Position numbers and translations under genes: made by a program | Shown here: piece by piece, positions 1 to 64,000 of the stretch | How positions within the stretch are numbered: position 1 is the stretch's first letter | Layout: every line of letters begins with the position of its first letter | The notes under the pieces: generated by a model | Told to the model about the DNA's origin: nothing | Seen by the model: only the letters and a program-made list of their open reading frames with translations | Database searches by the model: none | Source of the DNA: Nitrospirota bacterium | GTDB lineage: Bacteria > Nitrospirota > Nitrospiria > Nitrospirales > UBA8639 | Assembly (NCBI GenBank): GCA_029864405.1 | Contig: JAOTTP010000005.1 | Span: forward strand, 1-64,000 | Length of the DNA: 64,000 bases | Reading direction: 5' to 3'

Positions 1-246
1 CTCAGCGGGTGGTGGTATCCACTCATTGAGTTAACCAAGCCGGCTCAGCGCCTGGCAGTGGAACGGGTTCGCCGGTTGGGAAGTCCAGTGCTGCTGTTGT
101 CCTGGGTGCCCTTTATTGGTGATCCGCTGTGTCTGGCGGCAGGGTGGTTGCGAATAACCTGGGTTGGCGCCCTCTTGTTCATGGGGATTGGCAAAGGTTG
201 TCGGTATGCCGTCTTGTTTGCCCTGTTGCCCTCCAGCGGCGGGTGA
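1..246 (+). CDS. YqaA/DedA-like (VTT) membrane protein, 3' end only
   Basis: The frame is open from the first base of the window and ends at TGA 244-246, so only the last 81 residues are seen. The visible part has a short loop with PLIELTKP, a hydrophobic segment around LLLSWVPFIGDPLCLAAG, and a second one ending in GIGKGCRYAVLFALL. The pattern W-x-P-x-I-G-D-P followed by a G(K/R)xxRY helix is typical of small YqaA/DedA-type inner-membrane proteins (VTT/SNARE-associated family), which are thought to act in lipid transport or membrane homeostasis. The substrate cannot be told from this fragment. The N-terminal part lies before the window. Confidence 0.65.
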   Translation, partial: LSGWWYPLIELTKPAQRLAVERVRRLGSPVLLLSWVPFIGDPLCLAAGWLRITWVGALLFMGIGKGCRYAVLFALLPSSGG

Positions 247-566
247 ACGACACAGACGTCTGCCTCTAGGAGCCTGTCGGACTTAGGAAGAATCGGCTGC
301 AAAAATGTCTAAGCGGTTCATATTTCAGGGCTTTCTTGGTCCATAGTTCCACTATAGGGCCGGCGAAATCGTCAAAATCTCCCCTCGCTCAGCCGTTTTT
401 TCGCTTTCGATTCCCCAAGCCCGACAGGCTCCTAGCATTCAGAAAACGTTGTTGGTATGGTTGGCCTTCCGTCTTACCTGGTGAGATACAACATCGTGAT
501 TAGTCAATTGCTGTCCATTCAACCGGTTTTTCATCTACTCGAAACACCTCATGGAGTCGTCACATC
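247..566. other. Intergenic region between the YqaA-like gene and the DegT gene
   Basis: Apart from the MITE-like element at 266-435 I see no gene. The last 130 bases before the aminotransferase probably hold its promoter, but no convincing -35/-10 pair stands out. A weak Shine-Dalgarno GGAG lies shortly before the GTG start at 567. Confidence 0.5.
266..435. mobile_element. MITE-like 170-bp element with terminal inverted repeats
   Basis: The left end CTAGGAGCCTGTCGG (266-280) is the exact reverse complement of the right end CCGACAGGCTCCTAG (421-435), and the match continues imperfectly a few bases inward. The outer CTAG is its own complement, so it may be a 4-bp target duplication rather than part of the repeat. 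No coding frame of note lies inside. This is the form of a non-autonomous miniature transposable element; the parent transposase is not in the window. Confidence 0.55.
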
Positions 567-1685
567 GTGAACGTACCCCTTCTTGATTTGAAATCCCAAT
601 ACGCCGGCATCAAACAGGACATTCAGATGGTGTTGGAAGAGGTGTGTGCGGAGCAAAGTTTTATTCTGGGAGCCCATGTTCAGAAACTGGAGCAAACCCT
701 GGCGTCATACATCGGCACGGACCATGCGATTGGAGTAGCGTCAGGAAGCGATGCGTTACTGTTGTCGTTGATGGAGATAGGGATTCAACCGGGCGATCGC
801 GTCGTGACGGTTCCGTTTACATTTTTCGCGTCCGCAGGGGTGATTTCCCGGCTTCATGCCCGTCCAGTGTTTGTGGATGTGACGTCTGATACGTTCAATC
901 TTGATCCCACCCGGTTAGCCGATATTCTCACTCACGACGTCAAAGCCATTCTTCCGGTCCATCTCTTTGGGCAATGCGCGGACATGGAAACAATCATTCG
1001 GATCGCAGACGAACAGGGAATCCCGGTCATTGAGGACGCCTGTCAGGCCATCGGTGCCGCTCGAAACGGTGTCCAAGCCGGAGCGTTTGGACGCACGGGG
1101 TGCTTCAGCTTTTTCCCGTCGAAAAATTTAGGGGGATTTGGTGACGGCGGATTGATTGCCACGCGGGACCCGCTGGTGGCCGAGCGACTGCAACTCTTGC
1201 GTGTGCACGGGAGCCGTTCAGAATATCATCATCATTTAATCGGGATGAACAGCCGGTTGGATGCACTGCAAGCGGCCATCCTCCAGGTGAAATTTCAGCA
1301 TTTGGCTCAGTGGACCGCCAAGCGCCAAGCCCATGCGGCCTCTTACCAGCAGCTGTTTCATGCATGCAACCTGGATGAGCGGCTTACGTTACCGATCGTG
1401 GCATCCGGCAATAGTCATGTCTACAACCAATTCACCATTCGCACCCCACAGCGAGACGAACTCAGTGCCTATCTGACCCAACACGGAATAGGAAACCGGA
1501 TTTATTATCCCGTCCCTCTCCACCTTCAGGAATGTTACCAGGCTCTCGGGTATCACAAAGGCGATTTCCCCGTCTCGGAACAGCTCTCCCAAGAGGTGCT
1601 TTCTCTCCCCATTTATCCGGAACTCACACCGGATCAACTCCAGTATGTAGTCGACACGATCAAAAACTTTTTTGATCGTCATTAA
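567..1685 (+). CDS. DegT/DnrJ/EryC1/StrS family PLP-dependent aminotransferase
   Basis: A 372-residue protein of normal length for the DegT/DnrJ/EryC1/StrS family, which transfers an amino group to keto-sugars, usually nucleotide-linked, for surface polysaccharides or secondary metabolites. The PLP lysine is K186 in FSFFPSKNLGGFGDGG, the ring-nitrogen aspartate is D157 in VIEDACQ, and the glycine-rich GVASGSDALLL (56-66) is the phosphate-binding part. The C-terminal half ends with the family pattern YPVPLHLQ...LSLPIYPELT. The start is GTG. It stands alone between a membrane protein gene and the opposed queF, so the sugar substrate cannot be assigned. The family call is firm; the pathway is unknown. 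Confidence 0.9.
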   Translation: MNVPLLDLKSQYAGIKQDIQMVLEEVCAEQSFILGAHVQKLEQTLASYIGTDHAIGVASGSDALLLSLMEIGIQPGDRVVTVPFTFFASAGVISRLHARPVFVDVTSDTFNLDPTRLADILTHDVKAILPVHLFGQCADMETIIRIADEQGIPVIEDACQAIGAARNGVQAGAFGRTGCFSFFPSKNLGGFGDGGLIATRDPLVAERLQLLRVHGSRSEYHHHLIGMNSRLDALQAAILQVKFQHLAQWTAKRQAHAASYQQLFHACNLDERLTLPIVASGNSHVYNQFTIRTPQRDELSAYLTQHGIGNRIYYPVPLHLQECYQALGYHKGDFPVSEQLSQEVLSLPIYPELTPDQLQYVVDTIKNFFDRH

Positions 1686-1737
1686 AGCCACAAAAATCAA
1701 AGATTTACTGGAAAAGCAGGCTGAGAAACGAGAGGCC

Positions 1738-2145
1738 CTATTGAGGAGGATAGCGGGCTTGGATAACGCTGCGGAGCCCACCTCTGGCGGTGAATTCTCC
1801 AGTCACAGTTGCTGAGATTGGACGACAGGCTTTGACGAAATCGGCCAGAATTTTGTTGACCGCATTCTCATAAAAGATGCCGAGGTTTCGATAGGCGTGG
1901 ATATACATTTTAAGGGATTTTAATTCCAGACAGGATTTGTCCGGCACATAGGTCAATCGGATTGTTCCAAAATCAGGGAGCCCTGTCTTGGGACAAATGG
2001 CCGTATATTCCGGAATCTCTATGGTAATTTCGTAGCCCGGATATTGGTTAGGCCAGGTTTCGATACGAGGTAGTTTATCGGCAATCCCGCTCTTGGCATG
2101 CCGTTCCGAATAGCCCGATCGTGGGGAAGGTCGAGATTTTTTCAT
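1738..2145 (-). CDS. queF: NADPH-dependent 7-cyano-7-deazaguanine reductase
   Basis: A 135-residue short-type (YkvM-like) QueF. It reduces the nitrile of preQ0 to the amine preQ1, a cytoplasmic step in making the queuosine of tRNA anticodons. The nucleophile that forms the thioimide with preQ0 is C51 in AICPKTGLPDFG, with the partner D58. The QueF signature follows as CLELKSLKMYIHAYRN (E74 contacts substrate). T-fold proteins of this size work as multimers. It is convergent with the DegT gene and shows no operon partner; other que genes are not in the window. The length and both catalytic residues are normal. Confidence 0.95.
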   Translation of the reverse strand: MKKSRPSPRSGYSERHAKSGIADKLPRIETWPNQYPGYEITIEIPEYTAICPKTGLPDFGTIRLTYVPDKSCLELKSLKMYIHAYRNLGIFYENAVNKILADFVKACRPISATVTGEFTARGGLRSVIQARYPPQ

Positions 2146-2396
2146 GAGTTGAAAGCTAGATCTCCCAATTGTTGTTTGAAAAGGGGACCTAGTCTACTCT
2201 TTTCTGAAATTTCCTCGCAACCGCATGCCGCCAGTTTCTTGAGAATACCCCTACCCTGGGCTATAATCGCCTCTCATTTCCGGCGCGCATTGTTTGTTGC
2301 CGAAGCCGTTGTTATTCACAATCCTAAAGGTACCCTTACCCCGATCATGCTTGTGTGACGTGGGCGTCTCATGTGTCGATAAGACGGGGGGATGTT

Positions 2397-2924
2397 ATGG
2401 GGTCTAAGACTATGAGCAGTAAAACCATGTTGGAAGCTGATGATTTTGTGAAAGGCCTGCAAGGCATTGGGTTCGATTTTTTTACCGGTGTTCCGGACAC
2501 GATTTTGGGTGGCATTATTGCCCATTTGACGGAAGAACGGTTGTATACCCCGGCGGTCCGTGAGGATGAAGCGGTGGCGATGGCCGCGGGAGCCTACCTG
2601 GGCGGGAAAATCCCGGTGGTGTTGATGCAAAACTCCGGCTTAGGCAATGCCCTCAATGTCCTGGCTTCTCTCAATTTGATTTATCAGATTCCCTGTTTGC
2701 TGTTGGTGTCCTGGCGTGGCTTTGAAGGCAAGGATGCTCCAGAGCATCTGGTGATGGGGGAAACCATGACGACGCTCTTGGATACGGTGCGGATTCCACA
2801 TCGGACGTTGTCGCAGGAGACGATTGTGGAGGATCTGAAATGGACGGCCACTACATTTATGGAGAAGCGAATCCCTGTGGCGTTATTGTTAAAAAAGGGC
2901 ATCGTGAAAACCATTCAACCCTAG
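2397..2924 (+). CDS. Phosphonopyruvate decarboxylase, alpha (PYR-domain) subunit
   Basis: A 175-residue protein matching the N-terminal TPP-dependent half of phosphonopyruvate (or sulfopyruvate) decarboxylase. Key stretches are GVPDTILGGI, the conserved acid in VREDEAVAMAAGAYLGG that activates TPP, QNSGLGNALN, and SWRGFEGKDAPEHLVMGE, the last close to the WRG..G.KDEPQH pattern of phosphonopyruvate decarboxylases. The ATG at 2397 follows a G-rich Shine-Dalgarno; an upstream GTG in frame at 2355 has none. It opens an operon running to 8061. Most bacterial enzymes of this type are one chain of about 380 residues; here the two halves are separate genes, as in archaeal ComDE. The AEP transaminase downstream favours phosphonopyruvate as the substrate. 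Confidence 0.82.
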   Translation: MGSKTMSSKTMLEADDFVKGLQGIGFDFFTGVPDTILGGIIAHLTEERLYTPAVREDEAVAMAAGAYLGGKIPVVLMQNSGLGNALNVLASLNLIYQIPCLLLVSWRGFEGKDAPEHLVMGETMTTLLDTVRIPHRTLSQETIVEDLKWTATTFMEKRIPVALLLKKGIVKTIQP

Positions 2925-3078
2925 TGGGATGTTGAGGAGCAGTCCGCATGGCCCTGTCAGGCGTACTCGACTCGGTCTCGTTAGGAAAGAGTAGCCAATC
3001 CGCAACTCCTGCTCTGTGAGTTGGTCAACGGGTTGGTCGTCAACGCTGACCACTAACCATTGTGTTGGAGATTTGAAG

Positions 3079-3660
3079 ATGATTGGTCCGGAAGAAGGTG
3101 TGATGCAGAGTCGGGCGCAGGCGATGGCGGCCATGTTGGAACTCATGACTGATCAATTGCTTATTGTCTGCAATGGGTTTCCCTCCCGTGAAGCCTGTAA
3201 ACTTCGTGATCGGGCTCACAACTTTTATATGATTGGCTCGATGGGTGCGACGGCTGGTATCGGATTAGGATTGGCGCTGGCCCAGCCCGAAAAAACGGTG
3301 GTCGTTTTTGATGGTGACGGAAATGTGCTGATGAGTCTTGGCACCTTGGCCACCATTAGCGCATTGAGGCCGAAAAATCTTATTCATGTGGTGTTCGATA
3401 ACGAGGTGTATGGCACCACCGGCAATCAACCCACCTATTCCAGGGTTGTGGGCCTGGATAAAATGGCGAAAGCGGCGGGATATCAGAATGTCGAACGAGT
3501 TTGGGAACGAGAAGATATTGTGTATGAGTTTAAAGCAATGTTAGGGGAGGACGGGCCGAGCTTTTTGTTGGTCAAGGTGAATGAACAGCTTGAGGAAGCG
3601 GATCGGATTGCCTTGAGCCCGGCTGAGCTGACGAAACGGTTTAAGGGGAGTGTCACCTAA
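3079..3660 (+). CDS. Phosphonopyruvate decarboxylase, beta (TPP-binding) subunit
   Basis: A 193-residue partner of the preceding gene, equal to the C-terminal PP domain. The TPP/magnesium motif is seen as VFDGDGNVLM, with the closing asparagine in FDNEVYG, then TTGNQPTYS, which is shared by ComE-type and phosphonopyruvate enzymes. NFYMIGSMGATAGIGLGLALAQPEK is the usual lead-in. The ATG at 3079 has GGAG eight bases upstream and is preferred over the longer frame. Together the two subunits should turn phosphonopyruvate into phosphonoacetaldehyde, the irreversible step that pulls the unfavourable PEP mutase reaction forward. A 154-bp gap separates the subunits, unusually wide for this operon. 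Sulfopyruvate decarboxylase (toward taurine or coenzyme M) is the alternative. Confidence 0.82.
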   Translation: MIGPEEGVMQSRAQAMAAMLELMTDQLLIVCNGFPSREACKLRDRAHNFYMIGSMGATAGIGLGLALAQPEKTVVVFDGDGNVLMSLGTLATISALRPKNLIHVVFDNEVYGTTGNQPTYSRVVGLDKMAKAAGYQNVERVWEREDIVYEFKAMLGEDGPSFLLVKVNEQLEEADRIALSPAELTKRFKGSVT

Positions 3661-3728
3661 CGACAACATGGATGTGTTCGCGTGGAAGCCTAATCGCCAG
3701 CGTGTAAGCGTGTAAAGGAAGAGGATTC

Positions 3729-4817
3729 ATGATTTTACTCAATCCCGGTCCGGTCAATGTGTCTGAAAGAGTCCGTAACGCGTTACGTCAACCGGATATC
3801 TGTCATCGAGAGTCGGAGTGTTCGGAATTACTGGCTGATATCCGGCATAAATTGCTGAAGGCTTTCGTTCCTGGGGAGGAAGACGAGTACACCGCCATTG
3901 TCTTGACGGGTTCCGGCACGGCGGCCGTGGAAGCAGCGTTAATGTCCAGCATCCCTATGGGGAAGCGGGCGATGGTGATTAACAATGGGGTGTATGGGCA
4001 ACGGATGTCTTCCATGCTGATGACGCACCGTTTGGGGACGCCGGACTTAAAATATGACTGGGGAGTCGTCCCGGATCCGGAGACGGTTGATTTGGCGCTG
4101 AAGCAACACCCGGAAGTGCACACCGTCGCTATGGTTCATCATGAAACGACGCTGGGATTGATTAATCCGGTGAAGGACATTGCGGAGATCGTGGACCGGC
4201 ATAATCGGGTGTTTATGGTGGATTCTGTGAGCGGGCTGGGCGGAGAAGCGCTGGATATTGCCGGAAATAAATTGTACATGGTCGCGGGGGCCGCTCAGAA
4301 ATGTATTCAAGGACTTCCAGGTGCGGCGTTTGTGCTGGTGCGAAAAGGCTTTATGGAGCGGGTGCTAAAGTATCCTAAGCGGTCCTGGTATTTGAATCTG
4401 GCCAATTATTATGAAGAGCAGGAGCGGGGGACGATCCCATTTACTCCAGCCGTGCAGGTCTATTATGCCTTCCGGGAGGCCCTGAATGAACTCTTAGAAG
4501 AAGGCCTCGACAATCGGATTCAACGATTTCACGGCTATGCCACCACCATCCGGACACGTTTTGAAGAGTGGGGGGTGAAGCCGGTACTGGCTCCTGCCCT
4601 TCAAGGTCATACCTTAACGGCGTTTTATCTTCCGGAAGGGTGTGCCTACCAAAGGCTGCATGACGAGTTAAAGCAAGCCGGCTATGTGATCTATGCCGGA
4701 CAAGGACATTTGGAAGAGAAAATTTTCAGGGTCGCCAATATTGGGGCCCTGACCAATCAGAATATTGAGGGATTTCTCTCCGCTTTTCAGGCCACACTAT
4801 CGGGGGCGCGAGCGTGA
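3729..4817 (+). CDS. phnW: 2-aminoethylphosphonate--pyruvate transaminase
   Basis: A 362-residue class V (fold type I) PLP aminotransferase. It interconverts phosphonoacetaldehyde and 2-aminoethylphosphonate, acting here in the synthetic direction. The start MILLNPGPVNVSERVR and the PLP lysine K191 in AAQKCIQGLPG resemble PhnW (KCIQGVPG in known members); D165 in VFMVDSVSGLGGE is the ring-nitrogen aspartate. GSGTAAVEAA (61-70) binds the cofactor phosphate. It follows the decarboxylase by 68 bp and its stop overlaps the next start (GTGA), so the genes are translationally coupled. Position between a phosphonopyruvate decarboxylase and a cytidylyltransferase points to AEP production rather than breakdown; no phosphonatase (phnX) is nearby. 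Confidence 0.87.
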   Translation: MILLNPGPVNVSERVRNALRQPDICHRESECSELLADIRHKLLKAFVPGEEDEYTAIVLTGSGTAAVEAALMSSIPMGKRAMVINNGVYGQRMSSMLMTHRLGTPDLKYDWGVVPDPETVDLALKQHPEVHTVAMVHHETTLGLINPVKDIAEIVDRHNRVFMVDSVSGLGGEALDIAGNKLYMVAGAAQKCIQGLPGAAFVLVRKGFMERVLKYPKRSWYLNLANYYEEQERGTIPFTPAVQVYYAFREALNELLEEGLDNRIQRFHGYATTIRTRFEEWGVKPVLAPALQGHTLTAFYLPEGCAYQRLHDELKQAGYVIYAGQGHLEEKIFRVANIGALTNQNIEGFLSAFQATLSGARA

Positions 4818-5575
4818 AAGCGATTATCTTTGCAGCAGGTGTCGGCAAACGATTGCAAGGTGTCACGCAGGGTCGACCGAAATGCCTGGTCGATATTGGC
4901 GGGAGGACATTGTTATCCCGGCATGTCGAAAACCTGGGGCAATTGGGTGTGCGACAGGTGGTGTTGGTCGTGGGGTTCGCTCAAGACCATATTCGAAAAG
5001 CCATGGCCGCTGACCCCTTTGCCCACGATATCCGGTGGGTGGTGAATGAACAGTTTACGCGTGGGAGCATGACGTCACTGTGGGCGGCACGGTCTGAAAT
5101 GGATGACGATGTGGTGCTGATGGATGCCGATGTTCTGTATGCCCCAACGATTTTGGCACGATTGCTCCATTCTTCCTTCCCGACGGCCTTGTTAATGGAT
5201 GAGACGGTGAAGCAGGAATCTGAAGAATGTATGATTGCTGCGAAGGCTGGGCGAGTCCTCACCTTAAGTAAAACCTTGCCATCCGCCTATGATGAGGCCG
5301 GCGAAGGGGTCGGGTTTCTCAAAGTCCAACAACAGGATATTCCAGCGCTGTTGCAATCGGTCCAGGCCTATGTCGAAGCAGGAGCGCTGGATATGGAATA
5401 TGAGGACGCGCTACAAGGGTTTTTTCGGGAGGTATCGGTGGGATACGAGAAAATCGGGGGTCTTCCGTGGATAGAAATTGATTTTCCTGAGGATATAGCC
5501 CGAGCCGCTTCTGAGATCTTGCCTGCCGTGATGAATTTAGAGGAGAATACCAGAACGACCGCACTGACATCGTAG
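4814..5575 (+). CDS. PntC/LicC-like nucleotidyltransferase, probable AEP cytidylyltransferase
   Basis: A 253-residue GT-A fold NTP transferase. The nucleotide loop is AAGVGKRLQGVTQGRPKCLVDIGG (near residues 8-30), the metal-binding acids are D104/D106 in VLMDADVLY, and the C-terminal WIEIDFPEDI is the second metal site common to LicC (phosphocholine) and PntC (AEP) cytidylyltransferases. TRGSMTSLWAA after the core is also typical of this branch. By context it should make CMP-AEP from CTP and AEP, the activated donor for lipid or glycan head groups. The GTG start lies inside the stop of phnW. Substrate is inferred from neighbours, since choline phosphate or ethanolamine phosphate would use the same fold. 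Confidence 0.78.
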   Translation: MKAIIFAAGVGKRLQGVTQGRPKCLVDIGGRTLLSRHVENLGQLGVRQVVLVVGFAQDHIRKAMAADPFAHDIRWVVNEQFTRGSMTSLWAARSEMDDDVVLMDADVLYAPTILARLLHSSFPTALLMDETVKQESEECMIAAKAGRVLTLSKTLPSAYDEAGEGVGFLKVQQQDIPALLQSVQAYVEAGALDMEYEDALQGFFREVSVGYEKIGGLPWIEIDFPEDIARAASEILPAVMNLEENTRTTALTS

Positions 5576-5585
5576 GAATGAGTGT

Positions 5586-7070
5586 ATGGACGGAACACTT
5601 AAACAAGAAGCCACCCACGCGGTCGATACGGCAATTTTATTGACGTCGGTCGGCGTTTTTGATTCGGGAGGCGCTGGGACGGGCGAAGCGGTTCCCAGTC
5701 CGCTGACTCGTGTCGGCGGCATGACGCTGTTTCAACGAGCGGTGTTCACGTTGCAGCGAGGCGGAATCTCCCAAATTTGGGTGTTGGTTGGGGCCGAAGA
5801 ACAAGCTCTTCGTCAGTTACTTCGTGATGATAGCCGCATACAGGCTGCAGTTCGTTGGCTGCCGGTCAGGGAATTCCCTCCTCATGACCCTCAAACTTGG
5901 GAAGCCCTCGCTGAGGAAGTCAATGGAGCCTGTATGATCGTGGGTTGCCATACGGTGTACGCTCCCGCATTGGTCCAACGCTTGCGAACTGAAGGATCTC
6001 AAGGGAAGGCGGTCGTGGTCGTTGGGCACCCTGAGGAAGGGCATCACAGGGGAAATCCCGGGGTGGCGTTCCGGCCTGAAGGGCTTGAAGGACAATCAAC
6101 GTCGACGGTGGTCTTCCATGACCAGGCACTATCCCAGCCGTCACAGCCCAAAGCCAACGCTCAGACTCATGATCGAAGCCGGTTACCGCTGGTTGGGGAT
6201 CTTCTGGTTCTTCCCGCCCGGCTCTTAGGTATTTCAGGCGTGTTGCATGCCAATGGCACCAATCCGCTTCGGTTGGCCTTGGAACAAGCGGCAGTGGAAG
6301 GGGCGATTCAAACCATTGGCGGAGCTTCCCATTGGTTCAGAGATGTCCGTGGGCCCAAGGGGCCGCAATTGGCTGAACGGACGTTGTTGCACGAACTCCA
6401 AACACTCAAAGGCGGCTTGGACGGGTTGGTGGATCGGTATGTGAATCGTCAATGTTCCGGTCTGCTCACCAGGGGCTTTTTGCGGTTGGGATGGTCACCG
6501 AACACGATTACGATGGTGTCCATGGCCGCGGGGCTGGTGGCCGCGGCGCTGTTTGTGCCTGGGTCCTGGGAACTCGCCATTCTTGGTGGGCTGATTTTGC
6601 AATTGTCTGTGATTATTGATTGTTGTGATGGGGAGGTTGCCCGGCTGACGTTTTCCGAATCCAAGTTTGGGCAAGAACTGGATATTTGGGCAGACAATGT
6701 GGTGCACATCGTGTTGTTTGCTGCCATCGCCTGCGGGGCGTTTCTCCATGGCCCCTGGGAGCACACGCACCTCCCCCTTCTGCTCGGGGCCTCCGCGGTC
6801 CTAGCGAATGTCGTGTCGTTGCTGTTAGTCAATCATGCCAGGCACTTGCGATCTCGTCCTCGTGAGCTTCGGCAGCTCACAGAACAGGAACGGGCCAAAA
6901 TTGAATTTATGTTGGGCCATGTCGCCAATCGGGATTTTTCGGTCATGGTGTTGCTCAGTGCAGGGTTTGGCTTCCTGCACTGGTTTTTGGCTCTGGCCGC
7001 GATTGGCTCGTGGGTCTTTGTGATGTCGATGGCCTGGATGCTTCGTCGAAGTCTCATCTCTCGTGCTTAA
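5586..7070 (+). CDS. CDP-alcohol phosphotransferase fused to a degenerate nucleotidyltransferase domain
   Basis: A 494-residue two-domain protein. Residues about 15-250 look like an NTP-transferase fold (AILLTSVGVFDSGG, a later VVVVGHPEEGHHRGNPGV), but the usual G-x-G-x-R loop is replaced by GTGEAVPSPLTRVGG, so activity is doubtful. Residues about 285-494 are a membrane CDP-alcohol phosphotransferase with the complete motif: D345, D348, G349, A352, R353, G362, D366, D370, and several membrane helices. That domain joins a CMP-activated group to an alcohol and would here move AEP onto a lipid. The layout resembles archaeal inositol cytidylyltransferase/phosphotransferase fusions, the closest known alternative. 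Its end overlaps the next gene by 8 bp. Confidence 0.82.
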   Translation: MDGTLKQEATHAVDTAILLTSVGVFDSGGAGTGEAVPSPLTRVGGMTLFQRAVFTLQRGGISQIWVLVGAEEQALRQLLRDDSRIQAAVRWLPVREFPPHDPQTWEALAEEVNGACMIVGCHTVYAPALVQRLRTEGSQGKAVVVVGHPEEGHHRGNPGVAFRPEGLEGQSTSTVVFHDQALSQPSQPKANAQTHDRSRLPLVGDLLVLPARLLGISGVLHANGTNPLRLALEQAAVEGAIQTIGGASHWFRDVRGPKGPQLAERTLLHELQTLKGGLDGLVDRYVNRQCSGLLTRGFLRLGWSPNTITMVSMAAGLVAAALFVPGSWELAILGGLILQLSVIIDCCDGEVARLTFSESKFGQELDIWADNVVHIVLFAAIACGAFLHGPWEHTHLPLLLGASAVLANVVSLLLVNHARHLRSRPRELRQLTEQERAKIEFMLGHVANRDFSVMVLLSAGFGFLHWFLALAAIGSWVFVMSMAWMLRRSLISRA

Positions 7071-8061
7071 ACTGCTTTTCCTGATCGTTGGCCTCGCGGC
7101 CCTGGTCGGGATTGTTCTTCACATCGGTCTCGAACCGATTCAGCACACCGTTTCTCAATTAGGTCTCCTTCATCTCGGGCTCATCCTCCTTCCCATGATT
7201 CTCGTGTATGGGTTAGAAGCCTTAGGATGGCAACTTACTCTAGGTTCCCATGCTCGAAGAGTCGGGTTCATGCGGTTGTTTGCCATCAGGATGGCTGGCG
7301 AAACCGTGAATGTCACGACTCCCACGGCCTATGTGGGTGGGGAGCCCCTGAAGGCCTATCTCCTGAAACGATACGGGGTTCCAATGGTAGATGGGTTGGC
7401 GTCCGTGATTACCGCGAAGACCACCATGACCTTCGCCCAAGCGCTGTTTATCTTGCTGGGATTGGCGTTGGCTTTTTGGATTCTTGGGGATTCAGGTCAT
7501 TATTGGGTGGCGATGTTGGTCAGTTTGGGAGTCTTAGCCTCTGGCGTCTGGCTGTTTGTGATGCTCCAACGCCACGGCATCGGCATGGGGTGCTTGCGCC
7601 TATTGCGAGCGTGCCGTATCCAATTGAGCTTTCTTGAAAAACGAGAGCCTCAACTACAGGAGCTTGACGGCACAATCCGGGGCTTCTATTCCCAGCACCA
7701 GCAGACCTTTTATGCGGCGTTGGCCATATTTTTCCTGGCGTGGCTGATGGAAACGCTTGAGGTATATGCCATCCTCTACTTTCTCGATGTGAGCCTTGAT
7801 GTGTGGACCTCCATCTCCATCGCCGCGCTCACGGTCTTGATTAAAGGGGGGACGTTTTTTATCCCTGGAAGTCTTGGTGCACAAGAAGGGGGATACACGT
7901 TATTGTTGATGACGTTTGGGTATTCGGAAGTGACGGGAATCACCTTTGCCCTTATTCGACGATTGCGAGAAATTCTCTGGATTCTCCTTGGCCTTGTCTG
8001 TCTGATGTTCTTGAAAAACCAGGATGACCCATCGGACCAGATGAAGTCCTTGGAACAGTAG
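7063..8061 (+). CDS. Flippase-like membrane protein (UPF0104/lysylphosphatidylglycerol synthase TM family)
   Basis: A 332-residue integral membrane protein with about eight hydrophobic segments from the very N-terminus (LLFLIVGLAALVGIVLHIG). Conserved stretches of the AglD/MprF-type flippase family are visible: GEPLKAYLLKRYGV, ITAKTTMTFAQALF, and the late signature FFIPGSLGAQEGGYTLLL. Such proteins move lipids across the inner membrane, or are the membrane part of MprF. Starting with GTG inside the end of the phosphotransferase gene, it is probably the exporter of the head-group lipid made by this operon. No catalytic soluble domain is attached. The transported lipid is inferred only from the neighbours. 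Confidence 0.8.
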   Translation: MLKLLFLIVGLAALVGIVLHIGLEPIQHTVSQLGLLHLGLILLPMILVYGLEALGWQLTLGSHARRVGFMRLFAIRMAGETVNVTTPTAYVGGEPLKAYLLKRYGVPMVDGLASVITAKTTMTFAQALFILLGLALAFWILGDSGHYWVAMLVSLGVLASGVWLFVMLQRHGIGMGCLRLLRACRIQLSFLEKREPQLQELDGTIRGFYSQHQQTFYAALAIFFLAWLMETLEVYAILYFLDVSLDVWTSISIAALTVLIKGGTFFIPGSLGAQEGGYTLLLMTFGYSEVTGITFALIRRLREILWILLGLVCLMFLKNQDDPSDQMKSLEQ

Positions 8062-8170
8062 GGACTAAACACGTTGATTCTGCGAAAATATTCTTCGACT
8101 TGAACTCTCCGGGTCTATTGTGAATAATCGGATCCTCACGGATTGCCAGCCGAGAAAGGATTAGGAAACG

Positions 8171-8602
8171 ATGGATATCGAACTGGGAACGAATACTCTC
8201 CGGAATACCAATGGCGTCTTTATCGCTCATGGCAAGGAACAGCTTCGCATTGAGTGGTTGGAAGAGGAGAAAAAACTGGCGTTAAGTATGGGTGTGTTTA
8301 TGCCCACGGGGACCGAAGTGGCCAAGTTGCAACGCAATGTCTGGGAACACAACCCTGGCGATCGGTTTGTCCTCACGGAGCTACCGGATAGGGTCAAGGT
8401 GGAAGATACGACCCTGAAAACCCTCGTCATGGACATACACAAAAAGCCTCACCAAGCGGTGGCCATCCCCGCAGCCAAATTTTATACCTCGAAAGGCACC
8501 TTATCTGAAGTCTCCCCGGAATGGTGGCGGGTCGGTAACAAAATGGAGCTGACCGGCATCGACACCGACCTCGAAGGCGGCGGCATCGAACTCCCCGAAT
8601 AA
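8171..8602 (+). CDS. Uncharacterised 143-residue protein
   Basis: I do not recognise this protein. It is soluble, acidic and without signal peptide or membrane segment. An N-terminal beta-rich part (GVFIAHGKEQLRIEWLEEEKKLALSMGVFMPTG) is followed by VKVEDTTLKTLVMDIHKKPHQAVAIPAAKFYT and a tail WWRVGNKMELTGIDTDLEGGGIELPE. AGGATTAGGA before the ATG at 8171 is a plausible ribosome site, and codon use matches the neighbours, so it looks like a real gene. It follows the AEP-lipid operon by 109 bp in the same direction and may be its last member or an independent gene. Confidence 0.65.
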   Translation: MDIELGTNTLRNTNGVFIAHGKEQLRIEWLEEEKKLALSMGVFMPTGTEVAKLQRNVWEHNPGDRFVLTELPDRVKVEDTTLKTLVMDIHKKPHQAVAIPAAKFYTSKGTLSEVSPEWWRVGNKMELTGIDTDLEGGGIELPE

Positions 8603-8927
8603 CTTCACATTGGCAAACTCTCCGTTTGTTCAAGGGTGCCAGGATATTGTTGAATTGTTTGTGATGCTTCCTGGCATCTTTCCTCTATATTCTCCGGAGA
8701 TATTTTTTTTCATTGCCGTAGAGTTGAGGTGGAGAGTTCTCAATCCTATTTTTCATTGGCACCGTGGGAAACGAGGCAATGAAAATGATTCCTACATCAT
8801 TAGGCCACATACTGCTTACTTTTTAGTGTTTGAAAAAAGGGAAGGAGGGCGGGTTTTTGCGGGATCGTTGCGACTCTACCGTCGATACTCTGCGGGCTAT
8901 CGAGAATGACCAAGAAAAATAGTGCGG
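8603..8927. other. Intergenic region between convergent genes
   Basis: AT-richer than its surroundings. The one long frame on the plus strand (8610-8909) has no ribosome site and an odd composition, so I do not call it. No strong hairpin followed by T's was found. Confidence 0.45.
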
Positions 8928-9863
8928 TTACTTCACTGCGGTTTTGGCGCGGGCCATCATGCGGCAGAAGGAGCAGGTTACGGCAGTCGTGGGTTGGCGG
9001 CACACGATGCATGGTTGCAATGTGGTTTGGTCGATTTCACTCATAGAGGGTGCGACAGAAGACGATTTTTCCTGTCTATCAAGAAACCCCCAATAAAACC
9101 GTTGCTTTGTTCCCGGGGATTCAGCTTCTAAGCGATTCAGTGCGTCTTTATACACCAACATCTTCGCGCCCTTGGCCATCGGGCATTCTTCGACCAGGTA
9201 GTCAATCCGGTTGACCACGGCATAGGCGGCAATTTCCCGTTCGGTCATTCGGTAGAGCGGTTTCACTTTTTTGGCAAAACCTTCGACAGATGCGGGGAGG
9301 CTTGGCGACTGTTTCTGCAAATATTCTTCCTGCCACTGCAGGACATTGCCGAGGAGTCTGGCCGCCTCATCATCTAAATTGTGGCCGGTGGCCATCACGT
9401 CGTAGTGGTTTTGCCAGGCCACCCGATTGAATTGATACCGTTTGATGGTGCCACAGGCTGAGCAGGTGGGTCGCTTGATCAGATTGGCTAATTCTTTGAT
9501 TCCCGCTCCCGCATCTTCTTCCACGGTATGAATGGTGAGTTGGGAGCCGCAAGGTTCAGCCACCAGTTTGGCAAACTGTTCGACTTTTTCTTTTGATCGG
9601 CTGGAATACCCGGGAATGCCTAAATCAACATACAGCGCATCGACTCGATAGCCTAATTTCAGCAGAATTTCCCAAAGGGTCAGGCTGTCTTTTCCTCCGG
9701 ACACGGCAACCAGAATGCGATCTTCAGGGGAAAACATCTGTTGAGCCTTAATGGCCCGTTGTACCTGGGTTCGCAAAAATTCCGTGAGGCAGTCTCCACA
9801 AAACGCCGTATTGTGCCTTGGCAGTCCCAGCACCGCCCGTTTCGGACATTTTCGGCAGCGCAT
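8928..9863 (-). CDS. ttuA: TtuA/NcsA-type tRNA 2-thiolation enzyme
   Basis: A 311-residue adenine-nucleotide alpha-hydrolase. The ATP loop is VSGGKDSL (55-61 region). Zinc ribbons lie at both ends: C3/C6 with C22/C25, and C285/C288 with C297/C300. The [4Fe-4S] ligands of the TtuA group are present as C134 and C137 in RPTCSACG and C227 in EECPMAKG. Enzymes of this type adenylate a tRNA uridine (or cytidine) and insert sulfur delivered by a small ubiquitin-like protein. That carrier gene is the upstream partner, 3 bp away. In Thermus the product is 2-thio-ribothymidine at position 54; the base modified here cannot be read from sequence. Confidence 0.85.
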   Translation of the reverse strand: MRCRKCPKRAVLGLPRHNTAFCGDCLTEFLRTQVQRAIKAQQMFSPEDRILVAVSGGKDSLTLWEILLKLGYRVDALYVDLGIPGYSSRSKEKVEQFAKLVAEPCGSQLTIHTVEEDAGAGIKELANLIKRPTCSACGTIKRYQFNRVAWQNHYDVMATGHNLDDEAARLLGNVLQWQEEYLQKQSPSLPASVEGFAKKVKPLYRMTEREIAAYAVVNRIDYLVEECPMAKGAKMLVYKDALNRLEAESPGTKQRFYWGFLDRQEKSSSVAPSMSEIDQTTLQPCIVCRQPTTAVTCSFCRMMARAKTAVK

Positions 9864-9866
9864 GGG

Positions 9867-10061
9867 TTAGCCTCCGGAAATGACCGGGCGGATTTCAATG
9901 CTATCGCCATCCGCCACGGTTTCGTCTTCGGTCATGAGATCCTGCCCGCGTATGATCAAGAAGGCCTCAGGGATCAAATTGAGTTCTTTGAATATGTCTG
10001 CAACCCGTTTAGGGCCTTGGATGACGACGTCACGGGTGGGATGGCTAAGATGGACTTTCAT
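9867..10061 (-). CDS. MoaD/ThiS-family sulfur carrier (TtuB-like)
   Basis: A 64-residue beta-grasp protein ending in VISGG. The C-terminal Gly-Gly is the site that is adenylated and converted to a thiocarboxylate. GDSIEIRPVISGG and LIIRGQDLMTEDETVADGD are classic for the fold. It is translated just before ttuA with 3 bp between stop and start, so it is most likely the sulfur donor of that enzyme. An activating E1-like protein (TtuC/MoeB) is not in the window. A role in thiamine or molybdopterin synthesis is possible but no thi or moa gene is near. Confidence 0.82.
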   Translation of the reverse strand: MKVHLSHPTRDVVIQGPKRVADIFKELNLIPEAFLIIRGQDLMTEDETVADGDSIEIRPVISGG

Positions 10062-10315
10062 AGGTTCAAATCATAATGACAGGTTCATGGGATTGGCAAC
10101 TCGTCCTATTCATCAGGCCCCATTTTGTCATTCGTCCAAGGGCAATCCTCTGTTTCTTCCATTTAGTCGACATTGCCGTTTACCGAAGAACCTAATGGGA
10201 TACTATGTAGAGTGGAAGGATGACCTATGATACGATACAAATACTCGCCTTTCTTACAAAATGAACCCTCGTCACGCGAGATAGCTCACTTATTATGGAT
10301 AACGAAGGAGCAAGA

Positions 10316-12406
10316 ATGAAACCCGCATGCGATTCGCTGGACCAGCTTTGTATTAACACCATTCGTACCTTATCGATGGATGCGGTGCAAGCCGCGAACT
10401 CCGGGCATCCCGGTACCCCGATGGCCCTGGCCCCTGTAGCCTATTGGCTCTGGAATCGGATCTTGCGTTCTGATCCAGACGATCCCATCTGGCCGAATCG
10501 AGATCGGTTTGTTCTCTCGGCCGGGCATGCGTCGATGTTGCTCTATTCCCTGTTGCATCTCTGTGGCGTGAAAACGGTGAACGGACAATATGAGCAATTG
10601 GGTGAGCTTTCGGTGACGTTGGAGGATATTAAACGGTTTCGGCAATTAGAGAGCAAATGCCCTGGTCATCCTGAGTATCGTTGGACATCGGGCATCGAAA
10701 CCACGACCGGTCCATTAGGTCAGGGGGTGGCGACCAGTGTCGGCATGGCGATTGCGCAACGATGGATGGCCGGTTATTTCAATCGTCCCGATTTTGAAAT
10801 GTTTAACTACAATGTGTATGCCATTTGTGGTGATGGGTGTGTGATGGAAGGGGTGTCATCGGAAGCGGCATCTCTTGCCGGACACCTCAAATTGTCGAAT
10901 CTCTGTTGGATCTATGACAACAATAAGATCACAATTGAAGGCCATACGGACTTGGCCTTTACCGAAGATGTGGCCACCCGTTTTATCGCCTATGGCTGGA
11001 ATGTGACCCGTGTGGGGGATGCAAATGATCTCAATATGCTGGATCGCGCATTTGGCACGTTTTTGAAGGAATCAGATCGTCCGACGCTGATCATTGTGGA
11101 TAGTCATATTGCGTATGGTGCTCCGAATAAACAGGACACGCATTCGGCTCATGGTGAACCATTGGGTGAAGAAGAAATCCGATTGGCCAAACGCAATTAT
11201 GGTTGGCCGGAAGACGCCAGATTTCTTGTGCCCGATGACGTACCGACTCATTTCCAGCAGGGTATTGGGAAACGAGGCAAAGATTTGCGTAGCGCGTGGA
11301 TGGCCCGCTTTGCAGACTATCAAGCCAAATATCCGGAATTGGCTGGTCACTTGTATCAGATGCAGCATAGACAATTGCCCGATGGTTGGGGCAGCAAAAT
11401 TCCTGTTTTCCCGCCTGATGCCAAGGGGCTTGCCGGTCGAGAAGTGTCCGGGATCGTGTTGAATGCTTTGGCGGCGAATATTCCCTGGCTCCTTGGCGGA
11501 GCCGCAGACTTGGCTCCCTCCACGAAGACCCGATTGACCTTTGAGGGAGCCGGGGATTTGACCGGCAGCAATCCATCAGGACGAAATATTCATTTTGGCG
11601 TTCGGGAGCATGCGATGGGCGCTATCCTGAATGGGCTGTCCTTGTCAAAAGTCCGCCCCTATGGCTCAGGTTTTCTCATCTTTAGCGATTATGCCAGACC
11701 GGCCATCCGGTTAAGTGCCTTGATGGAAATTCCCGTCGTGCATATCTTTACCCATGATTCCATTGGGGTAGGAGAAGATGGACCGACACACCAGCCTATT
11801 GAACAAATCCCGTCGCTTCGCGCGATTCCCGGGTTAATGGTGTTTCGCCCGGGAGATGCCAACGAAATTGTCGAAGCGTGGAAGGTGATTATGGAGCTGC
11901 GGCACGAACCGGTGATTATGATTGTCTCCCGGCAGGCGATTCCCACGTTGGATCGAATGAAATATGCGTCTGCGTCCGGCGTGGCCAAAGGCGCCTATGT
12001 GTTGGCGGACCCGTCCGATGGCCTCCCCGAGGTGTTATTACTCGGCACGGGAAGCGAAGTGCCATTGTGCGTGCAAGCCCATGAGCAATTGGCGGTCGAA
12101 GGGATAAAAAGTCGAGTCGTCAGTATGCCTTCTTGGGAATTGTTCGAACAACAATCGGAAGACTATCAACGCTCGGTCATTCCCCCCGATGTCACCGCGC
12201 GGGTATCAGTCGAGCTCGCAGCCGATTTTGGCTGGGCGCGCTATGTCGGTACCCAGGGTCAGTCGATAGGGATGAAATCATTCGGCGCCTCCGCTCCGCT
12301 TAAGGAATTAGCCAAAAAATTTGGATTTACGGTTGAGCATGTGGTGGCGGCTGCCAAGGAGCAGATCGCACGGCACCAATCTCATGCCACGACGGCTCAA
12401 CGTTAA
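10316..12406 (+). CDS. tkt: Transketolase
   Basis: A full-length transketolase of 696 residues. It moves two-carbon ketol units between sugar phosphates in the non-oxidative pentose phosphate pathway and the Calvin cycle, using TPP and magnesium. Recognisable parts are NSGHPGTPMALAP near the N-terminus, TTTGPLGQG, the TPP motif CGDGCVMEGVSSEA, WIYDNNKITIEG, and in the pyrimidine domain FGVREHAMGAI and THDSIGVGEDGPTHQPIEQ. The ATG at 10316 is chosen because AAGGAG sits five bases upstream; a longer in-frame ATG at 10295 lacks one. It is followed after 28 bp by the transaldolase/isomerase fusion, so the two form an operon. Confidence 0.97.
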   Translation: MKPACDSLDQLCINTIRTLSMDAVQAANSGHPGTPMALAPVAYWLWNRILRSDPDDPIWPNRDRFVLSAGHASMLLYSLLHLCGVKTVNGQYEQLGELSVTLEDIKRFRQLESKCPGHPEYRWTSGIETTTGPLGQGVATSVGMAIAQRWMAGYFNRPDFEMFNYNVYAICGDGCVMEGVSSEAASLAGHLKLSNLCWIYDNNKITIEGHTDLAFTEDVATRFIAYGWNVTRVGDANDLNMLDRAFGTFLKESDRPTLIIVDSHIAYGAPNKQDTHSAHGEPLGEEEIRLAKRNYGWPEDARFLVPDDVPTHFQQGIGKRGKDLRSAWMARFADYQAKYPELAGHLYQMQHRQLPDGWGSKIPVFPPDAKGLAGREVSGIVLNALAANIPWLLGGAADLAPSTKTRLTFEGAGDLTGSNPSGRNIHFGVREHAMGAILNGLSLSKVRPYGSGFLIFSDYARPAIRLSALMEIPVVHIFTHDSIGVGEDGPTHQPIEQIPSLRAIPGLMVFRPGDANEIVEAWKVIMELRHEPVIMIVSRQAIPTLDRMKYASASGVAKGAYVLADPSDGLPEVLLLGTGSEVPLCVQAHEQLAVEGIKSRVVSMPSWELFEQQSEDYQRSVIPPDVTARVSVELAADFGWARYVGTQGQSIGMKSFGASAPLKELAKKFGFTVEHVVAAAKEQIARHQSHATTAQR

Positions 12407-12434
12407 GTCTTTTCTTTCTAAGGAGAACGTGACT

Positions 12435-15284
12435 ATGAATCCACTTGTGCAGCTTCGTGAGATGGGACAAAGTCCCTGGTATGACTATATTCGGCGGGGA
12501 TTGATCACATCTGGAGAACTTCAGAGGCTTATTGAGAACGATGGGCTCATGGGCATGACCTCGAATCCATCAATTTTTGAAAAAGCGATTGCGGGGAGTG
12601 CGGACTATGATGAAGCGATTGCACAGGTGGCGTCTCTGGTCACGAGCGTTAAACAGATTTATGAGGGAGTGGCCATTCAAGACATCCAGGATGCAGCCGA
12701 TCTGATGCGGCCCGTCTATGACACCTCGGACGGTCGTGATGGCTATGTGAGCTTGGAGGTCTCTCCGGATTTGGCCTTTGATACACAAGGTACCATCGAT
12801 GAAGCGGTCCGTTTGTGGCAAACCGTGGGCCGGGACAATGTCATGATTAAAGTGCCTGGAACTCCGGAAGGGCTACCCGCCATCGAGGAGCTTCTGTCCC
12901 AAGGCATCAATATCAATGTCACTCTTTTATTCAGTGTGGTGATGTATGAGCAGGTTGCCTGGAGCTATATCCGTGGGTTGAAACGGTTGGCGTCGCATAA
13001 GGGGAATTTGCATCGCGTCGCCTCGGTGGCCAGCTTTTTTGTGAGCCGGATCGATAGTCTGATAGATAAGACATTAGACGCGAAAATCACCAAAGAATCC
13101 CGTCCCGGTCCACGAGCGAAGATGGAAGGTCTCCTGGGAAAGGTCGCCATTGCCAATGCCAAGCTAGCCTACCAGACCTTTCGAGAGATCTTTGCGAGTG
13201 CCGAATTTCAATCCCTCAAAGCAGAGGGTGCACGGGTTCAGCGGGTCCTTTGGGCCAGCACCGGCACGAAAAATCCCAAATACCCGGATACCTACTATGT
13301 CGATAATCTCATTGGTCCGGATACCGTGAACACGATGCCGGAAGCGACGTTTGCCGCTTTCCGGAAGAACGGAACGGTGAAAAATACGATCCAGGAGGGC
13401 CTGGCTGAAGCGAAAGTGACCATGCAGCAGTTGGCCGAAGTCGGAATTTCGATGGAGGAGGTCACCAACACCCTCTTGAAGGATGGCGCACAATTATTTT
13501 TGGATGCCTTTGATCAGCTAATGGGAGTGATTAGCCGAAAGCGGGCGTTGATCTTAGGCGAGAAAGTGGACCGGGTCACCTATTCGGTTGGCTCGGTTCA
13601 GATGAAGGTAGACGAGGCGCTCAAAGAATTTCAACATACCAATCTGGTTCGCCGTTTGTGGAGCAAGGATCCAACCGTCTGGCATCACGATCCCGCTCAT
13701 CATGAGAACATTCGGAATGCGCTGGGGTGGTTGCGAATCACGGAACAGCAACTTCCCGGTCTACCCCGATTGCAGGCGTTGGCGGAGGAGATTAAAAACG
13801 CAGGATTCAAACATGTCCTGGTTCTGGGTATGGGGGGAAGCAGCCTGTGCCCGGAAGTGTGCCGGATGACCTTTGGCTTGATTCCCGGGTATCCCGAGCT
13901 GCATGTCCTGGATAGCACGGTGCCCTCGCAAGTGAGGGCATTTGAAGAACGGGTCGATTTGTCCACCACCTTGTGTGTGGTGGCGAGTAAGTCAGGGTCT
14001 ACCACCGAGCCACTCGTGTTTCAGAAATATTTCTTTGAGCGTATGCGGCAGGTTGTGGGGGAAAAGGCGGGTGACCATTTTATGGCCATTACCGATCCTG
14101 GGTCGTTGCTGGAGCAAGTGGCCAAGGAGCTGCGATTTCGACATATTCTTCCGGGAGTTCCAGAAATTGGCGGCCGGTATTCGGCCCTGTCGAACTTTGG
14201 CATGGTCCCTGCGGCCTTGATGGGCGTGAACATTGAGCATTTCTTGTATCGGGCGGAACGCATGCGTCATTCCTGTGGGGCCAGCGTGCCTCCTCAGGAT
14301 AATCCCGGTGTGATTCTCGGGACGGTCCTGGGCATTTGTGCCAAGGCTGGAAAGGACAAACTCACCATTGTAACCTCGCCGGCGCTATGGGATCTGGGTG
14401 CGTGGTTAGAACAATTGGTGGCTGAAAGCACGGGGAAAGAAGGAAAGGGAATTATTCCAGTTGATGGGGAACCCATAGGGGCCCCTGAGGTGTACGGCCA
14501 AGACCGGGTCTTTGCCTACATCCGATATGAACAAGGGATTGATGCCACGCAGGAAGCCAAGGTGAAGGCACTTGAGCAAGCCGGGCATCCGGTGATTCGC
14601 ATCAACGTCGCCGACCTGATTAATCTTGGTGAGCAATTTTTCTTATGGGAAATGGCGACCGCGGTGGCTGGAGCTCTGTTAGAGATTAATGCGTTCGATC
14701 AGCCAAACGTCCAGGAAAGTAAGGATTATACGAAGAAATATTTGGAAGCCTTTACCCGGACCGGCACCTTGCCGGATTCCACGCTATTGCTCAGCGAAGG
14801 CGATGTCACAGTCTATACCGATGAACAGAACGCCTCTGTCTTCAAAGGGAAGGGCTCCTTGGAGGCTGTGCTGAGCGTGCATCTCTCTCGTATCCAATCA
14901 GGCGATTATTTCGCCATCAATGCCTATGTGGAACGTACCGATGCCGTCCATGAAATTTTTCACCGCATTCGCACCAAGATTCGTGAAAGCAAACAGGTCG
15001 CGACGACGTTAGGGTATGGGCCTCGGTTTCTCCATTCCACCGGGCAATTGCATAAAGGCGGACCCAATTCCGGGGTCTTTATTCAGGTGACGTGTGATGA
15101 TCGGGAGGATCTTTCAATTCCTGATGAGCCCTATTCGTTTGGGGTGTTGAAAGCCGCGCAAGCATTGGGCGATATGCAAAGTCTGAGCAGTCGGCAACGA
15201 CGGGTTATTCGTCTGCATCTCGGGGCCGATGTTGAAAAGGGGTTGGCTCGCCTCGAGCAATTGATTGCAGCGAACCTATCGTGA
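12435..15284 (+). CDS. Bifunctional transaldolase / glucose-6-phosphate isomerase
   Basis: A 949-residue fusion. Residues about 1-370 are transaldolase, with the Schiff-base lysine K139 in VMIKVPGTPEG and GLMGMTSNPSIFEKAI. Residues about 430-949 are phosphoglucose isomerase, with the sugar-phosphate loop SKSGSTTEPL near 518-527 and the SIS-type GMGGSSLCPEV. The protein links erythrose 4-P/sedoheptulose 7-P exchange with fructose 6-P to glucose 6-P conversion, so it can return pentose-pathway carbon to the oxidative branch. AGGAG precedes the ATG at 12435; the longer frame from 12321 overlaps tkt and is rejected. This fusion is known from several phyla. The opposed zwf and gnd complete an oxidative pentose-phosphate cycle. 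Confidence 0.94.
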   Translation: MNPLVQLREMGQSPWYDYIRRGLITSGELQRLIENDGLMGMTSNPSIFEKAIAGSADYDEAIAQVASLVTSVKQIYEGVAIQDIQDAADLMRPVYDTSDGRDGYVSLEVSPDLAFDTQGTIDEAVRLWQTVGRDNVMIKVPGTPEGLPAIEELLSQGININVTLLFSVVMYEQVAWSYIRGLKRLASHKGNLHRVASVASFFVSRIDSLIDKTLDAKITKESRPGPRAKMEGLLGKVAIANAKLAYQTFREIFASAEFQSLKAEGARVQRVLWASTGTKNPKYPDTYYVDNLIGPDTVNTMPEATFAAFRKNGTVKNTIQEGLAEAKVTMQQLAEVGISMEEVTNTLLKDGAQLFLDAFDQLMGVISRKRALILGEKVDRVTYSVGSVQMKVDEALKEFQHTNLVRRLWSKDPTVWHHDPAHHENIRNALGWLRITEQQLPGLPRLQALAEEIKNAGFKHVLVLGMGGSSLCPEVCRMTFGLIPGYPELHVLDSTVPSQVRAFEERVDLSTTLCVVASKSGSTTEPLVFQKYFFERMRQVVGEKAGDHFMAITDPGSLLEQVAKELRFRHILPGVPEIGGRYSALSNFGMVPAALMGVNIEHFLYRAERMRHSCGASVPPQDNPGVILGTVLGICAKAGKDKLTIVTSPALWDLGAWLEQLVAESTGKEGKGIIPVDGEPIGAPEVYGQDRVFAYIRYEQGIDATQEAKVKALEQAGHPVIRINVADLINLGEQFFLWEMATAVAGALLEINAFDQPNVQESKDYTKKYLEAFTRTGTLPDSTLLLSEGDVTVYTDEQNASVFKGKGSLEAVLSVHLSRIQSGDYFAINAYVERTDAVHEIFHRIRTKIRESKQVATTLGYGPRFLHSTGQLHKGGPNSGVFIQVTCDDREDLSIPDEPYSFGVLKAAQALGDMQSLSSRQRRVIRLHLGADVEKGLARLEQLIAANLS

Positions 15285-15311
15285 GAAGTAAGGGGTCAGG
15301 CGTTAGGGGTA

Positions 15312-15361
15312 AGGAGTGAGAAATCTGGAGAGGGAAGGGCCGTTTTTTACGCCTCACTCCT
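15312..15361. terminator. Possible bidirectional terminator between tal-pgi and zwf
   Basis: AGGAGTGAG (15312-15320) and CTCACTCCT (15353-15361) can pair, and a run of T lies in the loop part before the second arm. The 32-base loop is large, so this may be a small repeat rather than a true terminator. It lies between the ends of convergent genes. Confidence 0.35.
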
Positions 15362-15383
15362 GACTATTTCCCACCAGGCGAGG

Positions 15384-16934
15384 CTAGATTTTTCGCCAAT
15401 GGTGACCCCCCGTATGAATCAGTCGATCGGCTTCGACTGGTCCCCAGCTGCCGGCGGGATACTCTGGTAGCCATTTGGTTTCGTACGCGCTCCATCCTTC
15501 GAGGATGTCCGTCACCCATTTCCACGAAGCTTCAACGGCATCCCGCCTCATAAACAAAGACGTATCGCCGGCCATCACATCCAACAACAGTCGTTCATAG
15601 GCCTCCGGGGAAGGTGCCTCAAAGGCATCACCGTAGTGAAAGTCCATTTCAACAGGATGAGTTTGAGCTTTGGTGCCCGGAACCTTCGAAATGATTCGGA
15701 GGGCCATGCCTTCTTCGGGTTGAATGCGAAGCGTGAGCAGATTCGGAGCCTGGGGAGTTTGGGGATTGGCATTAAACAAAATCTGGGGAATGTCCTTGAA
15801 TTGGACGGCGATTTCTGTGGCGCGTGTTGCCATCGCTTTTCCCGTCCGAATGTAAAACGGCACTCCGGCCCAGCGCCAGTTTTCCACGAAGACTTTTAAG
15901 GCCACATACGTTTCCGTCGTGGAGTCAGGTTGCACCCCTTCCTCTCGTCGATAGCCGGGCACTTCCTGGTCCTTAATGGTTCCGTGTGCATATTGCGCGC
16001 GAACCGTCATCTGTTCAACTTCTTTCCCTCGAATGGGGCGCAGTCCGCGTAAGACATCCATCCGGGAATTTCGCACCACATCCGGATCCAGTGAGTAGGG
16101 GGGCTCCATCGCAATCAGACACAGCAGTTGCAAAATGTGATTTTGCACCATGTCCCGAAGCGCTCCGGCTCCCTCGTAATAGGTGGCCCGGCTGCCAAGG
16201 GTCACGGCTTCGCTCACGGTCAATTGCACATGATCGATGTATTTATGGTTCCATAATGGTTCAAAAATGGAATTGGCAAATCGCATGACCATAATATTCT
16301 GGACGGTCTCTTTCCCAAGGTAATGATCAATGCGATAAATCTGGGATTCATCAAATACCTTGCCGATGGCCGTATTAATGGCCTGAGCGGAAGACAAATC
16401 ATGTCCGATCGGTTTTTCCACAATGACTCGGGAGTACGTGCTCGCTTGGTCAGGAGCAGCCACTAACCCGGCCTGTTGGAGTCCCTCGCAGGCGGGAGCA
16501 AAGGAGGTTGGCGGAATGGCTAAATAAAAGAGGCGATTGCCGGGGAGGTTGAATGGTGATTCAATTTCTTTCAGGCGGTCTCGGATTGTTCCATAATAGT
16601 CGGAGGCGGCAATATCCCCTGCACAATAAAATAAGCGACCTTGAAAGGTCTTCCACTTGTTGGGTTCAAGTGTTTGCCGTGAAAATTGTTCGATGCCCTC
16701 ACGGGCAATCTTGCGAAACGCTTCATCCGATAGGGATTTTCGGCCTAACCCCAGAACGGCGAAATTGTCCGGTAACAGGCCGTCCAGGAGCAGGTTGTAC
16801 AGGGCCGGCAGGAGTTTGCGTTGCGTCAGGTCGCCCGAGGCACCAAAGATGACAATCGTGCACGGTTGAGTCGCTGCGGTTCGGTTGGCCATGACGGGTG
16901 CTTCAGTCGTCGTGGATGGTTCAGAAGGTGACAT
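15384..16934 (-). CDS. zwf: Glucose-6-phosphate 1-dehydrogenase
   Basis: A 516-residue Zwf that oxidises glucose 6-phosphate to 6-phosphogluconolactone with reduction of NADP(+) or NAD(+). The nucleotide loop is IFGASGDLTQRKLLPALY (about 30-46), and the active-site signature RIDHYLGKETVQN lies near residue 200. EKPIGHDLSSA and the C-terminal substrate region are normal. The start has GAGG five bases upstream. The next gene, gnd, is transcribed with it and ends up 21 bp upstream of zwf. A separate 6-phosphogluconolactonase (pgl) is not in the window. An N-terminal tail of about 24 residues precedes the core. Confidence 0.97.
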   Translation of the reverse strand: MSPSEPSTTTEAPVMANRTAATQPCTIVIFGASGDLTQRKLLPALYNLLLDGLLPDNFAVLGLGRKSLSDEAFRKIAREGIEQFSRQTLEPNKWKTFQGRLFYCAGDIAASDYYGTIRDRLKEIESPFNLPGNRLFYLAIPPTSFAPACEGLQQAGLVAAPDQASTYSRVIVEKPIGHDLSSAQAINTAIGKVFDESQIYRIDHYLGKETVQNIMVMRFANSIFEPLWNHKYIDHVQLTVSEAVTLGSRATYYEGAGALRDMVQNHILQLLCLIAMEPPYSLDPDVVRNSRMDVLRGLRPIRGKEVEQMTVRAQYAHGTIKDQEVPGYRREEGVQPDSTTETYVALKVFVENWRWAGVPFYIRTGKAMATRATEIAVQFKDIPQILFNANPQTPQAPNLLTLRIQPEEGMALRIISKVPGTKAQTHPVEMDFHYGDAFEAPSPEAYERLLLDVMAGDTSLFMRRDAVEASWKWVTDILEGWSAYETKWLPEYPAGSWGPVEADRLIHTGGHHWRKI

Positions 16935-16955
16935 GTCGACCTCGCAAGAATCCGG

Positions 16956-17849
16956 TTATTGCCGGACACTATGTCCGCCAAAAGCCTTCCGCAGCGCCGC
17001 TAACATTTTTTCCGCGAAGGATGTCTCCTGCCGCGAGCGGAATCGGGTGAATAAGGCGGTCGTCAGTGTGGGAACCGGGACGTCTTTTTCAATGGCATCC
17101 ATAATCATCCACCGGCCCTCTCCGGAATCCTGCACGTAGCCTTGTAACTGTTCCAGTTTGGGATCCTCTTTGAGTGCCCCGGCGGCCAGTTCAAGCAGCC
17201 AGGATCTGACCACACTGCCATGCATCCAGAGATCGGCGATTGTGGCGAGATTCAAGTTATATTCACTCTTGGACATGAGTTCGAAGCCTTCGGCGTATCC
17301 CTGCATCATACTGTATTCAATGCCATTGTGAACCATCTTCACGTAATGTCCAGCGCCATGGCCCCCCACATGGGCCCAACCATTTTCGGGAGCTAAGGTT
17401 GTGAGGATCGGGGCCAATCGCTTGACGGGTTCCTGTTTCCCGCCGACCATCAAGCAATAGCCGATTTGCAATCCCCAAATACCGCCGCTGGTTCCAGCGT
17501 CGACATAATGAATGCCACGTGGCTGAAGGTCGGCGGCCCGGCGGACATCATCATGAAATTTGGTATTCCCTCCATCGATGATGATATCGTTGGCATCCAA
17601 AATGGTCCCGAGACGTTGTACGGTCTCTTCGGTGGGTTGGCCTGACGGGACCATGACCCATACGGCTCGCGGTTTGGGTAGTTTGGCGATCAGATCTTCC
17701 AATGACGAAGCCGCGGTGGCCCCTTTCGTTTCGGCCTCAGTGATCAAGGCGGCCGACCGGTCGTAGGCGACGACCCGATGTCCTCCCTGGCTCAACCGAG
17801 TGACCATGTTCATCCCCATTTTGCCAAGTCCAATGAAACCGATGTCCAT
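16956..17849 (-). CDS. gnd: 6-phosphogluconate dehydrogenase, decarboxylating, short (GndA-like) form
   Basis: A 297-residue enzyme of the short 6PGDH class, which lacks the long C-terminal tail of the E. coli type and often prefers NAD. It converts 6-phosphogluconate to ribulose 5-phosphate and CO2. The Rossmann loop is IGLGKMGMNM (6-15), the substrate-binding part is DAGTSGGIWGLQIGYCLMVGG, and the catalytic lysine/asparagine are in HYVKMVHNGIEYSMMQ. AGGAGG seven bases before the ATG gives a strong start. It lies between the GH15 gene and zwf on the minus strand, forming a GH15-gnd-zwf operon with short gaps (42 and 21 bp). Confidence 0.94.
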   Translation of the reverse strand: MDIGFIGLGKMGMNMVTRLSQGGHRVVAYDRSAALITEAETKGATAASSLEDLIAKLPKPRAVWVMVPSGQPTEETVQRLGTILDANDIIIDGGNTKFHDDVRRAADLQPRGIHYVDAGTSGGIWGLQIGYCLMVGGKQEPVKRLAPILTTLAPENGWAHVGGHGAGHYVKMVHNGIEYSMMQGYAEGFELMSKSEYNLNLATIADLWMHGSVVRSWLLELAAGALKEDPKLEQLQGYVQDSGEGRWMIMDAIEKDVPVPTLTTALFTRFRSRQETSFAEKMLAALRKAFGGHSVRQ

Positions 17850-17891
17850 GTGCGATCCTCCTGTGAGCCCGAGTGATTGCCCCTTCAGTCG

Positions 17892-19763
17892 TCAATGAGC
17901 CTGACGTGAGGGCGATGATGACGGTCGATTACGCCTCACGACAGTGTGGGCGGCACGTTTCGTATTGAGAGCCAGGTCAAGATTGCAGGCGGCCGTAATG
18001 AGACCAAAATGCGTAAAGGCCTGGGGGAAATTTCCTAACTGTTCACCCGAGTGTGAGACTTCCTCGGCAAATAAACGAAGATGATTCCCATAGCTTAACA
18101 TTTTTTCAAAGATCAGTCGTGCTTCCGTCAATCGCCCGGCTTTCGTCAGGGCTTCGACTAACCAAAAGGTACACATGCTGAAGGTGCCTTCTTCGCTATC
18201 CAGGCCATCTGATGCGGCCTTGCCGTTTTCATAGCGGTATACGAGACTCCCTAATGACAGTTGTTCTAGGGTGCGGTCAATGGTTGAGAGCATGCGAGGA
18301 TCGGTGGGAGACACGAAGAACACGAGAGGCATAATCAGGTTGGCGGCATCCAACGCTTCGCTATCGTAGGATTGGACAAAGGCTCCAATGTCGGCATTCC
18401 AACCCCGTTCCATAATTTCCCGGTAAATCCGGTCGCGTTCCGCCATCCATCGAGCCCGGTTGCCTGGAAATCCTCGTTTGTCGGCCAGACGAATGCCGCG
18501 GTCTAAGGCCACCCAACACATCACTTTGGAATAGACAAAATGACGGCGTCCTCCCCGGACTTCCCAGATGCCTTCATCGGGTTGCTCCCAATTGTCGCAG
18601 ACAAAATCCAAGAGGCGGCAAAGGTTCACCCAGAGATCATATGAAATGGACGCGCCATGTTTATTATAGAGATACACGGCGTCCATCAGCGCGCCGTACA
18701 TATCCATTTGCAGTTGGGAGGCAGCGCCATTGCCAATGCGCACGGGGCGGGAACTGCGGTGGCCATCCAGATGGGGGAGTTCTTCTTCCGTCAGATCACG
18801 GCGGCCGTCGATGCCGTACATCAATTGGATGGATCCGTCCGGATTGAGTTCGCAGCAACGGGCATTGAGCCAATCCATGAATCGGCTGGCTTCCACCGTA
18901 AAGCCCAGGCGTAAGAGCCCGTAAATAGAAAAGGCCGCATCCCGAATCCAGGTATACCGATAGTCCCAATTTCGGGGACCCCCGATATTTTCGGGAAGGC
19001 TGGTCGTGGGAGCGGCCACAATGGCTCCGGTGGGAGCATAGGTCAGGAGTTTGAGGGCTAAGGCGGATCGGTGAACGACTTCCCGCCATCGCCCATCGTA
19101 TTGGCATTGCGCCAGCCAGCGCTGCCAGAAGGCGGAAGTATTGCAAAAAGCTACGTCGCCGGATTCAGGGGTGGATAACAGCTGGTCGCCGTTCTTGACT
19201 TCCAAATATTCCAAAAAAAATGTCAGGCTTTCACCCTGGTGGAGCGTGAATTCTTGATACGCGAAGTTTTCCCGCGTATGAAGGGGAATGGGACTGACCA
19301 ACCCCACAGATTGATCTCCGGATTGAAAGATGATGCCTTTCGGTCGGGTCTCGATGTCATGGGGATCCCGGCCAAAATTAAATGCAGGCGCGCATTCAAG
19401 TCGAAAGGTGACGGTTCCACGGACAACTGAGAGCATTCGGATAATTTGGTGGCGGCGAGGCCGGTATCCTGCTTCGTCCGATTCGATAGGCATGAAGTCA
19501 GTGAGTTCGCCGACGCCATCATGTTGTAGAAACCGGGTCAGCAGAATATTGGTTTCCGGCAGGTACATTTGTCGAGTATTGCCCTTTGTGACGGGGGCAA
19601 TCTTGAAATACCCTCCCATCTTATGATCAAGAATCGCTCCAAACAGGCTGGGGGAATCAAACCGCGGCAGGCAACACCAATCAATGGATCCATCGATACC
19701 AACAAGGGCAATGGTATGGAGGTCTCCGATAATCCCGTAATCGCCGATGTTTTTATAACTCAT
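17892..19763 (-). CDS. Glycoside hydrolase family 15 (glucoamylase/trehalase-like)
   Basis: A 623-residue cytoplasmic protein without signal peptide. The N-terminal beta-sandwich begins IGDYGIIGDLHTIALVGIDGSIDWCCLPRFDSPS, the common opening of this bacterial GH15 group. The (alpha/alpha)6 barrel has NWDYRYTWIRDAAFSIYGLLRLGF, and the C-terminal acid region has EEVSHSGEQLGNFPQAFTHFGLI. Characterised relatives release glucose from trehalose or from alpha-glucans, so the gene may feed glucose into zwf and gnd encoded just downstream. Substrate cannot be fixed from sequence. The ribosome site is weak (GGAA). It is the first gene of the minus-strand sugar operon. Confidence 0.88.
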   Translation of the reverse strand: MSYKNIGDYGIIGDLHTIALVGIDGSIDWCCLPRFDSPSLFGAILDHKMGGYFKIAPVTKGNTRQMYLPETNILLTRFLQHDGVGELTDFMPIESDEAGYRPRRHQIIRMLSVVRGTVTFRLECAPAFNFGRDPHDIETRPKGIIFQSGDQSVGLVSPIPLHTRENFAYQEFTLHQGESLTFFLEYLEVKNGDQLLSTPESGDVAFCNTSAFWQRWLAQCQYDGRWREVVHRSALALKLLTYAPTGAIVAAPTTSLPENIGGPRNWDYRYTWIRDAAFSIYGLLRLGFTVEASRFMDWLNARCCELNPDGSIQLMYGIDGRRDLTEEELPHLDGHRSSRPVRIGNGAASQLQMDMYGALMDAVYLYNKHGASISYDLWVNLCRLLDFVCDNWEQPDEGIWEVRGGRRHFVYSKVMCWVALDRGIRLADKRGFPGNRARWMAERDRIYREIMERGWNADIGAFVQSYDSEALDAANLIMPLVFFVSPTDPRMLSTIDRTLEQLSLGSLVYRYENGKAASDGLDSEEGTFSMCTFWLVEALTKAGRLTEARLIFEKMLSYGNHLRLFAEEVSHSGEQLGNFPQAFTHFGLITAACNLDLALNTKRAAHTVVRRNRPSSSPSRQAH

Positions 19764-20108
19764 GTATGTTCCAAATCATGGGATATAGGGATATATCAAG
19801 AAATTTAAAAACAATATACCCAAAATGGCACGATAAACACTACATATAGCGATAAATTTATCGGTAAGCCTCAAGATATAGCTAGTGCTTCAACGAAGAA
19901 TGAGAGCCAAAAATCTGGTCCTTCATCAGCGGAGTATTTCTTCCTGTGATCCAAATTTGAAGATACGCCCTTGTTTTCGCGCTTAGTAAACATATTGACG
20001 CTTCACTCCACTATTCCACAGTATCGGATGCAAGTATGGCAGGCTGAACAAGAATTGGCCGGAACACAAATGAAAGGATACGTAAAAATAAAAAAAAGAA
20101 ACCGGAGG

Positions 20109-20306
20109 TTACACGCGGATATCAATGAGTCGTGTTGAGCCATCTATGCGGGGTGGTGGCTCTTCGGAGTGTTGATCAATGTTCTTTTGTTGTTTTTTCC
20201 GGTTGCGGCTATAAAAGCTCCCCTTCTGGCCTACATCTCCATCCTCTACAGTTGAAGCGGATCGTGCGGGGGAGTTCACCGGTGGGGAAAAATTATTGAT
20301 TTCCAT
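20109..20306 (-). CDS. Possible small uncharacterised protein (65 residues)
   Basis: I do not recognise it. The product is polar with a basic stretch SRNRKKQQKN and an acidic-proline part HSEEPPPRIDG, ending RLIDIRV; no membrane segment. AAAGGTG lies five bases before the ATG, which is the main reason to keep it. It is the only reasonable frame in an 840-bp gap and faces away from amgK. It could equally be a chance frame. Confidence 0.4.
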   Translation of the reverse strand: MEINNFSPPVNSPARSASTVEDGDVGQKGSFYSRNRKKQQKNIDQHSEEPPPRIDGSTRLIDIRV

Positions 20307-20569
20307 AGAGCACCTTTACATGTGTGGGTGATTATGGTGGCTTGTGAGGTGTTTCCCTCTCTTACTACTACTTATCGTCAACATGTTCTCAATCTTTAAT
20401 GCAAATGTTGAAAGATGTCGCCAGCAGTGTTCCCTGCTTTCGCCGGAGCGGCTTCGCGCAGGCAGGTCCTTATTTGGTCGTGCGCACGCTCCTCCTTAAC
20501 GCTCCGCTCATCCAAGCCACTGTAGCCTAGGTAGGAGAATCTGATTGCCAAAATGAGTTTGTCCGATTG

Positions 20570-20598
20570 ATGACAAGAAGTTGGTATGGCCGTATAAT
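20570..20598 (+). promoter_or_regulatory. Sigma-70-type promoter of amgK
   Basis: ATGACA (20570-20575, one mismatch to TTGACA), a 17-bp spacer and a perfect TATAAT (20593-20598). The expected transcript start is near 20605, only two bases before the ATG at 20607, so the mRNA may be leaderless. Confidence 0.6.
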
Positions 20599-20606
20599 CG
20601 ACAGAA

Positions 20607-21719
20607 ATGACGTCTCAAACTTCCCTGTCTTCGACGGCTCTCGATCTCTCGCGTTTATCCTCTACTCTCCGCAAGCATCTCCCGTTCACCGCCGAACTTG
20701 AACAATGTGTGTCGTTGGCGGGCGATGCCTCGAACCGCCGATATTACCGTTTGCACCTTTCCATGGCTCCAGTTTCGTCTTTGATCCTGATGCAGTTGGC
20801 CGATCCGGAAGGGTTTAAAGCCTCTGAGGAGGCGGTCAGTGGGGTGGGGAGCGAAATTGCTGAGTTGCCGTTCATTAATATTCTGAAACACTTGAAGGCT
20901 CATGGCGCGTCGGTTCCATCCTTGTATTTCTATGATGAATCGGCAGGCCTGCTCTATCTGGAAGACTTTGGGGATGTGACATTAGCTCAGGCCTGCCATG
21001 GGGCACCATTGCAGGTGGTCGAAAGATTGTATCGTCAGGCGATCGATCAACTGGTTCACCTTCATGTGGGTGCCTCACAGCCTTCCGCGTCTGCCTGCTT
21101 GGCGTTTACCCGCTCATTCGATGTCTCTTTATATATGTGGGAGTTTGACCATTTTTTGGAATATGGCATCGCGGCGAGACAGGGGCGCCCCATGTGTTCA
21201 GACGATTGTGTTCCTATCTGTGAGGAATTTCAGAAAATGGCGGATTGGTTGACCAGTCAACCGCAAGTGTTTACCCACCGTGATTATCATTCCCGTAACT
21301 TGATGGTGGATGGGGAACGGCTGGGCATCATCGATTTTCAAGATGCATTGATGGGGCCTGTGACGTATGATTTGGCTTCCTTGTTACGGGATTCCTACAT
21401 CGCCCTGGACGAGTCCTTAATCGACCGCTTGATTGCCCGGTACGTGGAAGGGATGCGTCAGAACCTATCATTGCGGCAACAAACGGCCATGCTATTACAT
21501 GACCCTGAAGCGTTTCGTCGGCTGTTTGACTTCACCAGTATTCAACGCAATCTGAAGGCTGCCGGTCGGTTTGTCTATATCGATCGGGTAAAAGGTAATC
21601 CAAGCTTTTTGGCCTCAATTCCTCAGACGTTGAAGAATGTTCGTGCCAACTTAGAAAAATACCCCCAACTTCACCGATTGCTCACTCATCTCTCTCCTTA
21701 TATTCCCGAATGGCAATAG
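20607..21719 (+). CDS. amgK: AmgK-like N-acetylmuramate/N-acetylglucosamine anomeric kinase
   Basis: A 370-residue aminoglycoside-phosphotransferase-fold kinase. AmgK phosphorylates recycled MurNAc (and GlcNAc) at C1, which with MurU bypasses de novo UDP-MurNAc synthesis and underlies fosfomycin tolerance in some bacteria. The N-terminal LAGDASNRRYYRL is the nucleotide region; HRDYHSRNLMV (about 224-234) holds the catalytic aspartate; IIDFQDALMGPVTYDLASLLRD is the DFG-like metal site and family signature. The next gene, 10 bp downstream, is a murU-type nucleotidyltransferase, which supports the call. No Shine-Dalgarno precedes the ATG; a strong promoter ends almost at the start codon. AmpG or NagZ are not in the window. 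Confidence 0.85.
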   Translation: MTSQTSLSSTALDLSRLSSTLRKHLPFTAELEQCVSLAGDASNRRYYRLHLSMAPVSSLILMQLADPEGFKASEEAVSGVGSEIAELPFINILKHLKAHGASVPSLYFYDESAGLLYLEDFGDVTLAQACHGAPLQVVERLYRQAIDQLVHLHVGASQPSASACLAFTRSFDVSLYMWEFDHFLEYGIAARQGRPMCSDDCVPICEEFQKMADWLTSQPQVFTHRDYHSRNLMVDGERLGIIDFQDALMGPVTYDLASLLRDSYIALDESLIDRLIARYVEGMRQNLSLRQQTAMLLHDPEAFRRLFDFTSIQRNLKAAGRFVYIDRVKGNPSFLASIPQTLKNVRANLEKYPQLHRLLTHLSPYIPEWQ

Positions 21720-21729
21720 CTCCCCTCTT

Positions 21730-22464
21730 ATGAAGGCCATGATTTTGGCCGCGGGTTTGGGCACACGCCTTCGGCCGTTGACCAACACGATTCCCAAACC
21801 GTTATTGTCGGTTGGTGGGACGCCACTCATTGTTTGGAATTTGTTGTTGTTGCGAGCATGTGGAATACGTGACGTCATCATCAATTTGCATTATTTAGGG
21901 AATGTGATCGAAGAAGCGATCGGGGACGGATCTCGTTGGAATATGCAGGTGAGGTATTCTCCTGAACCAACCCTGTTAGGAACGGGCGGTGGATTGAAAG
22001 CGGCTGAGTGGTTTTTTGAGCAGCAACCGTTTTTAGTCATGAATGGCGATACGTTGATCGAGTTGGATGTGAAGGCACTGATAGAATTTCATCAGACTCA
22101 TGGTGGTGTAGCGACGTTGGTGCTTCGCGACGATCCACAAGCGGCTCAATGGGGAGCCGTGGAATCGGATGCACACAATCGAATCCTCAGAATCAATGGC
22201 CGGGGAATGCGCCAGGCCGATTTGACTGGCCCTCTGGTTGAACGGATGTTTGCAGGCGTCCATATTCTCCATCCATCTCTCCTTCACGATGCTCCTACAG
22301 AGACGCCGTTTTCCATCATCGACTCCTATACGAATGAGCTTGCGCGTGGCTCGAAAATATTTGGATTTCTTCATGCCGCCTATTGGTCCGATATCGGGAC
22401 GGTGGCGCGCTATGCTCAGGCACAAGCCGATGCCGAGGCCGGAGTGATTTCCCCTCATTCTTAG
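21730..22464 (+). CDS. murU: MurU-like N-acetylmuramate-1-phosphate uridylyltransferase
   Basis: A 244-residue sugar-nucleotide pyrophosphorylase. The N-terminus MKAMILAAGLGTRLRPLT with the lysine in IPKPLLSVGGTPLI is the nucleotide-binding signature, MNGDTLIEL near residue 107 carries a metal aspartate, and LLGTGGGLKAAEWFF matches MurU/RmlA-like enzymes of this size. It should convert MurNAc-1-P and UTP to UDP-MurNAc, the product of the amgK partner. The two genes are 10 bp apart. Mannose-1-P guanylyltransferase is the main alternative for this family, but the amgK pairing makes MurU more likely. Confidence 0.85.
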   Translation: MKAMILAAGLGTRLRPLTNTIPKPLLSVGGTPLIVWNLLLLRACGIRDVIINLHYLGNVIEEAIGDGSRWNMQVRYSPEPTLLGTGGGLKAAEWFFEQQPFLVMNGDTLIELDVKALIEFHQTHGGVATLVLRDDPQAAQWGAVESDAHNRILRINGRGMRQADLTGPLVERMFAGVHILHPSLLHDAPTETPFSIIDSYTNELARGSKIFGFLHAAYWSDIGTVARYAQAQADAEAGVISPHS

Positions 22465-22678
22465 AACGTTCTCCTGATAGGCTACCCAGCATTCCCTCCA
22501 TAGGAATAAGTTGTCGGCGTGTGATACGAATACTTTGGTTCGGGAATGGGCGACAATAATCGGACCCTCTTTTGACGGGTTGACGACCAGGACGGCTTGC
22601 CAAAAGATATCGATATCGGTTTTATTATCTGAATGCTCCCTGTGGTTTTTCCATTCCTTGCGTCGGGGGAAGGTAATT

Positions 22679-24625
22679 GTGGCAACTTTTGATCAACTCC
22701 ACCACTTACTCGAACAGTCCTTGCGGGATTTTCAAGCTGAATCGAGTGACCTCTCCGATACGCAAGAACAGGAACTCACTCAGGCGCTTCACCGATTGAC
22801 GGGTCGACTCACCGAGATTCTTTCAACAAATTCCGACCCATCTCGTACTGGTGAATTGCTTCCGGTTAGCGATCCGACAGTTTCGCTGACGGCTCCCATT
22901 TCTCTACCAGGAACACCTCAGATCCATTTCGTGACTTCGTGTGATGGTGTGGTCCTTATGGCCAATGAGGTGGTGGGTGATATCCTGGGGATGGATCTGA
23001 CCGAGATGGGGCAGGTGTCCATTGCCGATTATGTTGCTCAGGAGGAATGGAGGATTCTTCGAATCCATCTTCGTGCGCTTGATGCCCCCCATAAGTTCTT
23101 GAATAGGGTGCTGACGATTCTTCCAGCAGGAAGACCATCGCAGAAAGTCGCGTGCGTGGTGACGCCCATGTTCGATCAGTCCCAGAAGGTGGGGGCGTGG
23201 CATTGGGGATTGACCCTGGAAGCGGAGGACTCTTCCGCTCAGGCCTTTATCCACTTGATGCAGAGTCTCGAATCGCAATTATTTGCCGGCCAGAGTATGG
23301 ATGGGTGTCTGACGCAGATTTGTGATGGCCTTGTGCGGGCCTTTGGGTTTCCCTTTGTGTGGGTGGCCACTGTGCGAAAGGGATGTGTGGCCCAGTTACG
23401 CGGGCATGCGATGACTGCGGTTTTTGATTGGGAGTCACAGGGGGCTCTATGGTGGAGGGAGGTTTCGCAGCAAGGTGAGTTGATTCAGGCCTGCGAGGCT
23501 TCTGAAATATCACTTCTTTCTCCGTGTTGTCCTCCCACAAGTGCCATGGCTTGGTTTCCGCCCGGATTTCAGTTTCATCAAGCCTGGGGTGTTCCACTGG
23601 CTTTTCAGGAGGATTGTTTCGGTATGCTGGTGGTGTGTTCTGAGAGTACACAGGCGTTTGGTCCGACGGTACTCGGGTGGTTGCAGGCATTAGGCCATGA
23701 GATCGAACGGTTGATGGCGCGTGGAAGGCAACTGGATCAATGGCGATTGCAGAGTGCGGCTATCGGCTCAATGCATGATGCGGTGTGTGTGACAGACCCG
23801 CAGGGTCGTTTGGAATGGGTGAATAAAGCTTATGCCGCCTTGCAGGGCTCCTCAACTCAATTGGTGCTGGGTTCTCCGTTGAGTTCGTTCCCACATGAGG
23901 AACTGCAAGTCAGGAGGCCCCTGTCAGATTCCTCTGCCAAAGATCTCAGTTGGGTGAAGACCAAGGTGATGAAAACGGGGAGCAATGGCGAATCTCTGGT
24001 TTTTGAGCAAGTCGTGACTCCTTTGGTGAATGAGCAGGGACACCTCACGCATTTTGTGGTGATCTTGCATGATGTGACGGCTCGTACGACACAAGAATTG
24101 CTGATGAAGCATCAGGCTTATCACGATCCATTGACCGATTTACCGAATCGAATTATGTTTGAAGACCGCCTGGAACAGGCGTTGGCGCAAGCCAGGCGGA
24201 ATGGGACCTTACTGGCGTTATTCTTTTTGGATCTCGACAATTTCAAGGCCATCAATGATTATTATGGTCATCAAACTGGAGATCGCGTATTGCGTGTCGT
24301 CGCGGAGCGGCTGGCGACTTGTGTGCGATCGACCGATACCGTCGCGCGTTTGTGCGGGGATGAATTTACGGTGATCCTCCAAGGACTTGAGCATATTCAG
24401 GATATTCGGCAGGTGGCGCAGAAAATTTTAGAATGCCTTATTCCGCCCATTCAATTAGGTAAAGAAATTATTCCTATTCAGATCAGTATCGGGATTTCGG
24501 TCTATCCCAATGATTCCACGGATCCGCATCGGTTGTTAGAAATTGCCGATCAGGCGATGTATCGAGCTAAGGAATGCGGCGGGCAGTGCTGGTATTTCGC
24601 AACCCCTGAATGGAATGCCGAATAG
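22679..24625 (+). CDS. PAS/GAF sensor diguanylate cyclase (GGDEF)
   Basis: A 648-residue soluble signalling protein. After a short helical start come a PAS-like domain (FVTSCDGVVLMANEVVGDILGMD), a GAF-like region, a second PAS (AVCVTDPQGRLEWVNKAYAALQG) and a C-terminal GGDEF domain (from about 480). The catalytic motif reads CGDEF at about 559-563 instead of GGDEF; the metal and GTP residues DLDNFKAINDYYGH are intact and an inhibitory I-site RSTD lies five residues before the motif. It probably makes c-di-GMP, though the first-position cysteine is unusual. The GTG start at 22679 has GGGGGAAGG before it; the longer frame from 22511 lacks one. There is no EAL domain. Confidence 0.85.
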   Translation: MATFDQLHHLLEQSLRDFQAESSDLSDTQEQELTQALHRLTGRLTEILSTNSDPSRTGELLPVSDPTVSLTAPISLPGTPQIHFVTSCDGVVLMANEVVGDILGMDLTEMGQVSIADYVAQEEWRILRIHLRALDAPHKFLNRVLTILPAGRPSQKVACVVTPMFDQSQKVGAWHWGLTLEAEDSSAQAFIHLMQSLESQLFAGQSMDGCLTQICDGLVRAFGFPFVWVATVRKGCVAQLRGHAMTAVFDWESQGALWWREVSQQGELIQACEASEISLLSPCCPPTSAMAWFPPGFQFHQAWGVPLAFQEDCFGMLVVCSESTQAFGPTVLGWLQALGHEIERLMARGRQLDQWRLQSAAIGSMHDAVCVTDPQGRLEWVNKAYAALQGSSTQLVLGSPLSSFPHEELQVRRPLSDSSAKDLSWVKTKVMKTGSNGESLVFEQVVTPLVNEQGHLTHFVVILHDVTARTTQELLMKHQAYHDPLTDLPNRIMFEDRLEQALAQARRNGTLLALFFLDLDNFKAINDYYGHQTGDRVLRVVAERLATCVRSTDTVARLCGDEFTVILQGLEHIQDIRQVAQKILECLIPPIQLGKEIIPIQISIGISVYPNDSTDPHRLLEIADQAMYRAKECGGQCWYFATPEWNAE

Positions 24626-25262
24626 TCCTTGTCCCGCTGACTCGTCCTGTATTCGTCCCGAGAACTAAGCTCCAGGACCACTCTAGATAGAAAATTTTTT
24701 GTATTTCATCAGATAGCCTTTAGGACGAGGAGGAGAGGGCGTATCTCCCGTTCCACCTCATCTCCATCCGACTGTGCCTGACATGCCTCCTCAAAATTTC
24801 CATCGATCCTACGCACGCCTCATCTCGCCTAGCCATCTTCCGTGTCGGGGTGTTCTGTCAGCGCGTTGAGGAAAAGCCACGATTGTTGAGTAAATGCTGC
24901 GTAAGGTATGCACGCGTTTCCTTTTGCCGTCCAGGTTTTTCTCTCAAATCCTTCTTTATCCTCCCCTGGGCCATTGTGCCATGTTGTGAGGATGGCTCAA
25001 GGAATGGTTCTCATCCAGATCATGGTCGGAAATCCCTAACTCTGCAGTCCACCTATGGAATTTTGAATGATTGGTGTGCAATTCTTCTTTCGACTGTTCG
25101 CAAATGAGGGTGTTTCCGTTACTGAGACGTCCCGACGAGGAGTTCCTATCCTGTTAGGCAGGATCCCTTGGCCTTGTTTTTGCATTTTTAAAAATAGTGG
25201 ACGATTTTATAGAGGCATTTGGTGGTTTGTTCGCTGTAGCCGTTGAACAAGGAGTCCGCATC
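24626..25262. other. Intergenic region before pal
   Basis: About 640 bp. A frame at 24850-25107 has poor composition and no ribosome site and is not called. The only signal I can support is a sigma-54-like motif at 25169-25184. Confidence 0.45.
25169..25184 (+). promoter_or_regulatory. Sigma-54-like promoter motif upstream of pal
   Basis: TGGC at 25169-25172 and TTGCA at 25180-25184, with exactly ten bases between the -24 GG and the -12 GC. The middle CACG part of the consensus is not kept. The predicted start would be near 25195, about 68 bases before the pal ATG. Presence is seen; function is inferred. Confidence 0.35.
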
Positions 25263-26009
25263 ATGACTGTTCATTCATCAACCCGCAGAATCTATGTTTG
25301 GGGAATAGTGATCCTGATGATGTTGCTGGCCACCGGGTGTGCACATCGTTCTTCACATGGAGTCCATAAATATGGCAAAAAAACTGGCGCGCCGACCGTG
25401 GTGGCCTCAGAGGGAGATTTTTCAACGGGAGCTTCGGAAAAAGAATTAAACAAAGGGACCTCTGCTGGCGAAGGGTATTTCCCTGAAGGGGCAGGAACAT
25501 TGTCCGATCTGCTTGCGGAAGACCCCATGATACAGGAAGACCATACATTTGGTTCAGATCTGACGTCTCCTGTTGCTCCCAATGATTATTGGGGGAATCG
25601 AACGCGTGCCGAACAATTGACGGCCCAAAGCGGGTTGCGGGATGTGCATTTTGAATTTGATAGCTTTCAACTCAATGAACAAGCCAAGGCGACATTAGGC
25701 GCCAACGCGGAGTGGCTGAAAGCTCATCCGCATGCGGAGATTACCATTGAAGGACATTGCGATGATCGCGGGACCGCTTCCTATAACCATGTCTTAGGTG
25801 AAAAGCGTGCGATTCGCACCAAAACCTATCTCGCCAGCATGGGAGTCCCTGCTGAGCGGCTCCATGTTATGTCATTCGGTAAGGAGAATCCGGCCTGTTG
25901 GGATTCGACCGAACCGTGTTTCCAGAAGAATCGGCGCGCTCATCTCGTCTTGGATATCAGTGTGGCCTCAACCCCAATGCCATATGTTGCCGACCGCCGG
26001 GATTGGTAG
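25263..26009 (+). CDS. pal: Peptidoglycan-associated lipoprotein Pal (OmpA-family C-terminus)
   Basis: A 248-residue lipoprotein. The signal peptide ends in LLATGC, so the mature protein is lipid-anchored to the outer membrane. A low-complexity linker of about 100 residues follows, then an OmpA/Pal peptidoglycan-binding domain: VHFEFDSFQLNEQAK, ITIEGHCDDRGTASYN, LGEKRAIRTKTYLASMGV and NRRAHLVLDI. It fixes the outer membrane to the cell wall within the Tol-Pal complex. AAGGAG before the ATG at 25263 sets the start. The linker is longer than in E. coli Pal. cpoB follows after 57 bp; tolA, tolB, tolQ and tolR are not in the window. Confidence 0.9.
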   Translation: MTVHSSTRRIYVWGIVILMMLLATGCAHRSSHGVHKYGKKTGAPTVVASEGDFSTGASEKELNKGTSAGEGYFPEGAGTLSDLLAEDPMIQEDHTFGSDLTSPVAPNDYWGNRTRAEQLTAQSGLRDVHFEFDSFQLNEQAKATLGANAEWLKAHPHAEITIEGHCDDRGTASYNHVLGEKRAIRTKTYLASMGVPAERLHVMSFGKENPACWDSTEPCFQKNRRAHLVLDISVASTPMPYVADRRDW

Positions 26010-26066
26010 AGGTCTCTTGCCGGCCATGGTTCGTTCATGGGTATTGAGAGAATTAAGGAAGACACT

Positions 26067-27497
26067 ATGCTAAGCACTCATCCGTTTTTGTATGGTTGGA
26101 GTATTCGATTTGTCATTGTGGCGTTGAGCGCGATGTTGGCAGGGTGTGTAGCTCAGCAGGCGGATGTGGTACGAATCAAACGGGAGTTGGACGCCAAGAT
26201 CAGCCAGCTTGATAAGAGTAAAACGTCACTTCAACATGCCGGGAGTGAAGCGAATGCAGCATTGGAGAAAGCGAATACCCTTATCGCCCAACAGCGGGGC
26301 GAGATTCAGGAGTTACTTCATGCCCGTGCGGAAGTGATGGATCAAGTCGCCACCTTGAAGGAGACGGATCTTTCCCAGGTTCGGGGCGGACTCGAAAAGA
26401 ATCAGCATCAGGTCAGCGAGTTAACAAAAAAAATGGCGCAGTATGACACGGAGATGAAGGAGGTCCGAACCCAGCTTCAACAATCTGAGCCTCTGGTGCA
26501 CCAGCTTCGAGATCGTTTAGCAGGGGAAGAGGAACTCCTGACAGAGCAAGGAGGAAAGTTGGGGGAATTTCGGACTTCGTTAGTGGATTACCAGCAGGTG
26601 CTGGCTTCCCTTCGGCAACAAGTTACCCAACAAGAACAGCATGTCGCGGAGTTACGCAAACAGGTGGAGTTCAAGAGTCAACAACATGATGCTCAGGGGC
26701 AGCAAGTCCAGGCGAATTTTGAAGAAGTTCGGCGAAGTATACAGTCGGTGGTGGGGACGTTAGAAAAAGTCAGTGTCACGTTCGGGGGGCGATTGGATGA
26801 ACACGAGCAAAAACTCTCCCGGGTGGCTGGTCAACACGGTGGTCCGCTTTCCTCCAATACCCCCATGCCCGGGATGCCCGATCCGTCGGCGCGGTCAGCA
26901 GAATCCCGAGATCTTCTTTCTCATCTCACTCCACCATCGTTTCAGTCAGAAGAGATGGCTGGCTTACAATCTACGAAGAAAAGTTCTCACCCGGTTGTGA
27001 CTGGGTCGGTCGCCGCGTATGCTCCCTCTTCCCAGCTATCGAGGACGTTGCCGGCTCTAGAAGGGGAATCATCCCCGGGTTCTTCCGGTGGTGTCAATAT
27101 GCGAAACGCTCAAGTGACGTATGACCGGGCGATGACCCTTCTTCGTCAAGGAAACTTTGGAGAAGCCTCCACCGGGTTTTCGACCTTTTTGCGAACGTTT
27201 GCAGACTCCCCTTTGGCCGCAAATGCACAATATTGGCTGGGTGAATGTTATTACGGTGACAGACGGTTTCAAGAAGCCATCGATGAATTTGAACGAGTCT
27301 TTGCGTTCTACCCTTCCAGCAATAAAGTGCCGGCATCTCTACTCAAAATCGCCTATTCACATCTAGAATTACGTGAACTACCAATGGCTCGTTCGGTTTT
27401 CCAGCAACTTGTACGGACCTATCCCCAAAGCCCTGAAGCCGGCAAAGCATATGGTCGTCTTCAAGAAGTGAACGCCTTCCTCGATAACCCTTCCTGA
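26067..27497 (+). CDS. cpoB: Tol-Pal-associated TPR lipoprotein (CpoB/YbgF-like)
   Basis: A 476-residue protein starting with a lipobox signal (AMLAGC). Residues about 30-270 form a long coiled coil rich in Q, E, K and L heptads (DAKISQLDKSK and onward), then a Ser/Pro-rich linker, then three C-terminal TPR units beginning VTYDRAMTLLRQGNFGEAS, AQYWLGECYYGDRRFQEAI and LLKIAYSHLELRELPMAR. CpoB coordinates outer-membrane constriction with septal wall synthesis through TolA and PBP1B. The coiled coil is much longer than in E. coli, and the lipobox is unusual for the enterobacterial form. AAGGAAG precedes the ATG at 26067. It shares an operon with pal. Confidence 0.85.
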   Translation: MLSTHPFLYGWSIRFVIVALSAMLAGCVAQQADVVRIKRELDAKISQLDKSKTSLQHAGSEANAALEKANTLIAQQRGEIQELLHARAEVMDQVATLKETDLSQVRGGLEKNQHQVSELTKKMAQYDTEMKEVRTQLQQSEPLVHQLRDRLAGEEELLTEQGGKLGEFRTSLVDYQQVLASLRQQVTQQEQHVAELRKQVEFKSQQHDAQGQQVQANFEEVRRSIQSVVGTLEKVSVTFGGRLDEHEQKLSRVAGQHGGPLSSNTPMPGMPDPSARSAESRDLLSHLTPPSFQSEEMAGLQSTKKSSHPVVTGSVAAYAPSSQLSRTLPALEGESSPGSSGGVNMRNAQVTYDRAMTLLRQGNFGEASTGFSTFLRTFADSPLAANAQYWLGECYYGDRRFQEAIDEFERVFAFYPSSNKVPASLLKIAYSHLELRELPMARSVFQQLVRTYPQSPEAGKAYGRLQEVNAFLDNPS

Positions 27498-27812
27498 TCC
27501 CCAAATCTCCCATGTGTCGTTTTTCCTGTCGGTGGCTCCCGGAGCCTCATCTGTGGTCACTTGTTTCAACGAACGTCGGTTTTCTTCTCTGCACGGGGCG
27601 GAATCCCTCTGTCTCGCTCCTTCCGTCATTTTGCCTACCCGTTGCCTGCCATTAGGGAATTCTTCCAGAGGGATCCCCGTCACAAATGAGGGGATTGCCA
27701 ATAGAGGGCGCTGAGTACCCTTATCTGCAACCCTCTAAATCCTGCTATTCAAGAAATAACCTTTCTAAACCGAATCTTCGCTTACAGTTATTAATCAATT
27801 TGGACTTCCAGT
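27498..27812. other. Intergenic region before the acyltransferase
   Basis: GC content falls toward the acyltransferase gene. I see no gene, repeat or strong terminator here. Confidence 0.4.
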
Positions 27813-28958
27813 ATGATGACATCTCAGGGTCGGGAAAATATAAATACATTAACGGGCCTCCGAGGTTTTGCTGCGTTATGGGTTGTTATTTTTCATACGT
27901 GTTTTGGAGAACCCAACGGATATTTGCCTGGATTTTATGAAAAAATTCAATGGGGATTGGGAAGAAACATTATTATCCAGGGGGTGTATGCAGTTGATTT
28001 TTTTTTCGTTTTGAGCGGATTCATTCTTACCTATGTGCATCGACATGAATTTGAAAGGATGCTTACTCTGCATGGAGTGATAAATTTTCTTGCACTTCGA
28101 TTAGCGAGAATTTATCCCCTGCACCTTGTCATTGCCTGCTTATTGATCGCAGCGAACGGACTTGGTATTTGGAATCAGAAAGTTATTTCTTATGGGGATG
28201 TGGTGCGCAATGTCACACTCACCAATTTGTGGGTTGATCCATCCCTTAATACGCCTGCATGGTCCGTGAGTGCAGAATGGATCGCCTATCTGGGTTTTCC
28301 GATCATAATGAAATTTTTGATTCCGGTAAAAAGAAGTGGATTCCAATTCTTGTTCATTCTCTTATTGGTCACAGTATATCCGTTGAGTATTATACACAAT
28401 CATTGGCAGTGGGAATGGCATTTTGGCTGGGTAGCTGTGGCCCGGGTGTTGAATGGATTTATTCTGGGTTGCGTGATGTTTTATGTTCAAGAAAATTGCG
28501 ACATGCTCAAAGATCCCTTGCGGTCGTCTCGTTGGTGTCTGGCTCTTCTGTTGGTATTCATTAGTTTTCTGGTATTGGGGGTGCCGATTATATTTCTGTA
28601 TCCCCTCATTCCGTTTTTAATTGTGACGCTTGCGAACTCACAAATGGGCATTGCTCAAGTTTTCGCGAATAGAGCTGCCGTTTTCCTGGGAACTATATCC
28701 TTTGGGATTTATATGGTTCACTATCCGATGCTGGAAATAGTTCGATACGCATTCGATAATTATTATTCTGGTATGAATCCTGAACTCAACCAACCTATTT
28801 TGTGGCTACATTTATTTGGAATTCTCATTTCGGTGATTGCCATCGCTTCCTTGTGTTACTTCTGGATTGAGAAACCCGGCAGAGAGTATCTCAAGAGAAA
28901 GCTGTGTATTGGAAGGAAACGGTCGCACGAATTAATGCTACAGAATGTCAATGTATAA
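27813..28958 (+). CDS. Acyltransferase 3 family membrane protein (OafA/YrhL-like)
   Basis: A 381-residue protein with about ten membrane helices. The family opening NTLTGLRGFAALWVVIFHTCF carries the catalytic-type histidine, DFFFVLSGFILTYV follows, and a late YMVHYPMLEIVRY is typical. These enzymes acetylate or otherwise acylate sugars of O-antigen, peptidoglycan or secreted glycans. No SGNH domain is fused. The gene and its flanks are clearly AT-richer than the rest of the window and it stands alone, so it may have been acquired. No good ribosome site was found before the ATG ATG at 27813; the second ATG is equally possible. Confidence 0.85.
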   Translation: MMTSQGRENINTLTGLRGFAALWVVIFHTCFGEPNGYLPGFYEKIQWGLGRNIIIQGVYAVDFFFVLSGFILTYVHRHEFERMLTLHGVINFLALRLARIYPLHLVIACLLIAANGLGIWNQKVISYGDVVRNVTLTNLWVDPSLNTPAWSVSAEWIAYLGFPIIMKFLIPVKRSGFQFLFILLLVTVYPLSIIHNHWQWEWHFGWVAVARVLNGFILGCVMFYVQENCDMLKDPLRSSRWCLALLLVFISFLVLGVPIIFLYPLIPFLIVTLANSQMGIAQVFANRAAVFLGTISFGIYMVHYPMLEIVRYAFDNYYSGMNPELNQPILWLHLFGILISVIAIASLCYFWIEKPGREYLKRKLCIGRKRSHELMLQNVNV

Positions 28959-29117
28959 CCGTCCTGTTTGCGTCAGAAAGCCGGCTAACTCTTCTGTGCT
29001 ATTTCCCCAGAACCTCTAGAAACAAATCTCCTTGAGCAGGAAAATAGCAGAATAAAGCTTTGGCTTGGAGCGAGGCCAGATTAGGCTTGGAGATCCTTCA
29101 AAGCCGGCAGGGGAAGG

Positions 29118-30146
29118 CTACAAAGATAAACGGATGCCTTGGTGGGCGGGAATCTCTGGGACCAGTGCAAAAGGATGCTGCACAGTTCGCCAGGATTCTC
29201 CGCGTTGTTCAATTAGCGATTCGTGAATGGGGCCTAACCACTGGTCGGCCTTACGAAGGTATTCGATTTTGTGTGGATCGATTCCCATGATCCGGCAACA
29301 GGTGGCATCGACGGATGGAAGATTTCTCCCCATGACCAGGACTCCGGCTTGAACGGGATTACCCATAATCGGACCATCGCCTTCCATTCCAATTACTGCG
29401 TCGACAATGGCAAAATGAGGCTTCAGGGTGGCATTAATATCTAAAATGGATTGCGGTATTCCCGCTTGGTGTAACACATTCTTTGGCCACCCGTAATAGT
29501 TTCCTGGCATCACACCAAAAAAATTTTTCATGGATAAGGTAGCGCCGGCCCAATGGTGGGTTTTCATCTTGGCCACAGAAACCACCCAATCGACTTCCTG
29601 CACCACTAGAGGAAAGGTAAGAGTGGTCAGTTTGGTATGGCCGCCCAGGTTGGGCCTGGTCACGCCCTCCACTGAGTTCAGATCTTGAAAAGGAATACGA
29701 TCTTCATACAACACATCCGCCAGGCCGGATTCTTCCAAAACGAAGAGGGTATCGTGACGATGGCCAGGCCCTTCGGCAACCACCACAGAAGCCGCACCAA
29801 GGTGAAGGAACGCGTCGACCGCTCCTCGCACGACAAGAGGGTGGGTATTGATATGGGAAAACGATTTGTGTGGCTCAACCAAATTAGGCTTTAACAGAAT
29901 GCGTTTCCCGTTGATCTCCGATGGGGTCACTCCCAATTCCTTGAGTCCTTGACGGATGAGTATCGCAAAGTCTGCCTCATAATTTTCTGCTTGACCGATG
30001 AACGTTTGAGCCGACAGTCGAGGACCTGAAAACCAATGAAGCAGGGAGAAGCCTGAAGCAGCCAAGCCACCTCCGACCAAACAGGCTTGCAGAAATTGTC
30101 TTCTGGAGACCGTTGGTGGTTCTGTGTGTGTGAGAGGGGTAATCAT
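29118..30146 (-). CDS. DUF362 domain protein with Tat signal
   Basis: A 342-residue protein. The twin-arginine signal VSRRQFLQACLVGGGLAASG at the N-terminus suggests export in folded form, often with a cofactor. The DUF362 body includes RILLKPNLVEPHK, HINTHPLVVRGAVDAFLHLGAASVVVAEGPGH and KMKTHHWAGATLSMKNFFGVMPG. The family has no firm function; it is often found with iron-sulfur enzymes, but no ferredoxin domain is present here. The ATG at 30146 is chosen because the longer frame runs into the upstream gene and the Tat signal starts right after it. The gene follows the prenyltransferase-repeat gene by 20 bp, so the two are one operon. Confidence 0.82.
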   Translation of the reverse strand: MITPLTHTEPPTVSRRQFLQACLVGGGLAASGFSLLHWFSGPRLSAQTFIGQAENYEADFAILIRQGLKELGVTPSEINGKRILLKPNLVEPHKSFSHINTHPLVVRGAVDAFLHLGAASVVVAEGPGHRHDTLFVLEESGLADVLYEDRIPFQDLNSVEGVTRPNLGGHTKLTTLTFPLVVQEVDWVVSVAKMKTHHWAGATLSMKNFFGVMPGNYYGWPKNVLHQAGIPQSILDINATLKPHFAIVDAVIGMEGDGPIMGNPVQAGVLVMGRNLPSVDATCCRIMGIDPHKIEYLRKADQWLGPIHESLIEQRGESWRTVQHPFALVPEIPAHQGIRLSL

Positions 30147-30166
30147 CGAAGGTGTCTTTCTCTTAT

Positions 30167-31111
30167 TCAGTAGCGGGCAGAAAAAGAAAGTGGTTCTTTT
30201 GGCAAAGATCTGAATGACGAATGCAGACCCTGGGACGCCGCCATCGCACACAGGAGCAATGCCAGAGAGGGAAGAGGATAGAGCCCATACCGTTCCTGAC
30301 GTTGCAGACACGCCCAGCCCAACTCGGCCGTATTAACTGGTTTCAATCCCCAGGCTCCTAAGCCCAGGATGGTCCATCCCAGGGAGATGGGGGTTCTAAG
30401 GCCGGGGAGTTCTTGTAATAAATAATCCAGACTTCGTTCGATCTCTCTGGTTGGGGTCATGCCCGACAGAGCCTGGAGGGCGATGCCAGTACATTCAGGT
30501 AGCGGATGTAATTCCTTCGCAAAGACAATTGTATTTCCATAATTCCATCCGCCGTGTTGCAATTGACGATTGAGAAGCATCTGTTGTCCCTCGGTGACGC
30601 GGGAATGTGTACCCAACCCCACCTTCTGTAACGCAATCATGGCCAAGGCTGTTGGAAGGACCCAACTATGGGTATCAGCAACCCATGGCCATCCTATGAT
30701 AGAAGGATCATGCCCAAAATATGGGCTAGTTGGCTTAGGAATATGGCGACCGGAAAAGTTCAATAAAAAATGAATGGCCACTTCCTGCGCTTGTCGAAAA
30801 TGCGAAGAGCCTTGCCAGGCTAAAATAGCCAATGGTGTTGGCCAAGAAGCGTCAGGGTGGGAGGAAGAGATGCTGACCCGTCCATCGTTCGCTTGTTGGG
30901 AAACCAAGTATGCTCTTCCCCGGTCACAGCTTTCCCTATCGAATTCACATGCCGACATCGAGATAATGGCCCAGGCGGTCGAGTCGGGCCGTGCCTCTTC
31001 CCCCGAATAATAAGGAAATCCGCCGTTGGGGAGCTGAACAGATTTCAAAAGTTCGAGAGAATGAAGGAGTGTTTTTTGAATCATTGAAGAAGATTGGGGG
31101 CGAAAGAGCAT
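30167..31111 (-). CDS. Prenyltransferase/squalene-oxidase repeat protein
   Basis: A 314-residue alpha-barrel protein with repeats of the type seen in terpene cyclases and prenyltransferase beta subunits: QLPNGGFPYYSGEEARPDSTAWAI, QANDGRVS, WPTPLAILAWQG, LQHGGWNYGN and a final ISLGWTILGLGAWG. It lacks the DxDD acid motif of squalene-hopene cyclase and is half its length, so cyclase activity is not expected. No signal peptide is seen. It is co-transcribed with the DUF362 Tat protein. Substrate binding or a protein-partner role are both possible; I cannot choose. Confidence 0.72.
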   Translation of the reverse strand: MLFRPQSSSMIQKTLLHSLELLKSVQLPNGGFPYYSGEEARPDSTAWAIISMSACEFDRESCDRGRAYLVSQQANDGRVSISSSHPDASWPTPLAILAWQGSSHFRQAQEVAIHFLLNFSGRHIPKPTSPYFGHDPSIIGWPWVADTHSWVLPTALAMIALQKVGLGTHSRVTEGQQMLLNRQLQHGGWNYGNTIVFAKELHPLPECTGIALQALSGMTPTREIERSLDYLLQELPGLRTPISLGWTILGLGAWGLKPVNTAELGWACLQRQERYGLYPLPSLALLLCAMAASQGLHSSFRSLPKEPLSFSARY

Positions 31112-31185
31112 TTCAACAAAGATCGTTCTTACATGTTGTTCGGTTTAAACCGGGAAAACCTTAAAAAAATCCAGATCACGCGTTA

Positions 31186-31285
31186 GTCATCCCCGCCCCC
31201 CCTCCGTCATCCCCGCCGGTCGTTAGCGGGGATCCATCCGAAGAACCTCAAAGATGGATGCCCGATTAAAAATGTCGGGCATGAC
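31186..31285. repeat. Dispersed palindromic repeat unit (GCGGGGATCC / TCGGGCATGAC type)
   Basis: Contains GTCATCCCCGCC ... GCGGGGATCCATC and then AAGATGGATGCCCGA ... TCGGGCATGAC, two small palindromes in a row. Related copies occur at 38987-39019, 39137-39171, 48953-48986 and 58444-58523. All lie between genes. Confidence 0.6.
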
Positions 31286-31317
31286 GAGGAAGGGTGGGGA
31301 TAGTGGTAGCTCGTCGG

Positions 31318-31470
31318 TAGGTCGGGTGAGCAATGTGGCTCACGCCTGCCGTCTCCCCACGTCATGCGTCTGTCGGGTTACGACTGCAGACAGCCTAACC
31401 CGACCTACGCAGCTACACAGCGCCTCACGTCTTTGAAAGGTAGGTCAGATTAGCCAAGCGTAACCCGACA
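31318..31470. repeat. Cluster of three REP elements of the RAYT family
   Basis: Three units carrying GTAGGTCGGGT or its complement ACCCGACCTAC: 31318-31352 (with stem GTGAGC/GCTCAC), 31371-31408 (GTCGGGTTA and TAACCCGACCTAC) and 31440-31470 (GTAGGTCAG...GTAACCCGACA). The same words flank the RAYT transposase gene at 49 kb, so these are its likely mobile products. Confidence 0.7.
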
Positions 31471-31705
31471 ATGTGTCTTCCCGGATGGATTCCGGCTACA
31501 TGCCGGAAGGACAGGGAGATGCATGGGGTTGGGAATAAGTCGCGGTGGCATGAAAAGGGGGGGCAAGATTCCCCGGCCTTCAGAACGTGACCGGACGTGG
31601 TGTCTTGAACCCTGCCGTCCTGAACCGGCAGCCGATCAAAATAATTTCGAACTCCGTGCCTATCGAAACGAGGCAACCCGTCACCGCTGAACAATTGGAT
31701 CGGCC

Positions 31706-32638
31706 TTACCGGTGTAGTCCTGACATGCCTGAGGGACTGTGAACGAACGTTGTCTGGTGTTCGGTGGCGACAAATACTCCGTCAGCCTGGATTTCCTTTC
31801 CTGTAACAACATTCCGTGCCACGTAAATGGTGCAGCAGGCCGTCAAGAATCCCCCGAATACATCGATCAAGTGATGCCCGCCATGGATGAGCACTCCTGG
31901 TAGGACGAACAGATTGATGACAAACAGTATGGGGAACAACCGGCGAGTGGTGCGTGCTGAATAAATAGCCAAAATGGCCATGATCGTGTGATACGAGGGA
32001 AAAGCCACCAACCCTCCCATATCCTTTGGAGAAATGAATTTGGGCCCTTCAGCCCCTAGTCGCAATAATTCGGCACCATAGGACGAGCCAACAAGCGGTC
32101 TTGCTGCCTGCTCAATCGTGCCAGAAATGTCATAGAGCACGCTTGTGCCAAATGCCGGAAACAGCGCCCAAAAGCCAAGCGTCACCAGACCTGAAGCGGT
32201 GATTGAAAGGATGAATACATGGAGTTCTTTTTGCTTGCCTGCAAATCCTAAAATAATAAACAGTAACGCCATTTGCGGTATTGAAGATAAATAGGCATAA
32301 CGCGTCAATTCATTGAAGAAGGGATGTCGACCGGAAAATTCGACAATGTTTGGCCATGAATACCCGAACCACGTATCGATCTGGACCAGAAACGGATCAA
32401 TGGGTTCTCGCCAAAGCGGGAGCAATAGATACCCGAAAATTAATAGCACAATTGTAAACAGAACAAGCATGCCAGTGGCCATCAGCGTCATGGAGATACG
32501 CTCACTACGCCCGCTTGAACGGTAAAACAGCCCTACGGCAATCATGAAGCCTCCCAAGGCAAAAAAGAGGGTATAGGAAAACCAATCGAAGCCTATATTG
32601 CGCACAAAAACCATGGCCAGATCGAAGATCGCTAGCAC
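31706..32638 (-). CDS. PAP2-superfamily membrane phosphatase/phosphotransferase
   Basis: A 310-residue protein with about seven membrane helices. The PAP2 active site is seen in its inositolphosphotransferase-like form: FPSYHTIMAIL (H in place of the PSGH pattern) and GGHHLIDVFGG with the C-terminal histidine and aspartate. Such enzymes remove or exchange lipid-linked phosphate groups at the outer face of the inner membrane. The GTG at 32638 is the only usual start; the frame is open further upstream (to 32708) with sequence resembling the beginning of another helix, so the true N-terminus may be damaged. It is alone, facing away from the pilus locus. Confidence 0.75.
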   Translation of the reverse strand: MLAIFDLAMVFVRNIGFDWFSYTLFFALGGFMIAVGLFYRSSGRSERISMTLMATGMLVLFTIVLLIFGYLLLPLWREPIDPFLVQIDTWFGYSWPNIVEFSGRHPFFNELTRYAYLSSIPQMALLFIILGFAGKQKELHVFILSITASGLVTLGFWALFPAFGTSVLYDISGTIEQAARPLVGSSYGAELLRLGAEGPKFISPKDMGGLVAFPSYHTIMAILAIYSARTTRRLFPILFVINLFVLPGVLIHGGHHLIDVFGGFLTACCTIYVARNVVTGKEIQADGVFVATEHQTTFVHSPSGMSGLHR

Positions 32639-33738
32639 TAGAATGGTATTTGCGTAAAAAACGTTCAGCTGGCCATAGAAAGGGCTTTCCCAGTGTGAAT
32701 GTTCCCAGTCTCATCATTTACATCCTCGCTTTGGAATTGGGCCACTATAGTTGTGAGCAGGGACTGAGCGCGCCGGCAAATAGTGCCTATACTGCTGTGC
32801 ATGGTTCGACGAGCCTGTCCTGATCGACTCCGAAAGCCTCATCATGAACAGTCGTCCTGAAGTTGGGCTGTCCTGAGCCTGGTGAAGAGCGGGACGGAAT
32901 GATTCGGTGGCCATATCAATCGCACTCATACCTGATGTGTTGCGCCGATCTTTAGAGTTCAGGACTGTGGACATGGAGCACAAGCGTTTACCCGAAAAAT
33001 TTTTTGAATGATCTACCCCATCGTCCAGTTGGGTGGTCACAGTCGGAGTTGGAGTAAGAAATGGCATCGGGAATGGCTAGGGTGTTTCAGACTGGGTATT
33101 CTTGGAGGCGCTTCAAAGCCTTCAGACCAAGACCTTTTTGGAATATTTCCTCATTATCTTGATCTTGATAATGTTTCCAAGCTTCCTGTGTGAAAGATCC
33201 TCCTTCATCCCCCTCTGCCAAAGAGGGAATCAGCGTCCGCATTTCACATTCCGCCTGAGGCTTCACGATTCATTTCTCCTTATTCCTTTCGCCTCACCCC
33301 TTACGTCTTCTTAGATGCATTCCGTTAAAAAAAAATGTAGCGTTCCGAACAATTTCGATCTCCTTGGTCAGCAAAGAGAGACAACCCATCCCACCGCGAC
33401 ACAATATGAAAAAAATTCCACAAAAAACTCCGGCAAGTTTTCCCAGGGGACGTCGATAATGGAGCATGGAAAAGAGGTGGCACAGAACCCGGAATGAAAA
33501 GCTATCTTGGGTACACGAACATTTAGCCATGACGATGAAACATGCATTCGGTCGGGTGCCCCTTCCCGAGAAGGGCGAACACGTCGCAAGGCGTGGACGC
33601 AAAACCACGGGTCAGGGTTGGTCCCTGATAGCCGGGTTGCCGAAGGTACGGAGAACCAAGGGGCAACGATTACGGCAGAACATTTCGAGCAAACTGTCGT
33701 AGCGTACAAACATTATTCATGCTCGATAAGGAGATGCC
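32639..33738. other. Long leader region upstream of the flp pilin
   Basis: About 1.1 kb without a convincing protein gene. It includes a riboswitch at 33541-33650 and the flp ribosome site AAGGAG at 33728-33733. A small palindrome CATTATC/GATAATG lies near 33155. Several frames of 60-113 codons overlap each other and are not called. Confidence 0.55.
33541..33650 (+). promoter_or_regulatory. Cyclic-di-GMP-I (GEMM-I) riboswitch
   Basis: The conserved core is clear: stem CACGTC (33580-33585), GNRA loop GCAA, stem GGCGTG (33590-33595), then GACGCAAAACCAC (33596 on), a second perfect stem TCAGGG (33612-33617) / CCCTGA (33623-33628), and AGCCGGGTTGCCGAA (33630-33644). The tetraloop, the GACGCAAA strand and the GCCGGGTTGCCG strand are the hallmark of GEMM-I aptamers. 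TTCGGT (33547-33552) can close with GCCGAA (33639-33644). No T-rich terminator follows at once, so the mode of control is not obvious. It lies 90 bases upstream of the Flp pilin and should tie pilus expression to c-di-GMP. Confidence 0.85.
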
Positions 33739-33909
33739 ATGGTTAACCAAATGAAGCGTTTCATGAAGGAAGACGAAGGAGCCACCGCCATTGAGTACGG
33801 GTTGTTGGCCGCTTTGATCGCCGCAGTGATTGTGGTAGCGGTGCAGAACTTAGGCAATACAGTGAACGGGGCTTTCCAAGCTGTGGATGCTGGTATCCAA
33901 GGCAGCTAA
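33739..33909 (+). CDS. flp: Flp/Fap pilin, first copy
   Basis: A 56-residue type IVb pilin. The prepilin leader is 14 residues long and ends at E-D-E-G; the mature protein starts ATAIEYGLLAALIAAVIVVA with the E+5/Y+6 pair required by the Tad prepilin peptidase and methylation. The rest is one hydrophobic helix and a short polar tail ending IQGS. AAGGAG lies six bases before the ATG. This is likely the main shaft subunit of the pilus used for surface adhesion. It is the first gene of the Tad locus and follows a c-di-GMP riboswitch. A hairpin just after the stop separates it from the second pilin. Confidence 0.93.
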   Translation: MVNQMKRFMKEDEGATAIEYGLLAALIAAVIVVAVQNLGNTVNGAFQAVDAGIQGS

Positions 33910-33943
33910 TACCTCGTTTGTGCCTTCTTCCTTCCGAGTCCGT

Positions 33944-33968
33944 CCCCGGAGGATTTGACCTTCCGGGG
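33944..33968 (+). terminator. Strong hairpin after the first pilin gene
   Basis: CCCCGGAGG (33944-33952), loop ATTTGA, CCTTCCGGGG (33959-33968), with one bulged base. No T-run follows, so it may act as an RNA-stabilising or attenuating hairpin that keeps pilin mRNA more abundant than the downstream assembly genes. Confidence 0.55.
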
Positions 33969-34055
33969 CGGCATCTCGGAGGTTTGGCTGGTCTCAGAAT
34001 GTGAAGGATTTGTGCATATTGAAGATGCGAACTGGAAGAAAAAATAAGGAAATAG

Positions 34056-34286
34056 GTGAATGCCATGGTGAAAGTATTCACGATAACCAAAAATATCGGT
34101 GAGTATGTTGGGATAATCGTGAAGGAATTTTTCCTAAGCGAAGAAGGTGCGACAGCCATTGAATATGCTCTGATGGCCGCACTAATTGGCTCAACGATCA
34201 TCGGTGCGCAAACTGCTATGGGTCAGACGGTGTTTACGATGTATCAGACTGCTGCCAATACCATTATGGCTGCAATGGGGAGTTAA
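34056..34286 (+). CDS. Flp-type pilin, second copy with long leader
   Basis: A 76-residue pilin-like protein with the same processing site as the first copy (SEEGATAIEYALMAALIG), giving a mature part of 45 residues. The leader is about 31 residues, much longer than usual and partly hydrophobic. TAAGGA lies five bases before the GTG at 34056; an in-frame ATG at 34065 is the alternative start. The tail TIMAAMGS differs from copy one. It may be a minor pilin or a phase of pilin diversification. It lies between the first pilin and tadE. Confidence 0.82.
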   Translation: MNAMVKVFTITKNIGEYVGIIVKEFFLSEEGATAIEYALMAALIGSTIIGAQTAMGQTVFTMYQTAANTIMAAMGS

Positions 34287-34445
34287 GGGGAAAGCGGAAA
34301 AGTTTTTGAAAACCGAAACCTTCTCCGTGTCTGGCAATTATCCCCTTGTCTTTAACCTCTTTAATTCTTAATGAAAATGAAAAATGGTGATAGGTTTCAT
34401 CATACAGGTTAGAAGTGTGTGGGATGTGGGAAGAGAGGTTAAGAA

Positions 34446-34874
34446 ATGAACAAAAATGGAAAGCTCTTCAACTTAAACATCTTGAGAAACTCTGAACGGG
34501 GGACAGCCGCCGTAGAGTTCGCGCTCATTCTCCCCGTAATGGCCGCTCTCATATTTGGCGCGATTGATTTTGGACGCATGCTGTGGTTTCAAGAAGTTCT
34601 GGTCAATGCCACGCGTGAAGGGACCCGACAAGGCACCTTGTTTTTTTCCGGGAATGGCCAAGCCGAGATTCAGACGGTGGTTGCCCAAGCCCTGAATAAT
34701 GGAGGAGTGCCAACCACGGGCTTGAATGTTGGAGTCACTGGGGTCGGCACCGGCACCGGGAATCCTTTAACGGTTACATCCACGATCCCCTGGCAGTTTT
34801 TTGTCATCGATAGCCTCGTTCCGGGAATCACGACGAATCAGCTTACGGCTAGCGTGACGATGATGAATGAATAA
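34446..34874 (+). CDS. tadE: TadE-like minor pseudopilin
   Basis: A 142-residue protein with a pseudopilin-type N-terminus: SERG then TAAVEFALILPVMAALIFGAIDFGRML, with E at +5 and the single N-terminal helix of the TadE family. FQEVLVNATREGTRQGT after the helix is also characteristic. TadE is processed by the Tad prepilin peptidase and is needed for pilus formation at the inner membrane and periplasm. GAGAGG precedes the ATG. The tadG-like gene follows after 15 bp. A separate tadF was not recognised. Confidence 0.88.
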   Translation: MNKNGKLFNLNILRNSERGTAAVEFALILPVMAALIFGAIDFGRMLWFQEVLVNATREGTRQGTLFFSGNGQAEIQTVVAQALNNGGVPTTGLNVGVTGVGTGTGNPLTVTSTIPWQFFVIDSLVPGITTNQLTASVTMMNE

Positions 34875-34889
34875 TCGAGGAGGCTGGAC

Positions 34890-36071
34890 ATGTCTACGTG
34901 TGACACATCAAATGCGGTTTGGAAAAACATGAATCAACAGGGAGTGGCCGGTGTCACAGTCGCCATTTTGAGTGGCGTGATCGTGATGATGGCAGCCTTT
35001 GCGATTGATGTCGGACATGCGCTGGTCACCCGCAATCAATTGCAGAATGCGGCTGATGCGGCTGCTCTATCGGCTGGACGCCAGTTGGGGTTGACTTATT
35101 TGGCCTTGCCTCCCGGGGATCAACAGAACATGAGTCGGAACCTCACTAGTCAGGAGCAATCACAGGTCATCACCTCAGGGGAAAATGCCAGTTATGCGAA
35201 TAGTGCCTCGGATGCTGCCAATATTACCATTGCAGGAGGTGAGGTGGAATTGGGAACGTGGAATCTGAATGCCAAAACATTCACACCAACCGTGACTCGC
35301 CCGAATGCCATCCGGGTGACGGCTCGACGGGATGGCGCGGCAAATGGTCCCATCTCCACCTTCTTTGCCGGAATTGTTGGTGTGAATTCGATGAATGTCT
35401 CAGCGACGGCCGTGGCCGCACTGGGGACAGCCGGCGGTCCAACACCTCCCGGAGCATTAAATGCGCCATTTGGAATTTCTGAAGACTGGTTTAATGGAGT
35501 CGCTCAGTGTGGCGATGCTATTTCATTTTCTCCAGCCAATGATCCCGCCAAGGGGTGTGCGGCATGGCATCAGTTTGAGGAATCGACAGGAGCTGGAAAC
35601 ACCCCCCAATATTGTCAAGGTGGAGGAAGTGGGGGAGGTGGGGGAACCGGGGGTAACGCGAAAATGCTGGATAATATCATTGAGTGCATCGAAGCGGGAA
35701 ATTATAACCCACCGCCGGTGACCCCCTATCAAACCCAATACAATTTTACAGGGGGAGAGGTGGCCTCCGCCTTTCCAGAACTCCAGTCACTTTTTAATTC
35801 AGCCAAAGAATATAACTCCCAGACGAACCGGGATGAATGGCAGGTTCAGATCCCTGTTTATCAAGCCAATGGTTGTTCCAATACCACAGGGTCCGTGACC
35901 ATCGTGGGGTATGCGAATGCGGCAGTTTGGGAGGTCAAAACCGCACCTTCGAAAACGATTAAAGCCGATTTGCAATGCAATACCTTTTTCGATGGAGCGC
36001 CGCCGACGGCTCCTGGAGGAGGAGGTGGCCCCGCAACGCCTTTAAGCCCATACCCGAGGCTCGTCTCATAA
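34890..36071 (+). CDS. TadG-like pilus-associated protein, first paralog
   Basis: A 393-residue protein with an N-terminal TadG-like (von Willebrand-adjacent) membrane anchor GVAGVTVAILSGVIVMMAAFAIDVGHALVTRNQLQNAADAAALSAGRQLG. The rest is a secreted part with a glycine-rich linker (GGGSGGGGGTGG) and several cysteines (C in AQCGDA, KGCAAW, QYCQGG, NGCSNT, LQCNTF). It lacks a recognisable MIDAS motif. GAGGAGG before the ATG gives a strong start. A second copy with the same domain plan lies 966 bp downstream. TadG proteins act at the cell surface in pilus attachment or stability; exact role unknown. Confidence 0.82.
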   Translation: MSTCDTSNAVWKNMNQQGVAGVTVAILSGVIVMMAAFAIDVGHALVTRNQLQNAADAAALSAGRQLGLTYLALPPGDQQNMSRNLTSQEQSQVITSGENASYANSASDAANITIAGGEVELGTWNLNAKTFTPTVTRPNAIRVTARRDGAANGPISTFFAGIVGVNSMNVSATAVAALGTAGGPTPPGALNAPFGISEDWFNGVAQCGDAISFSPANDPAKGCAAWHQFEESTGAGNTPQYCQGGGSGGGGGTGGNAKMLDNIIECIEAGNYNPPPVTPYQTQYNFTGGEVASAFPELQSLFNSAKEYNSQTNRDEWQVQIPVYQANGCSNTTGSVTIVGYANAAVWEVKTAPSKTIKADLQCNTFFDGAPPTAPGGGGGPATPLSPYPRLVS

Positions 36072-37037
36072 GCAAATTGTTTTGAACGGAAATCTATATC
36101 AATTCTCTCGTTTCCACATCCCCTTGGGTTGACCTTAGACAACGATCGGCTCAGGGGGATTGTGTTATCAACCAACTACAAGTAAAGGAATTTTCTTTTC
36201 CAAATTTTCAAATTTGATGTCCCCATCCCCGTCAGTTTGCTTCACACCTGCTTGCAAAGAATGTCCCACAACTCGCTGCATTAGTCGAGTTCCTGCTTCA
36301 GTCCCCTAACCTCATCCGCCAGAACTTATCGACGCCCGGACTCTGAAAAGTGCCGCCTTGAGCGTTAGGCTCCATTTCCCATTTATCCCGTTGGTTGTGT
36401 TTAATCCCCATGTTGCCGGCTATCCGGGACGGTGGACAGCTGCCGGCTCCCAGTAATTGCACGGCTTGGTGTTTAAACTCGTCCGGGAATATTTTGCGTG
36501 GGTCTCTAGGGTATCTTCTCGGGGAATCCTTTCCTCATTTTTCAGGTGTCTGTCAATCCCGGGCTACTTCACCTCTTTCATCTTGATCTCTTAATCATCT
36601 CTTCTTTTTATCTTCTTTGAATCCTTGAAAAACTCATTGGTCTCTATTGTCAAAGAACAAAACACCTTTTCAAGGTACATTGAATAATTTTGGCTTTCAT
36701 TCATAAAGATGGGTTTGGTTTTTCATCCGTTGTTTTCTCTGCGATCGATCGTGGTGTGGGAAATTTTTACAAGCAGGGATCTTAATTCCCGCATTGCCAC
36801 TACATTTTTTCTCAAAAAATCTCTCATTTCGTTTGCTAAATGAACAGGTTAGAAGGATGAATCAGTGTGTGAAAATTTAATGCCGTGCCATGGCTCGCCT
36901 ATTGCTCTATAGAATTGTCCAACTATTGAACGCAGTTTGAAGGGTGCTCCAGAAAGTTTGCGGAAAGGAATGGACATGAACAAAGGAAGCCACTCGTGGA
37001 ACTGTTTCTGAAGCCACCAAAAAGGAGGATGACCAAT
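36072..37037. other. Long AT-rich region between the two tadG-like genes
   Basis: Nearly 1 kb with no believable gene on either strand. Its last part contains a sigma-54-like promoter (36891-36906) and the ribosome site AAAGGAGG (37021-37028). The rest has many T-rich stretches and no clear terminator. Confidence 0.5.
36891..36906 (+). promoter_or_regulatory. Sigma-54 (RpoN) promoter of the second tadG-like gene
   Basis: TGGCTCGCCTATTGCT matches the consensus TGGCACGNNNNTTGCW at all fixed places but one. The -24 GG (36892-36893) and -12 GC (36904-36905) have the required ten-base gap. The expected start is near 36917, about 120 bases before the ATG at 37038. Confidence 0.6.
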
Positions 37038-38156
37038 ATGAGCTCTATCCGAACAACTGAAGGAAAGAAGAAAAACCCTGGGCTAAGGGCCACCTTATCC
37101 AATGAACGAGGCGTTACGGCTGTCTTTGTGGCCATCATCATTGTTTTTCTGACAGCTATGGTATCTTTCTCCATCGATCTTGGTTTTGCGTGGGTCACCA
37201 AAAATGAATTGCAAAATATTGCGGATTCGGCGGCCTTGGCCGGGACTCGACAGCTCGGGGTTGTGTATGCCGCATTACCTCCGAATCAGCAAGAGAATAT
37301 GTCCAGATCGCTCACCGCTTCCGAAAAAGCCCAGGTCCTCGCTTTTGTGGAAAACGTGGCTGGCCTCAATCGTGCGGGAGGCTTATCCAATATTGCCATT
37401 GATATGGCGAGTGATGTCAGTATTGGCACATGGGATTTTACAACAAAAACCCTGACTCCTACGCTAATTCGACCCACGGCTGTCACCGTGACCGCCCGGC
37501 GTGATGGCAACGTGAACGGGGCGATTACGACGTTTTTCGCCAATGTCATGGGGATTTCAGAGATCAATGTGGCGGCTACCGCCACGGCGGCTCTTGGACC
37601 ACTGGGTTTTGTCCCGCCGGGAACGCCAAATTTTCCAGTCGGTATTTCCAAGCGATGGTTTGATGAAGGACACGATTGCGGCGATTCAATAAAGTTTCAT
37701 CCAACGGGAACCTTGGATGGGTGTGCCGGTTGGCATACTTTCACCACCGCACCTTCTAATGCGAATAGTTTGCGGAAAATTCTTACCGGTCTGGAAGATG
37801 GGTCCTATGTCAGCCCCGCGATTTCTGCCGGCCAAACACAGCTTGAGTTTACTGGAGGAACGCTTGCCTCGGTGTTTGATGAGATGAAGGCCTTATATGA
37901 TGCCAATAAGGATCCGATGACGGGAACATGGGATGTGAAAATCCCTGTGTATGACAGCGATGATTGTAGCAATCCTCATGGTGCCATCACCATTGTCGGA
38001 TTTGCGACTGCGACGGTCACTGAAGTGATCGAGGCTCCTGAGAAGCAGATCATGGCTAAGGTGACATGTGATAAAATTTTGGATGGACGCCCGGGAGGTA
38101 CGGCTGTGAACGGGACGATGTCTCCCTTGTCGACGATTCCGGCGCTAGTTTCCTAG
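37038..38156 (+). CDS. TadG-like pilus-associated protein, second paralog
   Basis: A 372-residue paralog of the protein at 34890. The anchor reads NERGVTAVFVAIIIVFLTAMVSFSIDLGFAWVTKNELQNIADSAALAGTRQLG, and shared blocks include ALPPNQQENMSRSLTASEKAQV, VTARRDGNVNGAITTFFANVMGI and VTCDKILDG near the end. Unlike the first copy it has no glycine-rich linker. AAAGGAGG nine bases before the ATG at 37038 fixes the start. It has its own sigma-54-like promoter and a terminator after it, so it is probably expressed apart from the rest of the locus, perhaps at a different stage of pilus use. Confidence 0.82.
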   Translation: MSSIRTTEGKKKNPGLRATLSNERGVTAVFVAIIIVFLTAMVSFSIDLGFAWVTKNELQNIADSAALAGTRQLGVVYAALPPNQQENMSRSLTASEKAQVLAFVENVAGLNRAGGLSNIAIDMASDVSIGTWDFTTKTLTPTLIRPTAVTVTARRDGNVNGAITTFFANVMGISEINVAATATAALGPLGFVPPGTPNFPVGISKRWFDEGHDCGDSIKFHPTGTLDGCAGWHTFTTAPSNANSLRKILTGLEDGSYVSPAISAGQTQLEFTGGTLASVFDEMKALYDANKDPMTGTWDVKIPVYDSDDCSNPHGAITIVGFATATVTEVIEAPEKQIMAKVTCDKILDGRPGGTAVNGTMSPLSTIPALVS

Positions 38157-38202
38157 TTGCTTGCTATCTTTACAGGAAATATAAGCCCCGTCCTTTGGTT
38201 GA

Positions 38203-38247
38203 ATCCTTCCGCGGTCTGTGAAAGCAGGCTGGGGAAGGATTTTTTTG
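38203..38247 (+). terminator. Rho-independent terminator after second tadG-like gene
   Basis: ATCCTTCC (38203-38210) pairs with GGAAGGAT (38233-38240) and is followed by a run of six to seven T. It closes the tadG-like transcription unit. Confidence 0.65.
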
Positions 38248-38986
38248 TAAAAGTCAGCATACTTCTACAGTAGACGTTCGTCAGTTACAAGGATTTTGGC
38301 CTATATCCATGACTCCTATCCTGGCAGTTTTCATTGCCATCTTATCCTTTTTCGTGTTTGCAAGGGCGGCTTTTCGGAGGAATACTGAAAGTGCCACAAA
38401 AACATTGCCGATTTTGCACGGCAGGATATTAAGTGGAACTTCTCTCGCTGTGGTTATCCAAATCAGACAATAACCGGAATTTTCTTTCTTCTCGCCCGCT
38501 TTTCCTTTAGCTGATCTTGAATGACAATCGGGTTAAGGAGTCTTTTATATGCTTGCTCTCATTGGCTTACTAGAGTGGAATCGTACGTCTTCTCATTCCT
38601 GTGGCAGAGCGATTCCTTTTGTGGAAACTTCTGAAGAAGGGAACATTGTTGCTTATCCCGAGCCAGTTTTTACCGTAACCTTTCCGTCTTCCACCCCGTG
38701 CCTCTCTCTGTCATTCCGCCTAATCCTTGCCTGGAATCTGTTTCTCCGTCATTCCTACAAAAGTGAAAAACATAGCGGCGGTATTGATCAACTCCGGCAG
38801 CGGCAATTCCCTGAACAGTGACAAGGGAAATGTGCGGAGAGGGAAAGCAGAGTGTGACTTTTCAACTCCCCTACTGACGTCTCACCTCATTCTCCTCACT
38901 CTAGAACGTCTTTTCCCTGATATCTAATCGGGCATTCATCTTCAGAAAAAGTGAAATGTAAAACGGGAGGAGTGAAAAGAAATTGA

Positions 38987-39019
38987 GATGGATCCCCGCT
39001 TAATACCGGCGGGGATGAC
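38987..39019. repeat. Dispersed palindromic repeat (GGATCCCCGC...GCGGGGATGAC)
   Basis: GATGGATCCCCGC and GCGGGGATGAC flank a short loop. Same family as the unit at 31186-31285. Confidence 0.55.
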
Positions 39020-39136
39020 GGAGAAAAGAGTTATGCCCGAAGTGTTGTATCGGGTCTCCACTTGTTTCCGTCACTCCCGGCATTCGTTATCTGGAGTTTA
39101 TCTTGCCCTGTTGGAGTGCTAGACGCAGTCTGCATG

Positions 39137-39171
39137 GTCATTCCCGACATGTGTTATCGCGAATCCATCTT
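39137..39171. repeat. Dispersed palindromic repeat (GTCATTCCCGA...GAATCCATCTT)
   Basis: GTCATTCCCGA and a slightly decayed CGCGAATCCATCTT arm. Same family as 48953-48986. Confidence 0.5.
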
Positions 39172-39504
39172 AAAAAGACTGAAGGCATCAGGGGGGCTCT
39201 CGGAGAAATTCTCGCTCACGAATGGCTAGGATGACGAAGGGAAGGCGTGGGGATGACGGTGGGAACCGTTTGAAGAAAGGGTTCTTTTTCTTCCAATAAA
39301 AATTCCAATTGCTCTGGGTCACGAATGCTTCTTTGGGGATAAGCCTTAAGAAAGTCCGGCAACCCACCGAAACAGCAACTATCCGCAGTACTTGTGTTTC
39401 ATATATTGATGGTTGCTTGCGTGTTAATTGGGAGAGGTTGTTATCGGGACACCTTCTCTAGGTTTCACCATTAATTCTATAAATTGACGGAGCATCCTGA
39501 AATC

Positions 39505-40032
39505 ATGGGTTCATCTATCCTGTTATCCGGATTAGCCTTGGGGTTAGTGGTGGCTGCTGTTACCGATGTTTGGAACGGCCGTATTCCCAATTGGCTGACC
39601 TTTTCTCTCGCATTCTTCGGCATCGGGGTTCAGAGCTGGGAGTATGGCTGGGATGGCTTTCTGTTCAGTCTTGAAGGTCTGGCCATCGGGTTGGCCTGCT
39701 TGATGTTTTTTTATGTCAAAGGGGGGATGGGCGCGGGAGACGTGAAATTACTCGGAGCGATTGGAACAATCGTGGGGCCAGGTCAGGTGGTTTTTGCATT
39801 TGCATTCGGGGCCATGCTGGGAGGGTTGTATAGCCTCGCGCTGTTATTTAATCAAGGTGGTCTGCGACATATCTGGGACCGGGTATTTCTTCTTCTTTCG
39901 ACCCTGAAGATCACGCGGACCATTCCGGTTTCAGATGACAAGATTTCAGCGGAGCCCAAGTTGCGGTATGCCCTGGTCTTAGGACTGGGTACCGTGGTCG
40001 CACAAACATTGTTCTATTATGGTGTGTTGTAA
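39505..40032 (+). CDS. cpaA: Prepilin peptidase (CpaA/TadV)
   Basis: A 175-residue membrane aspartic protease of the TadV/CpaA class, without the methylase domain of PilD. The two catalytic aspartates are in AAVTDVWNGRIPNWLT and GGMGAGDVKLLGAIG. Six hydrophobic segments are visible. It cuts the leader peptides of the two Flp pilins, TadE and the TadG-like proteins of this locus. The ATG at 39505 is preferred over a TTG at 39484; the ribosome site GGAG is rather distant (12 bases), so the start is not certain. It begins the main block of assembly genes. Confidence 0.9.
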   Translation: MGSSILLSGLALGLVVAAVTDVWNGRIPNWLTFSLAFFGIGVQSWEYGWDGFLFSLEGLAIGLACLMFFYVKGGMGAGDVKLLGAIGTIVGPGQVVFAFAFGAMLGGLYSLALLFNQGGLRHIWDRVFLLLSTLKITRTIPVSDDKISAEPKLRYALVLGLGTVVAQTLFYYGVL

Positions 40033-40212
40033 CGTGCCTATTTGTCACGGCATGCGGGTTGAAACTGAGCGATCAGAGAAGATTCTTCTCGTTGACTATT
40101 AAGAATGGCATTTACCATCCGATATGCAGAGTAGATGAGTTGAGTTTGCAGAATTGATGGGCATGAATGAAATTTTCGGTCTAGATTCAGTGAATAAGTA
40201 GGAGGAAGTCTC

Positions 40213-41058
40213 ATGGGACAAAAACGTCCACTCGTATTTTTAGGAATTGCGATGATCATTGCCCTCGTGACGACGGTTATGGTGTATCGATGGCTACAGG
40301 GGCAACGAATGGTCGAAGTTGATACGCCAGAAGTGGTGATGGAGGGAGTGAGCGTGGCGGTGGCCAGTGCTGATATTCCTTGGGGAACACCACTCGCTGA
40401 CAAAACAGTTCGAGTCATCGTGTATCCCGAACAAGGAGTCCCTGCAGGATCTTTTAAAGATTCTGCTTCCTTGAACGGCCGGGTTGTGTTGACGAACTTG
40501 AAGAAAAATGAACCAATTTTAGAATCTAAATTGGCTCCTATCGATCTTAAAACGGGCGGCGTGTCCGCCGTCATGGACCCCAATAAACGGGCGATGGCCG
40601 TGAAAGTTAACGAAATTGTCGGGCTTCCGGGTTTTGTGCAGCCAGGTGACCGGGTCGATGTAATGGCGACGTTTGAGGATCCAAGGGGTAAGAAGAAAGC
40701 AGGTGGCGGCAATAGAGGGGAAGTGACGAAGGTGGTTCTCGAGAATACCCTGGTGTTGGCGACCGACACTCAAATGGAGAGAGCGGCCGGAGAGGAAAAG
40801 CCCACTCCGGTAAAAGTCATTACGCTGGAAGTGTCGTTGGAAGAAGCTGAGAAGTTAGCCATGGCCGAAAATGGGGGAAAATTACGTTTGGCCTTGCGGA
40901 GTCCACTTAATCCCGAGGTGAAGAAAACAAAGGGTGCGGACTTTAAGGATTTGATGAGTTCCCACCAACTGATTCCTCCGCGGCCCAAAGTGGTTCGCAA
41001 GCCTGAGAATCAGGTCGAGGTGATTAACGGGACGGATCGAAAAACGATGAAATTTTAA
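40213..41058 (+). CDS. cpaB: Pilus assembly protein CpaB/RcpC (SAF domain)
   Basis: A 281-residue periplasmic protein anchored by one N-terminal helix (PLVFLGIAMIIALVTTVMVY). The SAF domain follows (VSVAVASADIPWGTPLADKTVRV...GVPAGSFKDSASLNGRVV), then the RcpC-type domain with LPGFVQPGDRVDVMATF and a long VLENTLVLATDTQ/EVSLEEAEKLAMAENGGKLRLALR segment. CpaB helps the secretin assemble and may bind the cell wall through its SAF fold. AGGAGG before the ATG is strong. It precedes cpaC by 22 bp. Confidence 0.92.
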   Translation: MGQKRPLVFLGIAMIIALVTTVMVYRWLQGQRMVEVDTPEVVMEGVSVAVASADIPWGTPLADKTVRVIVYPEQGVPAGSFKDSASLNGRVVLTNLKKNEPILESKLAPIDLKTGGVSAVMDPNKRAMAVKVNEIVGLPGFVQPGDRVDVMATFEDPRGKKKAGGGNRGEVTKVVLENTLVLATDTQMERAAGEEKPTPVKVITLEVSLEEAEKLAMAENGGKLRLALRSPLNPEVKKTKGADFKDLMSSHQLIPPRPKVVRKPENQVEVINGTDRKTMKF

Positions 41059-41080
41059 GAGGGTCGTCGATGGTGACGCG

Positions 41081-42604
41081 ATGATCGTTATGAAAGGCAT
41101 GGTTATGAATCAGACTCACGGTTTTCCATTCACGAGCATGGTGTTGGCTCTAGGCATGGTCCTTGTGGGCTACACGGGAGCCTTGGGAGAAGGTCTCACC
41201 ACTCAAGTGGTCCAAATCAATGAGCCCCAAGAACTCCGTCTGACCGTTGGAGAGTCAAAAATAGTGGAGACGGAGGCGGCGTTTAAACGGGCGTCGGTCG
41301 CCAATCCTGAAGTGGCGGATCAAATTGTTCTCTCCCCTAAACAAATTTATCTTGCTGGAAAAGCCGCTGGGATGACGACCTTAACTTTATGGGGGAAAGA
41401 TGGGCAGGTGGCCAATGTGTTCCAGATCCGGGTGTCTCCTGATGTGACCCGATTGAAGGAGCAGCTTCATACGATGTTGCCTCATGAGTCTGGCATTCAA
41501 GTTATGAGCAGTCACGATCACATTACCCTGGCGGGCAATGTCACAAATATGGAGTCCTTGGCAAAAGCCTTAACCCTGGCCGAGCCCTATGCGCCGCAAA
41601 AAATCATCAACCTGATTCAGGTGGGCGGCGTGCAACAGGTGATGATGGAAGTCAAAGTCGCGGAAATGCAGCGCGGGCTGATGAAACGACTCGGGGTCAA
41701 TTTTAAACGCGCTCAAAAAAATCATCGTGATTTTTCCATCGGGCTCATCAATGATTTGTCCACGATTGATGCCATCAACCCGCTTGCAATCTCACAATCT
41801 TCGCAAACCACGACCCTCACGTTTCCGGATGTGCGAACCCTGGCCTCGAACCTGGTTTTAGGATTCGGGATTGGCAATGATTTATGGACTCTCTTTTTAG
41901 ACATGCTTAAGGAGCATAACCTCTCTAAAACATTGGCCGAACCGACCTTGATTGCCGAGAGCGGACAAGCCGCGGAATTTCTGGTCGGGGGAGAATTTCC
42001 GATTCCTATTCCACAGCAACTCGGCCAGGTGACGATAAAATTTAAAGAATTCGGGGTTGGATTGAAATTTACACCAACGGTTCTTTCGGAGGGGCGCATC
42101 TCTGTGATTGTGAATCCTGAAGTGTCAGAATTAGATTTTGCCAATGGCATTGTGACACAAGGATTTCAGGTTCCAGCTCTCACGACCCGAAAGGTCAAGA
42201 CCGTGGTGGAATTGGGCGATGGCCAAAGTTTCGCCATTGCGGGGCTCCTCCAAGAAAATGTCAAGGAAACGGTTTCGAAATACCCGCTCCTTGGTGATAT
42301 TCCGATCCTGGGGGCGTTATTCCGGAGCACCTCTTTCCAAAAAAATGAGACAGAACTGATTGTGATTGTGACCCCGCATCTGGTGAAACCTCTGGACATG
42401 GTCAAGCAGACCTTACCCACGGATCATTATTTGGAACCCAATGATTTTGAGCTAATGCTCATGGGATATGTGGAAGGGGTGTTTCCTGAACCAAAAGTGG
42501 CCAAGCCGACTGAGGCCTATACCCTTGGCCAACCAAGGATGGCCGGGAGAATGCCTTATCGTAAAGGTGGGATGGAAGGGATGTTCGGTCATCTGGCCCC
42601 ATAG
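41081..42604 (+). CDS. cpaC: Flp pilus secretin CpaC/RcpA
   Basis: A 507-residue outer-membrane secretin. A signal peptide (VLALGMVLVGYTGALGEG) is followed by the N-terminal secretin-associated domain (ELRLTVGESKIVETEAAFKRASVANPEVADQIV), a BON-like part (GIQVMSSHDHITLAGNVTN) and the secretin core with VMMEVKVAEMQRGLMKRLGVNF, FLVGGEFPIPIPQQ, VPALTTRKVKTVVELGDGQSFAIAGLLQ and PLLGDIPILGALFRS. It forms the pore through which the pilus leaves. Four in-frame ATGs (41081 to 41105) make the exact start uncertain and the ribosome site is weak. Confidence 0.94.
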   Translation: MIVMKGMVMNQTHGFPFTSMVLALGMVLVGYTGALGEGLTTQVVQINEPQELRLTVGESKIVETEAAFKRASVANPEVADQIVLSPKQIYLAGKAAGMTTLTLWGKDGQVANVFQIRVSPDVTRLKEQLHTMLPHESGIQVMSSHDHITLAGNVTNMESLAKALTLAEPYAPQKIINLIQVGGVQQVMMEVKVAEMQRGLMKRLGVNFKRAQKNHRDFSIGLINDLSTIDAINPLAISQSSQTTTLTFPDVRTLASNLVLGFGIGNDLWTLFLDMLKEHNLSKTLAEPTLIAESGQAAEFLVGGEFPIPIPQQLGQVTIKFKEFGVGLKFTPTVLSEGRISVIVNPEVSELDFANGIVTQGFQVPALTTRKVKTVVELGDGQSFAIAGLLQENVKETVSKYPLLGDIPILGALFRSTSFQKNETELIVIVTPHLVKPLDMVKQTLPTDHYLEPNDFELMLMGYVEGVFPEPKVAKPTEAYTLGQPRMAGRMPYRKGGMEGMFGHLAP

Positions 42605-42631
42605 GGAAAATTGATGAAAAAGGAGCATAGT

Positions 42632-43051
42632 ATGCAACGCCAATCAATCGTGAAAATGGCAGGTCTGATCGGCCTGATTCTGGTGGGGATGGGTGGCTGT
42701 GGTGTGTGGCCAGTCATGACTGAGGACAATGGACGTCGGCCCAACGCCATGGGGAAGAGTGATCAGGTTCTCTGGCCGTGGGCACCTCAGCCCGTTCATT
42801 TGAATGAGGAATTCGGCCTGGCCTACCGGCAGGCTCTTGAGAATCAGATCGTGAATCCTGCTGCGTCAAACAATATTGATCCTGTACCGGGAGCGGTCGA
42901 TTCCCAAGCCATGCAACATAGTCTGGCTCGCTATCAGTTGATGTTTCAAAGTCCGCCGTATTCCGAATTTAAACTGACGGGTAGCTCCGGCGGTAGTGCG
43001 TCAACCGGAAACACTTCGACGGGCATGGGGGTAGGAGGAGCGACAAAATGA
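42632..43051 (+). CDS. Small lipoprotein of the Tad locus (CpaD/RcpB position)
   Basis: A 139-residue predicted lipoprotein: hydrophobic signal MAGLIGLILVGMGGC with the cysteine at the lipobox. The rest is short and rich in Pro, Gln and Ser, ending in a low-complexity GSSGGSASTGNTSTGMGVGG tail. It shows no clear match to CpaD but holds the same place, between secretin and CpaE, as the outer-membrane lipoproteins that help the secretin insert. AAGGAG eight bases before the ATG at 42632 sets the start. Its stop overlaps the cpaE start (ATGA). Confidence 0.72.
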   Translation: MQRQSIVKMAGLIGLILVGMGGCGVWPVMTEDNGRRPNAMGKSDQVLWPWAPQPVHLNEEFGLAYRQALENQIVNPAASNNIDPVPGAVDSQAMQHSLARYQLMFQSPPYSEFKLTGSSGGSASTGNTSTGMGVGGATK

Positions 43052-44301
43052 AGGATAAATCTTGGAAGCCAAAACGTGTAGGTGGGGATTCTTCAGGTAT
43101 CCCATCCGATATGCCGGTCATTGAGCTTTCCATTCGTTCTGCGGAATGTCAGGCAACGCTTGAGGGCATTATTCGGGAGACGGATGGTGTGCGACTCAAG
43201 GAGAGTCAAGATTACGGAGTTCCTGCACTGGTGATTATCGAACTTGAAGAGAATCCGGAGGACACCTTTACCCTTATTCGAGAGATGGGGAAGTTGAATA
43301 AAGGGACGGAAATTTTTCTCACCGCTTCCCGGTTGGAGTCACATATTTTGTTGGAAGCGATGCGTGCCGGGGCAAAAGAGTTTTTGGCCCAGCCTCTCCA
43401 AAAGCAGGAAGTTGGCGATGCGATTCTACGATTTTTAGATCGAGGCGCGACTCAGGTTCGTCCGGGAGACGGACAACGAACACCGGGAAAGGTTCTCGCG
43501 TTTTTTGGGGGAAAAGGTGGAGTGGGAACGACCAGTATTGCGGTCAATTTGGCCGCCGCGATTAAAAAAGGGCCCAACAACCCGTCGGTGGTTCTTGTGG
43601 ATGTCAATCAGCATGGTGGGGATCTTCCCCTGTATCTGGATCTTCAACCAACCCATAGCTTCCGGGATATAGCAACCGATCTGTCCCGATTAGACCAGGC
43701 ATTTCTCATTCGTGTCCTCACCAAAACGGAGTTGGGCATTCAAGTGCTCCCTTCGGGGTATGACGACCTCAGCACCGGTCGATTAAGTCCGGATTGTGTG
43801 GAAGCAACCCTTCGACTCCTTCAAGCCAGTTTTGACTATGTCATCCTTGATTGTGGACATGTGTTGGATTTGACGACGAAAAAAGCCCTGGAGCTTGCGA
43901 CGATAATCTTTGTGACGTCCACGTTGATGGTTCCTGTGGTCCATCGAACGAAGCGGATTTTAGAATTGTTGCGTGGCTCAGGATTTCCGGCTGAAAAAAT
44001 TCGATTAGTAATGAATCGGTTTTCACCTTCTGAGCAGGACGTGTTGCAAGAGACCGAAGAAATTTTGAAACAAAAAGCCTTTTGGCTTTTTCCAAACGAT
44101 TATCCCTCAGCAAGTCAAGCAGTGAATAGTGGAAAGCCGTTGATCGATGTCGCTCCCCGGTCGGCAGTGGCGAAGTCGTACCGGGACCTGGCCGGTTCGT
44201 TTGACGAGCAGGCCATGAAACCGGCGAGCAAGGGATCGTTAGCGGGGTGGTTGAATCCGTTTAAAGGACGGAATGTCCAATCCTCCCCTTCAGGCGCATA
44301 A
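43048..44301 (+). CDS. cpaE: Pilus localisation ATPase CpaE/TadZ
   Basis: A 417-residue MinD/ParA-type protein. The N-terminal 130 residues form an atypical receiver domain (LVIIELEENPEDTFTLIREM, AMRAGAKEFLAQPLQ), followed by the deviant Walker A FFGGKGGVGTTSIAVN (about 152-167), LVDVNQHGGDLPLYLDLQ and the Walker B-like YVILDCGHVLDLT. TadZ proteins mark the cell pole where the pilus machine is built. The gene overlaps the lipoprotein gene by 4 bp. Compared with classic ParA ATPases, the second lysine region is normal, so ATP binding is expected. Confidence 0.92.
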   Translation: MKDKSWKPKRVGGDSSGIPSDMPVIELSIRSAECQATLEGIIRETDGVRLKESQDYGVPALVIIELEENPEDTFTLIREMGKLNKGTEIFLTASRLESHILLEAMRAGAKEFLAQPLQKQEVGDAILRFLDRGATQVRPGDGQRTPGKVLAFFGGKGGVGTTSIAVNLAAAIKKGPNNPSVVLVDVNQHGGDLPLYLDLQPTHSFRDIATDLSRLDQAFLIRVLTKTELGIQVLPSGYDDLSTGRLSPDCVEATLRLLQASFDYVILDCGHVLDLTTKKALELATIIFVTSTLMVPVVHRTKRILELLRGSGFPAEKIRLVMNRFSPSEQDVLQETEEILKQKAFWLFPNDYPSASQAVNSGKPLIDVAPRSAVAKSYRDLAGSFDEQAMKPASKGSLAGWLNPFKGRNVQSSPSGA

Positions 44302-44338
44302 GTAACCATCTTTTCATGTGTTCGAGGTAGACAGGTAT

Positions 44339-45664
44339 ATGAATCAGACAAAATGGGATGAAGTGGGTGAAGGGACAGGAATTGGGGGTCTTGACCTTGG
44401 TCCGTTAAAGGAGCGACTCCATCGTCAGGTGATTGACACCCTCGATTTGGCTATTGTCGCGAAGTTGGATAACCATCTTCTCAAGCTCGAGTTGGATAAG
44501 CTGGTTCAGGAAATGTTGGAAAAGGAATCCGTCCCGCTCAGTATGAAAGAGCGGGAAATCCTGATTGCCGACATTCAGCATGAAGTCATGGGCTTGGGGC
44601 CACTTGAACCCTTAGTTCAAGATCAAACCGTCAACGATATTTTGGTCAACAGGGCCGATCAAATCTACGTGGAGCGGGCCGGAAAACTGCAATTGACTGA
44701 TGTGAAATTTCGCGACGAAGCCCATCTCCGAAAAATTATCGAAAAGATTGTGTCGGCCGTTGGGCGACGAATTGATGAATCATCGCCCATGGTGGATGCT
44801 CGGTTGCTGGATGGTTCTCGCGTGAATGCGATTATTCCGCCGTTGGCATTGAATGGCTCTTCCCTTTCGATTCGGAAGTTTTCCAAGGATAAGCTGCAAA
44901 TTGATGATTTGGTTAACAAACGTTCGCTTACTCCCGAGATTGCGGAGCTTCTTCGCGGGATTGTTGAGGCGCGACTCAATATCTTGATTTCTGGAGGAAC
45001 CGGCTGCGGAAAAACGACCATTCTGAATATTTTATCGGGGTTTATTCCCTCCGACGAACGGATTGTGACGATTGAGGATTCAGCCGAATTACAATTGCGT
45101 CAGGAGCATGTGGTCAGGCTCGAAACACGCCCTCCCAACGTGGAAGGGCGAGGAGAGGTGACCCAGCGGGAATTAGTCAAAAATTGTTTGAGGATGCGGC
45201 CGGATCGAATCGTGATGGGTGAGGTGCGAAGCGGGGAATGTTTAGACATGCTTCAGGCTATGAATACAGGACATGATGGATCGCTGACCACGATTCACGC
45301 AAATACGCCAAGGGATTGTCTGACACGGGTCGAAACGTTGGTGGCCATGGCCGGGTTGAATCTCGCCACGAAGGCGCTTCGCCATTATATCAGTTCCGCC
45401 ATCGATGTGATTCTCCAAATGACGCGCTTGTCGGATGGATCTCGAAAAGTGACCAGTTTGTCGGAGATTGTGGGGATGGAAGGCGAGACGATTACTCTCC
45501 AGGAAATTTTTCTGTTTCAACAAACCGGACTCGATGAAGAGCGAAAGGTCCACGGGCAATTCAAGGCCTCGGGAGTGCGGCCAAAGTTTGTCGAACGATT
45601 TAAGGCGTTAGGAATAACTTGTGATCCGAGTATTTTCGACCCGGAGAAAATTTATGAAGTCTAA
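44339..45664 (+). CDS. cpaF: Pilus assembly/secretion ATPase CpaF/TadA
   Basis: A 441-residue secretion ATPase of the TadA class, which drives both extension and retraction. The N-terminal helical domain is followed by [19 protein letters not shown], the Walker [10 protein letters not shown] (about 220-228), the Asp box [25 protein letters not shown], the Walker B-like [36 protein letters not shown] with the His box. The ATG at 44339 has a modest ribosome site AGGT. Length and all motifs are normal. It is followed by tadB and tadC. Confidence 0.95.
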
Positions 45665-45754
45665 TACCCGTTCCTCGCGATTTTCCGCTTTCACGATGTT
45701 CTCGTGTGCGGTATCCCGAACCCCTGATTCGCGGGAAATTTGGGAGGGAGCGTC

Positions 45755-46732
45755 ATGACCGTTGCCATTAGTATTGGAATATTTCTCTCAATTATTCTGT
45801 TTGTTGAAGGAGCGTATTATTGTTATCACAAATATTTAAATCCCCAAAATCGTGATCTCAAGCGGCGTTTGCGCGGGGGATCCGGTAAACCTCAGGATTT
45901 TCAAAAAGCCAATGAAACTCCTGGAATTCTTCGGCAAAGGAAAATGAGCGACCTTCCGTGGCTCCAGGATTTGTTGGCCTCCATGACAAATTTGGGGGGA
46001 TTGGAGAAATTACTTCAGCAGGGCAACAGTCAAATGTCGGTAGGAATGTTTTTTCTCTTATCGGGAGCTCTTGGAGGTGGAGGGTTGTTGATCGCCACTT
46101 TGAAGGACTATGGGTTAGCTCCTGCTATCGGGTTTGCTCTATGTGGTCTGGCTATTCCATGGCTCTACATTAAAAGGAAGCGTAAACAGCGGTTTAAGGA
46201 ATTTGAACGACAATTGCCTGAGGCCTTGGATTTGATGGCTCGAGCCCTTCGGGCGGGGCATGCGTTTTCCGTGGGCATGAAGATGATCGGAGACGAATTC
46301 CCTGATCCGATTGGTCCGGAGTTTAGTCGGACTGTGGAAGAAATTTCCTTTGGGATTGATGTTCCGCAAGCGATGGGCAATTTAAACGAACGGGTGATCA
46401 GTACCGATTTGAAGTTTTTTGTCACGGCCTTGGTCGTTCAACGGGAAACAGGTGGGAATTTAGCCGAAATTATTGAAGCGATTTCCCGTCTCATTCGGCA
46501 ACGCTTTGAGCTACTCGGACGGGTTAAAGCCCTTTCCGCCGAAGGCCGCATGTCGGGAATTATCTTATTCCTTATGCCGATTGTGATGGCTGTCGTGTTG
46601 TGGGTCATGAATGAATCCTACATGCGGATTTTGTTTGAGGATGAGCTTGGGAAAATGATGGCACTTGGTTCAGGTTTGTTAATGGTCGTGGGAGCGTTTG
46701 TGATGAAAAATATGTGCGACATCAAAGTGTAA
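45755..46732 (+). CDS. tadB: Tad pilus inner-membrane platform protein TadB
   Basis: A 325-residue T2SSF-domain protein. An N-terminal helix (VAISIGIFLSIILFVEGAYYC), a helix pair near residue 100, the cytoplasmic GspF-like domain (FERQLPEALDLMARALRAGHAFSVGMKMIGDEF...PDPIGPEFSRTVEEISFGIDVPQAM) and two C-terminal helices are seen. With TadC it forms the platform that CpaF turns. GGGAGGGAG before the ATG at 45755 sets the start. It is separated from cpaF by 90 bp and from tadC by 12 bp. Confidence 0.92.
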   Translation: MTVAISIGIFLSIILFVEGAYYCYHKYLNPQNRDLKRRLRGGSGKPQDFQKANETPGILRQRKMSDLPWLQDLLASMTNLGGLEKLLQQGNSQMSVGMFFLLSGALGGGGLLIATLKDYGLAPAIGFALCGLAIPWLYIKRKRKQRFKEFERQLPEALDLMARALRAGHAFSVGMKMIGDEFPDPIGPEFSRTVEEISFGIDVPQAMGNLNERVISTDLKFFVTALVVQRETGGNLAEIIEAISRLIRQRFELLGRVKALSAEGRMSGIILFLMPIVMAVVLWVMNESYMRILFEDELGKMMALGSGLLMVVGAFVMKNMCDIKV

Positions 46733-46744
46733 AGGGATGGAGTG

Positions 46745-47695
46745 ATGGATCCATTATTATTGATCAGTTTCCTGGTTTTTTTGGGTGTCCTCGTTGTTGG
46801 CTGGGGTGCATGGAGTTATATGCAGTCCCAGCAAAAGATCAATGACTGGAGCATTCGGGCTAAGGGGCAGTCCCTCTCACAAAGTGCATTACAGAAAAAC
46901 GACGACCAAACCAGCCTGAAAGATCAGGGCATGAAGCTTCTCGAACGCTTGGGACAGGTCAATAAGCCCAAAGACCAAGCCGTGACCACACGGCTGCGAG
47001 CCTCGTTGGCTTCGGCAGGTTATCGGAATCAACGAGCCACGGTCATATTTTTGGGAACACGGATTTTTCTGGCTATTCTGTTCGGGCTTGCCTTTCTCTC
47101 CTTTGGTTCTGAGGTGATGGATGGGAAGGATCCGATGTATTTTCCTATCGTGCTGATCGGTATCATGGTGATTGGATTTTACGGCCCTCAGCTTTGGTTG
47201 AGTAATACCATCAGCAAAAGAAAAGAACGATTGGTGAATGGGTTTCCCGATGCGCTCGATCTAATGGTGGTGTGTGTCGAAGCCGGGTTAGGATTGGACC
47301 AGGCCATTTCCCGGGTGGGGCACGAGGTCAAGCAAGGCCATCCCGATCTTGGTGATGAGTTTATCTTGTTAAACTTGGAGCTACGTGCCGGGTTAAGCCG
47401 TGAGCAGGGGCTTCGCAATTTAGTCAATCGGACAAACCTCGAGGATATCCGTAGTTTGGTCGCTTTGTTGATTCAGACAGATCGATTTGGTACCAGTATT
47501 GGCCAAGCGCTCCGAGTCCATTCCGATTCCATGCGGTTGAAACGACGGCTGAAGGCCGAAGAACGAGGAGCACAGCTTCCCGTGAAGCTGATGATTCCTC
47601 TGATTCTCTTTATTTTCCCGGCATTAATGGTGGTGATTATTGGTCCTGGTGCGATTAGCCTCATGCGAAATTTATTGCCGGCCATGGGAGGGTGA
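46745..47695 (+). CDS. tadC: Tad pilus inner-membrane platform protein TadC
   Basis: A 316-residue partner of TadB with the same T2SSF domain: GFPDALDLMVVCVEAGLGLDQAISRVGHEVKQGHPDLGDEFILLNLELRAGLSREQGLRNLVNRT, preceded by helices near residue 100-140 and followed by a final helix pair (VKLMIPLILFIFPALMVVIIGPGAISL). It completes the inner-membrane base of the Flp pilus. The ATG at 46745 follows GGGATGGAG. The gene lies 12 bp after tadB. Confidence 0.92.
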   Translation: MDPLLLISFLVFLGVLVVGWGAWSYMQSQQKINDWSIRAKGQSLSQSALQKNDDQTSLKDQGMKLLERLGQVNKPKDQAVTTRLRASLASAGYRNQRATVIFLGTRIFLAILFGLAFLSFGSEVMDGKDPMYFPIVLIGIMVIGFYGPQLWLSNTISKRKERLVNGFPDALDLMVVCVEAGLGLDQAISRVGHEVKQGHPDLGDEFILLNLELRAGLSREQGLRNLVNRTNLEDIRSLVALLIQTDRFGTSIGQALRVHSDSMRLKRRLKAEERGAQLPVKLMIPLILFIFPALMVVIIGPGAISLMRNLLPAMGG

Positions 47696-47882
47696 TAGCG
47701 GGAGGGGTCCTTGAGAGAGCCAGGAACGATAGATTCGATAAACATTTCAAGAGCGTAGAGGAAGACAAAACATGGGATATCCATTCCACGAAGTTACACA
47801 ACACGAAGTTTCAACAGCCAATATGACCGTTCGGTCGATGGTCTTGAACGCATTACAAGAAACCTTTCAGATGAGGTACACA

Positions 47883-48887
47883 ATGATGAAGGCGAGCCTC
47901 CTCGTAACCTTGTTCGTATTATTCAGTTTGGGTGCCGCTGGGTGTGCAAAAAAAGAACAGTCGATGTTCACCCTTCAGGATGAACATTACCAACAAATCA
48001 TGGAACGACAAAAGGCGGGGATCAATCCTGAATCTCAAGCGCCTGTGGATCTCACTCAGGTCATGAATGACGACGAGTATGAAAAACTGGGAGATGCTCA
48101 TTTCCAGCAAGGCGATTTCCAGACGGCAAAAATTCAGTATGAAAAAGTGTTACAGGCCTCTCCGGAACAAATTCCTGCCCGCTACAAGCTGGCGGTGATC
48201 TATTTGGAAAAAGGAGCCCCTCAGGATGCCTATAACCAATTTCACCAAATCCTGGATTATGATTTGAATTTTGCTCCAGCCTACGAGGGGATGGGTCGGG
48301 CCTTGCTGAAGATGGAGAAGGATCAGGAAGCGGAGCAGGAGTTCCAGGCGGCTTTGTTGTATGATGCTGAAATGTGGACGTCGAAAAATTACCTTGGAAT
48401 CGTGGCCGATCGGCGGCATGATCATAAAGAGGCGATCCACCTGTATGAAGTCGCCTTGCAAAAGAAGACGGATGATCCGTCGATCTTGAACAATTTAGGG
48501 ATGGCATATTATTTAGATACCCAATATGAAGAGGCGGTCAGAACCTTTCAGCATGCGATTCAGGTTGGAGGATCCAACGACAAAATTTCGAATAATCTTG
48601 GATTAGCTCTGACCAAACTTGGGCATTTTGATCTGGCCTACGAAGCCTATGCCCGAGGCATGGATTCGGCGAAGGCCTATAATAATTTGGGAGTGGCATT
48701 TCTGGAGGCTGGGAAGTTTGCTCGAGCCTCCCGTTGTTTTGAAAAAGCCATTGAAACCCAACCGACCTTTTATGAAAAGGCCAAGGAGAATTTATCGCTT
48801 AGCTCTCGAATGCTGTCGAAACTCCCAATGGTTCAGCAACAAACGTTGATTCGTCGGGAGCCTACGTGTTTGTCCGGGGCCATCTGA
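47883..48887 (+). CDS. tadD: TadD-like TPR lipoprotein
   Basis: A 334-residue lipoprotein with signal LLVTLFVLFSLGAAGC, so probably on the inner face of the outer membrane. At least seven TPR units follow, for example YEKLGDAHFQQGDFQTAKIQYEKVLQ, IPARYKLAVIYLEKGAPQDAYNQF, PSILNNLGMAYYLDTQYEEAVRTFQ and KAYNNLGVAFLEAGKFARASRCFEKAI. TadD is a pilotin-like factor for the secretin. GAGG five bases before ATG 47883 is chosen; a longer in-frame start at 47772 is possible but would bury the signal peptide. It is the last gene of the Tad locus. Confidence 0.87.
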   Translation: MMKASLLVTLFVLFSLGAAGCAKKEQSMFTLQDEHYQQIMERQKAGINPESQAPVDLTQVMNDDEYEKLGDAHFQQGDFQTAKIQYEKVLQASPEQIPARYKLAVIYLEKGAPQDAYNQFHQILDYDLNFAPAYEGMGRALLKMEKDQEAEQEFQAALLYDAEMWTSKNYLGIVADRRHDHKEAIHLYEVALQKKTDDPSILNNLGMAYYLDTQYEEAVRTFQHAIQVGGSNDKISNNLGLALTKLGHFDLAYEAYARGMDSAKAYNNLGVAFLEAGKFARASRCFEKAIETQPTFYEKAKENLSLSSRMLSKLPMVQQQTLIRREPTCLSGAI

Positions 48888-48952
48888 ACGATTTCAGTGA
48901 TCAGTTCGTCATGTTCACCGGCTTCTGGCCGGAATCTATCTTCCCACCTCAG

Positions 48953-48986
48953 GCATTCCCGGCATATATGATCGGGAATCCATCTT
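48953..48986. repeat. Dispersed palindromic repeat (GCATTCCCGG...CGGGAATCCATCTTC)
   Basis: GCATTCCCGGCATATATGA then TCGGGAATCCATCTTC; member of the intergenic family described at 31186-31285, next to the RAYT REP. Confidence 0.55.
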
Positions 48987-49001
48987 CTGAAGGCGATTAT
49001 C

Positions 49002-49042
49002 GTAGGTCGGGTTAGGCCGTCCTCGGCCGTAACCCGACAGGG
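49002..49042. repeat. REP element upstream of the RAYT gene
   Basis: GTAGGTCGGGTTAGGCCGTC, then CTCGGCCGTAACCCGACAGG: GTCGGGTTA pairs with TAACCCGAC and GGCCG with CGGCC, giving a folded hairpin with a GTAG-like foot, the usual REP form. Confidence 0.75.
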
Positions 49043-49090
49043 TTTACCCGGCGCACCTTCCTTTCAGGCGGTTCATTTTTCTTCACGGTA

Positions 49091-49546
49091 GTGACGGAGA
49101 AACGGCGACCGCTGTTTCTTTTTTCAAGGGCGGTGGAGGTCTTGCAAACGGCGTTCTGGGTGGTGCAGGCAACGCGCCCGTTCGAAGTGGAGGCAATGGT
49201 CATGTTGCCCGATCACCTTTGCCTCCGGACGCTTCCGCCTGGGGATGCCGATTTTGGGACACGTTGGCGGCTGGTCAAGACCCGGTTCCCCGAACACCGC
49301 GATCCGGCCTGGCGTGTGGCGCCGAATCACGCGCGGTCCGCGAAACGAGGGCAGGCGGTATGGCAGCACCGGTATTGGGAGCATCTGTTGCGGGACGAAA
49401 CCGATTTCGTCCGGCATGTGGAGTACATTCATGTTAACCCGGTCAAACACGGGTTGGCGTCATCCCCGATGCAATGGCCCTACTCCAGCTTTCGCCGCTA
49501 TGTCGAAGGCGGGAGTATCCCGCTGATTGAGGATCTGGCCAGATAA
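49091..49546 (+). CDS. REP-associated tyrosine transposase (RAYT), possibly decaying
   Basis: A Y1-type HUH protein that cuts and moves REP hairpins. LPPGDADFGTRWRLVKTRF, WQHRYWEHLLRDETDFVRHVEYIHVNPVKHGL and WPYSSFRRYVEGG are typical, with the likely nucleophile Y112. The HUH metal motif, usually H-x-H, reads H42-L-C44, so one histidine is replaced by cysteine. The homologous reading frame continues upstream (GGSFFFTVVTEKRRPLF and RRTFLS before it) back to a stop at 49013, but it contains no ATG, GTG or TTG; the first start is the GTG at 49091, which removes the normal N-terminus. It is flanked by REPs on both sides. Confidence 0.72.
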   Translation: MTEKRRPLFLFSRAVEVLQTAFWVVQATRPFEVEAMVMLPDHLCLRTLPPGDADFGTRWRLVKTRFPEHRDPAWRVAPNHARSAKRGQAVWQHRYWEHLLRDETDFVRHVEYIHVNPVKHGLASSPMQWPYSSFRRYVEGGSIPLIEDLAR

Positions 49547-49590
49547 ATTTCGATGGAGTGGGATATGAATGAAAGGAAAAAGGAATCGTC

Positions 49591-49618
49591 GAGTTACGCT
49601 ACGCTACCCCGACCTACC
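49591..49618. repeat. REP element downstream of the RAYT gene
   Basis: GAGTTACGCTACGCTACCCC followed by GACCTAC. The last part ACCCCGACCTAC is the complement of the GTAGGTCGGG foot of the upstream copy, with an imperfect arm. Confidence 0.6.
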
Positions 49619-49626
49619 AGCAGCAG

Positions 49627-52335
49627 TCAGTGGGTTGTCTCATGCTTGGTAGGAGAAAACATCGATTCGAGGATTTTAGCGAGGTCGAAGATTTTATAGG
49701 GCTTGACCAAGATTCCTTGAAATCCATGCTGTTGAAAATCGCACATAATGGGATCGTCTGAATATCCGCTCGTGACAATAGCCTTAATGTGAGGGTCTAA
49801 ATCTCTGAGATGCTGAATGGCTTTTTTCCCTCCCATGGCGCCGGGAATGGTGAGGTCGAGGATGACCACTTCGAATTTTTTGCCATCCGCCAGTGACTGG
49901 GAAACCAGGTCGATGGCGGCTTGCCCATCTGGTACGCCGACCACGTCATAGCCGAACTGAGTCAGCGCGTCTTCCACCATTCGGCGAATGCTGTCTTCGT
50001 CATCCATGACCAGAACCCGTCCTCGGTCTTTTCGGGGGATGGCTGGAATGCTCGGCGCCCCATCTTCTGGTGTGACATGTGAAGAGGGTATATACACGGT
50101 AAAGGTCGTGCCGATTCCAACTTTGGATGTGACGCTGATGTGTCCATGATGCTGTTGGATGATGCTATGGGCTGTGGCTAATCCCAACCCGGATGCGCCG
50201 GGTTTGGTGGTATAATACGGATCAAAAATATTCGACAGTTGGCGGTCTTCAATCCCGGTCCCCTGATCCTCAAACGAAAATTTTATATAGTTCCCAGGGA
50301 TGAGTGACGGTGAAGGAAGGGCCGAAGGATTTTTCAGTCCCACGTTTTCCACTTTGACGGATAAGTGGCCACCATGAGGCATGGCCTGTCTGGCATTGAT
50401 GGTGATGTTTTGAATGACCTGCCGGAGTTGACCGGGGTCAGCATCCAGGGGCCAGAGGTCATCGGGGATGTCGAAATGACAACTGATCGATGACCCGGAC
50501 AGGGCAAAGATCGTACTTTTTCGAAGAAGATCTCCTAACGCGATGGAAGTCTTTATGGGTGCTCCGCCTTTGGCAAAGGTCAGGAGTTGTTGGGTCAATT
50601 CTTTGGCGCGCAGGCAAGCCTGTTCGGCTTGCTCCAGGTTTTGAGTCAGAGGGTCGTTCGAAACCATTCGTAATTTCGCCACGAACACGTTGCCCAATAT
50701 AGTCGTGAGTATATTGTTGAAGTCGTGGGCAAGCCCTCCCGCCAAGACCCCCAACGAATTGAGTTTGCTAATTCGTTGTTGTTCTTCTTGGTGACGGGTT
50801 TGGTCGGTGATATCTCGGAAGACAATCACGGTGCCCACCAGATGACCGCTATGATCGCGGATCGGTCCTTCTCTCAGGGTAATTGTCCGTTGAAGGCCGT
50901 GTTTGGTCAGCAATTGATGAGGCGTATCGAGTTCAGAGAGGACAAACGCTCTGGAGGAAAACTGCAAAGAAGGCTCATTTTCGTTCTTTGGTCTATCACT
51001 GGTCAGGCGGAATATTTCTTGGAATGGACGGTGCAAGGCCTCATGGGTTGTCCATTCGGTGATCTGTTCCGCCAGGGGATTTAAGAAAGAAATATGTCCT
51101 TCTTGATCAGTCGTGACGATGCCTTCCGCGACCGATTGGAGAGTGGTGACCAAGTAATCCTTTTCAGCAATGAGGGCATGCTCGAGGCGTTTCCGGTCGG
51201 AAATATCTCGAAGGATAAAGCCGTAATGGGTATCCAAGCCGATTTTCCAGCTGGTGGAAGAAATTTCCAACGAAAACAGTTCACCGCTTTTCCGGAGACC
51301 GGTGAGTTCCAATGGCTGCTGAATAGGAAAGGTCGAAGATCGACCATAACTGATATCTTCTAGCCCTTTCCGGTACATGTCCCGATATCCTTCTTCCAGT
51401 AAGGTCACAATCGAGTGTCCGAGAACCTCGTCCGGCTGATAACCGAAAATTGCCTCAGCTGCGGGATTCCAAGAGACAATGGTCCCGTGTAAGTCGGCAG
51501 AAATTATCCCTTCATGAGCGGAGTCCACAAGAGAGAAATACTGAGATTGGAGTTCGGTCAGCGTCTGCCTGACCCGCACATGGTGTGTGATATCCAGGCC
51601 GTACCCTCGCACGAGACCTTTTTCTTGTATAGGAGAGAAGGTCCAATCGAAGTGGCGGTGCTCGACAACGACCGTGAGACCTCTGATGGGGGCGATCGTT
51701 TTGAGGCATCCCATGGCGAGCTGTGTCAGTGTGGCCGGGAGCACCATTGGCACGCCGTCTTCCCGGAATCCATAGGTGTCCAAAAGGCGGATCATGGCAG
51801 GGTTGGCATAGGCCAAGTGTCCTTGAGCATCCACTTCCACAATGGGATTCGGACTTTCTTCAGGCATCGACGCTAAATGTTGATGCGCTTCGTGTTGCTG
51901 GAGTTGCTGGCTGAGATCACGAAAAATCACCAGCGCACCGGAGTGGCGGGGGTCCGTCAGTTGTGTGCATTGGAATTCCACCCATCGTGTTTCTCCGCTT
52001 GGCCGACGAATCAGTAGCTGAGGCGTCCATATCGATTGCCCGGTCGTGATCGCTCTTGTGATCGGGCAGTGTTCTTCTTGTGTGAGAAGATCAACGTGGA
52101 GACACTCTGCGTGCGCATGAAATGATTGGCCGAGGCATGAGGTTTCGGTTCGATGAAGAATCCTGGCGCCTTCCAGGTTCAAAGAAAGAATCTGGCCTTG
52201 TGTATTCACGTGGCAGATGCCAATGTGAATCGAGTCCATCAAGGTATGAACAAAGGCTTGGGATGAGCGCAATGCCTTCTCTAAGCCAGGGACATCCATT
52301 TGGTTGAGTTCTTGAAAAGACTGTTGCCTATCCAC
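49627..52335 (-). CDS. PAS-rich hybrid sensor histidine kinase with C-terminal receiver
   Basis: A 902-residue soluble kinase. Four PAS-type domains occupy about 25-500 (e.g. SLVDSAHEGIISADLHGTIVSWNPAAEAIFGY and VAEGIVTTDQEGHISFLNPLAEQITEW). The phosphoacceptor histidine is in LAGGLAHDFNNILTTILGNV (about 535), the ATP domain has NARQAMPHG, FEDQGTGIEDRQLSNIFDPYYTTK and GLGLATAHSIIQQHHG. A receiver domain ends the protein (LVMDDEDSIRR, VVILDLTIPGAMGG, ILVKPYK). The lack of membrane segments suggests a cytoplasmic signal such as redox or a small ligand. The GTG start has AGGAAGG upstream. No dedicated output regulator is next to it. Confidence 0.93.
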   Translation of the reverse strand: MDRQQSFQELNQMDVPGLEKALRSSQAFVHTLMDSIHIGICHVNTQGQILSLNLEGARILHRTETSCLGQSFHAHAECLHVDLLTQEEHCPITRAITTGQSIWTPQLLIRRPSGETRWVEFQCTQLTDPRHSGALVIFRDLSQQLQQHEAHQHLASMPEESPNPIVEVDAQGHLAYANPAMIRLLDTYGFREDGVPMVLPATLTQLAMGCLKTIAPIRGLTVVVEHRHFDWTFSPIQEKGLVRGYGLDITHHVRVRQTLTELQSQYFSLVDSAHEGIISADLHGTIVSWNPAAEAIFGYQPDEVLGHSIVTLLEEGYRDMYRKGLEDISYGRSSTFPIQQPLELTGLRKSGELFSLEISSTSWKIGLDTHYGFILRDISDRKRLEHALIAEKDYLVTTLQSVAEGIVTTDQEGHISFLNPLAEQITEWTTHEALHRPFQEIFRLTSDRPKNENEPSLQFSSRAFVLSELDTPHQLLTKHGLQRTITLREGPIRDHSGHLVGTVIVFRDITDQTRHQEEQQRISKLNSLGVLAGGLAHDFNNILTTILGNVFVAKLRMVSNDPLTQNLEQAEQACLRAKELTQQLLTFAKGGAPIKTSIALGDLLRKSTIFALSGSSISCHFDIPDDLWPLDADPGQLRQVIQNITINARQAMPHGGHLSVKVENVGLKNPSALPSPSLIPGNYIKFSFEDQGTGIEDRQLSNIFDPYYTTKPGASGLGLATAHSIIQQHHGHISVTSKVGIGTTFTVYIPSSHVTPEDGAPSIPAIPRKDRGRVLVMDDEDSIRRMVEDALTQFGYDVVGVPDGQAAIDLVSQSLADGKKFEVVILDLTIPGAMGGKKAIQHLRDLDPHIKAIVTSGYSDDPIMCDFQQHGFQGILVKPYKIFDLAKILESMFSPTKHETTH

Positions 52336-52390
52336 TCAGCGATTCCTTCCTGCCATGCTGACGACATCGTGTGGTGAACGATACCGGTTC

Positions 52391-53614
52391 TTACCATAAG
52401 GCTTCAAGAATTTTCGAAATATCCCATTTTTCCTGATGAGGATCTAAGGCCTTTTCAATCGATCGAAGAGGTGTTGTTGCGCTTTGTGCCGCCAGATCAA
52501 TGATTTCCTGCTCTGGATAGGGTTGGCCTAAGGAGTCTTTAAGTAATTTAATGGTAGGAGTCATTCGACTATGGCTATGGACCCACACCACGACGGCCTG
52601 TTCGCCGGTATTCAGGCGAACCAGGGAACCAATCGGATACACTCCTAAGAGTTGGATCAATCGTTGCACGAGATACGGATGGTATTGCCCTGCGACAGCA
52701 GCACGATACAGTTCGGATAAGGCCCGAGCGGGGGGCACTGGTGGAAAGCTGCATCGTCCACTAATTTGTGCATCATAGGTGTCGGCAATGCTGAGTATTT
52801 GGGTTAATTCAGAAATCTGATGGGTTCGTAACCCCTTGGGGTAACCGGATCCGTCAAGCCGTTCATGATGTTCCAGGACCATTCGTTTCGACTCGTCAGG
52901 GATATCGGGGTAGTGATTAAGGATGGCCACGCCCATTTCACAATGCGCCTGCATTAATTTCTGTTCTTGAGGTGTGAAACGTCCCACCTTACGGATCATA
53001 TTCAACGGGAGACGAAGTTGTCCGATGTCGTGGAGAAGTGCTGCAAGCCCAACGAGTTTTAATTGTGTCGGATCGCAGCCGTGTTCTTGTCCGATTGCCA
53101 TGGCTAACATCCCCGTATCCACCCCGTGAGAGGCCAGGTTGGGATCGAAACGACGCATTTGAATCAGCGACACCATGGCGGCCTGATGGTCTAAAATCCC
53201 ATCAAGGAGGGTGCTGACCACACTTCGGACTTCTTCGAGGTGTTGGGGGGACGACGCTTCCATCTGACGGAAAAATACCTCCATTGTGGAGATGGCCTCC
53301 GCGCGAAGGAGACGAGCTGCTTCAATATCTTCCAGATTGGGCCCTGGGCCAACCCTGGGGGATGTTAACGGAGCTGTGGGAGAGAGGTCCTGGTCATCTG
53401 AGGGGTGCCGAACGCCACTCGTCTCGGCGAGATCGCATCCTTTTTCCGTGTCGATCTGGACTTCCTGAATCCCGTAACTGCGCAACAAGGCAATTTCATC
53501 CTCTCGTTTGATCGTCCATTTGTGACGGAGAAACGGGGTTTTAAACCACGATCGGTCCATGCCGGTGATATACATGCCTGGCCGCAGGTCCTGAATAGAG
53601 ATACGTTTATTCAT
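52391..53614 (-). CDS. HD-GYP phosphodiesterase with DUF3391 N-terminus
   Basis: A 407-residue protein. The N-terminal DUF3391 domain (ISIQDLRPGMYITGMDRSW, PFLRHKWTIKREDEIALLRSYGIQEVQID) is followed by an HD-GYP domain: LLHDIGQLRLPLNMIRK (about 198-214), AHCEMGVAILNHYPDI, and HHERLDGSGYPKGLRTHQIS (about 252-271). HD-GYP enzymes break c-di-GMP to GMP or pGpG. The ATG at 53614 is chosen because it starts the DUF3391 homology; the longer frame to 53830 carries an unrelated tail. The ribosome site is weak. It could counter the GGDEF protein and lower signal to the flp riboswitch. The metal ligands look intact. Confidence 0.9.
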   Translation of the reverse strand: MNKRISIQDLRPGMYITGMDRSWFKTPFLRHKWTIKREDEIALLRSYGIQEVQIDTEKGCDLAETSGVRHPSDDQDLSPTAPLTSPRVGPGPNLEDIEAARLLRAEAISTMEVFFRQMEASSPQHLEEVRSVVSTLLDGILDHQAAMVSLIQMRRFDPNLASHGVDTGMLAMAIGQEHGCDPTQLKLVGLAALLHDIGQLRLPLNMIRKVGRFTPQEQKLMQAHCEMGVAILNHYPDIPDESKRMVLEHHERLDGSGYPKGLRTHQISELTQILSIADTYDAQISGRCSFPPVPPARALSELYRAAVAGQYHPYLVQRLIQLLGVYPIGSLVRLNTGEQAVVVWVHSHSRMTPTIKLLKDSLGQPYPEQEIIDLAAQSATTPLRSIEKALDPHQEKWDISKILEALW

Positions 53615-53838
53615 GGTGCAAGGTCGGGCAAAAGGGGATGAAAAACGCACCAGATGAGACGTGAGATGTACAGATGTGTCCCCAACAACTGGGAAGCTGG
53701 ATGGAATGGCGCTCATGGTAACGTTATTCCCGTAAAAGGGCAAGAGAGGTGAGTCGAACCACCCAGCCCATGGCTTGACTGGAATGGTAGACGCAAGACC
53801 GAAACGACCGGCCATTCCCGAGGAAAGCATGGCAATGA

Positions 53839-54411
53839 TTAGGATGAGCGTTTGAGAATCCGTTCGATGCGGCCGGCAATCTCGATCGCTTCTTCCTGAT
53901 GATCTCCAGCCAGCAGGAGGGCATGGTAGTTTTGCAGTGTGGGAAGTAATTGCGGGTCGGAAAGTCCCCAGGATTTTTCACGAATGGCCAACGCTCGTTT
54001 GAGAAGTGGGCGGGCCATCTCCATTTGGCCTCTCTGATCATACAACGAGGCGAGTGCGGCTAAAGGATCGGCCATTCGGAGATGTTCGGGTCCCATGGAC
54101 TGAGCCAACAGTGGCAAGGCTTCCCAATAATAGGCTTCGGCCTGACTCTCTTGTCCTTCCAGGCGGGCGACTTCTCCCAGCTGAAAAATCACCAGGGCAT
54201 AGCGTTCATCGGTCGGCCCCTGTTCGCGAACCGACGGTAACAGACGATGCAACAGGTCTTTGGCTTCTTGAAGTTGTCCGCGGGAGAGTGCCCCATGGAT
54301 CAGCTCCCATTGCCGATCCCATTCGGACGATGTTGGACACCCGGTGAGCAGGCAGATGAGGCCTGCAAACAGCCACCATACAAACAATGTTCGGTTTGCG
54401 TGGTGGTTCAT
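53839..54411 (-). CDS. TPR-containing lipoprotein, uncharacterised
   Basis: A 190-residue predicted lipoprotein (signal FVWWLFAGLICLLTGC). Three or so TPR-type repeats follow: GRLQEAKDLLHRLL-like, RYALVIFQLGEVARLEGQESQAEAYYWEAL, DPLAALASLYDQRGQMEMARPLLKRALAI and LLPTLQNYHALLLAGDHQEEAIEIAGRI. The partner is unknown. I use the ATG at 54411; a GTG at 54435 is possible, and neither has a clear ribosome site. It is 224 bp upstream of the HD-GYP gene and faces away from the YihY gene. Confidence 0.72.
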   Translation of the reverse strand: MNHHANRTLFVWWLFAGLICLLTGCPTSSEWDRQWELIHGALSRGQLQEAKDLLHRLLPSVREQGPTDERYALVIFQLGEVARLEGQESQAEAYYWEALPLLAQSMGPEHLRMADPLAALASLYDQRGQMEMARPLLKRALAIREKSWGLSDPQLLPTLQNYHALLLAGDHQEEAIEIAGRIERILKRSS

Positions 54412-54577
54412 GAATATTGGAGGAAGGGTTTGCACGAATGACTGGGGAACCCAGATGAGCGTTGGATCACTCGTGTCAGATGTTGGGAGCCATCATGGGA
54501 AAATCCGGAAACATTCTGGACATTTTCTGCCACTCTTTGTAGGGTACCCGCGTAGAAGACCCGTGACGGAGATGAAG

Positions 54578-56050
54578 ATGATTGACCAAGTATTGCGATA
54601 TTGCCAGCATGATGTGTGGAAGGAGGATATCAATGCGCTGACCGGCCTCCGGCAGTTCGGCGTCAAAGCCTTGCGTCTGGTATTGGTGGCGGTCGCCGAA
54701 TTTCAGGAAAGTGTCCTGAGTATTCGAGCCACCAGTTTGGTCTACACCACGCTCCTCTCCCTGGTTCCGTTTTTAGCGGTAACCTTTTCTGTCCTCAAAG
54801 CCTTCGGCATTCATCAAAAGATCCAACCGATTCTGTTGCAAGCGTTGGATCCGCTCGGGCCCAAGGGAATTGAGATTACCACGAATATCATTCAGTTTGT
54901 CGACAACATGAAAGTTGGGGTCTTGGGGGCGGTGGGCGTTGCGGGACTGTTCTATACGACCTATTCGCTGATTGAAAAAATTGAAGAGGCGCTGAACTCA
55001 ATTTGGCGGGTGGAAGCAGGTCGCCCGTTGGCGAGAAAGGTGACCGATTATTTGAGTGTGGTATTAGTGGGCCCCGTAATCGTCTTTACGGCCTTCGGAC
55101 TTACCGCCTCGGCGCAAAGTCATTGGCTTGTCCAAAAAATTCTGGAAGTCCAGCCGTTTGGCCTTCTGATGGTCGTGCTCACCAATCTGCTGCCCTTCTT
55201 TTTTATGTGCATGATGTTTACGTTTATTTACAAGTTTCTGCCCTATACCAACGTTAAATTTAACTCAGCACTCGTCGGAGGGGTGACCGCAGGACTGCTC
55301 TGGCAGGTGGCTGGATTGGCCTTTGCATCATTTGTCGTAGGGACAGGACGGTATAGCGCCATTTACTCAGGGTTTGCCGTGCTTATCCTCTTTCTCATTT
55401 GGCTCTATGTCGGATGGCTCATTGTGTTGGCGGGAGCCCAGGTCGCCTATTATCACCAACACCCATCCGCGTACCTGCTACATTTGGGTCGAAAGCACCA
55501 GACCCCACTCTTTCGAGAATACCTCACTCTGTCATTGCTCACGCATATTACTCGCCGGTTTTTAACGGGTAAGCCGCCTCTCAAGGCAGAGCAGTTAGCC
55601 CGCGCGCAAGGCGTGCCTCTCACCTTGGTGGAGTCGCTCATCGATGATCTGGTGAAAGGGCAGATGGTCGTGAAAGGCGATAACCCCAAAGGATTGGTGT
55701 TGGCGCAGGCACCAGAAAATATTCAGGTTGTCGAGGTGTTACGAGTGGTGCAGCATCAACCCCATGGCGGACCCCAAGCCTTTACGGTGGGCACCGATAT
55801 TATTAGTCAGGTGCTTATGCGCCGGGATGCGGCGGTGGAAGCCGCCTTAAAAGGCATGACATTGCGGGATTTACTCCGGGGTCAGCCGGAAGGCATTCAA
55901 GAGGAGACCGGAGAGGATGGTTCTCAGGGTCAGGCTCTCGGTACCGCGAGCCACTCTGAATCGGAGGGTGAGGCTCCCGGTACTCCAGACGCTCTCCAAG
56001 AAACCACACAAGCCGATCTTCCTGTTGCGGGGAAATGGCCAGCAACGTAA
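54578..56050 (+). CDS. YihY/UPF0761 family membrane protein (RbN-like)
   Basis: A 490-residue protein. The YihY domain (formerly thought to be RNase BN) covers about residues 35-310 with six helices: SIRATSLVYTTLLSLVPFLAVTFSVLKAFG, GVLGAVGVAGLFYTTYSLIEKIEEALNSIW, and YSAIYSGFAVLILFLIWLYVGWLIVLAGAQVAYYHQ. About 180 C-terminal residues form a winged-helix-like domain (QLARAQGVPLTLVESLIDDLVKGQMVV) with an acidic tail. The family is involved in lipid or envelope functions that are not settled. ACGGAG before ATG 54578 sets the start; an upstream in-frame ATG at 54344 has none. Confidence 0.85.
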   Translation: MIDQVLRYCQHDVWKEDINALTGLRQFGVKALRLVLVAVAEFQESVLSIRATSLVYTTLLSLVPFLAVTFSVLKAFGIHQKIQPILLQALDPLGPKGIEITTNIIQFVDNMKVGVLGAVGVAGLFYTTYSLIEKIEEALNSIWRVEAGRPLARKVTDYLSVVLVGPVIVFTAFGLTASAQSHWLVQKILEVQPFGLLMVVLTNLLPFFFMCMMFTFIYKFLPYTNVKFNSALVGGVTAGLLWQVAGLAFASFVVGTGRYSAIYSGFAVLILFLIWLYVGWLIVLAGAQVAYYHQHPSAYLLHLGRKHQTPLFREYLTLSLLTHITRRFLTGKPPLKAEQLARAQGVPLTLVESLIDDLVKGQMVVKGDNPKGLVLAQAPENIQVVEVLRVVQHQPHGGPQAFTVGTDIISQVLMRRDAAVEAALKGMTLRDLLRGQPEGIQEETGEDGSQGQALGTASHSESEGEAPGTPDALQETTQADLPVAGKWPAT

Positions 56051-56074
56051 TCAGCGTATGCTGATAAGGGCAAG

Positions 56075-57526
56075 ATGATGAATATGTGGATTGTGCCAGG
56101 TGCGCCCTTGATGGAGGGGCAAGGCTGGCGGATTTGGTGTTCGCAGAAAGGGGAGGGCAGCTTTTCTCCGCCACAAGTCGAGGTGCGGCACAAGAATGCG
56201 ACGGTCCCGTCCAAGAGTAAATGGACACTCCTCCCCCAACTTCCAGGATTGCCGCGGCGAATGGGCGTGATGGTCCTCACGCTCAACACTCCAGGTCCGC
56301 CAGAAGGCGCTCTCTATTCGGTCACCCTGTCAACGAGTCAACAGAGCCAGGCTTTTCAATGGTGGACGATGCCGTACCACCTCACCGCTCAACCGGTGAC
56401 CTTTCTGTTTGCCTCATGCTTTTGGCATAACAATGATCGTGAGGGATATTACCGGTCCGGCCTTCAGGAGTTAGGGCAGTTGGCTCATCCGCACTTTAAA
56501 TTATTACTGGGTGATCAGGTGTATGGAGATTGGCCGAACGCGTGGGATTTGGGCGATGGGGGCATCGAACTCTATGCCAAGCGATACGCCCAATATTGGG
56601 GAGATGAGGCCTATCGGGAAGCCTTGCAAATCTGTCCGAATTTTTTTACCTGTGACGACCATGAATACTGGAACGATTACCCTGAAAAGCAAATCCAACT
56701 GCCTCAAACCTGGGATCCGAAGAATCGCAAAACATACGGAAGAGGGGCGGAGGAACTCTATTACCAGTATCAACGATGTCTGAATCCCGATGAGGCTCGC
56801 TGGTACACATTTGAGATCGATCCGGTCTCGTTTTTTATTGCCGACACCCGTTCAGAGCGCGAAGCGTGCAACGACAAAGGCACGAGTCATTTCATGTCAG
56901 AGGAACAATGGGTTGCGCTGGAAGCCTGGCAACAGGAATTAAAGGGACCCGGAGTATTGGCGTTGGGCCAACCGCTCTTTCAAAAAGACGGGGATTTCCG
57001 TGACCATTCCTTATCGAATTTCACACAGGATTATGCCCGTCTCTGGCGGGTGATCGAGCGGTCTTTAGCCGGGCAGAATTCCCAACATCGGCCACATGAT
57101 ATCTTGATTCTGTCTGGAGATATTCATACGGGACGTTATGCGGAAGCCCATGGGCCATTTTCCGATGCGCCCTATGGGGTGCCGGAGTTCATTGCCTCTC
57201 CAGCGGCCATGATCAATCCAGGCAATACCAAGCCCGAAGCTCCACCAGAAAAGATCCGGGTTCTTCCAAATGCTGAAGGAAAAGAATCGGTGTGGCGGAT
57301 TGATCCTTATGCGAACATCGACATCATGACCATTCAGAATAATGTGGGCCTCGTGCGCATGGTTCCCGGAAACCAGGTCGGAGGATCGCCACGGGTACGA
57401 TTCGAGTTGGAATTATGGAGCCTGCCAGCCAAAGTGATTGAAATTGATTGGGATGAAACTGCTCCAGCTCAAGGTCTTGGAGGTCCCTTAACGCGACTGT
57501 GGAACAAGGAGTTGCTGCTCCGGTAA
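56075..57526 (+). CDS. PhoD-like metallophosphatase (alkaline phosphatase D family)
   Basis: A 483-residue protein without a clear signal peptide. Metal-site motifs of the PhoD superfamily are FLFASCFWHNNDREGYY, LLLGDQVYGDWPN, FFTCDDHEYWNDY and ILSGDIHTGRYAE. The family hydrolyses phosphodiesters or monoesters and often acts on wall teichoic acid or phospholipids; substrates here are unknown. The protein lacks a Tat signal, unusual for secreted PhoD. The ATG ATG at 56075 has AAGGG nearby. The gene starts 24 bp after yihY and lies 84 bp before the unknown gene at 57611. Confidence 0.83.
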   Translation: MMNMWIVPGAPLMEGQGWRIWCSQKGEGSFSPPQVEVRHKNATVPSKSKWTLLPQLPGLPRRMGVMVLTLNTPGPPEGALYSVTLSTSQQSQAFQWWTMPYHLTAQPVTFLFASCFWHNNDREGYYRSGLQELGQLAHPHFKLLLGDQVYGDWPNAWDLGDGGIELYAKRYAQYWGDEAYREALQICPNFFTCDDHEYWNDYPEKQIQLPQTWDPKNRKTYGRGAEELYYQYQRCLNPDEARWYTFEIDPVSFFIADTRSEREACNDKGTSHFMSEEQWVALEAWQQELKGPGVLALGQPLFQKDGDFRDHSLSNFTQDYARLWRVIERSLAGQNSQHRPHDILILSGDIHTGRYAEAHGPFSDAPYGVPEFIASPAAMINPGNTKPEAPPEKIRVLPNAEGKESVWRIDPYANIDIMTIQNNVGLVRMVPGNQVGGSPRVRFELELWSLPAKVIEIDWDETAPAQGLGGPLTRLWNKELLLR

Positions 57527-57610
57527 TGGCAGATTTTGAAAAAAACTGCCATGGGTGCCCAGGCCATGTCGTAGAGTATTTTCTGAGCCTCGTCTAGAAA
57601 GGAATTGAGT

Positions 57611-58396
57611 ATGCGTCATTCACAGACCTCCATCAAAAATCCGTTGATCAAAGACTGGACCAGCAAATATGGGAAACGCACCAACTTGCAGTTCTTTGAT
57701 GAGGCCTTCGCCTCCTTGCAGAAACAGGGCATTGGGAATCGTGGAATGATGACCGTGGGGCTGATCGGCAGCCGGGATGTTCCCGGACATACCTTACGAA
57801 CGGCCCAATCTATGTTGCGTTGGGATCTACGCCCGAGTTTCTGGTCGCATGTCTTTGTGGTGGCGGAACCGGTGACCTCTCGTACCTCATTGCGGTCTTT
57901 GCCCATTCTTGAAGTGCCGCTCCATCCACGGAATGGGATCTTCCCCAGGCCGGAATGCAATGGCATTAACGAAGGCACATTAGGCTTGTATGAGAATAAA
58001 GATATTGATGCCAATGTTGGATTGATGGCGGTGAGCATGTCGGACGAGGATGCCAAGAAACTTAAGAAACGGGCGGTGAACTGGAATCAGGATCGCATTC
58101 GTTACAATTTTTGGGAGATGTTGGGAGTCTGGCAAAGCTATCTCTGGTCCCAAGGGGCCAAGCGCAATCCGTTGCGGGAAGGCACGCCGATCGCCGCGTC
58201 CTCCTATATTGAATTCATCTTTGAAGGATTGGGTTTGGGCGTGACGCCGGGTACCTCGGAGCGGAATAGTGCCCCTGAGCATCTCTGGAATGCGGCCTGC
58301 TGGTGGCACAAGGCATTCAAGGAGCAAGATCGGAAAGTGGCCGGGATGTTTGTCGCCCGTGACCGCGGGTGTGCCATGGCCTCCTGTAACGAATAG
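57611..58396 (+). CDS. Uncharacterised 261-residue protein
   Basis: I do not recognise it with confidence. It has no signal peptide or membrane segment. GLIGSRDVPGHTLRTAQSMLRWDLRPSFWSHVFVVAEP and a later EGTPIAASSYIEFIFEGLGLG are arranged like the His and Cys halves of permuted NlpC/P60 (YiiX-type) peptidases, but the usual cysteine before the second motif is missing (AASSYIE), so that link is only a suggestion. AAAGGA before the ATG supports the start. It follows the PhoD-like gene, which may share its function. Confidence 0.6.
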   Translation: MRHSQTSIKNPLIKDWTSKYGKRTNLQFFDEAFASLQKQGIGNRGMMTVGLIGSRDVPGHTLRTAQSMLRWDLRPSFWSHVFVVAEPVTSRTSLRSLPILEVPLHPRNGIFPRPECNGINEGTLGLYENKDIDANVGLMAVSMSDEDAKKLKKRAVNWNQDRIRYNFWEMLGVWQSYLWSQGAKRNPLREGTPIAASSYIEFIFEGLGLGVTPGTSERNSAPEHLWNAACWWHKAFKEQDRKVAGMFVARDRGCAMASCNE

Positions 58397-58443
58397 GTTC
58401 TTTATGTAGGAGGACGTCACAGTAAAGGCCGTGGCAGGTATTT

Positions 58444-58523
58444 GATCATCCCCGCAGTAGGTGGCGGGGGTTCATCTGAAATGTATCAGGAGAGATTCCC
58501 GATGAAAGATGTCGGGAATGACA
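58444..58523. repeat. Dispersed palindromic repeat unit
   Basis: GATCATCCCCGC ... GCGGGGGTTCATC followed by GAGATTCCCGATG ... TGTCGGGAATGACA. Two palindromes in series as at 31186-31285. Confidence 0.55.
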
Positions 58524-58674
58524 CCGTGTCTCATCGTATCCTGGATGGAAGGTCTTTTACCTTCTGTACGGCCAGTTCTCAAGTTTTTTCCTTCCTCCCC
58601 CGGCTTTATTTTTCTGCTCACTGGCATTTATGTGAATGAATGAGAGATGCCGGGTGTCGGCGCGGCAGCCGAGC

Positions 58675-58696
58675 CACTTTTGTTTCGGCAAAAGTG
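58675..58696. repeat. Perfect 8-bp stem hairpin within a repeat-like segment
   Basis: CACTTTTG (58675-58682), loop TTTCGG, CAAAAGTG (58689-58696). No T-run follows. It lies in a segment that resembles common intergenic repeats. Confidence 0.5.
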
Positions 58697-59100
58697 ACCA
58701 AAACCAGTGACGCCCCACCCGTCCTCATGAGATTGCTCGGACTCAAAGCCCAGGAAGGCGGACCAACTCGCGGGGCTCACACAGGCCCGCCAGGAAAAAG
58801 AGCGTCCGATCACGGGACGGGCGGCAGGCGTCGGACCATGGGAAGGGTAGGGGCAGCAGGGAATTAAAAGTTGCAGCCAGCCTTTTCCTTCATCATTTTA
58901 AAGAAAAGAATGCCTTATGGAATTCCTTACAATATTATAATTCTCCCGTTCCATTCCTTCCGCACAGGCTTTACTTTTTTCGAGCCACTGTCCATCATAA
59001 GCGAACGCAGAATTCTTGGATGCTAAGGCTCTGTGTGAAGAGCCAATAGACCAATGTGAGAGGGCCGTAGGGTTAGATAATCAAACCGGGTTCACTTGAG

Positions 59101-62016
59101 ATGCCAAGAGAAATCAATCCCGCTCTTTCTGCAAATCAGCCACGGATTTTCCTGTCTTACGCTCGGAAAGATGGGGAGGCCTTCGCACGTGATCTCCGCC
59201 AAAAACTCACCGCTCACCCCTTCTCCCTCTGGCAGGACCGCACCCAAATGGAAGGGGGCAAAGCCTGGTGGGATCAAATCCTGGAAGCTCTCAAGCAGGT
59301 GGAATATATGGTGCTGGTCATGACTGAAGCCGCATTGGCCTCACCGGTGGTCAGAAAAGAATGGCGGCAGGCCCGCCAGGAAGGGGTCGGCGTCATTCCG
59401 GTCTTCGGTCAACCCGACCTGGATCTGTCTCAACTTCCTCGCTGGATGCGGGATGTGCATTGGGTCCATACCGAGGTTCCCGAGGAATGGACACGTTTCA
59501 TTCGCACGTTGGAAAGCCCCCATCAGGGCACGCGGGTGCCGTTCATGGCCGATGACCTGCCCATTGGGTTTGTGCCCCGGCACAAAGAATTTCAGGAATT
59601 GGCCGGAAGTTTGCTGGACCCTGAACAGGAAGAACCCATCGCCATCACCGCGGCCCTGAAAGGGGCCGGTGGATATGGCAAAACCACACTGGCCAAGGCT
59701 CTCTGCCATGATGACCGGATACAAGAGGCCTTTCACGATGGCATTCTGTGGGTCACCCTTGGGGAACAACCAAATACCATAGCCGGACTGACGAAACTCT
59801 ATGCAGCCTTAACCGAGGAACGTCCCAACTTTGTAGACGAAGAAGATGCGTCGGCCAGGCTGGCGGAAGTCCTGGGAGACAAAGATTGCCTGATGGTGAT
59901 CGACGATGTCTGGAATGCCGTTCATCTGCGTCCGTTCCTGCGTGGAGGCAAGCGCTGCGCGCGGATCATCACCACCAGAGACAGCACCACGCTTCCTGCC
60001 ATCGCCAGATTCCGGGTGCCGGTGGATGCCATGCAACGGCAGGAAGCCTTAGCCCTCTTGGCCTTCGATCTGCCGGCCAGTGCCTTGCGGGAAGGAGAAA
60101 CTGCGGCGCTTCAATCTTTAGCTGCACGATTAGGGGAGTGGCCTTTTCTGTTGAAATTGGCTAATGGCGTTTTGAGGGAGCGGGTAAACACCATGGGGCA
60201 GTCCCTTTCAGCGGCACTCACTTATGTGCAAAAAGCCTTGGACAAGCGTGGCCTCACCGCTTTTGATTCCAGAAATCCAGTCGAACGCAACCAAGCTGTA
60301 GCTGCCACACTCGGAGCCAGCTTCGAACATCTAAAAAAAGACGAACTCTCCCGCTATCAGGAACTCGCCATCTTCCCCGAAGACGTCGAAATCCCACTCA
60401 CCGCGGTAACAAAGCTCTGGGGCACGACCGGTGGTCTGGACGACTTCGATACAGAGGAACTCTGCACGCGGTTGAACCAATTGTCGCTTCTATTAAAATA
60501 CGATCCCACGACTCAACACATCCAACTGCATGACGTGGTGCGGACTTATCTGGAGCAACAAGTTTCCTCGCAATTACCGGCACTCCATGGACAATTTCTG
60601 GATGCCTATGACCTGAAGGATGAACCAGCCAAAGCCGCCCATGATCCTTATCTCTGTCGTCACTTGGCCTATCATCTGGTCAAGGCTGAACGGTGGGAGG
60701 AGCTAAAAACCCTCCTCCTGAATGTGGACTGGCTCTATGCGAAGTTGGAAGTGATGGATGTGCCGGCTCTGCTCTCCGACTTTGACTGGTTACAGAACGA
60801 AAAAATCTTCACCTTGGTCCATGGTGCTATCCGACTTTCAGCGCATATTGTGGGAAAAGATCCGAAGCAACTGGTAGGGCAATTGTTGGGTCGTTTACAA
60901 GCCGATCTTTCTCCTGGAATTCAAAACCTGGTCGAACAGGGAAAACAATGGGAAAAAAGTCCATGGCTTCGACCGCTGCAAGTTCACCTGATTGGTCCCG
61001 GCGGTCCACTCATTCGGACTCTCAGCGGGCATAGTGGCGTTGTGAACGCGGTGGCGGTGACGGCGGATGGGAGGCGGGCGATTTCTGCCTCGTCCGATCA
61101 GACGTGCATCGTGTGGGACCTGCGCACAGGGCAGGGCCTGCATACCCTCACTGGGCACAGTGCCTGGGTGTGGGCGCTCATTGTGACGGCGGATGGGATG
61201 CGAGCGATTTCGGCCTCTGGTGATCAGACGTGCAAGGTGTGGGACCTGTGCACGAGACAGGAACTGCACCCCTTATGGGGGCATCGTGCCTCGGTCAGGG
61301 CGGTGGCGGTAACGGCGGATGGGGCACGAGCCATTTCGGTCTCGGATGATGAGACGTGCATCGTGTGGGACCTACGCACAGGGCAGGGCCTGCACACCTT
61401 ACGGGGGCATAGGGGTTCAGTGAGAGCGGTCCCGGTAACGGCGGATGGCACACGGGCGGTTTCGGCGTCGGGTGATCGGACGTGCATCGTGTGGGACTTG
61501 CGCACGGGGCAGGAGCTGCACACTTTATGGGGGCATAGGGGCTGGGTGGGGGCGGTCGCGGTAACGACGGATGGGAAGCGGGGGATTTCGGCGTTGGAAG
61601 ATAAGACATGCAAAGTGTGGGACCTGTGTACCGGGCAGGAGTTGCACACCTTACGTGGGCATCATGACTCGGTCAGGGCGGTGGCGGTGACGGCGGATGG
61701 CACACGGGCAATTTCGGCCTCGGATTATCGGACGTGCAAAGTGTGGGACATGCGCACGGGGCGGGAGCTGCACACCTTACGGGGGCATAGGGGTTCAGTG
61801 AGAGCGGTCGCGGTAACGGCGGATGGCACACGGGCGATTTCGGCGTCGGAGGATCAGATGTGCAAAGTATGGGACCTGGCCAGTTATGAGGAAGTCGCCA
61901 CCTTTACTGGAGAGAGTGCAATCAACTGCTGTGCAGTTTCTCTTGATGGCAAAACGATTGTGATTGGAGAATCGTCCGGCCGGGTGCATTTCCTTCGTCT
62001 TGAAGGAGTTGATTGA
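59101..62016 (+). CDS. TIR / NB-ARC / WD40 NLR-like protein, probable defence protein
   Basis: A 971-residue three-part protein. Residues 13-140 are a TIR domain (RIFLSYARKDGEAFARDLRQ, SLWQDRTQMEGGKAWW, VEYMVLVMTEAALASPVVRKEW); E87 is at the place of the catalytic glutamate of NAD-cleaving TIRs. Residues about 155-500 are NB-ARC: P-loop GAGGYGKTT with K194, Walker B LMVIDDVW (264-271), TTRD (291-294), GEWPFLLKLANG (345 on), and LHD (476-478) at the MHD position. A helical linker leads to eight WD40 units (638-971). In bacteria such STAND proteins sense a phage product with the repeats and trigger TIR killing by NAD loss; this role is inferred. No ribosome site is clear; no partner genes adjoin. 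Confidence 0.88.
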   Translation: MPREINPALSANQPRIFLSYARKDGEAFARDLRQKLTAHPFSLWQDRTQMEGGKAWWDQILEALKQVEYMVLVMTEAALASPVVRKEWRQARQEGVGVIPVFGQPDLDLSQLPRWMRDVHWVHTEVPEEWTRFIRTLESPHQGTRVPFMADDLPIGFVPRHKEFQELAGSLLDPEQEEPIAITAALKGAGGYGKTTLAKALCHDDRIQEAFHDGILWVTLGEQPNTIAGLTKLYAALTEERPNFVDEEDASARLAEVLGDKDCLMVIDDVWNAVHLRPFLRGGKRCARIITTRDSTTLPAIARFRVPVDAMQRQEALALLAFDLPASALREGETAALQSLAARLGEWPFLLKLANGVLRERVNTMGQSLSAALTYVQKALDKRGLTAFDSRNPVERNQAVAATLGASFEHLKKDELSRYQELAIFPEDVEIPLTAVTKLWGTTGGLDDFDTEELCTRLNQLSLLLKYDPTTQHIQLHDVVRTYLEQQVSSQLPALHGQFLDAYDLKDEPAKAAHDPYLCRHLAYHLVKAERWEELKTLLLNVDWLYAKLEVMDVPALLSDFDWLQNEKIFTLVHGAIRLSAHIVGKDPKQLVGQLLGRLQADLSPGIQNLVEQGKQWEKSPWLRPLQVHLIGPGGPLIRTLSGHSGVVNAVAVTADGRRAISASSDQTCIVWDLRTGQGLHTLTGHSAWVWALIVTADGMRAISASGDQTCKVWDLCTRQELHPLWGHRASVRAVAVTADGARAISVSDDETCIVWDLRTGQGLHTLRGHRGSVRAVPVTADGTRAVSASGDRTCIVWDLRTGQELHTLWGHRGWVGAVAVTTDGKRGISALEDKTCKVWDLCTGQELHTLRGHHDSVRAVAVTADGTRAISASDYRTCKVWDMRTGRELHTLRGHRGSVRAVAVTADGTRAISASEDQMCKVWDLASYEEVATFTGESAINCCAVSLDGKTIVIGESSGRVHFLRLEGVD
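61012..61890 (+). repeat. Array of near-identical 126-bp WD40-coding repeats
   Basis: GTGTGGGAC-type words recur every 126 bases at 61111, 61237, 61363, 61489, 61615, 61741 and 61867 (the last as GTATGGGAC). Each unit codes 42 residues (LHTLxGHxxxVxAVxVTADGxRAISASxDxTCxVWDL). The unit at about 61390 and the one at about 61768 are almost identical for 80 bases. Variation falls at the few positions marked x. Confidence 0.9.
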
Positions 62017-62321
62017 CTCGGTCATCCTGAGAGCATCGAAGATCTGGTCAAGCCGTCTATTTTCAATCTGGGCACAGATTCTTCGCTATTCGCTCAGAAT
62101 GACAAATTGATGGTGTGGTGATCACATCGCATCGTGCTGGCTCCCTGGTGGCATGATACATTCTCAAATTTTCCAGTGACTCTGGTCTTGTCCTGAGTTT
62201 AAAAATCCACTACGCTTCAGTTCTTCTTGATTCTCTTCCTCCCTCCATCCCTCCCTCCCTCCTTCTCTCCATCTAGGAAGAGGGTTGGGGCGATGGTGAG
62301 AAAGACAATCGGAGTACTATA
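62017..62321. other. Intergenic region between the NLR-like gene and aguB
   Basis: Starts with a repeat-like block at about 62022-62105 (GTCATCCTGAGAGCATCGAAG ending in CAGAATGACA). A pure pyrimidine tract (CTCCCTCC-type) lies near 62237-62270. No gene seen. Confidence 0.5.
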
Positions 62322-63194
62322 ATGAAAATCGGATTGATTCAAATGGCTTGCTCCGCCAATCCTGTTGAGAATCTGAAACGAGCAGTAGGCAAGGTTGAGG
62401 AAGCGGCGCGAAACGGGGCACAGGTTATCTGCCTGCCTGAGTTGTTTCGCTCCCAATACTTTTGTCAGCAGGAAGATGCGGCTCTGTTTGATTTGGCCGA
62501 ATCCGTGCCTGGGCTTTCAACCGAAGCCTTCAGCCAGGTTGCCAAAGCTCATCGTGTGACGATTTTGGTGTCGGTGTTCGAGCGGCGGACGGCAGGGGTT
62601 TACCACAATTCCATTGCCGTGTTGGACGAACGGGGAGAGATAGTCGGCCTGTATCGGAAGATGCACATTCCGGATGATCCGGCCTATTACGAAAAGTTTT
62701 ATTTCACTCCAGGGGATCGGGGATTTCAGGCGATCAAGACCACGCATGCAACCGTTGGGCCGTTGATTTGTTGGGATCAATGGTACCCCGAAGCTGCCAG
62801 GATGACGGCCTTGCAAGGGGCTGAGATTTTGTTGTATCCCACGGCGATTGGCTGGCACCCCAAAGAAAAATCAGAAGAGGGCCAGGCCCAACGCGATGCC
62901 TGGATGACAATTCAACGCAGTCATGCCATCGCCAATGGGGTATTTGTGGTGGCGGTGAATCGAGTCGGTCATGAGGCTCCTGCTGGCGGGGATGGGCTGG
63001 AATTTTGGGGAAGTTCTTTTGTGTGCGATCCGTTTGGTGTGGTGCTGGCCCAAGCGTCAGTTGAGAAAGAAGAAACGCTGGTGGTGGATATCGATCTGAA
63101 TCGCATTGAAGAAGTCAGACGTAACTGGCCTTTCCTTCGCGATCGCCGCATTGATGCGTATGGAGGGATCACGAAGAGATTCCTAGATGAATAG
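62322..63194 (+). CDS. aguB: N-carbamoylputrescine amidase
   Basis: A 290-residue nitrilase-superfamily enzyme that cleaves N-carbamoylputrescine to putrescine, CO2 and ammonia. The catalytic triad is E40 (CLPELFRSQYFC), K113 (YRKMHIPDDPAYYEKFYFTPGD) and C150 (GPLICWDQWYPEAAR). YEKFYFTPGD and AIGWHPKEK are specific to AguB rather than other nitrilases. GGAG precedes the ATG at 62322. The first codons of agmatine deiminase (aguA), the enzyme supplying its substrate, appear at the end of the window, so this is the arginine to agmatine to putrescine route. Confidence 0.94.
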   Translation: MKIGLIQMACSANPVENLKRAVGKVEEAARNGAQVICLPELFRSQYFCQQEDAALFDLAESVPGLSTEAFSQVAKAHRVTILVSVFERRTAGVYHNSIAVLDERGEIVGLYRKMHIPDDPAYYEKFYFTPGDRGFQAIKTTHATVGPLICWDQWYPEAARMTALQGAEILLYPTAIGWHPKEKSEEGQAQRDAWMTIQRSHAIANGVFVVAVNRVGHEAPAGGDGLEFWGSSFVCDPFGVVLAQASVEKEETLVVDIDLNRIEEVRRNWPFLRDRRIDAYGGITKRFLDE

Positions 63195-63453
63195 CACAGG
63201 GCCTATATGACTTGTCCTCGGAAAGATCTGATCTGTCCTTCCTTTTCCTCGCGCTTTCACTTGAAAAAATAAGGCCCATCGTGGGGAGAGGGAACTCATT
63301 GTTTGTCCACAAATTTTCCGATACAACATGAATTTTTACATCAAAATCTAGACATTTATAGTTGTGCTTCGTTTATTCATAAGGCTAGATGATTCCGTTG
63401 CCCCGTTGTGATTTAGTTCCGAAGAGGAACTGAAGGAAGAGTGAGGGGAAGAG

Positions 63454-63930
63454 TTGAAGCGATTTTCACCGAGATGGCGATCCTTTGCGGCTCATTTACG
63501 TGGGAATCAAAGCGATGCTGAACAGCGGCTCTGGGAAGAAATTCGAGATGGTCAGATCAAGGGATGGAAATTCCGGCGGCAACATCCAATCGGTCGGACT
63601 ATTGTTGATTTTTGTTGTTTGGAAGGGATGCTGATCATTGAGCTGGATGGTGGAGAACAACGAGAACAAGAACCAGCTGATGAGGAGTCCAAGAATTATT
63701 TAACGGCTTTAGGGTTTCGTGTATTGCGATTTTTGAATGATGATGTTCTGACGAAGACTGATGATGTGGTGGAGGAGATTGTGAGAGTTTTAGAAAGTTC
63801 TGATGATTTTCACCCTCACCCTAGCCCTCTCCCTCATAGGGAGAGGGAAACAGAGAATTCTCAGTCCGTTAGTTTCTCTTTTCCAGAGAAAACCCCTCAT
63901 AGGGAGAGGGGATCTGAAATAGGATTGAGG
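63454..63930 (+). CDS. DUF559 nuclease-like frame, open into aguA
   Basis: About 116 residues match DUF559 (Vsr/restriction-endonuclease-like fold): FAAHLRGNQSDAEQRLWEEI, GWKFRRQHPIGRTIVDFCC, MLIIELDGGEQREQE, LTALGFRVLRFLNDDVLTKTDDVVEEI. The D and E...DGG region is the putative metal site. The only possible start after the stop at 63442 is TTG 63454, with AGGGGAAG before it. The tail of about 40 residues is coded by a Pro/Arg-Glu repeat segment and, with no stop codon, the frame continues straight into the aguA codons. Whether one fused protein or two is made cannot be told. DUF559 genes are often near repeats and of unknown role. Confidence 0.72.
63811..63911. repeat. GGGAGAGGG repeat segment between DUF559 and aguA
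   Basis: CCCTCTCCC (63825-63833) pairs with GGGAGAGGG (63839-63847). The 17-base word CCCTCATAGGGAGAGGG occurs at 63831 and again at 63894. Such CCCTCACCCTAGCCCTCTCCC-like units are common intergenic repeats; here the unit is in an open frame. Confidence 0.7.
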
Positions 63931-64000
63931 ATGCCAGCGGAGTGGGAGCAACATGAGGCGACCTGGATGGGATGGCCCCATAATACGAAAGATTGGCCGG
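63931..64000 (+). CDS. aguA: Agmatine deiminase, 5' end only (partial)
   Basis: The first 23 residues read MPAEWEQHEATWMGWPHNTK then DWP, the opening of agmatine deiminase, which converts agmatine to N-carbamoylputrescine. The ATG at 63931 is where homology starts; a GATTGAGG directly before it is a poor ribosome site. The frame is continuous with the upstream DUF559 sequence. The catalytic cysteine lies beyond the window. Pairing with aguB at 62322 strongly supports the call. Confidence 0.85.
   Translation, partial: MPAEWEQHEATWMGWPHNTKDWP

Follow-up and report, generated by a model that had tools for sequence, protein, structure and literature searches.

A c-di-GMP-I riboswitch aptamer precedes the Flp pilin gene of a Nitrospirales tad operon and is followed by conserved RNA structure next to the Shine-Dalgarno sequence

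The flp pilin gene that opens a tad operon in an uncultured member of Nitrospirales is preceded by a genuine c-di-GMP-I (GEMM-I) aptamer, an ordinary member of a known riboswitch family, at positions 33565-33645 of the 64 kb stretch of DNA analysed here (hereafter, the window). We consider it likely that this riboswitch gates translation from the tad/flp leader, on a transcript initiated by the flagellar sigma factor, with activation of pilin synthesis as the likeliest sign. The aptamer is of a known kind; the expression platform and the proposed flagellar-sigma circuit make a new variation on it. The identity of the aptamer, its canonical binding pocket, the gene context, the conservation, the covariation of two additional helices (P0 and S1) and the promoter match were all computed; ligand binding in vivo, the role of the knot as a switch element, the translational mode and the sign are predictions.

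The source genome is a Nitrospirales metagenome assembly (66% complete, 2.89 Mb); the closest named relatives of the CpaC-like protein encoded in the window are those of Nitrospirales bacteria (Dino_bin26, NPIRA03, Nitrospira sp. HKST-UBA08 and others). The locus comprises the following features:

33433-33459, + strand: predicted sigma28/FliA-type promoter, GCAAGTTT-N11-GTCGATAA
33552-33556, + strand: TCGGG, a possible toggle strand, just 5' of P0
33557-33564, + strand: 5' strand of P0, TGCCCCTT, forming 8 pairs with 33658-33665
33565-33645, + strand: c-di-GMP-I (GEMM-I) aptamer with helices P1, P1b, P2 (GCAA loop) and P3; RF03167, RF01051
33658-33665, + strand: 3' strand of P0, AAGGGGCA, pairing with 33557-33564
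33670-33702, + strand: S1 hairpin (33670-33678 with 33694-33702), the loop of which holds the 5' strand of the putative pseudoknot
33685-33691, + strand: putative pseudoknot 5' strand, TCGAGCA, in the S1 loop, 7 bp with 33720-33726
33720-33726, + strand: putative pseudoknot 3' strand, TGCTCGA, ending 1 nt before the Shine-Dalgarno sequence
33728-33733, + strand: Shine-Dalgarno sequence AAGGAG in front of flp, kept in relatives
33739-33909, + strand: flp pilin gene 1, 56 aa; Pfam Flp_Fap, 58.4 bits (cut-off 32.2)
34065-34286, + strand: flp pilin gene 2; Pfam Flp_Fap, 39.1 bits
34446-47695, + strand: rest of the tad operon, encoding TadE, TadE/G-like, prepilin peptidase (39484), CpaB-, CpaC- and CpaE-like, TadA ATPase (44318) and TadB/TadC-like proteins

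Flp pilin, prepilin peptidase, TadA ATPase and TadE/G, each found by Pfam above the cut-off, mark these genes as a Flp/Tad pilus operon; the domain matches are Pfam TadE, Tad, Tad_C, Peptidase_A24 and T2SSE along with NCBIfam secretin and MinD-type matches, and the CpaB and TadB/C assignments were made by reading and gene order. The gene next to the aptamer encodes an Flp pilin, as an earlier sequence-only reading of this DNA had stated; it is flp pilin gene 1, the first of the operon, and its ATG lies 93 nt 3' of the aptamer end. An upstream frame, open across the aptamer from 33507 to 33746, was rejected as a gene because it is not conserved: most relatives carry an in-frame TAA at CCCGATAA.

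A cmscan search of the 64 kb at gathering thresholds yielded a single Rfam match, to RF03167 (c-di-GMP-I-GGC) at 33565-33645 of the plus strand, with 68.9 bits (cut-off 59), an E-value of 3.3e-14 and full-length coverage of the model (1-80 of 80). The parent family, RF01051, matches 33564-33644 with 70.8 bits (cut-off 35; E 8.1e-14 in the own genome), so that the covariance-model check called for in the sequence-only reading comes out in favor of its assignment. The signature parts named there are all located within 33586-33644, namely, the GCAA tetraloop of P2, which belongs to the GNRA type (33586-33589), GACGCAAAACC at 33596-33606 and GCCGGGTTGCCGAA at 33631-33644. When 33557-33666 was folded, none of 200 dinucleotide shuffles scored as well (z -3.8). 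The aptamer is best bounded at 33565-33645, or at 33557-33665 with P0; the previously proposed limits, 33541-33650, cover the aptamer but leave the 3' strand of P0 outside.

The contacts that Vc2 of Vibrio cholerae makes with its ligand, G20, A47 and C92 (PMC4744006; PMC3764141), correspond, through the Rfam alignment, to G 33574, A 33601 and C 33640 in the window, and the interhelical C44-G83 pair, numbered as in PMC3764141, to C 33598 and G 33631. The window thus shares with the RF01051 riboswitches Vc2 and Vc1 of V. cholerae the three-helix aptamer, the GNRA loop, the three contacts and the interhelical pair; it differs in its Flp pilin target and in a G (33577) at the position of A23, a base listed as highly conserved in c-di-GMP-I riboswitches that is not a ligand contact and so does not strictly define them (PMC3764141). 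The close flp leaders mostly have this G too, and we retain the assignment to RF01051 given a whole-model score well above the cut-off.

With G20, A47 and C92 canonical, c-di-GMP is the expected ligand, and its binding is predicted. The best Rfam label, RF03167, is that of a variant family, a point in favor of another natural ligand, cGAMP or a different dinucleotide, and nine further aptamers of the relatives carry A20, which we take to mark the cGAMP riboswitch class. Nevertheless, position 20 is G in the window and in all 20 flp leaders identified below, the A of the cGAMP class being absent, which makes cGAMP unlikely and led us to reject the cGAMP reading. In the consensus of RF03167, position 47 is G, and we read the name GGC as referring to the bases G20, G47 and C92; the window scores above the RF03167 cut-off and yet has A at this position, without the apparent diagnostic G, so the binding pocket is of the ordinary type and the c-di-GMP-I-GGC variant reading was discarded despite the score. 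Given also that all flp aptamers are G20/A47/C92 and that RF01051 outscores RF03167 in bits, a ligand other than c-di-GMP appears very improbable, and the GGC label on this aptamer is best seen as the outcome of competition between two overlapping models. More generally, this case is a caution that canonical aptamers may be given the GGC label by Rfam. The cGAMP (GEMM-Ib) riboswitches of Geobacter are built on the same scaffold with an altered binding-pocket sequence (PMC8835794); the window has G20 instead of A. The nine A20 aptamers (L003, L015, L063, L074, L076, L077, L127, L150 and L151) include one of the own genome (L003 1501-1595, contig C68) that lies in front of a response regulator gene and comes with a FliA-type promoter as well as a terminator; judging by the A20 base, cGAMP sensing in Nitrospirales is possible.

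The sequence-only reading also pointed to a possible cyclase and a phosphodiesterase in the window. Both are real, a GGDEF domain protein (22511-24625, 175 bits, Pfam) and an HD-GYP-type HD domain protein with DUF3391 (52391-53830, Pfam); neither is adjacent to the aptamer, and, such genes being common, they add little. The GGDEF protein has the signature CGDEF instead of GGDEF and an RxxD inhibitory-site motif just upstream. Elsewhere in the window, 12321-15284 reads as a transaldolase-glucose-6-phosphate isomerase fusion located directly 3' of a transketolase gene, and 59101-62016 encodes a large protein, possibly involved in defence, whose sequence reads as TIR-like at the start and NB-ARC-like in the middle, with repeats of the WD40 type.

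RF01051 was found in 38 of 59 relatives, and a model built here collected 135 distinct aptamers; at positions 20/47/92, 119 of these have GAC, 9 have AAC, 4 have CAC and 3 other combinations. The next gene most often encodes a large secreted protein (42), FliA (24), Flp pilin (20), a response regulator (12) or a flagellar rod-type protein (4), with small groups making up the remainder. The 20 flp loci come from 15 genomes of the genus of the window, one each from four other genera (G027, G021, G025 and G031) and one unplaced contig (L054), and represent at least five of the family's genera; L036, where the gene is cut by the contig end, was included, and L024, a member of the automatic Flp cluster with its Flp-type frame starting 495 nt away, was not. 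Throughout this set, 92-99 nt separate the aptamer end from the ATG, and G20, A47 and C92 are intact. Within the genus, the aptamer is carried by all 15 genomes in which both the main Flp gene and the region upstream of it are present, whereas four of the genomes without it (G001, G012, G017 and G019) have no strong match to the main Flp and, in the fifth (G006), the gene lies at a contig edge. The family assignment, the contacts and the fit of the target gene, together with the pairing of aptamer and flp in 20 loci, make control of the pilin by c-di-GMP at the RNA level, as originally suggested, the best reading of these sequences.

Three elements of the leader, P0, the S1 hairpin and the putative pseudoknot at the Shine-Dalgarno sequence, lie outside the RF01051 family model. 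The pseudoknot would be of the H type, formed by the S1 loop with GCCCG or GCTCG immediately 5' of the Shine-Dalgarno sequence. Covariation was counted in a MAFFT alignment of 17 loci, made from sequence only, against a structure composed of the aptamer helices, P0, S1 and the pseudoknot. Two-sided changes were detected in 11 of the 49 pairs, compared to 5.6 expected from shuffles, with none of 500 shuffles as high, and 93.8% of the cells are paired overall versus about 40% for slid structures. P0 is paired in 100% of the cells and shows two-sided changes in 3 pairs; in S1, such changes occur in 2 of 9 pairs, and in 6 of 7 pairs once three other genera are added in a hand-cut, structure-fitted alignment that favors the structure by construction. 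By computation, then, P0 and S1 are conserved helices backed by compensatory changes. The predicted knot draws on conservation and on one compensatory event, in that the core, CGGGC/GCCCG in almost every relative, reads CGAGC/GCTCG in the window; this pairing may be the switch element.

One relative has a decayed copy of the flp leader (L179 680-840, contig C32 of G006) in which the 5' half of the aptamer is missing; the 3' strand of P0, the S1 hairpin, both strands of the knot and the Shine-Dalgarno sequence persist in front of another Flp-like gene. The knot can thus exist on its own and might work independently of c-di-GMP. The existence of such a copy, and the proposal that the c-di-GMP riboswitch RNA of Bdellovibrio (merRNA) is a c-di-GMP reservoir (PMC3627812), would fit a leader that is a decaying riboswitch or a mere sponge for c-di-GMP with no effect on flp. 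For the intact leaders, this seems most unlikely: the pairs are maintained by compensatory changes across the loci, the spacing to flp is nearly constant, and the contacts have been kept in all 20.

The mechanism that we propose starts with transcription from the flagellin-type FliA (sigma28) promoter, about 100 nt 5' of the aptamer, which would produce a leader of about 270 nt. Binding of c-di-GMP at G20, A47 and C92 would stabilize P1 and the stacked closing helix P0, and this stabilization would alter the fold of the ribosome-binding region, where the S1 loop can knot with the GCTCG that precedes the Shine-Dalgarno sequence. The start of flp translation would be the most likely control point, given that no terminator is present in the window. 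Indeed, a search of the window leader found no terminator-like site, and this result combined with the conserved structure at the Shine-Dalgarno sequence favors control that is probably translational and acts via the pseudoknot, a feature missed by the sequence-only reading. Alternatively, S1 or a Rho site could end the transcript before flp, in the manner of the fliA leaders of the same family, where a terminator accompanies 20 of 21 fliA-linked aptamers of the relatives. In two or three of the related flp leaders, S1 is followed by a T-run that might terminate transcription, for example, 5-6 T directly after the hairpin in L016 and L049. However, the window leader has no terminator-like site, 17 of the 20 flp leaders lack a hairpin plus T-run by a simple test, and the conserved pairing sits at the Shine-Dalgarno sequence, so we regard transcriptional control as unlikely.

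Energy modelling of the 20 loci, free versus with the aptamer forced, gave no consistent switch. For the window, the Shine-Dalgarno sequence is 0.81 unpaired with and without the forced aptamer, in single-sequence folding with pseudoknots outside the model; with the site open in both states, the energy model does not reproduce switching. As to the sign of the predicted translational control, c-di-GMP generally promotes attachment, and this general link between high c-di-GMP and attachment leads us to prefer, by a modest degree, an ON switch, in which more c-di-GMP would mean more pilin. The opposite sign would involve the TCGGG pentamer, whose complement is present in the P1 strand CCCGA (33565-33569) and, allowing one G-U pair, in CTCGA (33722-33726): c-di-GMP would free TCGGG from CCCGA, and TCGGG would then capture CCCG or CTCG beside the Shine-Dalgarno sequence, turning the pilin OFF. 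TCGGG is found in 20 of 20 flp leaders and in none of the 115 other c-di-GMP-I leaders of the relatives, and forcing the aptamer raises its pairing to the strand near the Shine-Dalgarno sequence in several relatives (from 0.03 to 0.44 in L052 and from 0.17 to 0.96 in L023). For the window (0.06 in both states) and most of its close relatives, there is no such rise; furthermore, as TCGGG never varies, it offers no covariation, and its role is a guess. With the attachment argument also on the side of activation, we consider the OFF switch the less probable of the two signs, albeit a realistic one.

The flp transcript is probably produced from the predicted FliA-type promoter, which the sequence-only reading had also missed. 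With its spacer of 11 nt, this site matches 13 of 16 positions of TAAAGTTT-N11-GCCGATAA, which we take to be the E. coli FliA consensus, and it is almost identical to the flagellin promoter of the genome itself; a scan for sigma70-type promoters found no plus-strand site. The flagellin promoters of the genus have the form TCAAGTTT-N11-GTCGATAC or one close to it, and AAGTTT-N11-GNCGATA occurs twice in the 2.89 Mb genome, at 33433-33459 and before the flagellin gene, a count that is descriptive as the pattern was chosen after both sites were known. A FliA-type site is located at exactly -131 from the aptamer in 14 of the 17 closer loci, and near -213 in the other three. The three more distant genera have no such site near the flp aptamer; theirs precedes another aptamer that lies about 530 nt further upstream. 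Such pairs of c-di-GMP-I aptamers about 530 nt apart precede flp in L023/L084, L028/L087 and L068 (relatives G025, G021 and G031), the first aptamer with a close upstream FliA-type promoter and the second with the flp-type platform. Among 131 c-di-GMP-I leaders, 71 have a site matching at least 12 of 16 positions within 300 nt upstream, compared to 2% in shuffles, related loci not being independent. At 33508-33540, the interval from promoter to riboswitch contains a conserved pattern, TGGGT..ACGAACAT......AT.AC, parts of which are kept in the more distant genera too. The fliA gene of the genome (TIGR02479, 199 bits) itself follows a c-di-GMP-I aptamer (L002 1501-1591, contig C152) and then a terminator-like hairpin with a T-run, an arrangement present in most of the family genomes examined.

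In the type IV pili of Clostridioides difficile, a c-di-GMP riboswitch with a class II aptamer resides in a pilus-gene leader and acts on transcription. Thus, in both cases, a c-di-GMP riboswitch leads pilus genes, of the type IV pilus there and of the Flp/Tad pilus in the window. The c-di-GMP riboswitch regulon of C. difficile is covered in PMC6200980. In Bdellovibrio bacteriovorus, many surface genes other than those of the flagellum are under FliA-type promoters (TTAAG-N16-CCGATA), and merRNA belongs to the same life phase as the FliA regulon (PMC3627812). For merRNA, however, no FliA promoter is listed, and the gene that follows it is not conserved (PMC3627812), whereas in the window promoter and riboswitch stand in cis before the pilin gene. 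A search of open-access literature turned up no description of a Tad/Flp pilin gene preceded by a c-di-GMP riboswitch, nor of such a riboswitch in Nitrospira.

The combination of fliA behind a terminator-linked riboswitch with FliA-type promoters on about half of the c-di-GMP-I leaders brings up a broader scheme, which we put forward tentatively: the Tad pilin mRNA would be made as part of the flagellar program and, via the knot, translated only when c-di-GMP rises. If so, this circuit of a sigma factor and riboswitches would be a pre-loaded attachment switch in these Nitrospirales, and the decision to swim or to stick would be built of one sigma factor and a riboswitch set. A conserved knot-type platform, testable in a laboratory host, would add a mechanism at the ribosome site to a riboswitch class best known for its aptamer, and c-di-GMP would set pilus production on the mRNA itself in uncultured, ecologically important bacteria.

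What the first reader, a model, noticed from the sequence alone, without database searches (positions are those of the whole stretch)
59101..62016. Stand-alone TIR-NB-ARC-WD40 protein built like a eukaryotic NLR
Seen: TIR with a glutamate at the NADase position (E87), full NB-ARC motifs including an LHD at the plant MHD position, and an eight-unit WD40 end. Known: TIR NADases and STAND ATPases are parts of bacterial anti-phage systems. Inferred: this single gene may be a one-protein abortive-infection system sensing a ligand through its propeller. The gene sits alone among repeats, not in a known defence island.
Basis: partly seen in the sequence, partly recalled or inferred. Interest (0 to 1): 0.87.

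Follow-up and report, generated by a model that had tools for sequence, protein, structure and literature searches.

The report
Bacterial TIR-NB-ARC-WD40 immune-receptor-like protein
A Nitrospira-like bacterium carries one gene built like an animal or plant cell-death receptor, with an NAD-cutting-type TIR domain, an APAF-1-like switch and a repeat propeller whose blade number varies between close relatives; it is probably a one-protein suicide defence sensor, of a kind already known in outline but untested in this form.

Summary
ORF 59101-62016 (+, 971 aa) is TIR (E87), NB-ARC (P-loop K194, IDD, ITTR, LHD 476-478) and a WD40 array of 7 canonical units plus a degenerate cap. Residues 154-616 align with APAF-1 through its helical region (E ~1e-23). 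The TIR profile hits SARM1 and other NADase TIRs. The modelled fold matches full-length APAF-1 first, with one closed 8-bladed propeller.

The gene sits alone between housekeeping genes. Across the genus it fills one fixed slot in 5 genomes, and the slot is empty in 8. The TIR-NB-ARC part is under strong purifying selection (dN/dS ~0.1), while the array turns over: 2, 8, 14 and 16 units in four orthologues. Blade count in this MAG may be affected by repeat mis-assembly.

Best reading: an autoinhibited APAF-1-like switch that oligomerises when its propeller binds a ligand, then kills or arrests the cell by TIR NAD+ cleavage. Phage defence is likely but not shown; stress-sensing or kin-recognition roles are not excluded. 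It is a new member of a known kind (bacterial TIR-STAND-WD40/WRAP-type proteins), not a member of E. coli TIR-NLR (TPR end) or Avs.

The parts
59101..62016 (+). TIR-NB-ARC-WD40 protein, 971 aa
   Evidence: ORF; Pfam; orthologues
59146..59475 (+). TIR domain (res 16-125)
   Evidence: TIR_2 E=1.9e-19; family profile hits 9m0n TIR/TPR chain 1.7e-11, SPARTA TIR-APAZ, SARM1 3.4e-9, AbTIR, Cat1, TIR-SAVED
59359..59361 (+). E87, putative catalytic glutamate (VVRKEW)
   Evidence: invariant in 10 aligned family TIRs; lost to Q/V in three Chloroflexi copies, two of them the first gene of a tandem pair
59590..60096 (+). NB-ARC core (res 164-332)
   Evidence: Pfam NB-ARC E=1.5e-16
59662..59685 (+). P-loop GAGGYGKT, K194
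   Evidence: K invariant in aligned homologues
59890..59913 (+). Walker B LMVIDDVW (res 264-271)
   Evidence: alignment
60526..60534 (+). LHD at the plant MHD position (res 476-478)
   Evidence: sequence and alignment
59560..60948 (+). APAF-1-like NBD-HD1-WHD-HD2 region (res 154-616)
   Evidence: phmmer against human APAF1, E 1.9e-23 to 1.2e-22, colinear 154-616 to 123-586
61021..62013 (+). WD40 array (res 641-971): 7 canonical 42-aa units and a degenerate cap
   Evidence: AF2 model with 8 blades, pLDDT above 90 over most of them; Foldseek to 8-bladed Tako8 TMt 0.94, rmsd 1.7
61891..62013 (+). conserved cap unit ending ...SGRVHFLRLEGVD
   Evidence: same ending in orthologues and, in degenerate form, in Chloroflexi relatives
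58640..58860 (.). palindrome-rich element upstream, kept upstream of orthologues; role unknown
   Evidence: blastn 78-89% over 87-125 bp between occupied loci

Best explanation
A single-polypeptide bacterial NLR. At rest the propeller and winged-helix region hold the APAF-1-like ATPase closed with ADP (inferred from APAF-1/STAND biology). A ligand, most likely a phage or other invader product, binds the variable top face of the WD40 propeller. The NB-ARC then exchanges nucleotide and oligomerises, bringing TIR domains together. The assembled TIRs cleave NAD+ through E87 and stop or kill the cell before the invader multiplies. Shown here: domains, motifs, conservation, predicted fold, selection, slot occupancy, array turnover. 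Inferred: nucleotide switching, oligomerisation, NAD cleavage, the ligand, and defence as the purpose.
For: Intact motifs in TIR and NB-ARC. APAF-1-wide homology by sequence, and full-length APAF-1 as top fold match (E 2e-47 over 912 columns). The TIR profile hits only TIR structures, most of them known NADases or anti-phage TIRs: SARM1, SPARTA, Cat1, AbTIR, and 9m0n, an 824-aa TIR/TPR chain. TIR-NB-ARC-HD2 is under purifying selection, dN/dS 0.08-0.12. Patchy distribution: 15 of 197 order genomes, 5 occupied and 8 empty copies of one slot. Unit number differs between orthologues: 2, 8, 14, 16. The four WD40 positions that define binding specificity in fungal HET-D/E (PMC1805685) are among the most variable here (p 0.0005). 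An E. coli TIR-STAND-TPR protein of the same plan blocks phages (PMC9122126).
Against: No defence genes in the neighbourhood, here or consistently in relatives. No copy in the phage collection. The slot is stable chromosome, not a hotspot with exchanged defence genes: empty sites hold 32-420 bp. At the variable WD40 positions dN/dS is 0.73-0.87, relaxed but not above 1, so positive selection is not shown. NADase activity of E87 is by analogy.
Confidence: 0.6

Rival explanations
1. A cell-intrinsic stress or damage sensor: the propeller reads an internal cue, as APAF-1 reads cytochrome c, and the TIR causes regulated death or dormancy without any phage.
For: Closest body is APAF-1; fixed chromosomal slot between housekeeping genes; no phage-borne copy.
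Against: Patchy presence among close relatives and turnover of the sensor array fit a changing external partner better than a constant internal one.
Confidence: 0.17
2. Kin or non-self recognition between cells (as for fungal HET-D/E), killing on contact with a competitor's delivered protein or another strain's allele.
For: Array length differences between orthologues and variability at the same four positions as HET-D/E (PMC1805685); a distant homologue in G094 lies beside type VI secretion genes.
Against: Unit-unit identity is 68% here, below the 85% level of fungal NLRs with high internal conservation (PMC4986451); dN/dS not above 1; T6SS link seen in one genome only.
Confidence: 0.1
3. The TIR makes a cyclic ADP-ribose signal, or acts as a scaffold, for another effector instead of depleting NAD+ itself.
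For: Thoeris-type TIRs signal this way; one NCBIfam model hit is Thoeris ThcB4, over the TIR only. The genome has three other TIR loci beyond the two NLRs.
Against: No partner gene at the locus; stand-alone in all occupied genus genomes.
Confidence: 0.1
4. A dispensable, partly decaying gene or an assembly product: the 8-unit array is a collapsed or chimeric version of a 14-16-unit double propeller.
For: G030, the best assembly (7 contigs), has 14 units, matching the 14-bladed WRAP structure 2ymu; G091 has only 2 units; G081 is broken by stops; short-read assemblies of such arrays are unreliable (PMC12222747).
Against: Open frame throughout; longest exact repeat in the array is 42 nt, which ordinary k-mers resolve; 8 units make one closed propeller; strong purifying selection on the rest.
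Confidence: 0.12

Closest known systems
Bacterial TIR/STAND/WD40 proteins and WRAP-type operons (Leipe 2004; Dunin-Horkawicz 2014, as cited in PMC9218822)
   Same: AP-ATPase/STAND core, TIR effector, recently amplified WD40 blades, frequent disruption; propeller relative 2ymu is among the best fold and sequence matches
   Different: In cyanobacteria TIR and WRAP propeller sit on two coupled genes; here all are on one gene. Unit identity is lower than in WRAP.
E. coli TIR-NLR of P4 satellites (PMC9122126; probably PDB 9m0n, which has the same 824-aa length as the PADLOC model)
   Same: TIR - STAND NTPase - repeat sensor on one gene; proven anti-phage
   Different: TPR instead of WD40; PADLOC TIR-NLR model hits only the TIR here, 21 bits; carried by a mobile element.
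APAF-1
   Same: NBD-HD1-WHD-HD2 order and homology, WD40 sensor
   Different: TIR replaces CARD; one 8-blade propeller as assembled instead of two.
SARM1 TIR NADase
   Same: Best single-sequence TIR match; the family profile covers the glutamate region
   Different: SARM1 switches by its ARM domain and NAD+/NMN, not by NB-ARC.
Fungal HET-D/HET-E (HNWD) NLRs
   Same: STAND-WD40 with changing repeat number and variable positions 7, 9, 25, 27 (here 12, 14, 30, 32)
   Different: HET effector, NACHT; much higher repeat identity and proven positive selection there.
Swarozyc/TEP1 DUF4062-NACHT-WD40 (PMC13174449)
   Same: TIR-like NADase joined to STAND and WD40 in eukaryotic members
   Different: DUF4062 and NACHT families, not TIR_2 and NB-ARC.

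Membership tests
STAND AP-ATPase (NB-ARC) NLR-like proteins | P-loop lysine, Walker B acids, ITTR, GxP and [ML]HD motifs | tested here: met
   K194, D268/D269, T291-R293, GEWP, LHD; aligned with homologues
STAND AP-ATPase (NB-ARC) NLR-like proteins | Effector - NTPase - repeat sensor order | tested here: met
STAND AP-ATPase (NB-ARC) NLR-like proteins | Ligand-triggered oligomerisation | not testable with these tools
   needs biochemistry
TIR NADases | TIR fold and catalytic glutamate | tested here: met
   Pfam; E87 conserved, aligned with E of 9m0n
TIR NADases | NAD+ cleavage | not testable with these tools
   needs an enzyme assay
E. coli TIR-NLR system | Full-length match including STAND and TPR sensor | tested here: not met
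   only res 16-92 match PDLC03015; sensor is WD40
Avs/AVAST | Avs STAND core with TPR sensor | tested here: not met
   no Avs model among PADLOC hits
APAF-1 | NBD-HD1-WHD-HD2 homology | tested here: met
APAF-1 | N-terminal CARD | tested here: not met
   TIR in that place
Cyanobacterial WRAP/TIR-STAND operon | Two coupled STAND genes | tested here: not met
   single gene in window and genus; tandem pairs only in Chloroflexi L007, L009
Fungal HNWD | High internal repeat conservation (about 85%) | tested here: not met
   mean 68% aa identity, maximum 79%
Fungal HNWD | Diversifying selection at four top-face positions | tested here: inconclusive
   positions more variable than the rest (p 0.0005), but dN/dS 0.73-0.87 for a six-position set
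Defence-island system | Neighbouring known defence genes | tested here: not met
   flanks are housekeeping

The most novel reading that the evidence does not exclude
A HET-E-like recognition receptor in a single-celled Nitrospira relative: blades are gained, lost and reshuffled at one fixed chromosomal slot, so that neighbouring species carry one-propeller, two-propeller or no receptor, giving different non-self specificities.
Probability: 0.12. Interest if true: 0.75.

Novelty: new member of a known kind. Interest (0 to 1): 0.42.

Why it matters
The one-gene bacterial TIR receptor that I found tested in the open-access library uses a TPR sensor. A compact TIR plus APAF-1-like core plus WD40 propeller would let one ask directly whether the APAF-1 plan worked as an antiviral switch before animals. 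The fixed slot with occupied and empty close relatives and different blade numbers is a natural experiment on how such sensors change.

Tried and rejected
Known-system assignment by PADLOC and NCBIfam: only TIR-level or partial hits. AfsR-type regulator: the NCBIfam AfsR hit covers only the NB-ARC region, 60 bits against a cut-off of 1430, and there is no DNA-binding domain. Mobile-element carriage: no phage match; plasmid matches are distant, up to 37.5% identity. Defence partners in neighbourhoods of homologues: a PADLOC scan of 41 neighbours gave scattered weak or generic hits and no shared partner. Recent horizontal gain: rejected as the simplest reading, because receptor divergence from G095 (73% nt) is about that of the flanks (76%), while G095 is sister to an empty genome on the flank tree, which points to old presence and repeated loss. 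Promoter/terminator scan gave nothing usable.

Full report
Observation. The open frame at 59101-62016 (+) encodes 971 residues. Pfam places TIR_2 at residues 16-125, NB-ARC at 164-332 and seven WD40 matches after about 640. The repeat end has seven canonical 42-residue units and one degenerate cap unit, eight in all. AlphaFold2 with 13 rows gave mean pLDDT 86 and pTM 0.60, with confident domains and uncertain relative placement. Foldseek put full-length APAF-1 first (E 2e-47 over 912 columns) and matched the propeller to the eight-bladed design Tako8 (TM 0.94 of the target, rmsd 1.7).

Family. Single-sequence search of residues 1-640 aligned 154-616 colinearly with APAF-1 123-586, E about 1e-23, so the relationship covers the whole switch, not only the ATPase. 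A profile of ten family TIRs hit only TIR structures, including the TIR/TPR chain 9m0n, short-Argonaute TIR-APAZ, SARM1, AbTIR and Cat1; in the 9m0n alignment the family glutamate faces a glutamate. 9m0n is 824 residues, the same length as the PADLOC TIR-NLR model, so it is probably that anti-phage protein (inference; PMC9122126). Homologues with the same plan occur in Nitrospirales and Chloroflexota and on a Rhizobium plasmid.

Setting. The window lies in a 186-contig, 66%-complete genome; the nearest records are Nitrospirales/Nitrospira MAGs. Upstream lie BrkB-like, PhoD-like and a 263-residue gene with no family; downstream lie N-carbamoylputrescine amidase and a DUF559-agmatine deiminase. 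The interval between the 263-residue gene and the amidase holds the receptor in five genus genomes (G000, G030, G091, G081, G095) and only 32-420 bp in eight. On a tree of the two flanking genes four occupied genomes group together, while G095 is sister to an empty genome. Receptor and flank divergence to G095 are alike, 73% and 76% nucleotide identity. Old presence with repeated loss is the simplest reading, though transfer together with the flanks is not excluded. G081 carries stops, though at the low coverage of that contig this could be sequencing error.

Evolution. Residues 1-640 have dN/dS 0.08-0.12 between orthologues, so the switch is maintained. The array changes: 8 units here, 14 in G030, 16 in G095, 2 in G091. 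Units 3, 4 and 7 here are closest to other units of the same array, while unit 1 is closest to unit 1 of G030, as expected for internal duplication and loss between fixed ends. In Podospora HET-D/E, codons 7, 9, 25 and 27 of the unit, flanking conserved positions 8 and 26, are under positive selection and lie on the binding face (PMC1805685). The equivalent positions here, 12, 14, 30 and 32 (my register, by the conserved V and D between them), have entropy 1.71 against 0.57 for the rest (p 0.0005), and the same trend holds in six relatives. That is also what any WD40 scaffold tends to show, and dN/dS at these positions together with 10 and 11 is 0.73-0.87. So a variable face is shown, and positive selection is not.

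Blade number. The G030 array gives 14 units, and its best fold match is 2ymu, the 14-bladed WRAP region of a STAND protein, which forms two seven-bladed propellers (PMC9218822). The ancestral plan may therefore be a double propeller, with this gene reduced to one eight-bladed ring. The alternative is assembly collapse, a documented fault for such arrays in short-read assemblies (PMC12222747). The remaining units share no exact repeat above 42 nt, which makes collapse less likely but cannot exclude loss of identical units.

Mechanism. By established STAND and TIR biology, the most likely working is ADP-held autoinhibition, ligand binding on the propeller face, nucleotide exchange, ring assembly and TIR clustering with NAD+ cleavage. 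The one-gene TIR-STAND-TPR of P4 satellites, which protects E. coli from phages, has the same plan (PMC9122126). None of these steps was tested here. Chloroflexi tandem pairs, in which one copy has lost the glutamate and the other keeps it (L007, L009), suggest that some relatives work as mixed assemblies.

Verdict. The protein is real, correctly read and probably a working cell-death receptor. Its kind is known in outline; its sensor type in a one-gene TIR receptor appears untested in the papers I could search. Interest is moderate.

Noticed in passing
L036:6047-9151 (+), G000 contig C74 about 150047-153151: The same genome holds a second TIR-NB-ARC protein, with a TPR end (1035 aa), and three further TIR_2 loci (C31, C33, C137).
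   Followed up: partly
L007:292-8615 and L009:3546-11669: Chloroflexi carry tandem pairs of TIR-NB-ARC-WD40 genes; the first copy has lost the TIR glutamate (V or Q), the second keeps it, and both carry about 140 extra N-terminal residues.
   Followed up: partly
L033:1-16001 (G094): The homologue in G094 lies beside type VI secretion genes (VasE/TssK, FHA, DotU) and a PP2C phosphatase gene.
   Followed up: partly
63454-64000: A DUF559 nuclease-like domain is joined in frame to the start of agmatine deiminase; the join is conserved in the genus.
   Followed up: partly
57605-58396: A 263-aa gene without any Pfam or NCBIfam match, found in 15 of 21 genus genomes next to PhoD-like and aguB.
   Followed up: no
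58640-58860: A palindrome-rich element upstream of the receptor is kept upstream of orthologues at 78-89% identity and was not detected by blastn in the empty sites.
   Followed up: partly

Follow-up and report, generated by a model that had tools for sequence, protein, structure and literature searches.

STAND ATPases whose WD40 propellers were amplified recently are described, together with TIR-bearing partners and disrupted copies, by Pereira and Lupas, and a role in bacterial innate immunity is proposed (PMC9218822, citing Dunin-Horkawicz et al. 2014). One of them, Npun_R6612 of Nostoc punctiforme, builds two 7-bladed propellers from 14 blades that are nearly identical (PMC9218822). The title of PDB 2ymu speaks of a 'highly repetitive propeller structure'. 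WD40 proteins are called Highly-Repetitive when six repeats have pairwise identity of at least 0.7, and Moderately-Repetitive at a cut-off of 0.4 (PMC5587647); hotspot diversity in highly repetitive members was noted earlier by Hu et al. (PMC5587647). Among the fungal HNWD NLRs, positive selection is reported at codons 7, 9, 25, and 27 of the repeat, beside the conserved codons 8 and 26 (Paoletti et al., PMC1805685).

The sequence analysed, called the window, is a 64,000-nucleotide stretch of a Nitrospirota bacterium (GTDB lineage Bacteria; Nitrospirota; Nitrospiria; Nitrospirales; UBA8639), namely positions 1–64,000, forward strand, of contig JAOTTP010000005.1 in assembly GCA_029864405.1. The value added by this locus is that several sister species can be compared at one slot, with clean empty sites.

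Architecture and predicted fold

The gene and its parts are as follows.

59101..62016, + strand: whole gene, a one-gene unit from ATG to TGA, encoding a 971-aa protein with the order TIR, NB-ARC, helical arm, WD40
59146..59475, + strand: TIR domain, aa 16–125 (Pfam)
59359-59361, + strand: putative catalytic Glu87 in S-x2-V-x2-E-W (alignment of 11 sequences)
59590..60096, + strand: NB-ARC core, aa 164–332 (Pfam), with P-loop GAGGYGKTT, Walker B VIDDVW, and sensor TTR
60097..60951, + strand: HD1-WHD-HD2-like helical arm with LHD motif (H477), from phmmer alignment to Apaf-1
61012..61026, + strand: N-terminal velcro strand predicted to close the propeller (AF2 strand 21–25 of the 354-aa model, aa 638–642)
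61027..61908, + strand: seven 126-bp WD40 units, starting at 61027, 61153, 61279, 61405, 61531, 61657, and 61783
61390..61469, + strand: 80-bp tract, copied at 61768-61847 (378 bp, or three units, downstream; 2 mismatches)
61909..62013, + strand: divergent closing unit, strands a–c of blade 8, conserved as the C-terminal end in all orthologues

Pfam E-values for the ORF are 1.9e-19 for TIR_2, 1.5e-16 for NB-ARC, and 1.4e-57 for WD40. Residues 153–613 align with Apaf-1 122–583 (phmmer, E 1.9e-23); NB-ARC, winged helix, and helical arm are therefore all Apaf-1-like, with TIR in the place of CARD. The match to the SARM1 TIR is restricted to aa 11–81. Motifs were aligned between the window protein and ten relatives from Nitrospirales and Chloroflexi (11 sequences). 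In this alignment S19, Y20, W44, D46, and W88 of the TIR, G188, G191, G193, K194, and T195 of the P-loop, D268 and D269 of Walker B, and T291, T292, and R293 of TTR are invariant, and the putative catalytic E87 is kept in 10 of the 11. Judged by its motifs, the ORF qualifies as a TIR-STAND (NB-ARC) NLR-like protein, having an SY-motif TIR with the putative Glu, an intact P-loop, Walker B, and sensor 1, and a candidate C-terminal repeat sensor. PADLOC matches span the TIR or generic repeats only; its TIR-NLR model (PDLC03015) gives no full-length match but a weak one to the TIR alone (21 bits, 2.7e-05). No defence genes were seen among the immediate neighbours, which are PhoD-like, uncharacterised, amidase, and DUF559 genes.

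Chloroflexi relatives L039 and L041 occur as adjacent pairs of ORFs of ~1350–1390 aa, both with WD40 and at least one with TIR, and recall the coupled STAND pair of cyanobacteria. In another Nitrospirales genome (G107), a long repeat-rich WD40 ORF (L021) has, by eye, a DUF4062 TIR-like resemblance (RIYLSSTYIDLKAERQ...).

The sensor part (aa 618–971, 354 aa) was modelled with AlphaFold2. The WD40 portion has pLDDT 90.7, pTM 0.87, and 32 strands, i.e., 8 x 4. The first strand (aa 638–642) lies just N-terminal of unit 1, and the velcro-strand segment PGGPLIRTLS is conserved among orthologues. The best solved structures in Foldseek are 8-bladed (ODA16, TM 0.91, rmsd 1.2; Tako8; Fbw7), and 7-bladed ones reach a TM of ~0.7 only. 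Because of the strand count and these matches, the sensor is predicted to be a single 8-bladed propeller with velcro closure. A two-propeller AF2 model of the 14-unit G013 orthologue, with 2 x 7 blades in view, reaches a pTM of 0.50 only.

Repeat units and the location of their variation

The array, from aa 643 (61027) to 61908, is made of seven units, all in frame and each exactly 42 codons long, and a degenerate eighth unit (GESAINCCAVSLDGKTIVIGESSGRVHFLRLEGVD) follows at 61909-62013. TRF finds a 126-bp period (6.8 copies, score 911) and a 378-bp one (score 1114). Both analyses bear out the seven 126-bp units proposed in an earlier note on this DNA. The extent given there, 61012-61890, was slightly short: the velcro strand occupies 61012-61026, the units continue to 61908, and the eighth to 62013. 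The 80 near-identical bases reported 378 bp apart between units four and seven were also recovered, with two mismatches in 80 between 61390-61469 and 61768-61847, against at least nine for the best 80-mer at any other tested unit offset. Such a tract points to a single event of copying or gene conversion, comparatively recent, linking the junction of units 3/4 with that of units 6/7; it does not point to recent expansion of the array as a whole. The description of the units as "so alike" and "recently expanded" was overstated, since the tract is exceptional, unit pairs are 67–85% identical in nucleotides and 57–79% in amino acids (mean 0.68), and no exact internal repeat is longer than 42 bp. 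Recent high-identity expansion is rejected on that repeat length and on dS between units of ~0.5, compared with 0.45 in flanking genes between the window and sister genome G013. On the same grounds, an assembly artefact is judged unlikely for the window array; it is plausible for those of two other sister genomes, G015 and G017. The best six of the seven units have a minimum identity of 0.62, which passes the Moderately-Repetitive cut-off and falls below the Highly-Repetitive one.

Mean column entropy is 1.60 bits at positions 3, 4, 5, 7, 23, and 25 versus 0.52 at the remaining positions. Positions 5, 7, and 23 are presumably the WD40 top-face hotspots, as assigned from WDR5. With V6 and D24 as the conserved residues, fungal codons 7, 9, 25, and 27 correspond in our own mapping to unit positions 5, 7, 23, and 25, where mean entropy is 1.71 bits versus 0.67 overall (permutation p = 0.0004). 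The clustering of variation after GH and around the tetrad Asp, as first described, is thus real, but it is not confined to the sensor face: the most variable single column is position 16, in the bottom loop, and positions 42, 33, 10, 28, 35, and 36 are variable too. A share of the variability at 33–41 is due to unit 7, which ends at the conserved C-terminal boundary.

Long WD40 arrays of the same order without a P-loop pattern (L017, L018, L019, L020, L022, and L023) served as controls. Their "non-NLR" status means absence of that pattern from the ORF and, for L017, also a WD40 start near the N-terminus; Pfam finds only beta-propeller models among the best 25 families in these proteins. The ratio of top-face to remaining entropy is 3.09 in the window, 2.04–2.90 in orthologues, and 2.06–2.65 in controls. 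Top-face variation is a general trait of repetitive WD40 arrays and no NLR signature. Because the non-NLR arrays show the enrichment, somewhat more weakly, it is not diagnostic of NLR recognition, and top-face variation alone is a weak argument for recognition.

The chromosomal slot, blade turnover, and selection

Twenty genomes of the genus, the window genome included, were compared. The TIR-NB-ARC part is present in five (window, G013, G005, G015, and G011); in G017, whose contig breaks off inside the array, the same slot contains the array end, bringing presence to six of 20. The slot lies between PhoD-like and uncharacterised genes on one side and a carbon-nitrogen hydrolase (amidase) gene on the other. 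In the window, its nearest neighbours are the uncharacterised gene (57605) and the amidase gene (62322). Eight of the 20 genomes have clean empty sites, with the same flanks 33–419 bp apart and no NLR remnant. On the flanking-gene tree (FastTree, some weak nodes), carriers pair with non-carriers: G005 with G004, G015 with G003/G016, and G017 with G018/G009. Several losses or replacements in one slot are therefore needed. dS in the NLR backbone is 0.79 between the window and G013 (flanking genes 0.45) and 0.83 for G015 (flanking genes 0.49); this excess could reflect allelic replacement by recombination, or merely a different codon constraint.

Insertion of the gene by a mobile element was considered and not retained; the empty sites hold no NLR remnant, and an insertion boundary was not identified. 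The spacer upstream of the gene contains a dispersed repeat of ~200 bp (58648-58845), with 46 full or partial matches at 67–93% identity, itself excluded, in the incomplete 2.9-Mb genome. This left spacer can be aligned among NLR-bearing relatives; at the empty sites, matches are mainly to its initial ~200 bp, which do not include the repeat. The deletion at this slot is larger in G014 (L106): the PhoD-like and uncharacterised neighbours were not found in the sequence stretch of that genome, and YihY almost adjoins the hydrolase. The orthologue of G011 (L037 / L048), also in this slot, has in-frame stops or frameshifts and two identical top-face quartets, owing to decay or to low-coverage assembly error.

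Full units number seven in the window, 13 in G013, 15 in G005, at least 10 in G017, one in G015 (plus the closing unit), and two in G011, where the frame is broken. Bins G015 and G017 are fragmented, and their counts may reflect assembly. The difference between 7 and 13 is robust, because exact repeats do not exceed 42 bp in the window and 37 bp in G013, whose array lies on a 1.78-Mb contig of a genome in ~7 contigs. The first strand and last unit match by position across species; interior units have no one-to-one correspondence. They cluster by gene in G005 and G017 and are intermixed between the window and G013. In comparisons with G005 and G017 units, the signal of concerted evolution is clear, identity being 0.66–0.76 within genes and 0.63–0.65 between them. 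For the window and G013 it is 0.755 and 0.722 within and 0.719 between, so that homogenisation since their split has been weak. The quartets of residues at 5, 7, 23, and 25 are all distinct in the window (7/7), G013 (11/11), and G005 (14/14), and none is common to any two of the four long arrays. Both repeat number and variable residues differ in all the sister species compared, as the earlier reading predicts, instead of being the same in all relatives.

Within-array dN/dS is 0.43 in the window, 0.40 in G013, 0.27 in G005, and 0.23 in G017. Dividing top-face pN by the pS of the array gives 1.16, 1.09, 0.78, and 0.63, respectively. M2a brings no gain over M1a in any array (p = 0.87, 0.13, 1.0, and 0.79 in the same order), and a FEL-type test of the window array alone finds no site. 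Positive selection at the codon level, a check proposed in the earlier note, is accordingly not detected in the window array. With window and G013 units together, the FEL-type test gives position 33 (p = 0.03, uncorrected), and with 45 units from six genes pooled it gives position 23 only (dN/dS ~6, p = 0.009, uncorrected for 42 sites). Both kinds of test assume a tree and repeats recombine, so the results are indicative only. The top face is under relaxed constraint; diversification is hinted at for one position at most. The backbone of intact copies has dN/dS ~0.1, and the protein is therefore under selection.

Interpretation and relation to known systems

On balance, the window protein is probably a single-gene NLR-like receptor that has TIR as its effector, is most likely directed against invaders, and carries a sensor evolving by blade turnover; the ligand, NADase activity, and immune role are those suggested by family knowledge. 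Its TIR effector would be joined to an Apaf-1-like switch, made of NB-ARC and helical arm, and to a sensor in the form of an 8-bladed WD40 propeller that the N-terminal strand closes. The top face of the propeller would bind a protein ligand, probably from phage or another invader, upon which the NB-ARC may swap nucleotide and oligomerise, and the clustered TIR domains would consume NAD+, leading to cell arrest or death. The sensor presumably changes by duplication, deletion, and gene conversion of interior blades between two fixed end pieces, such that fold residues would be retained and top-face residues would be free to vary.

The strongest rival is a near-neutral array, a serious possibility if not the likely one: blades duplicate and decay, purifying selection maintains the fold, and the top face is irrelevant to folding, with no diversifying selection and no repertoire. 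Within-array dN/dS of 0.23–0.43, top-face pN/pS near 1 (0.63–1.16) and not clearly above it, the failure of M2a to improve on M1a anywhere (p 0.13–1.0), entropy ratios of 2.1–2.7 in non-NLR arrays next to 3.1 in the window, and the stop-broken copy of G011 all agree with such drift, which accounts less well for position 23 in the pooled units and for the constrained backbone of intact copies. Somewhat more doubtful is the extension of the receptor reading to a one-slot bacterial NLR repertoire, in which alleles gain and lose blades and exchange top-face residues at the positions used by fungal allorecognition NLRs. Specificity would then be rebuilt by shuffling, through convergence or deep conservation, and kept as presence/absence and length polymorphism. 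This proposal on specificity by blade turnover is directly testable, because the slot is clear, the empty sites are clean, and the counts of 7 and 13 are robust in two assemblies.

That the differences in repeat number are largely artefacts of short-read metagenome assembly is improbable. Short reads lead to misassembly of fungal HIC arrays (PMC12222747), G005 has an 88-bp exact repeat, and the shortest and the cut array, those of G015 and G017, come from fragmented bins, but the short exact repeats of the window and G013 and the 1.78-Mb contig of the latter argue against this explanation. It is very improbable that the protein serves conspecific self/non-self recognition, in the manner of fungal het-d/het-e, and not phage sensing. 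Patchy presence among sister species and the high variability of the fungal positions (PMC1805685) would suit such a role; the protein, however, has NB-ARC and not NACHT, its effector is TIR_2 and not HET, it has no known polymorphic partner gene, and bacterial STAND/TIR proteins such as Avs5 are more commonly found to be anti-phage (PMC12931631).

The preferred reading, a TIR-bearing NLR-like receptor with blade turnover, can be set beside four described groups. Apaf-1 has two propellers, of 7 and 8 blades. The window protein shares with it the order NB-ARC, helical arm, WD40 and the similarity over aa 153–613, and differs in having TIR where Apaf-1 has CARD and in that the Apaf-1 blades have diverged. 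Prokaryotic Highly- and Moderately-Repetitive WD40 proteins are alike in high internal identity and in diversity at predicted top-face hotspots (PMC5587647).

Fungal HNWD NLRs (HET-D/HET-E/HET-R of Podospora anserina) also have 42-aa WD40 units that vary in number and are exchanged (PMC1805685, PMC12222747), the same variable positions, fixed divergent C-terminal blades, and an N-terminal velcro strand. They have HET-NACHT instead of TIR-NB-ARC, and their units are 80–100% identical, under significant positive selection, and have HET-C as known ligand, in all of which the window protein differs (PMC1805685, PMC12222747). Fungal HIC NLRs are recognised by within-gene repeat identity above 80%, length variation among close relatives, and positive selection at top-face codons. 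Here identity is lower (67–85% nucleotide, 57–79% amino acid), length varies between species rather than strains, and the window array lacks detectable positive selection; because of identity and selection, the protein is not classed as a fungal-type HIC NLR. By analogy, it may work similarly. The fungal pattern seen in the earlier note thus holds for NLR architecture and for the coincidence of variable columns with fungal selected codons, not for identity or positive selection.

Earlier work has described TIR-STAND-WD40 proteins whose propellers are repetitive (WRAP), and the window protein fits that kind. From the WRAP proteins and Npun_R6612 as described, it differs in joining TIR, NB-ARC, and WD40 in one chain, and in having one predicted 8-bladed propeller with units ~68% identical, not near-identical. 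In common with them it has a STAND ATPase with a C-terminal repetitive WD40 propeller and a TIR (on the STAND partner in WRAP), amplified and disrupted copies with a proposed role in innate immunity, and a first strand, distinct and conserved, that lies outside the amplified part.
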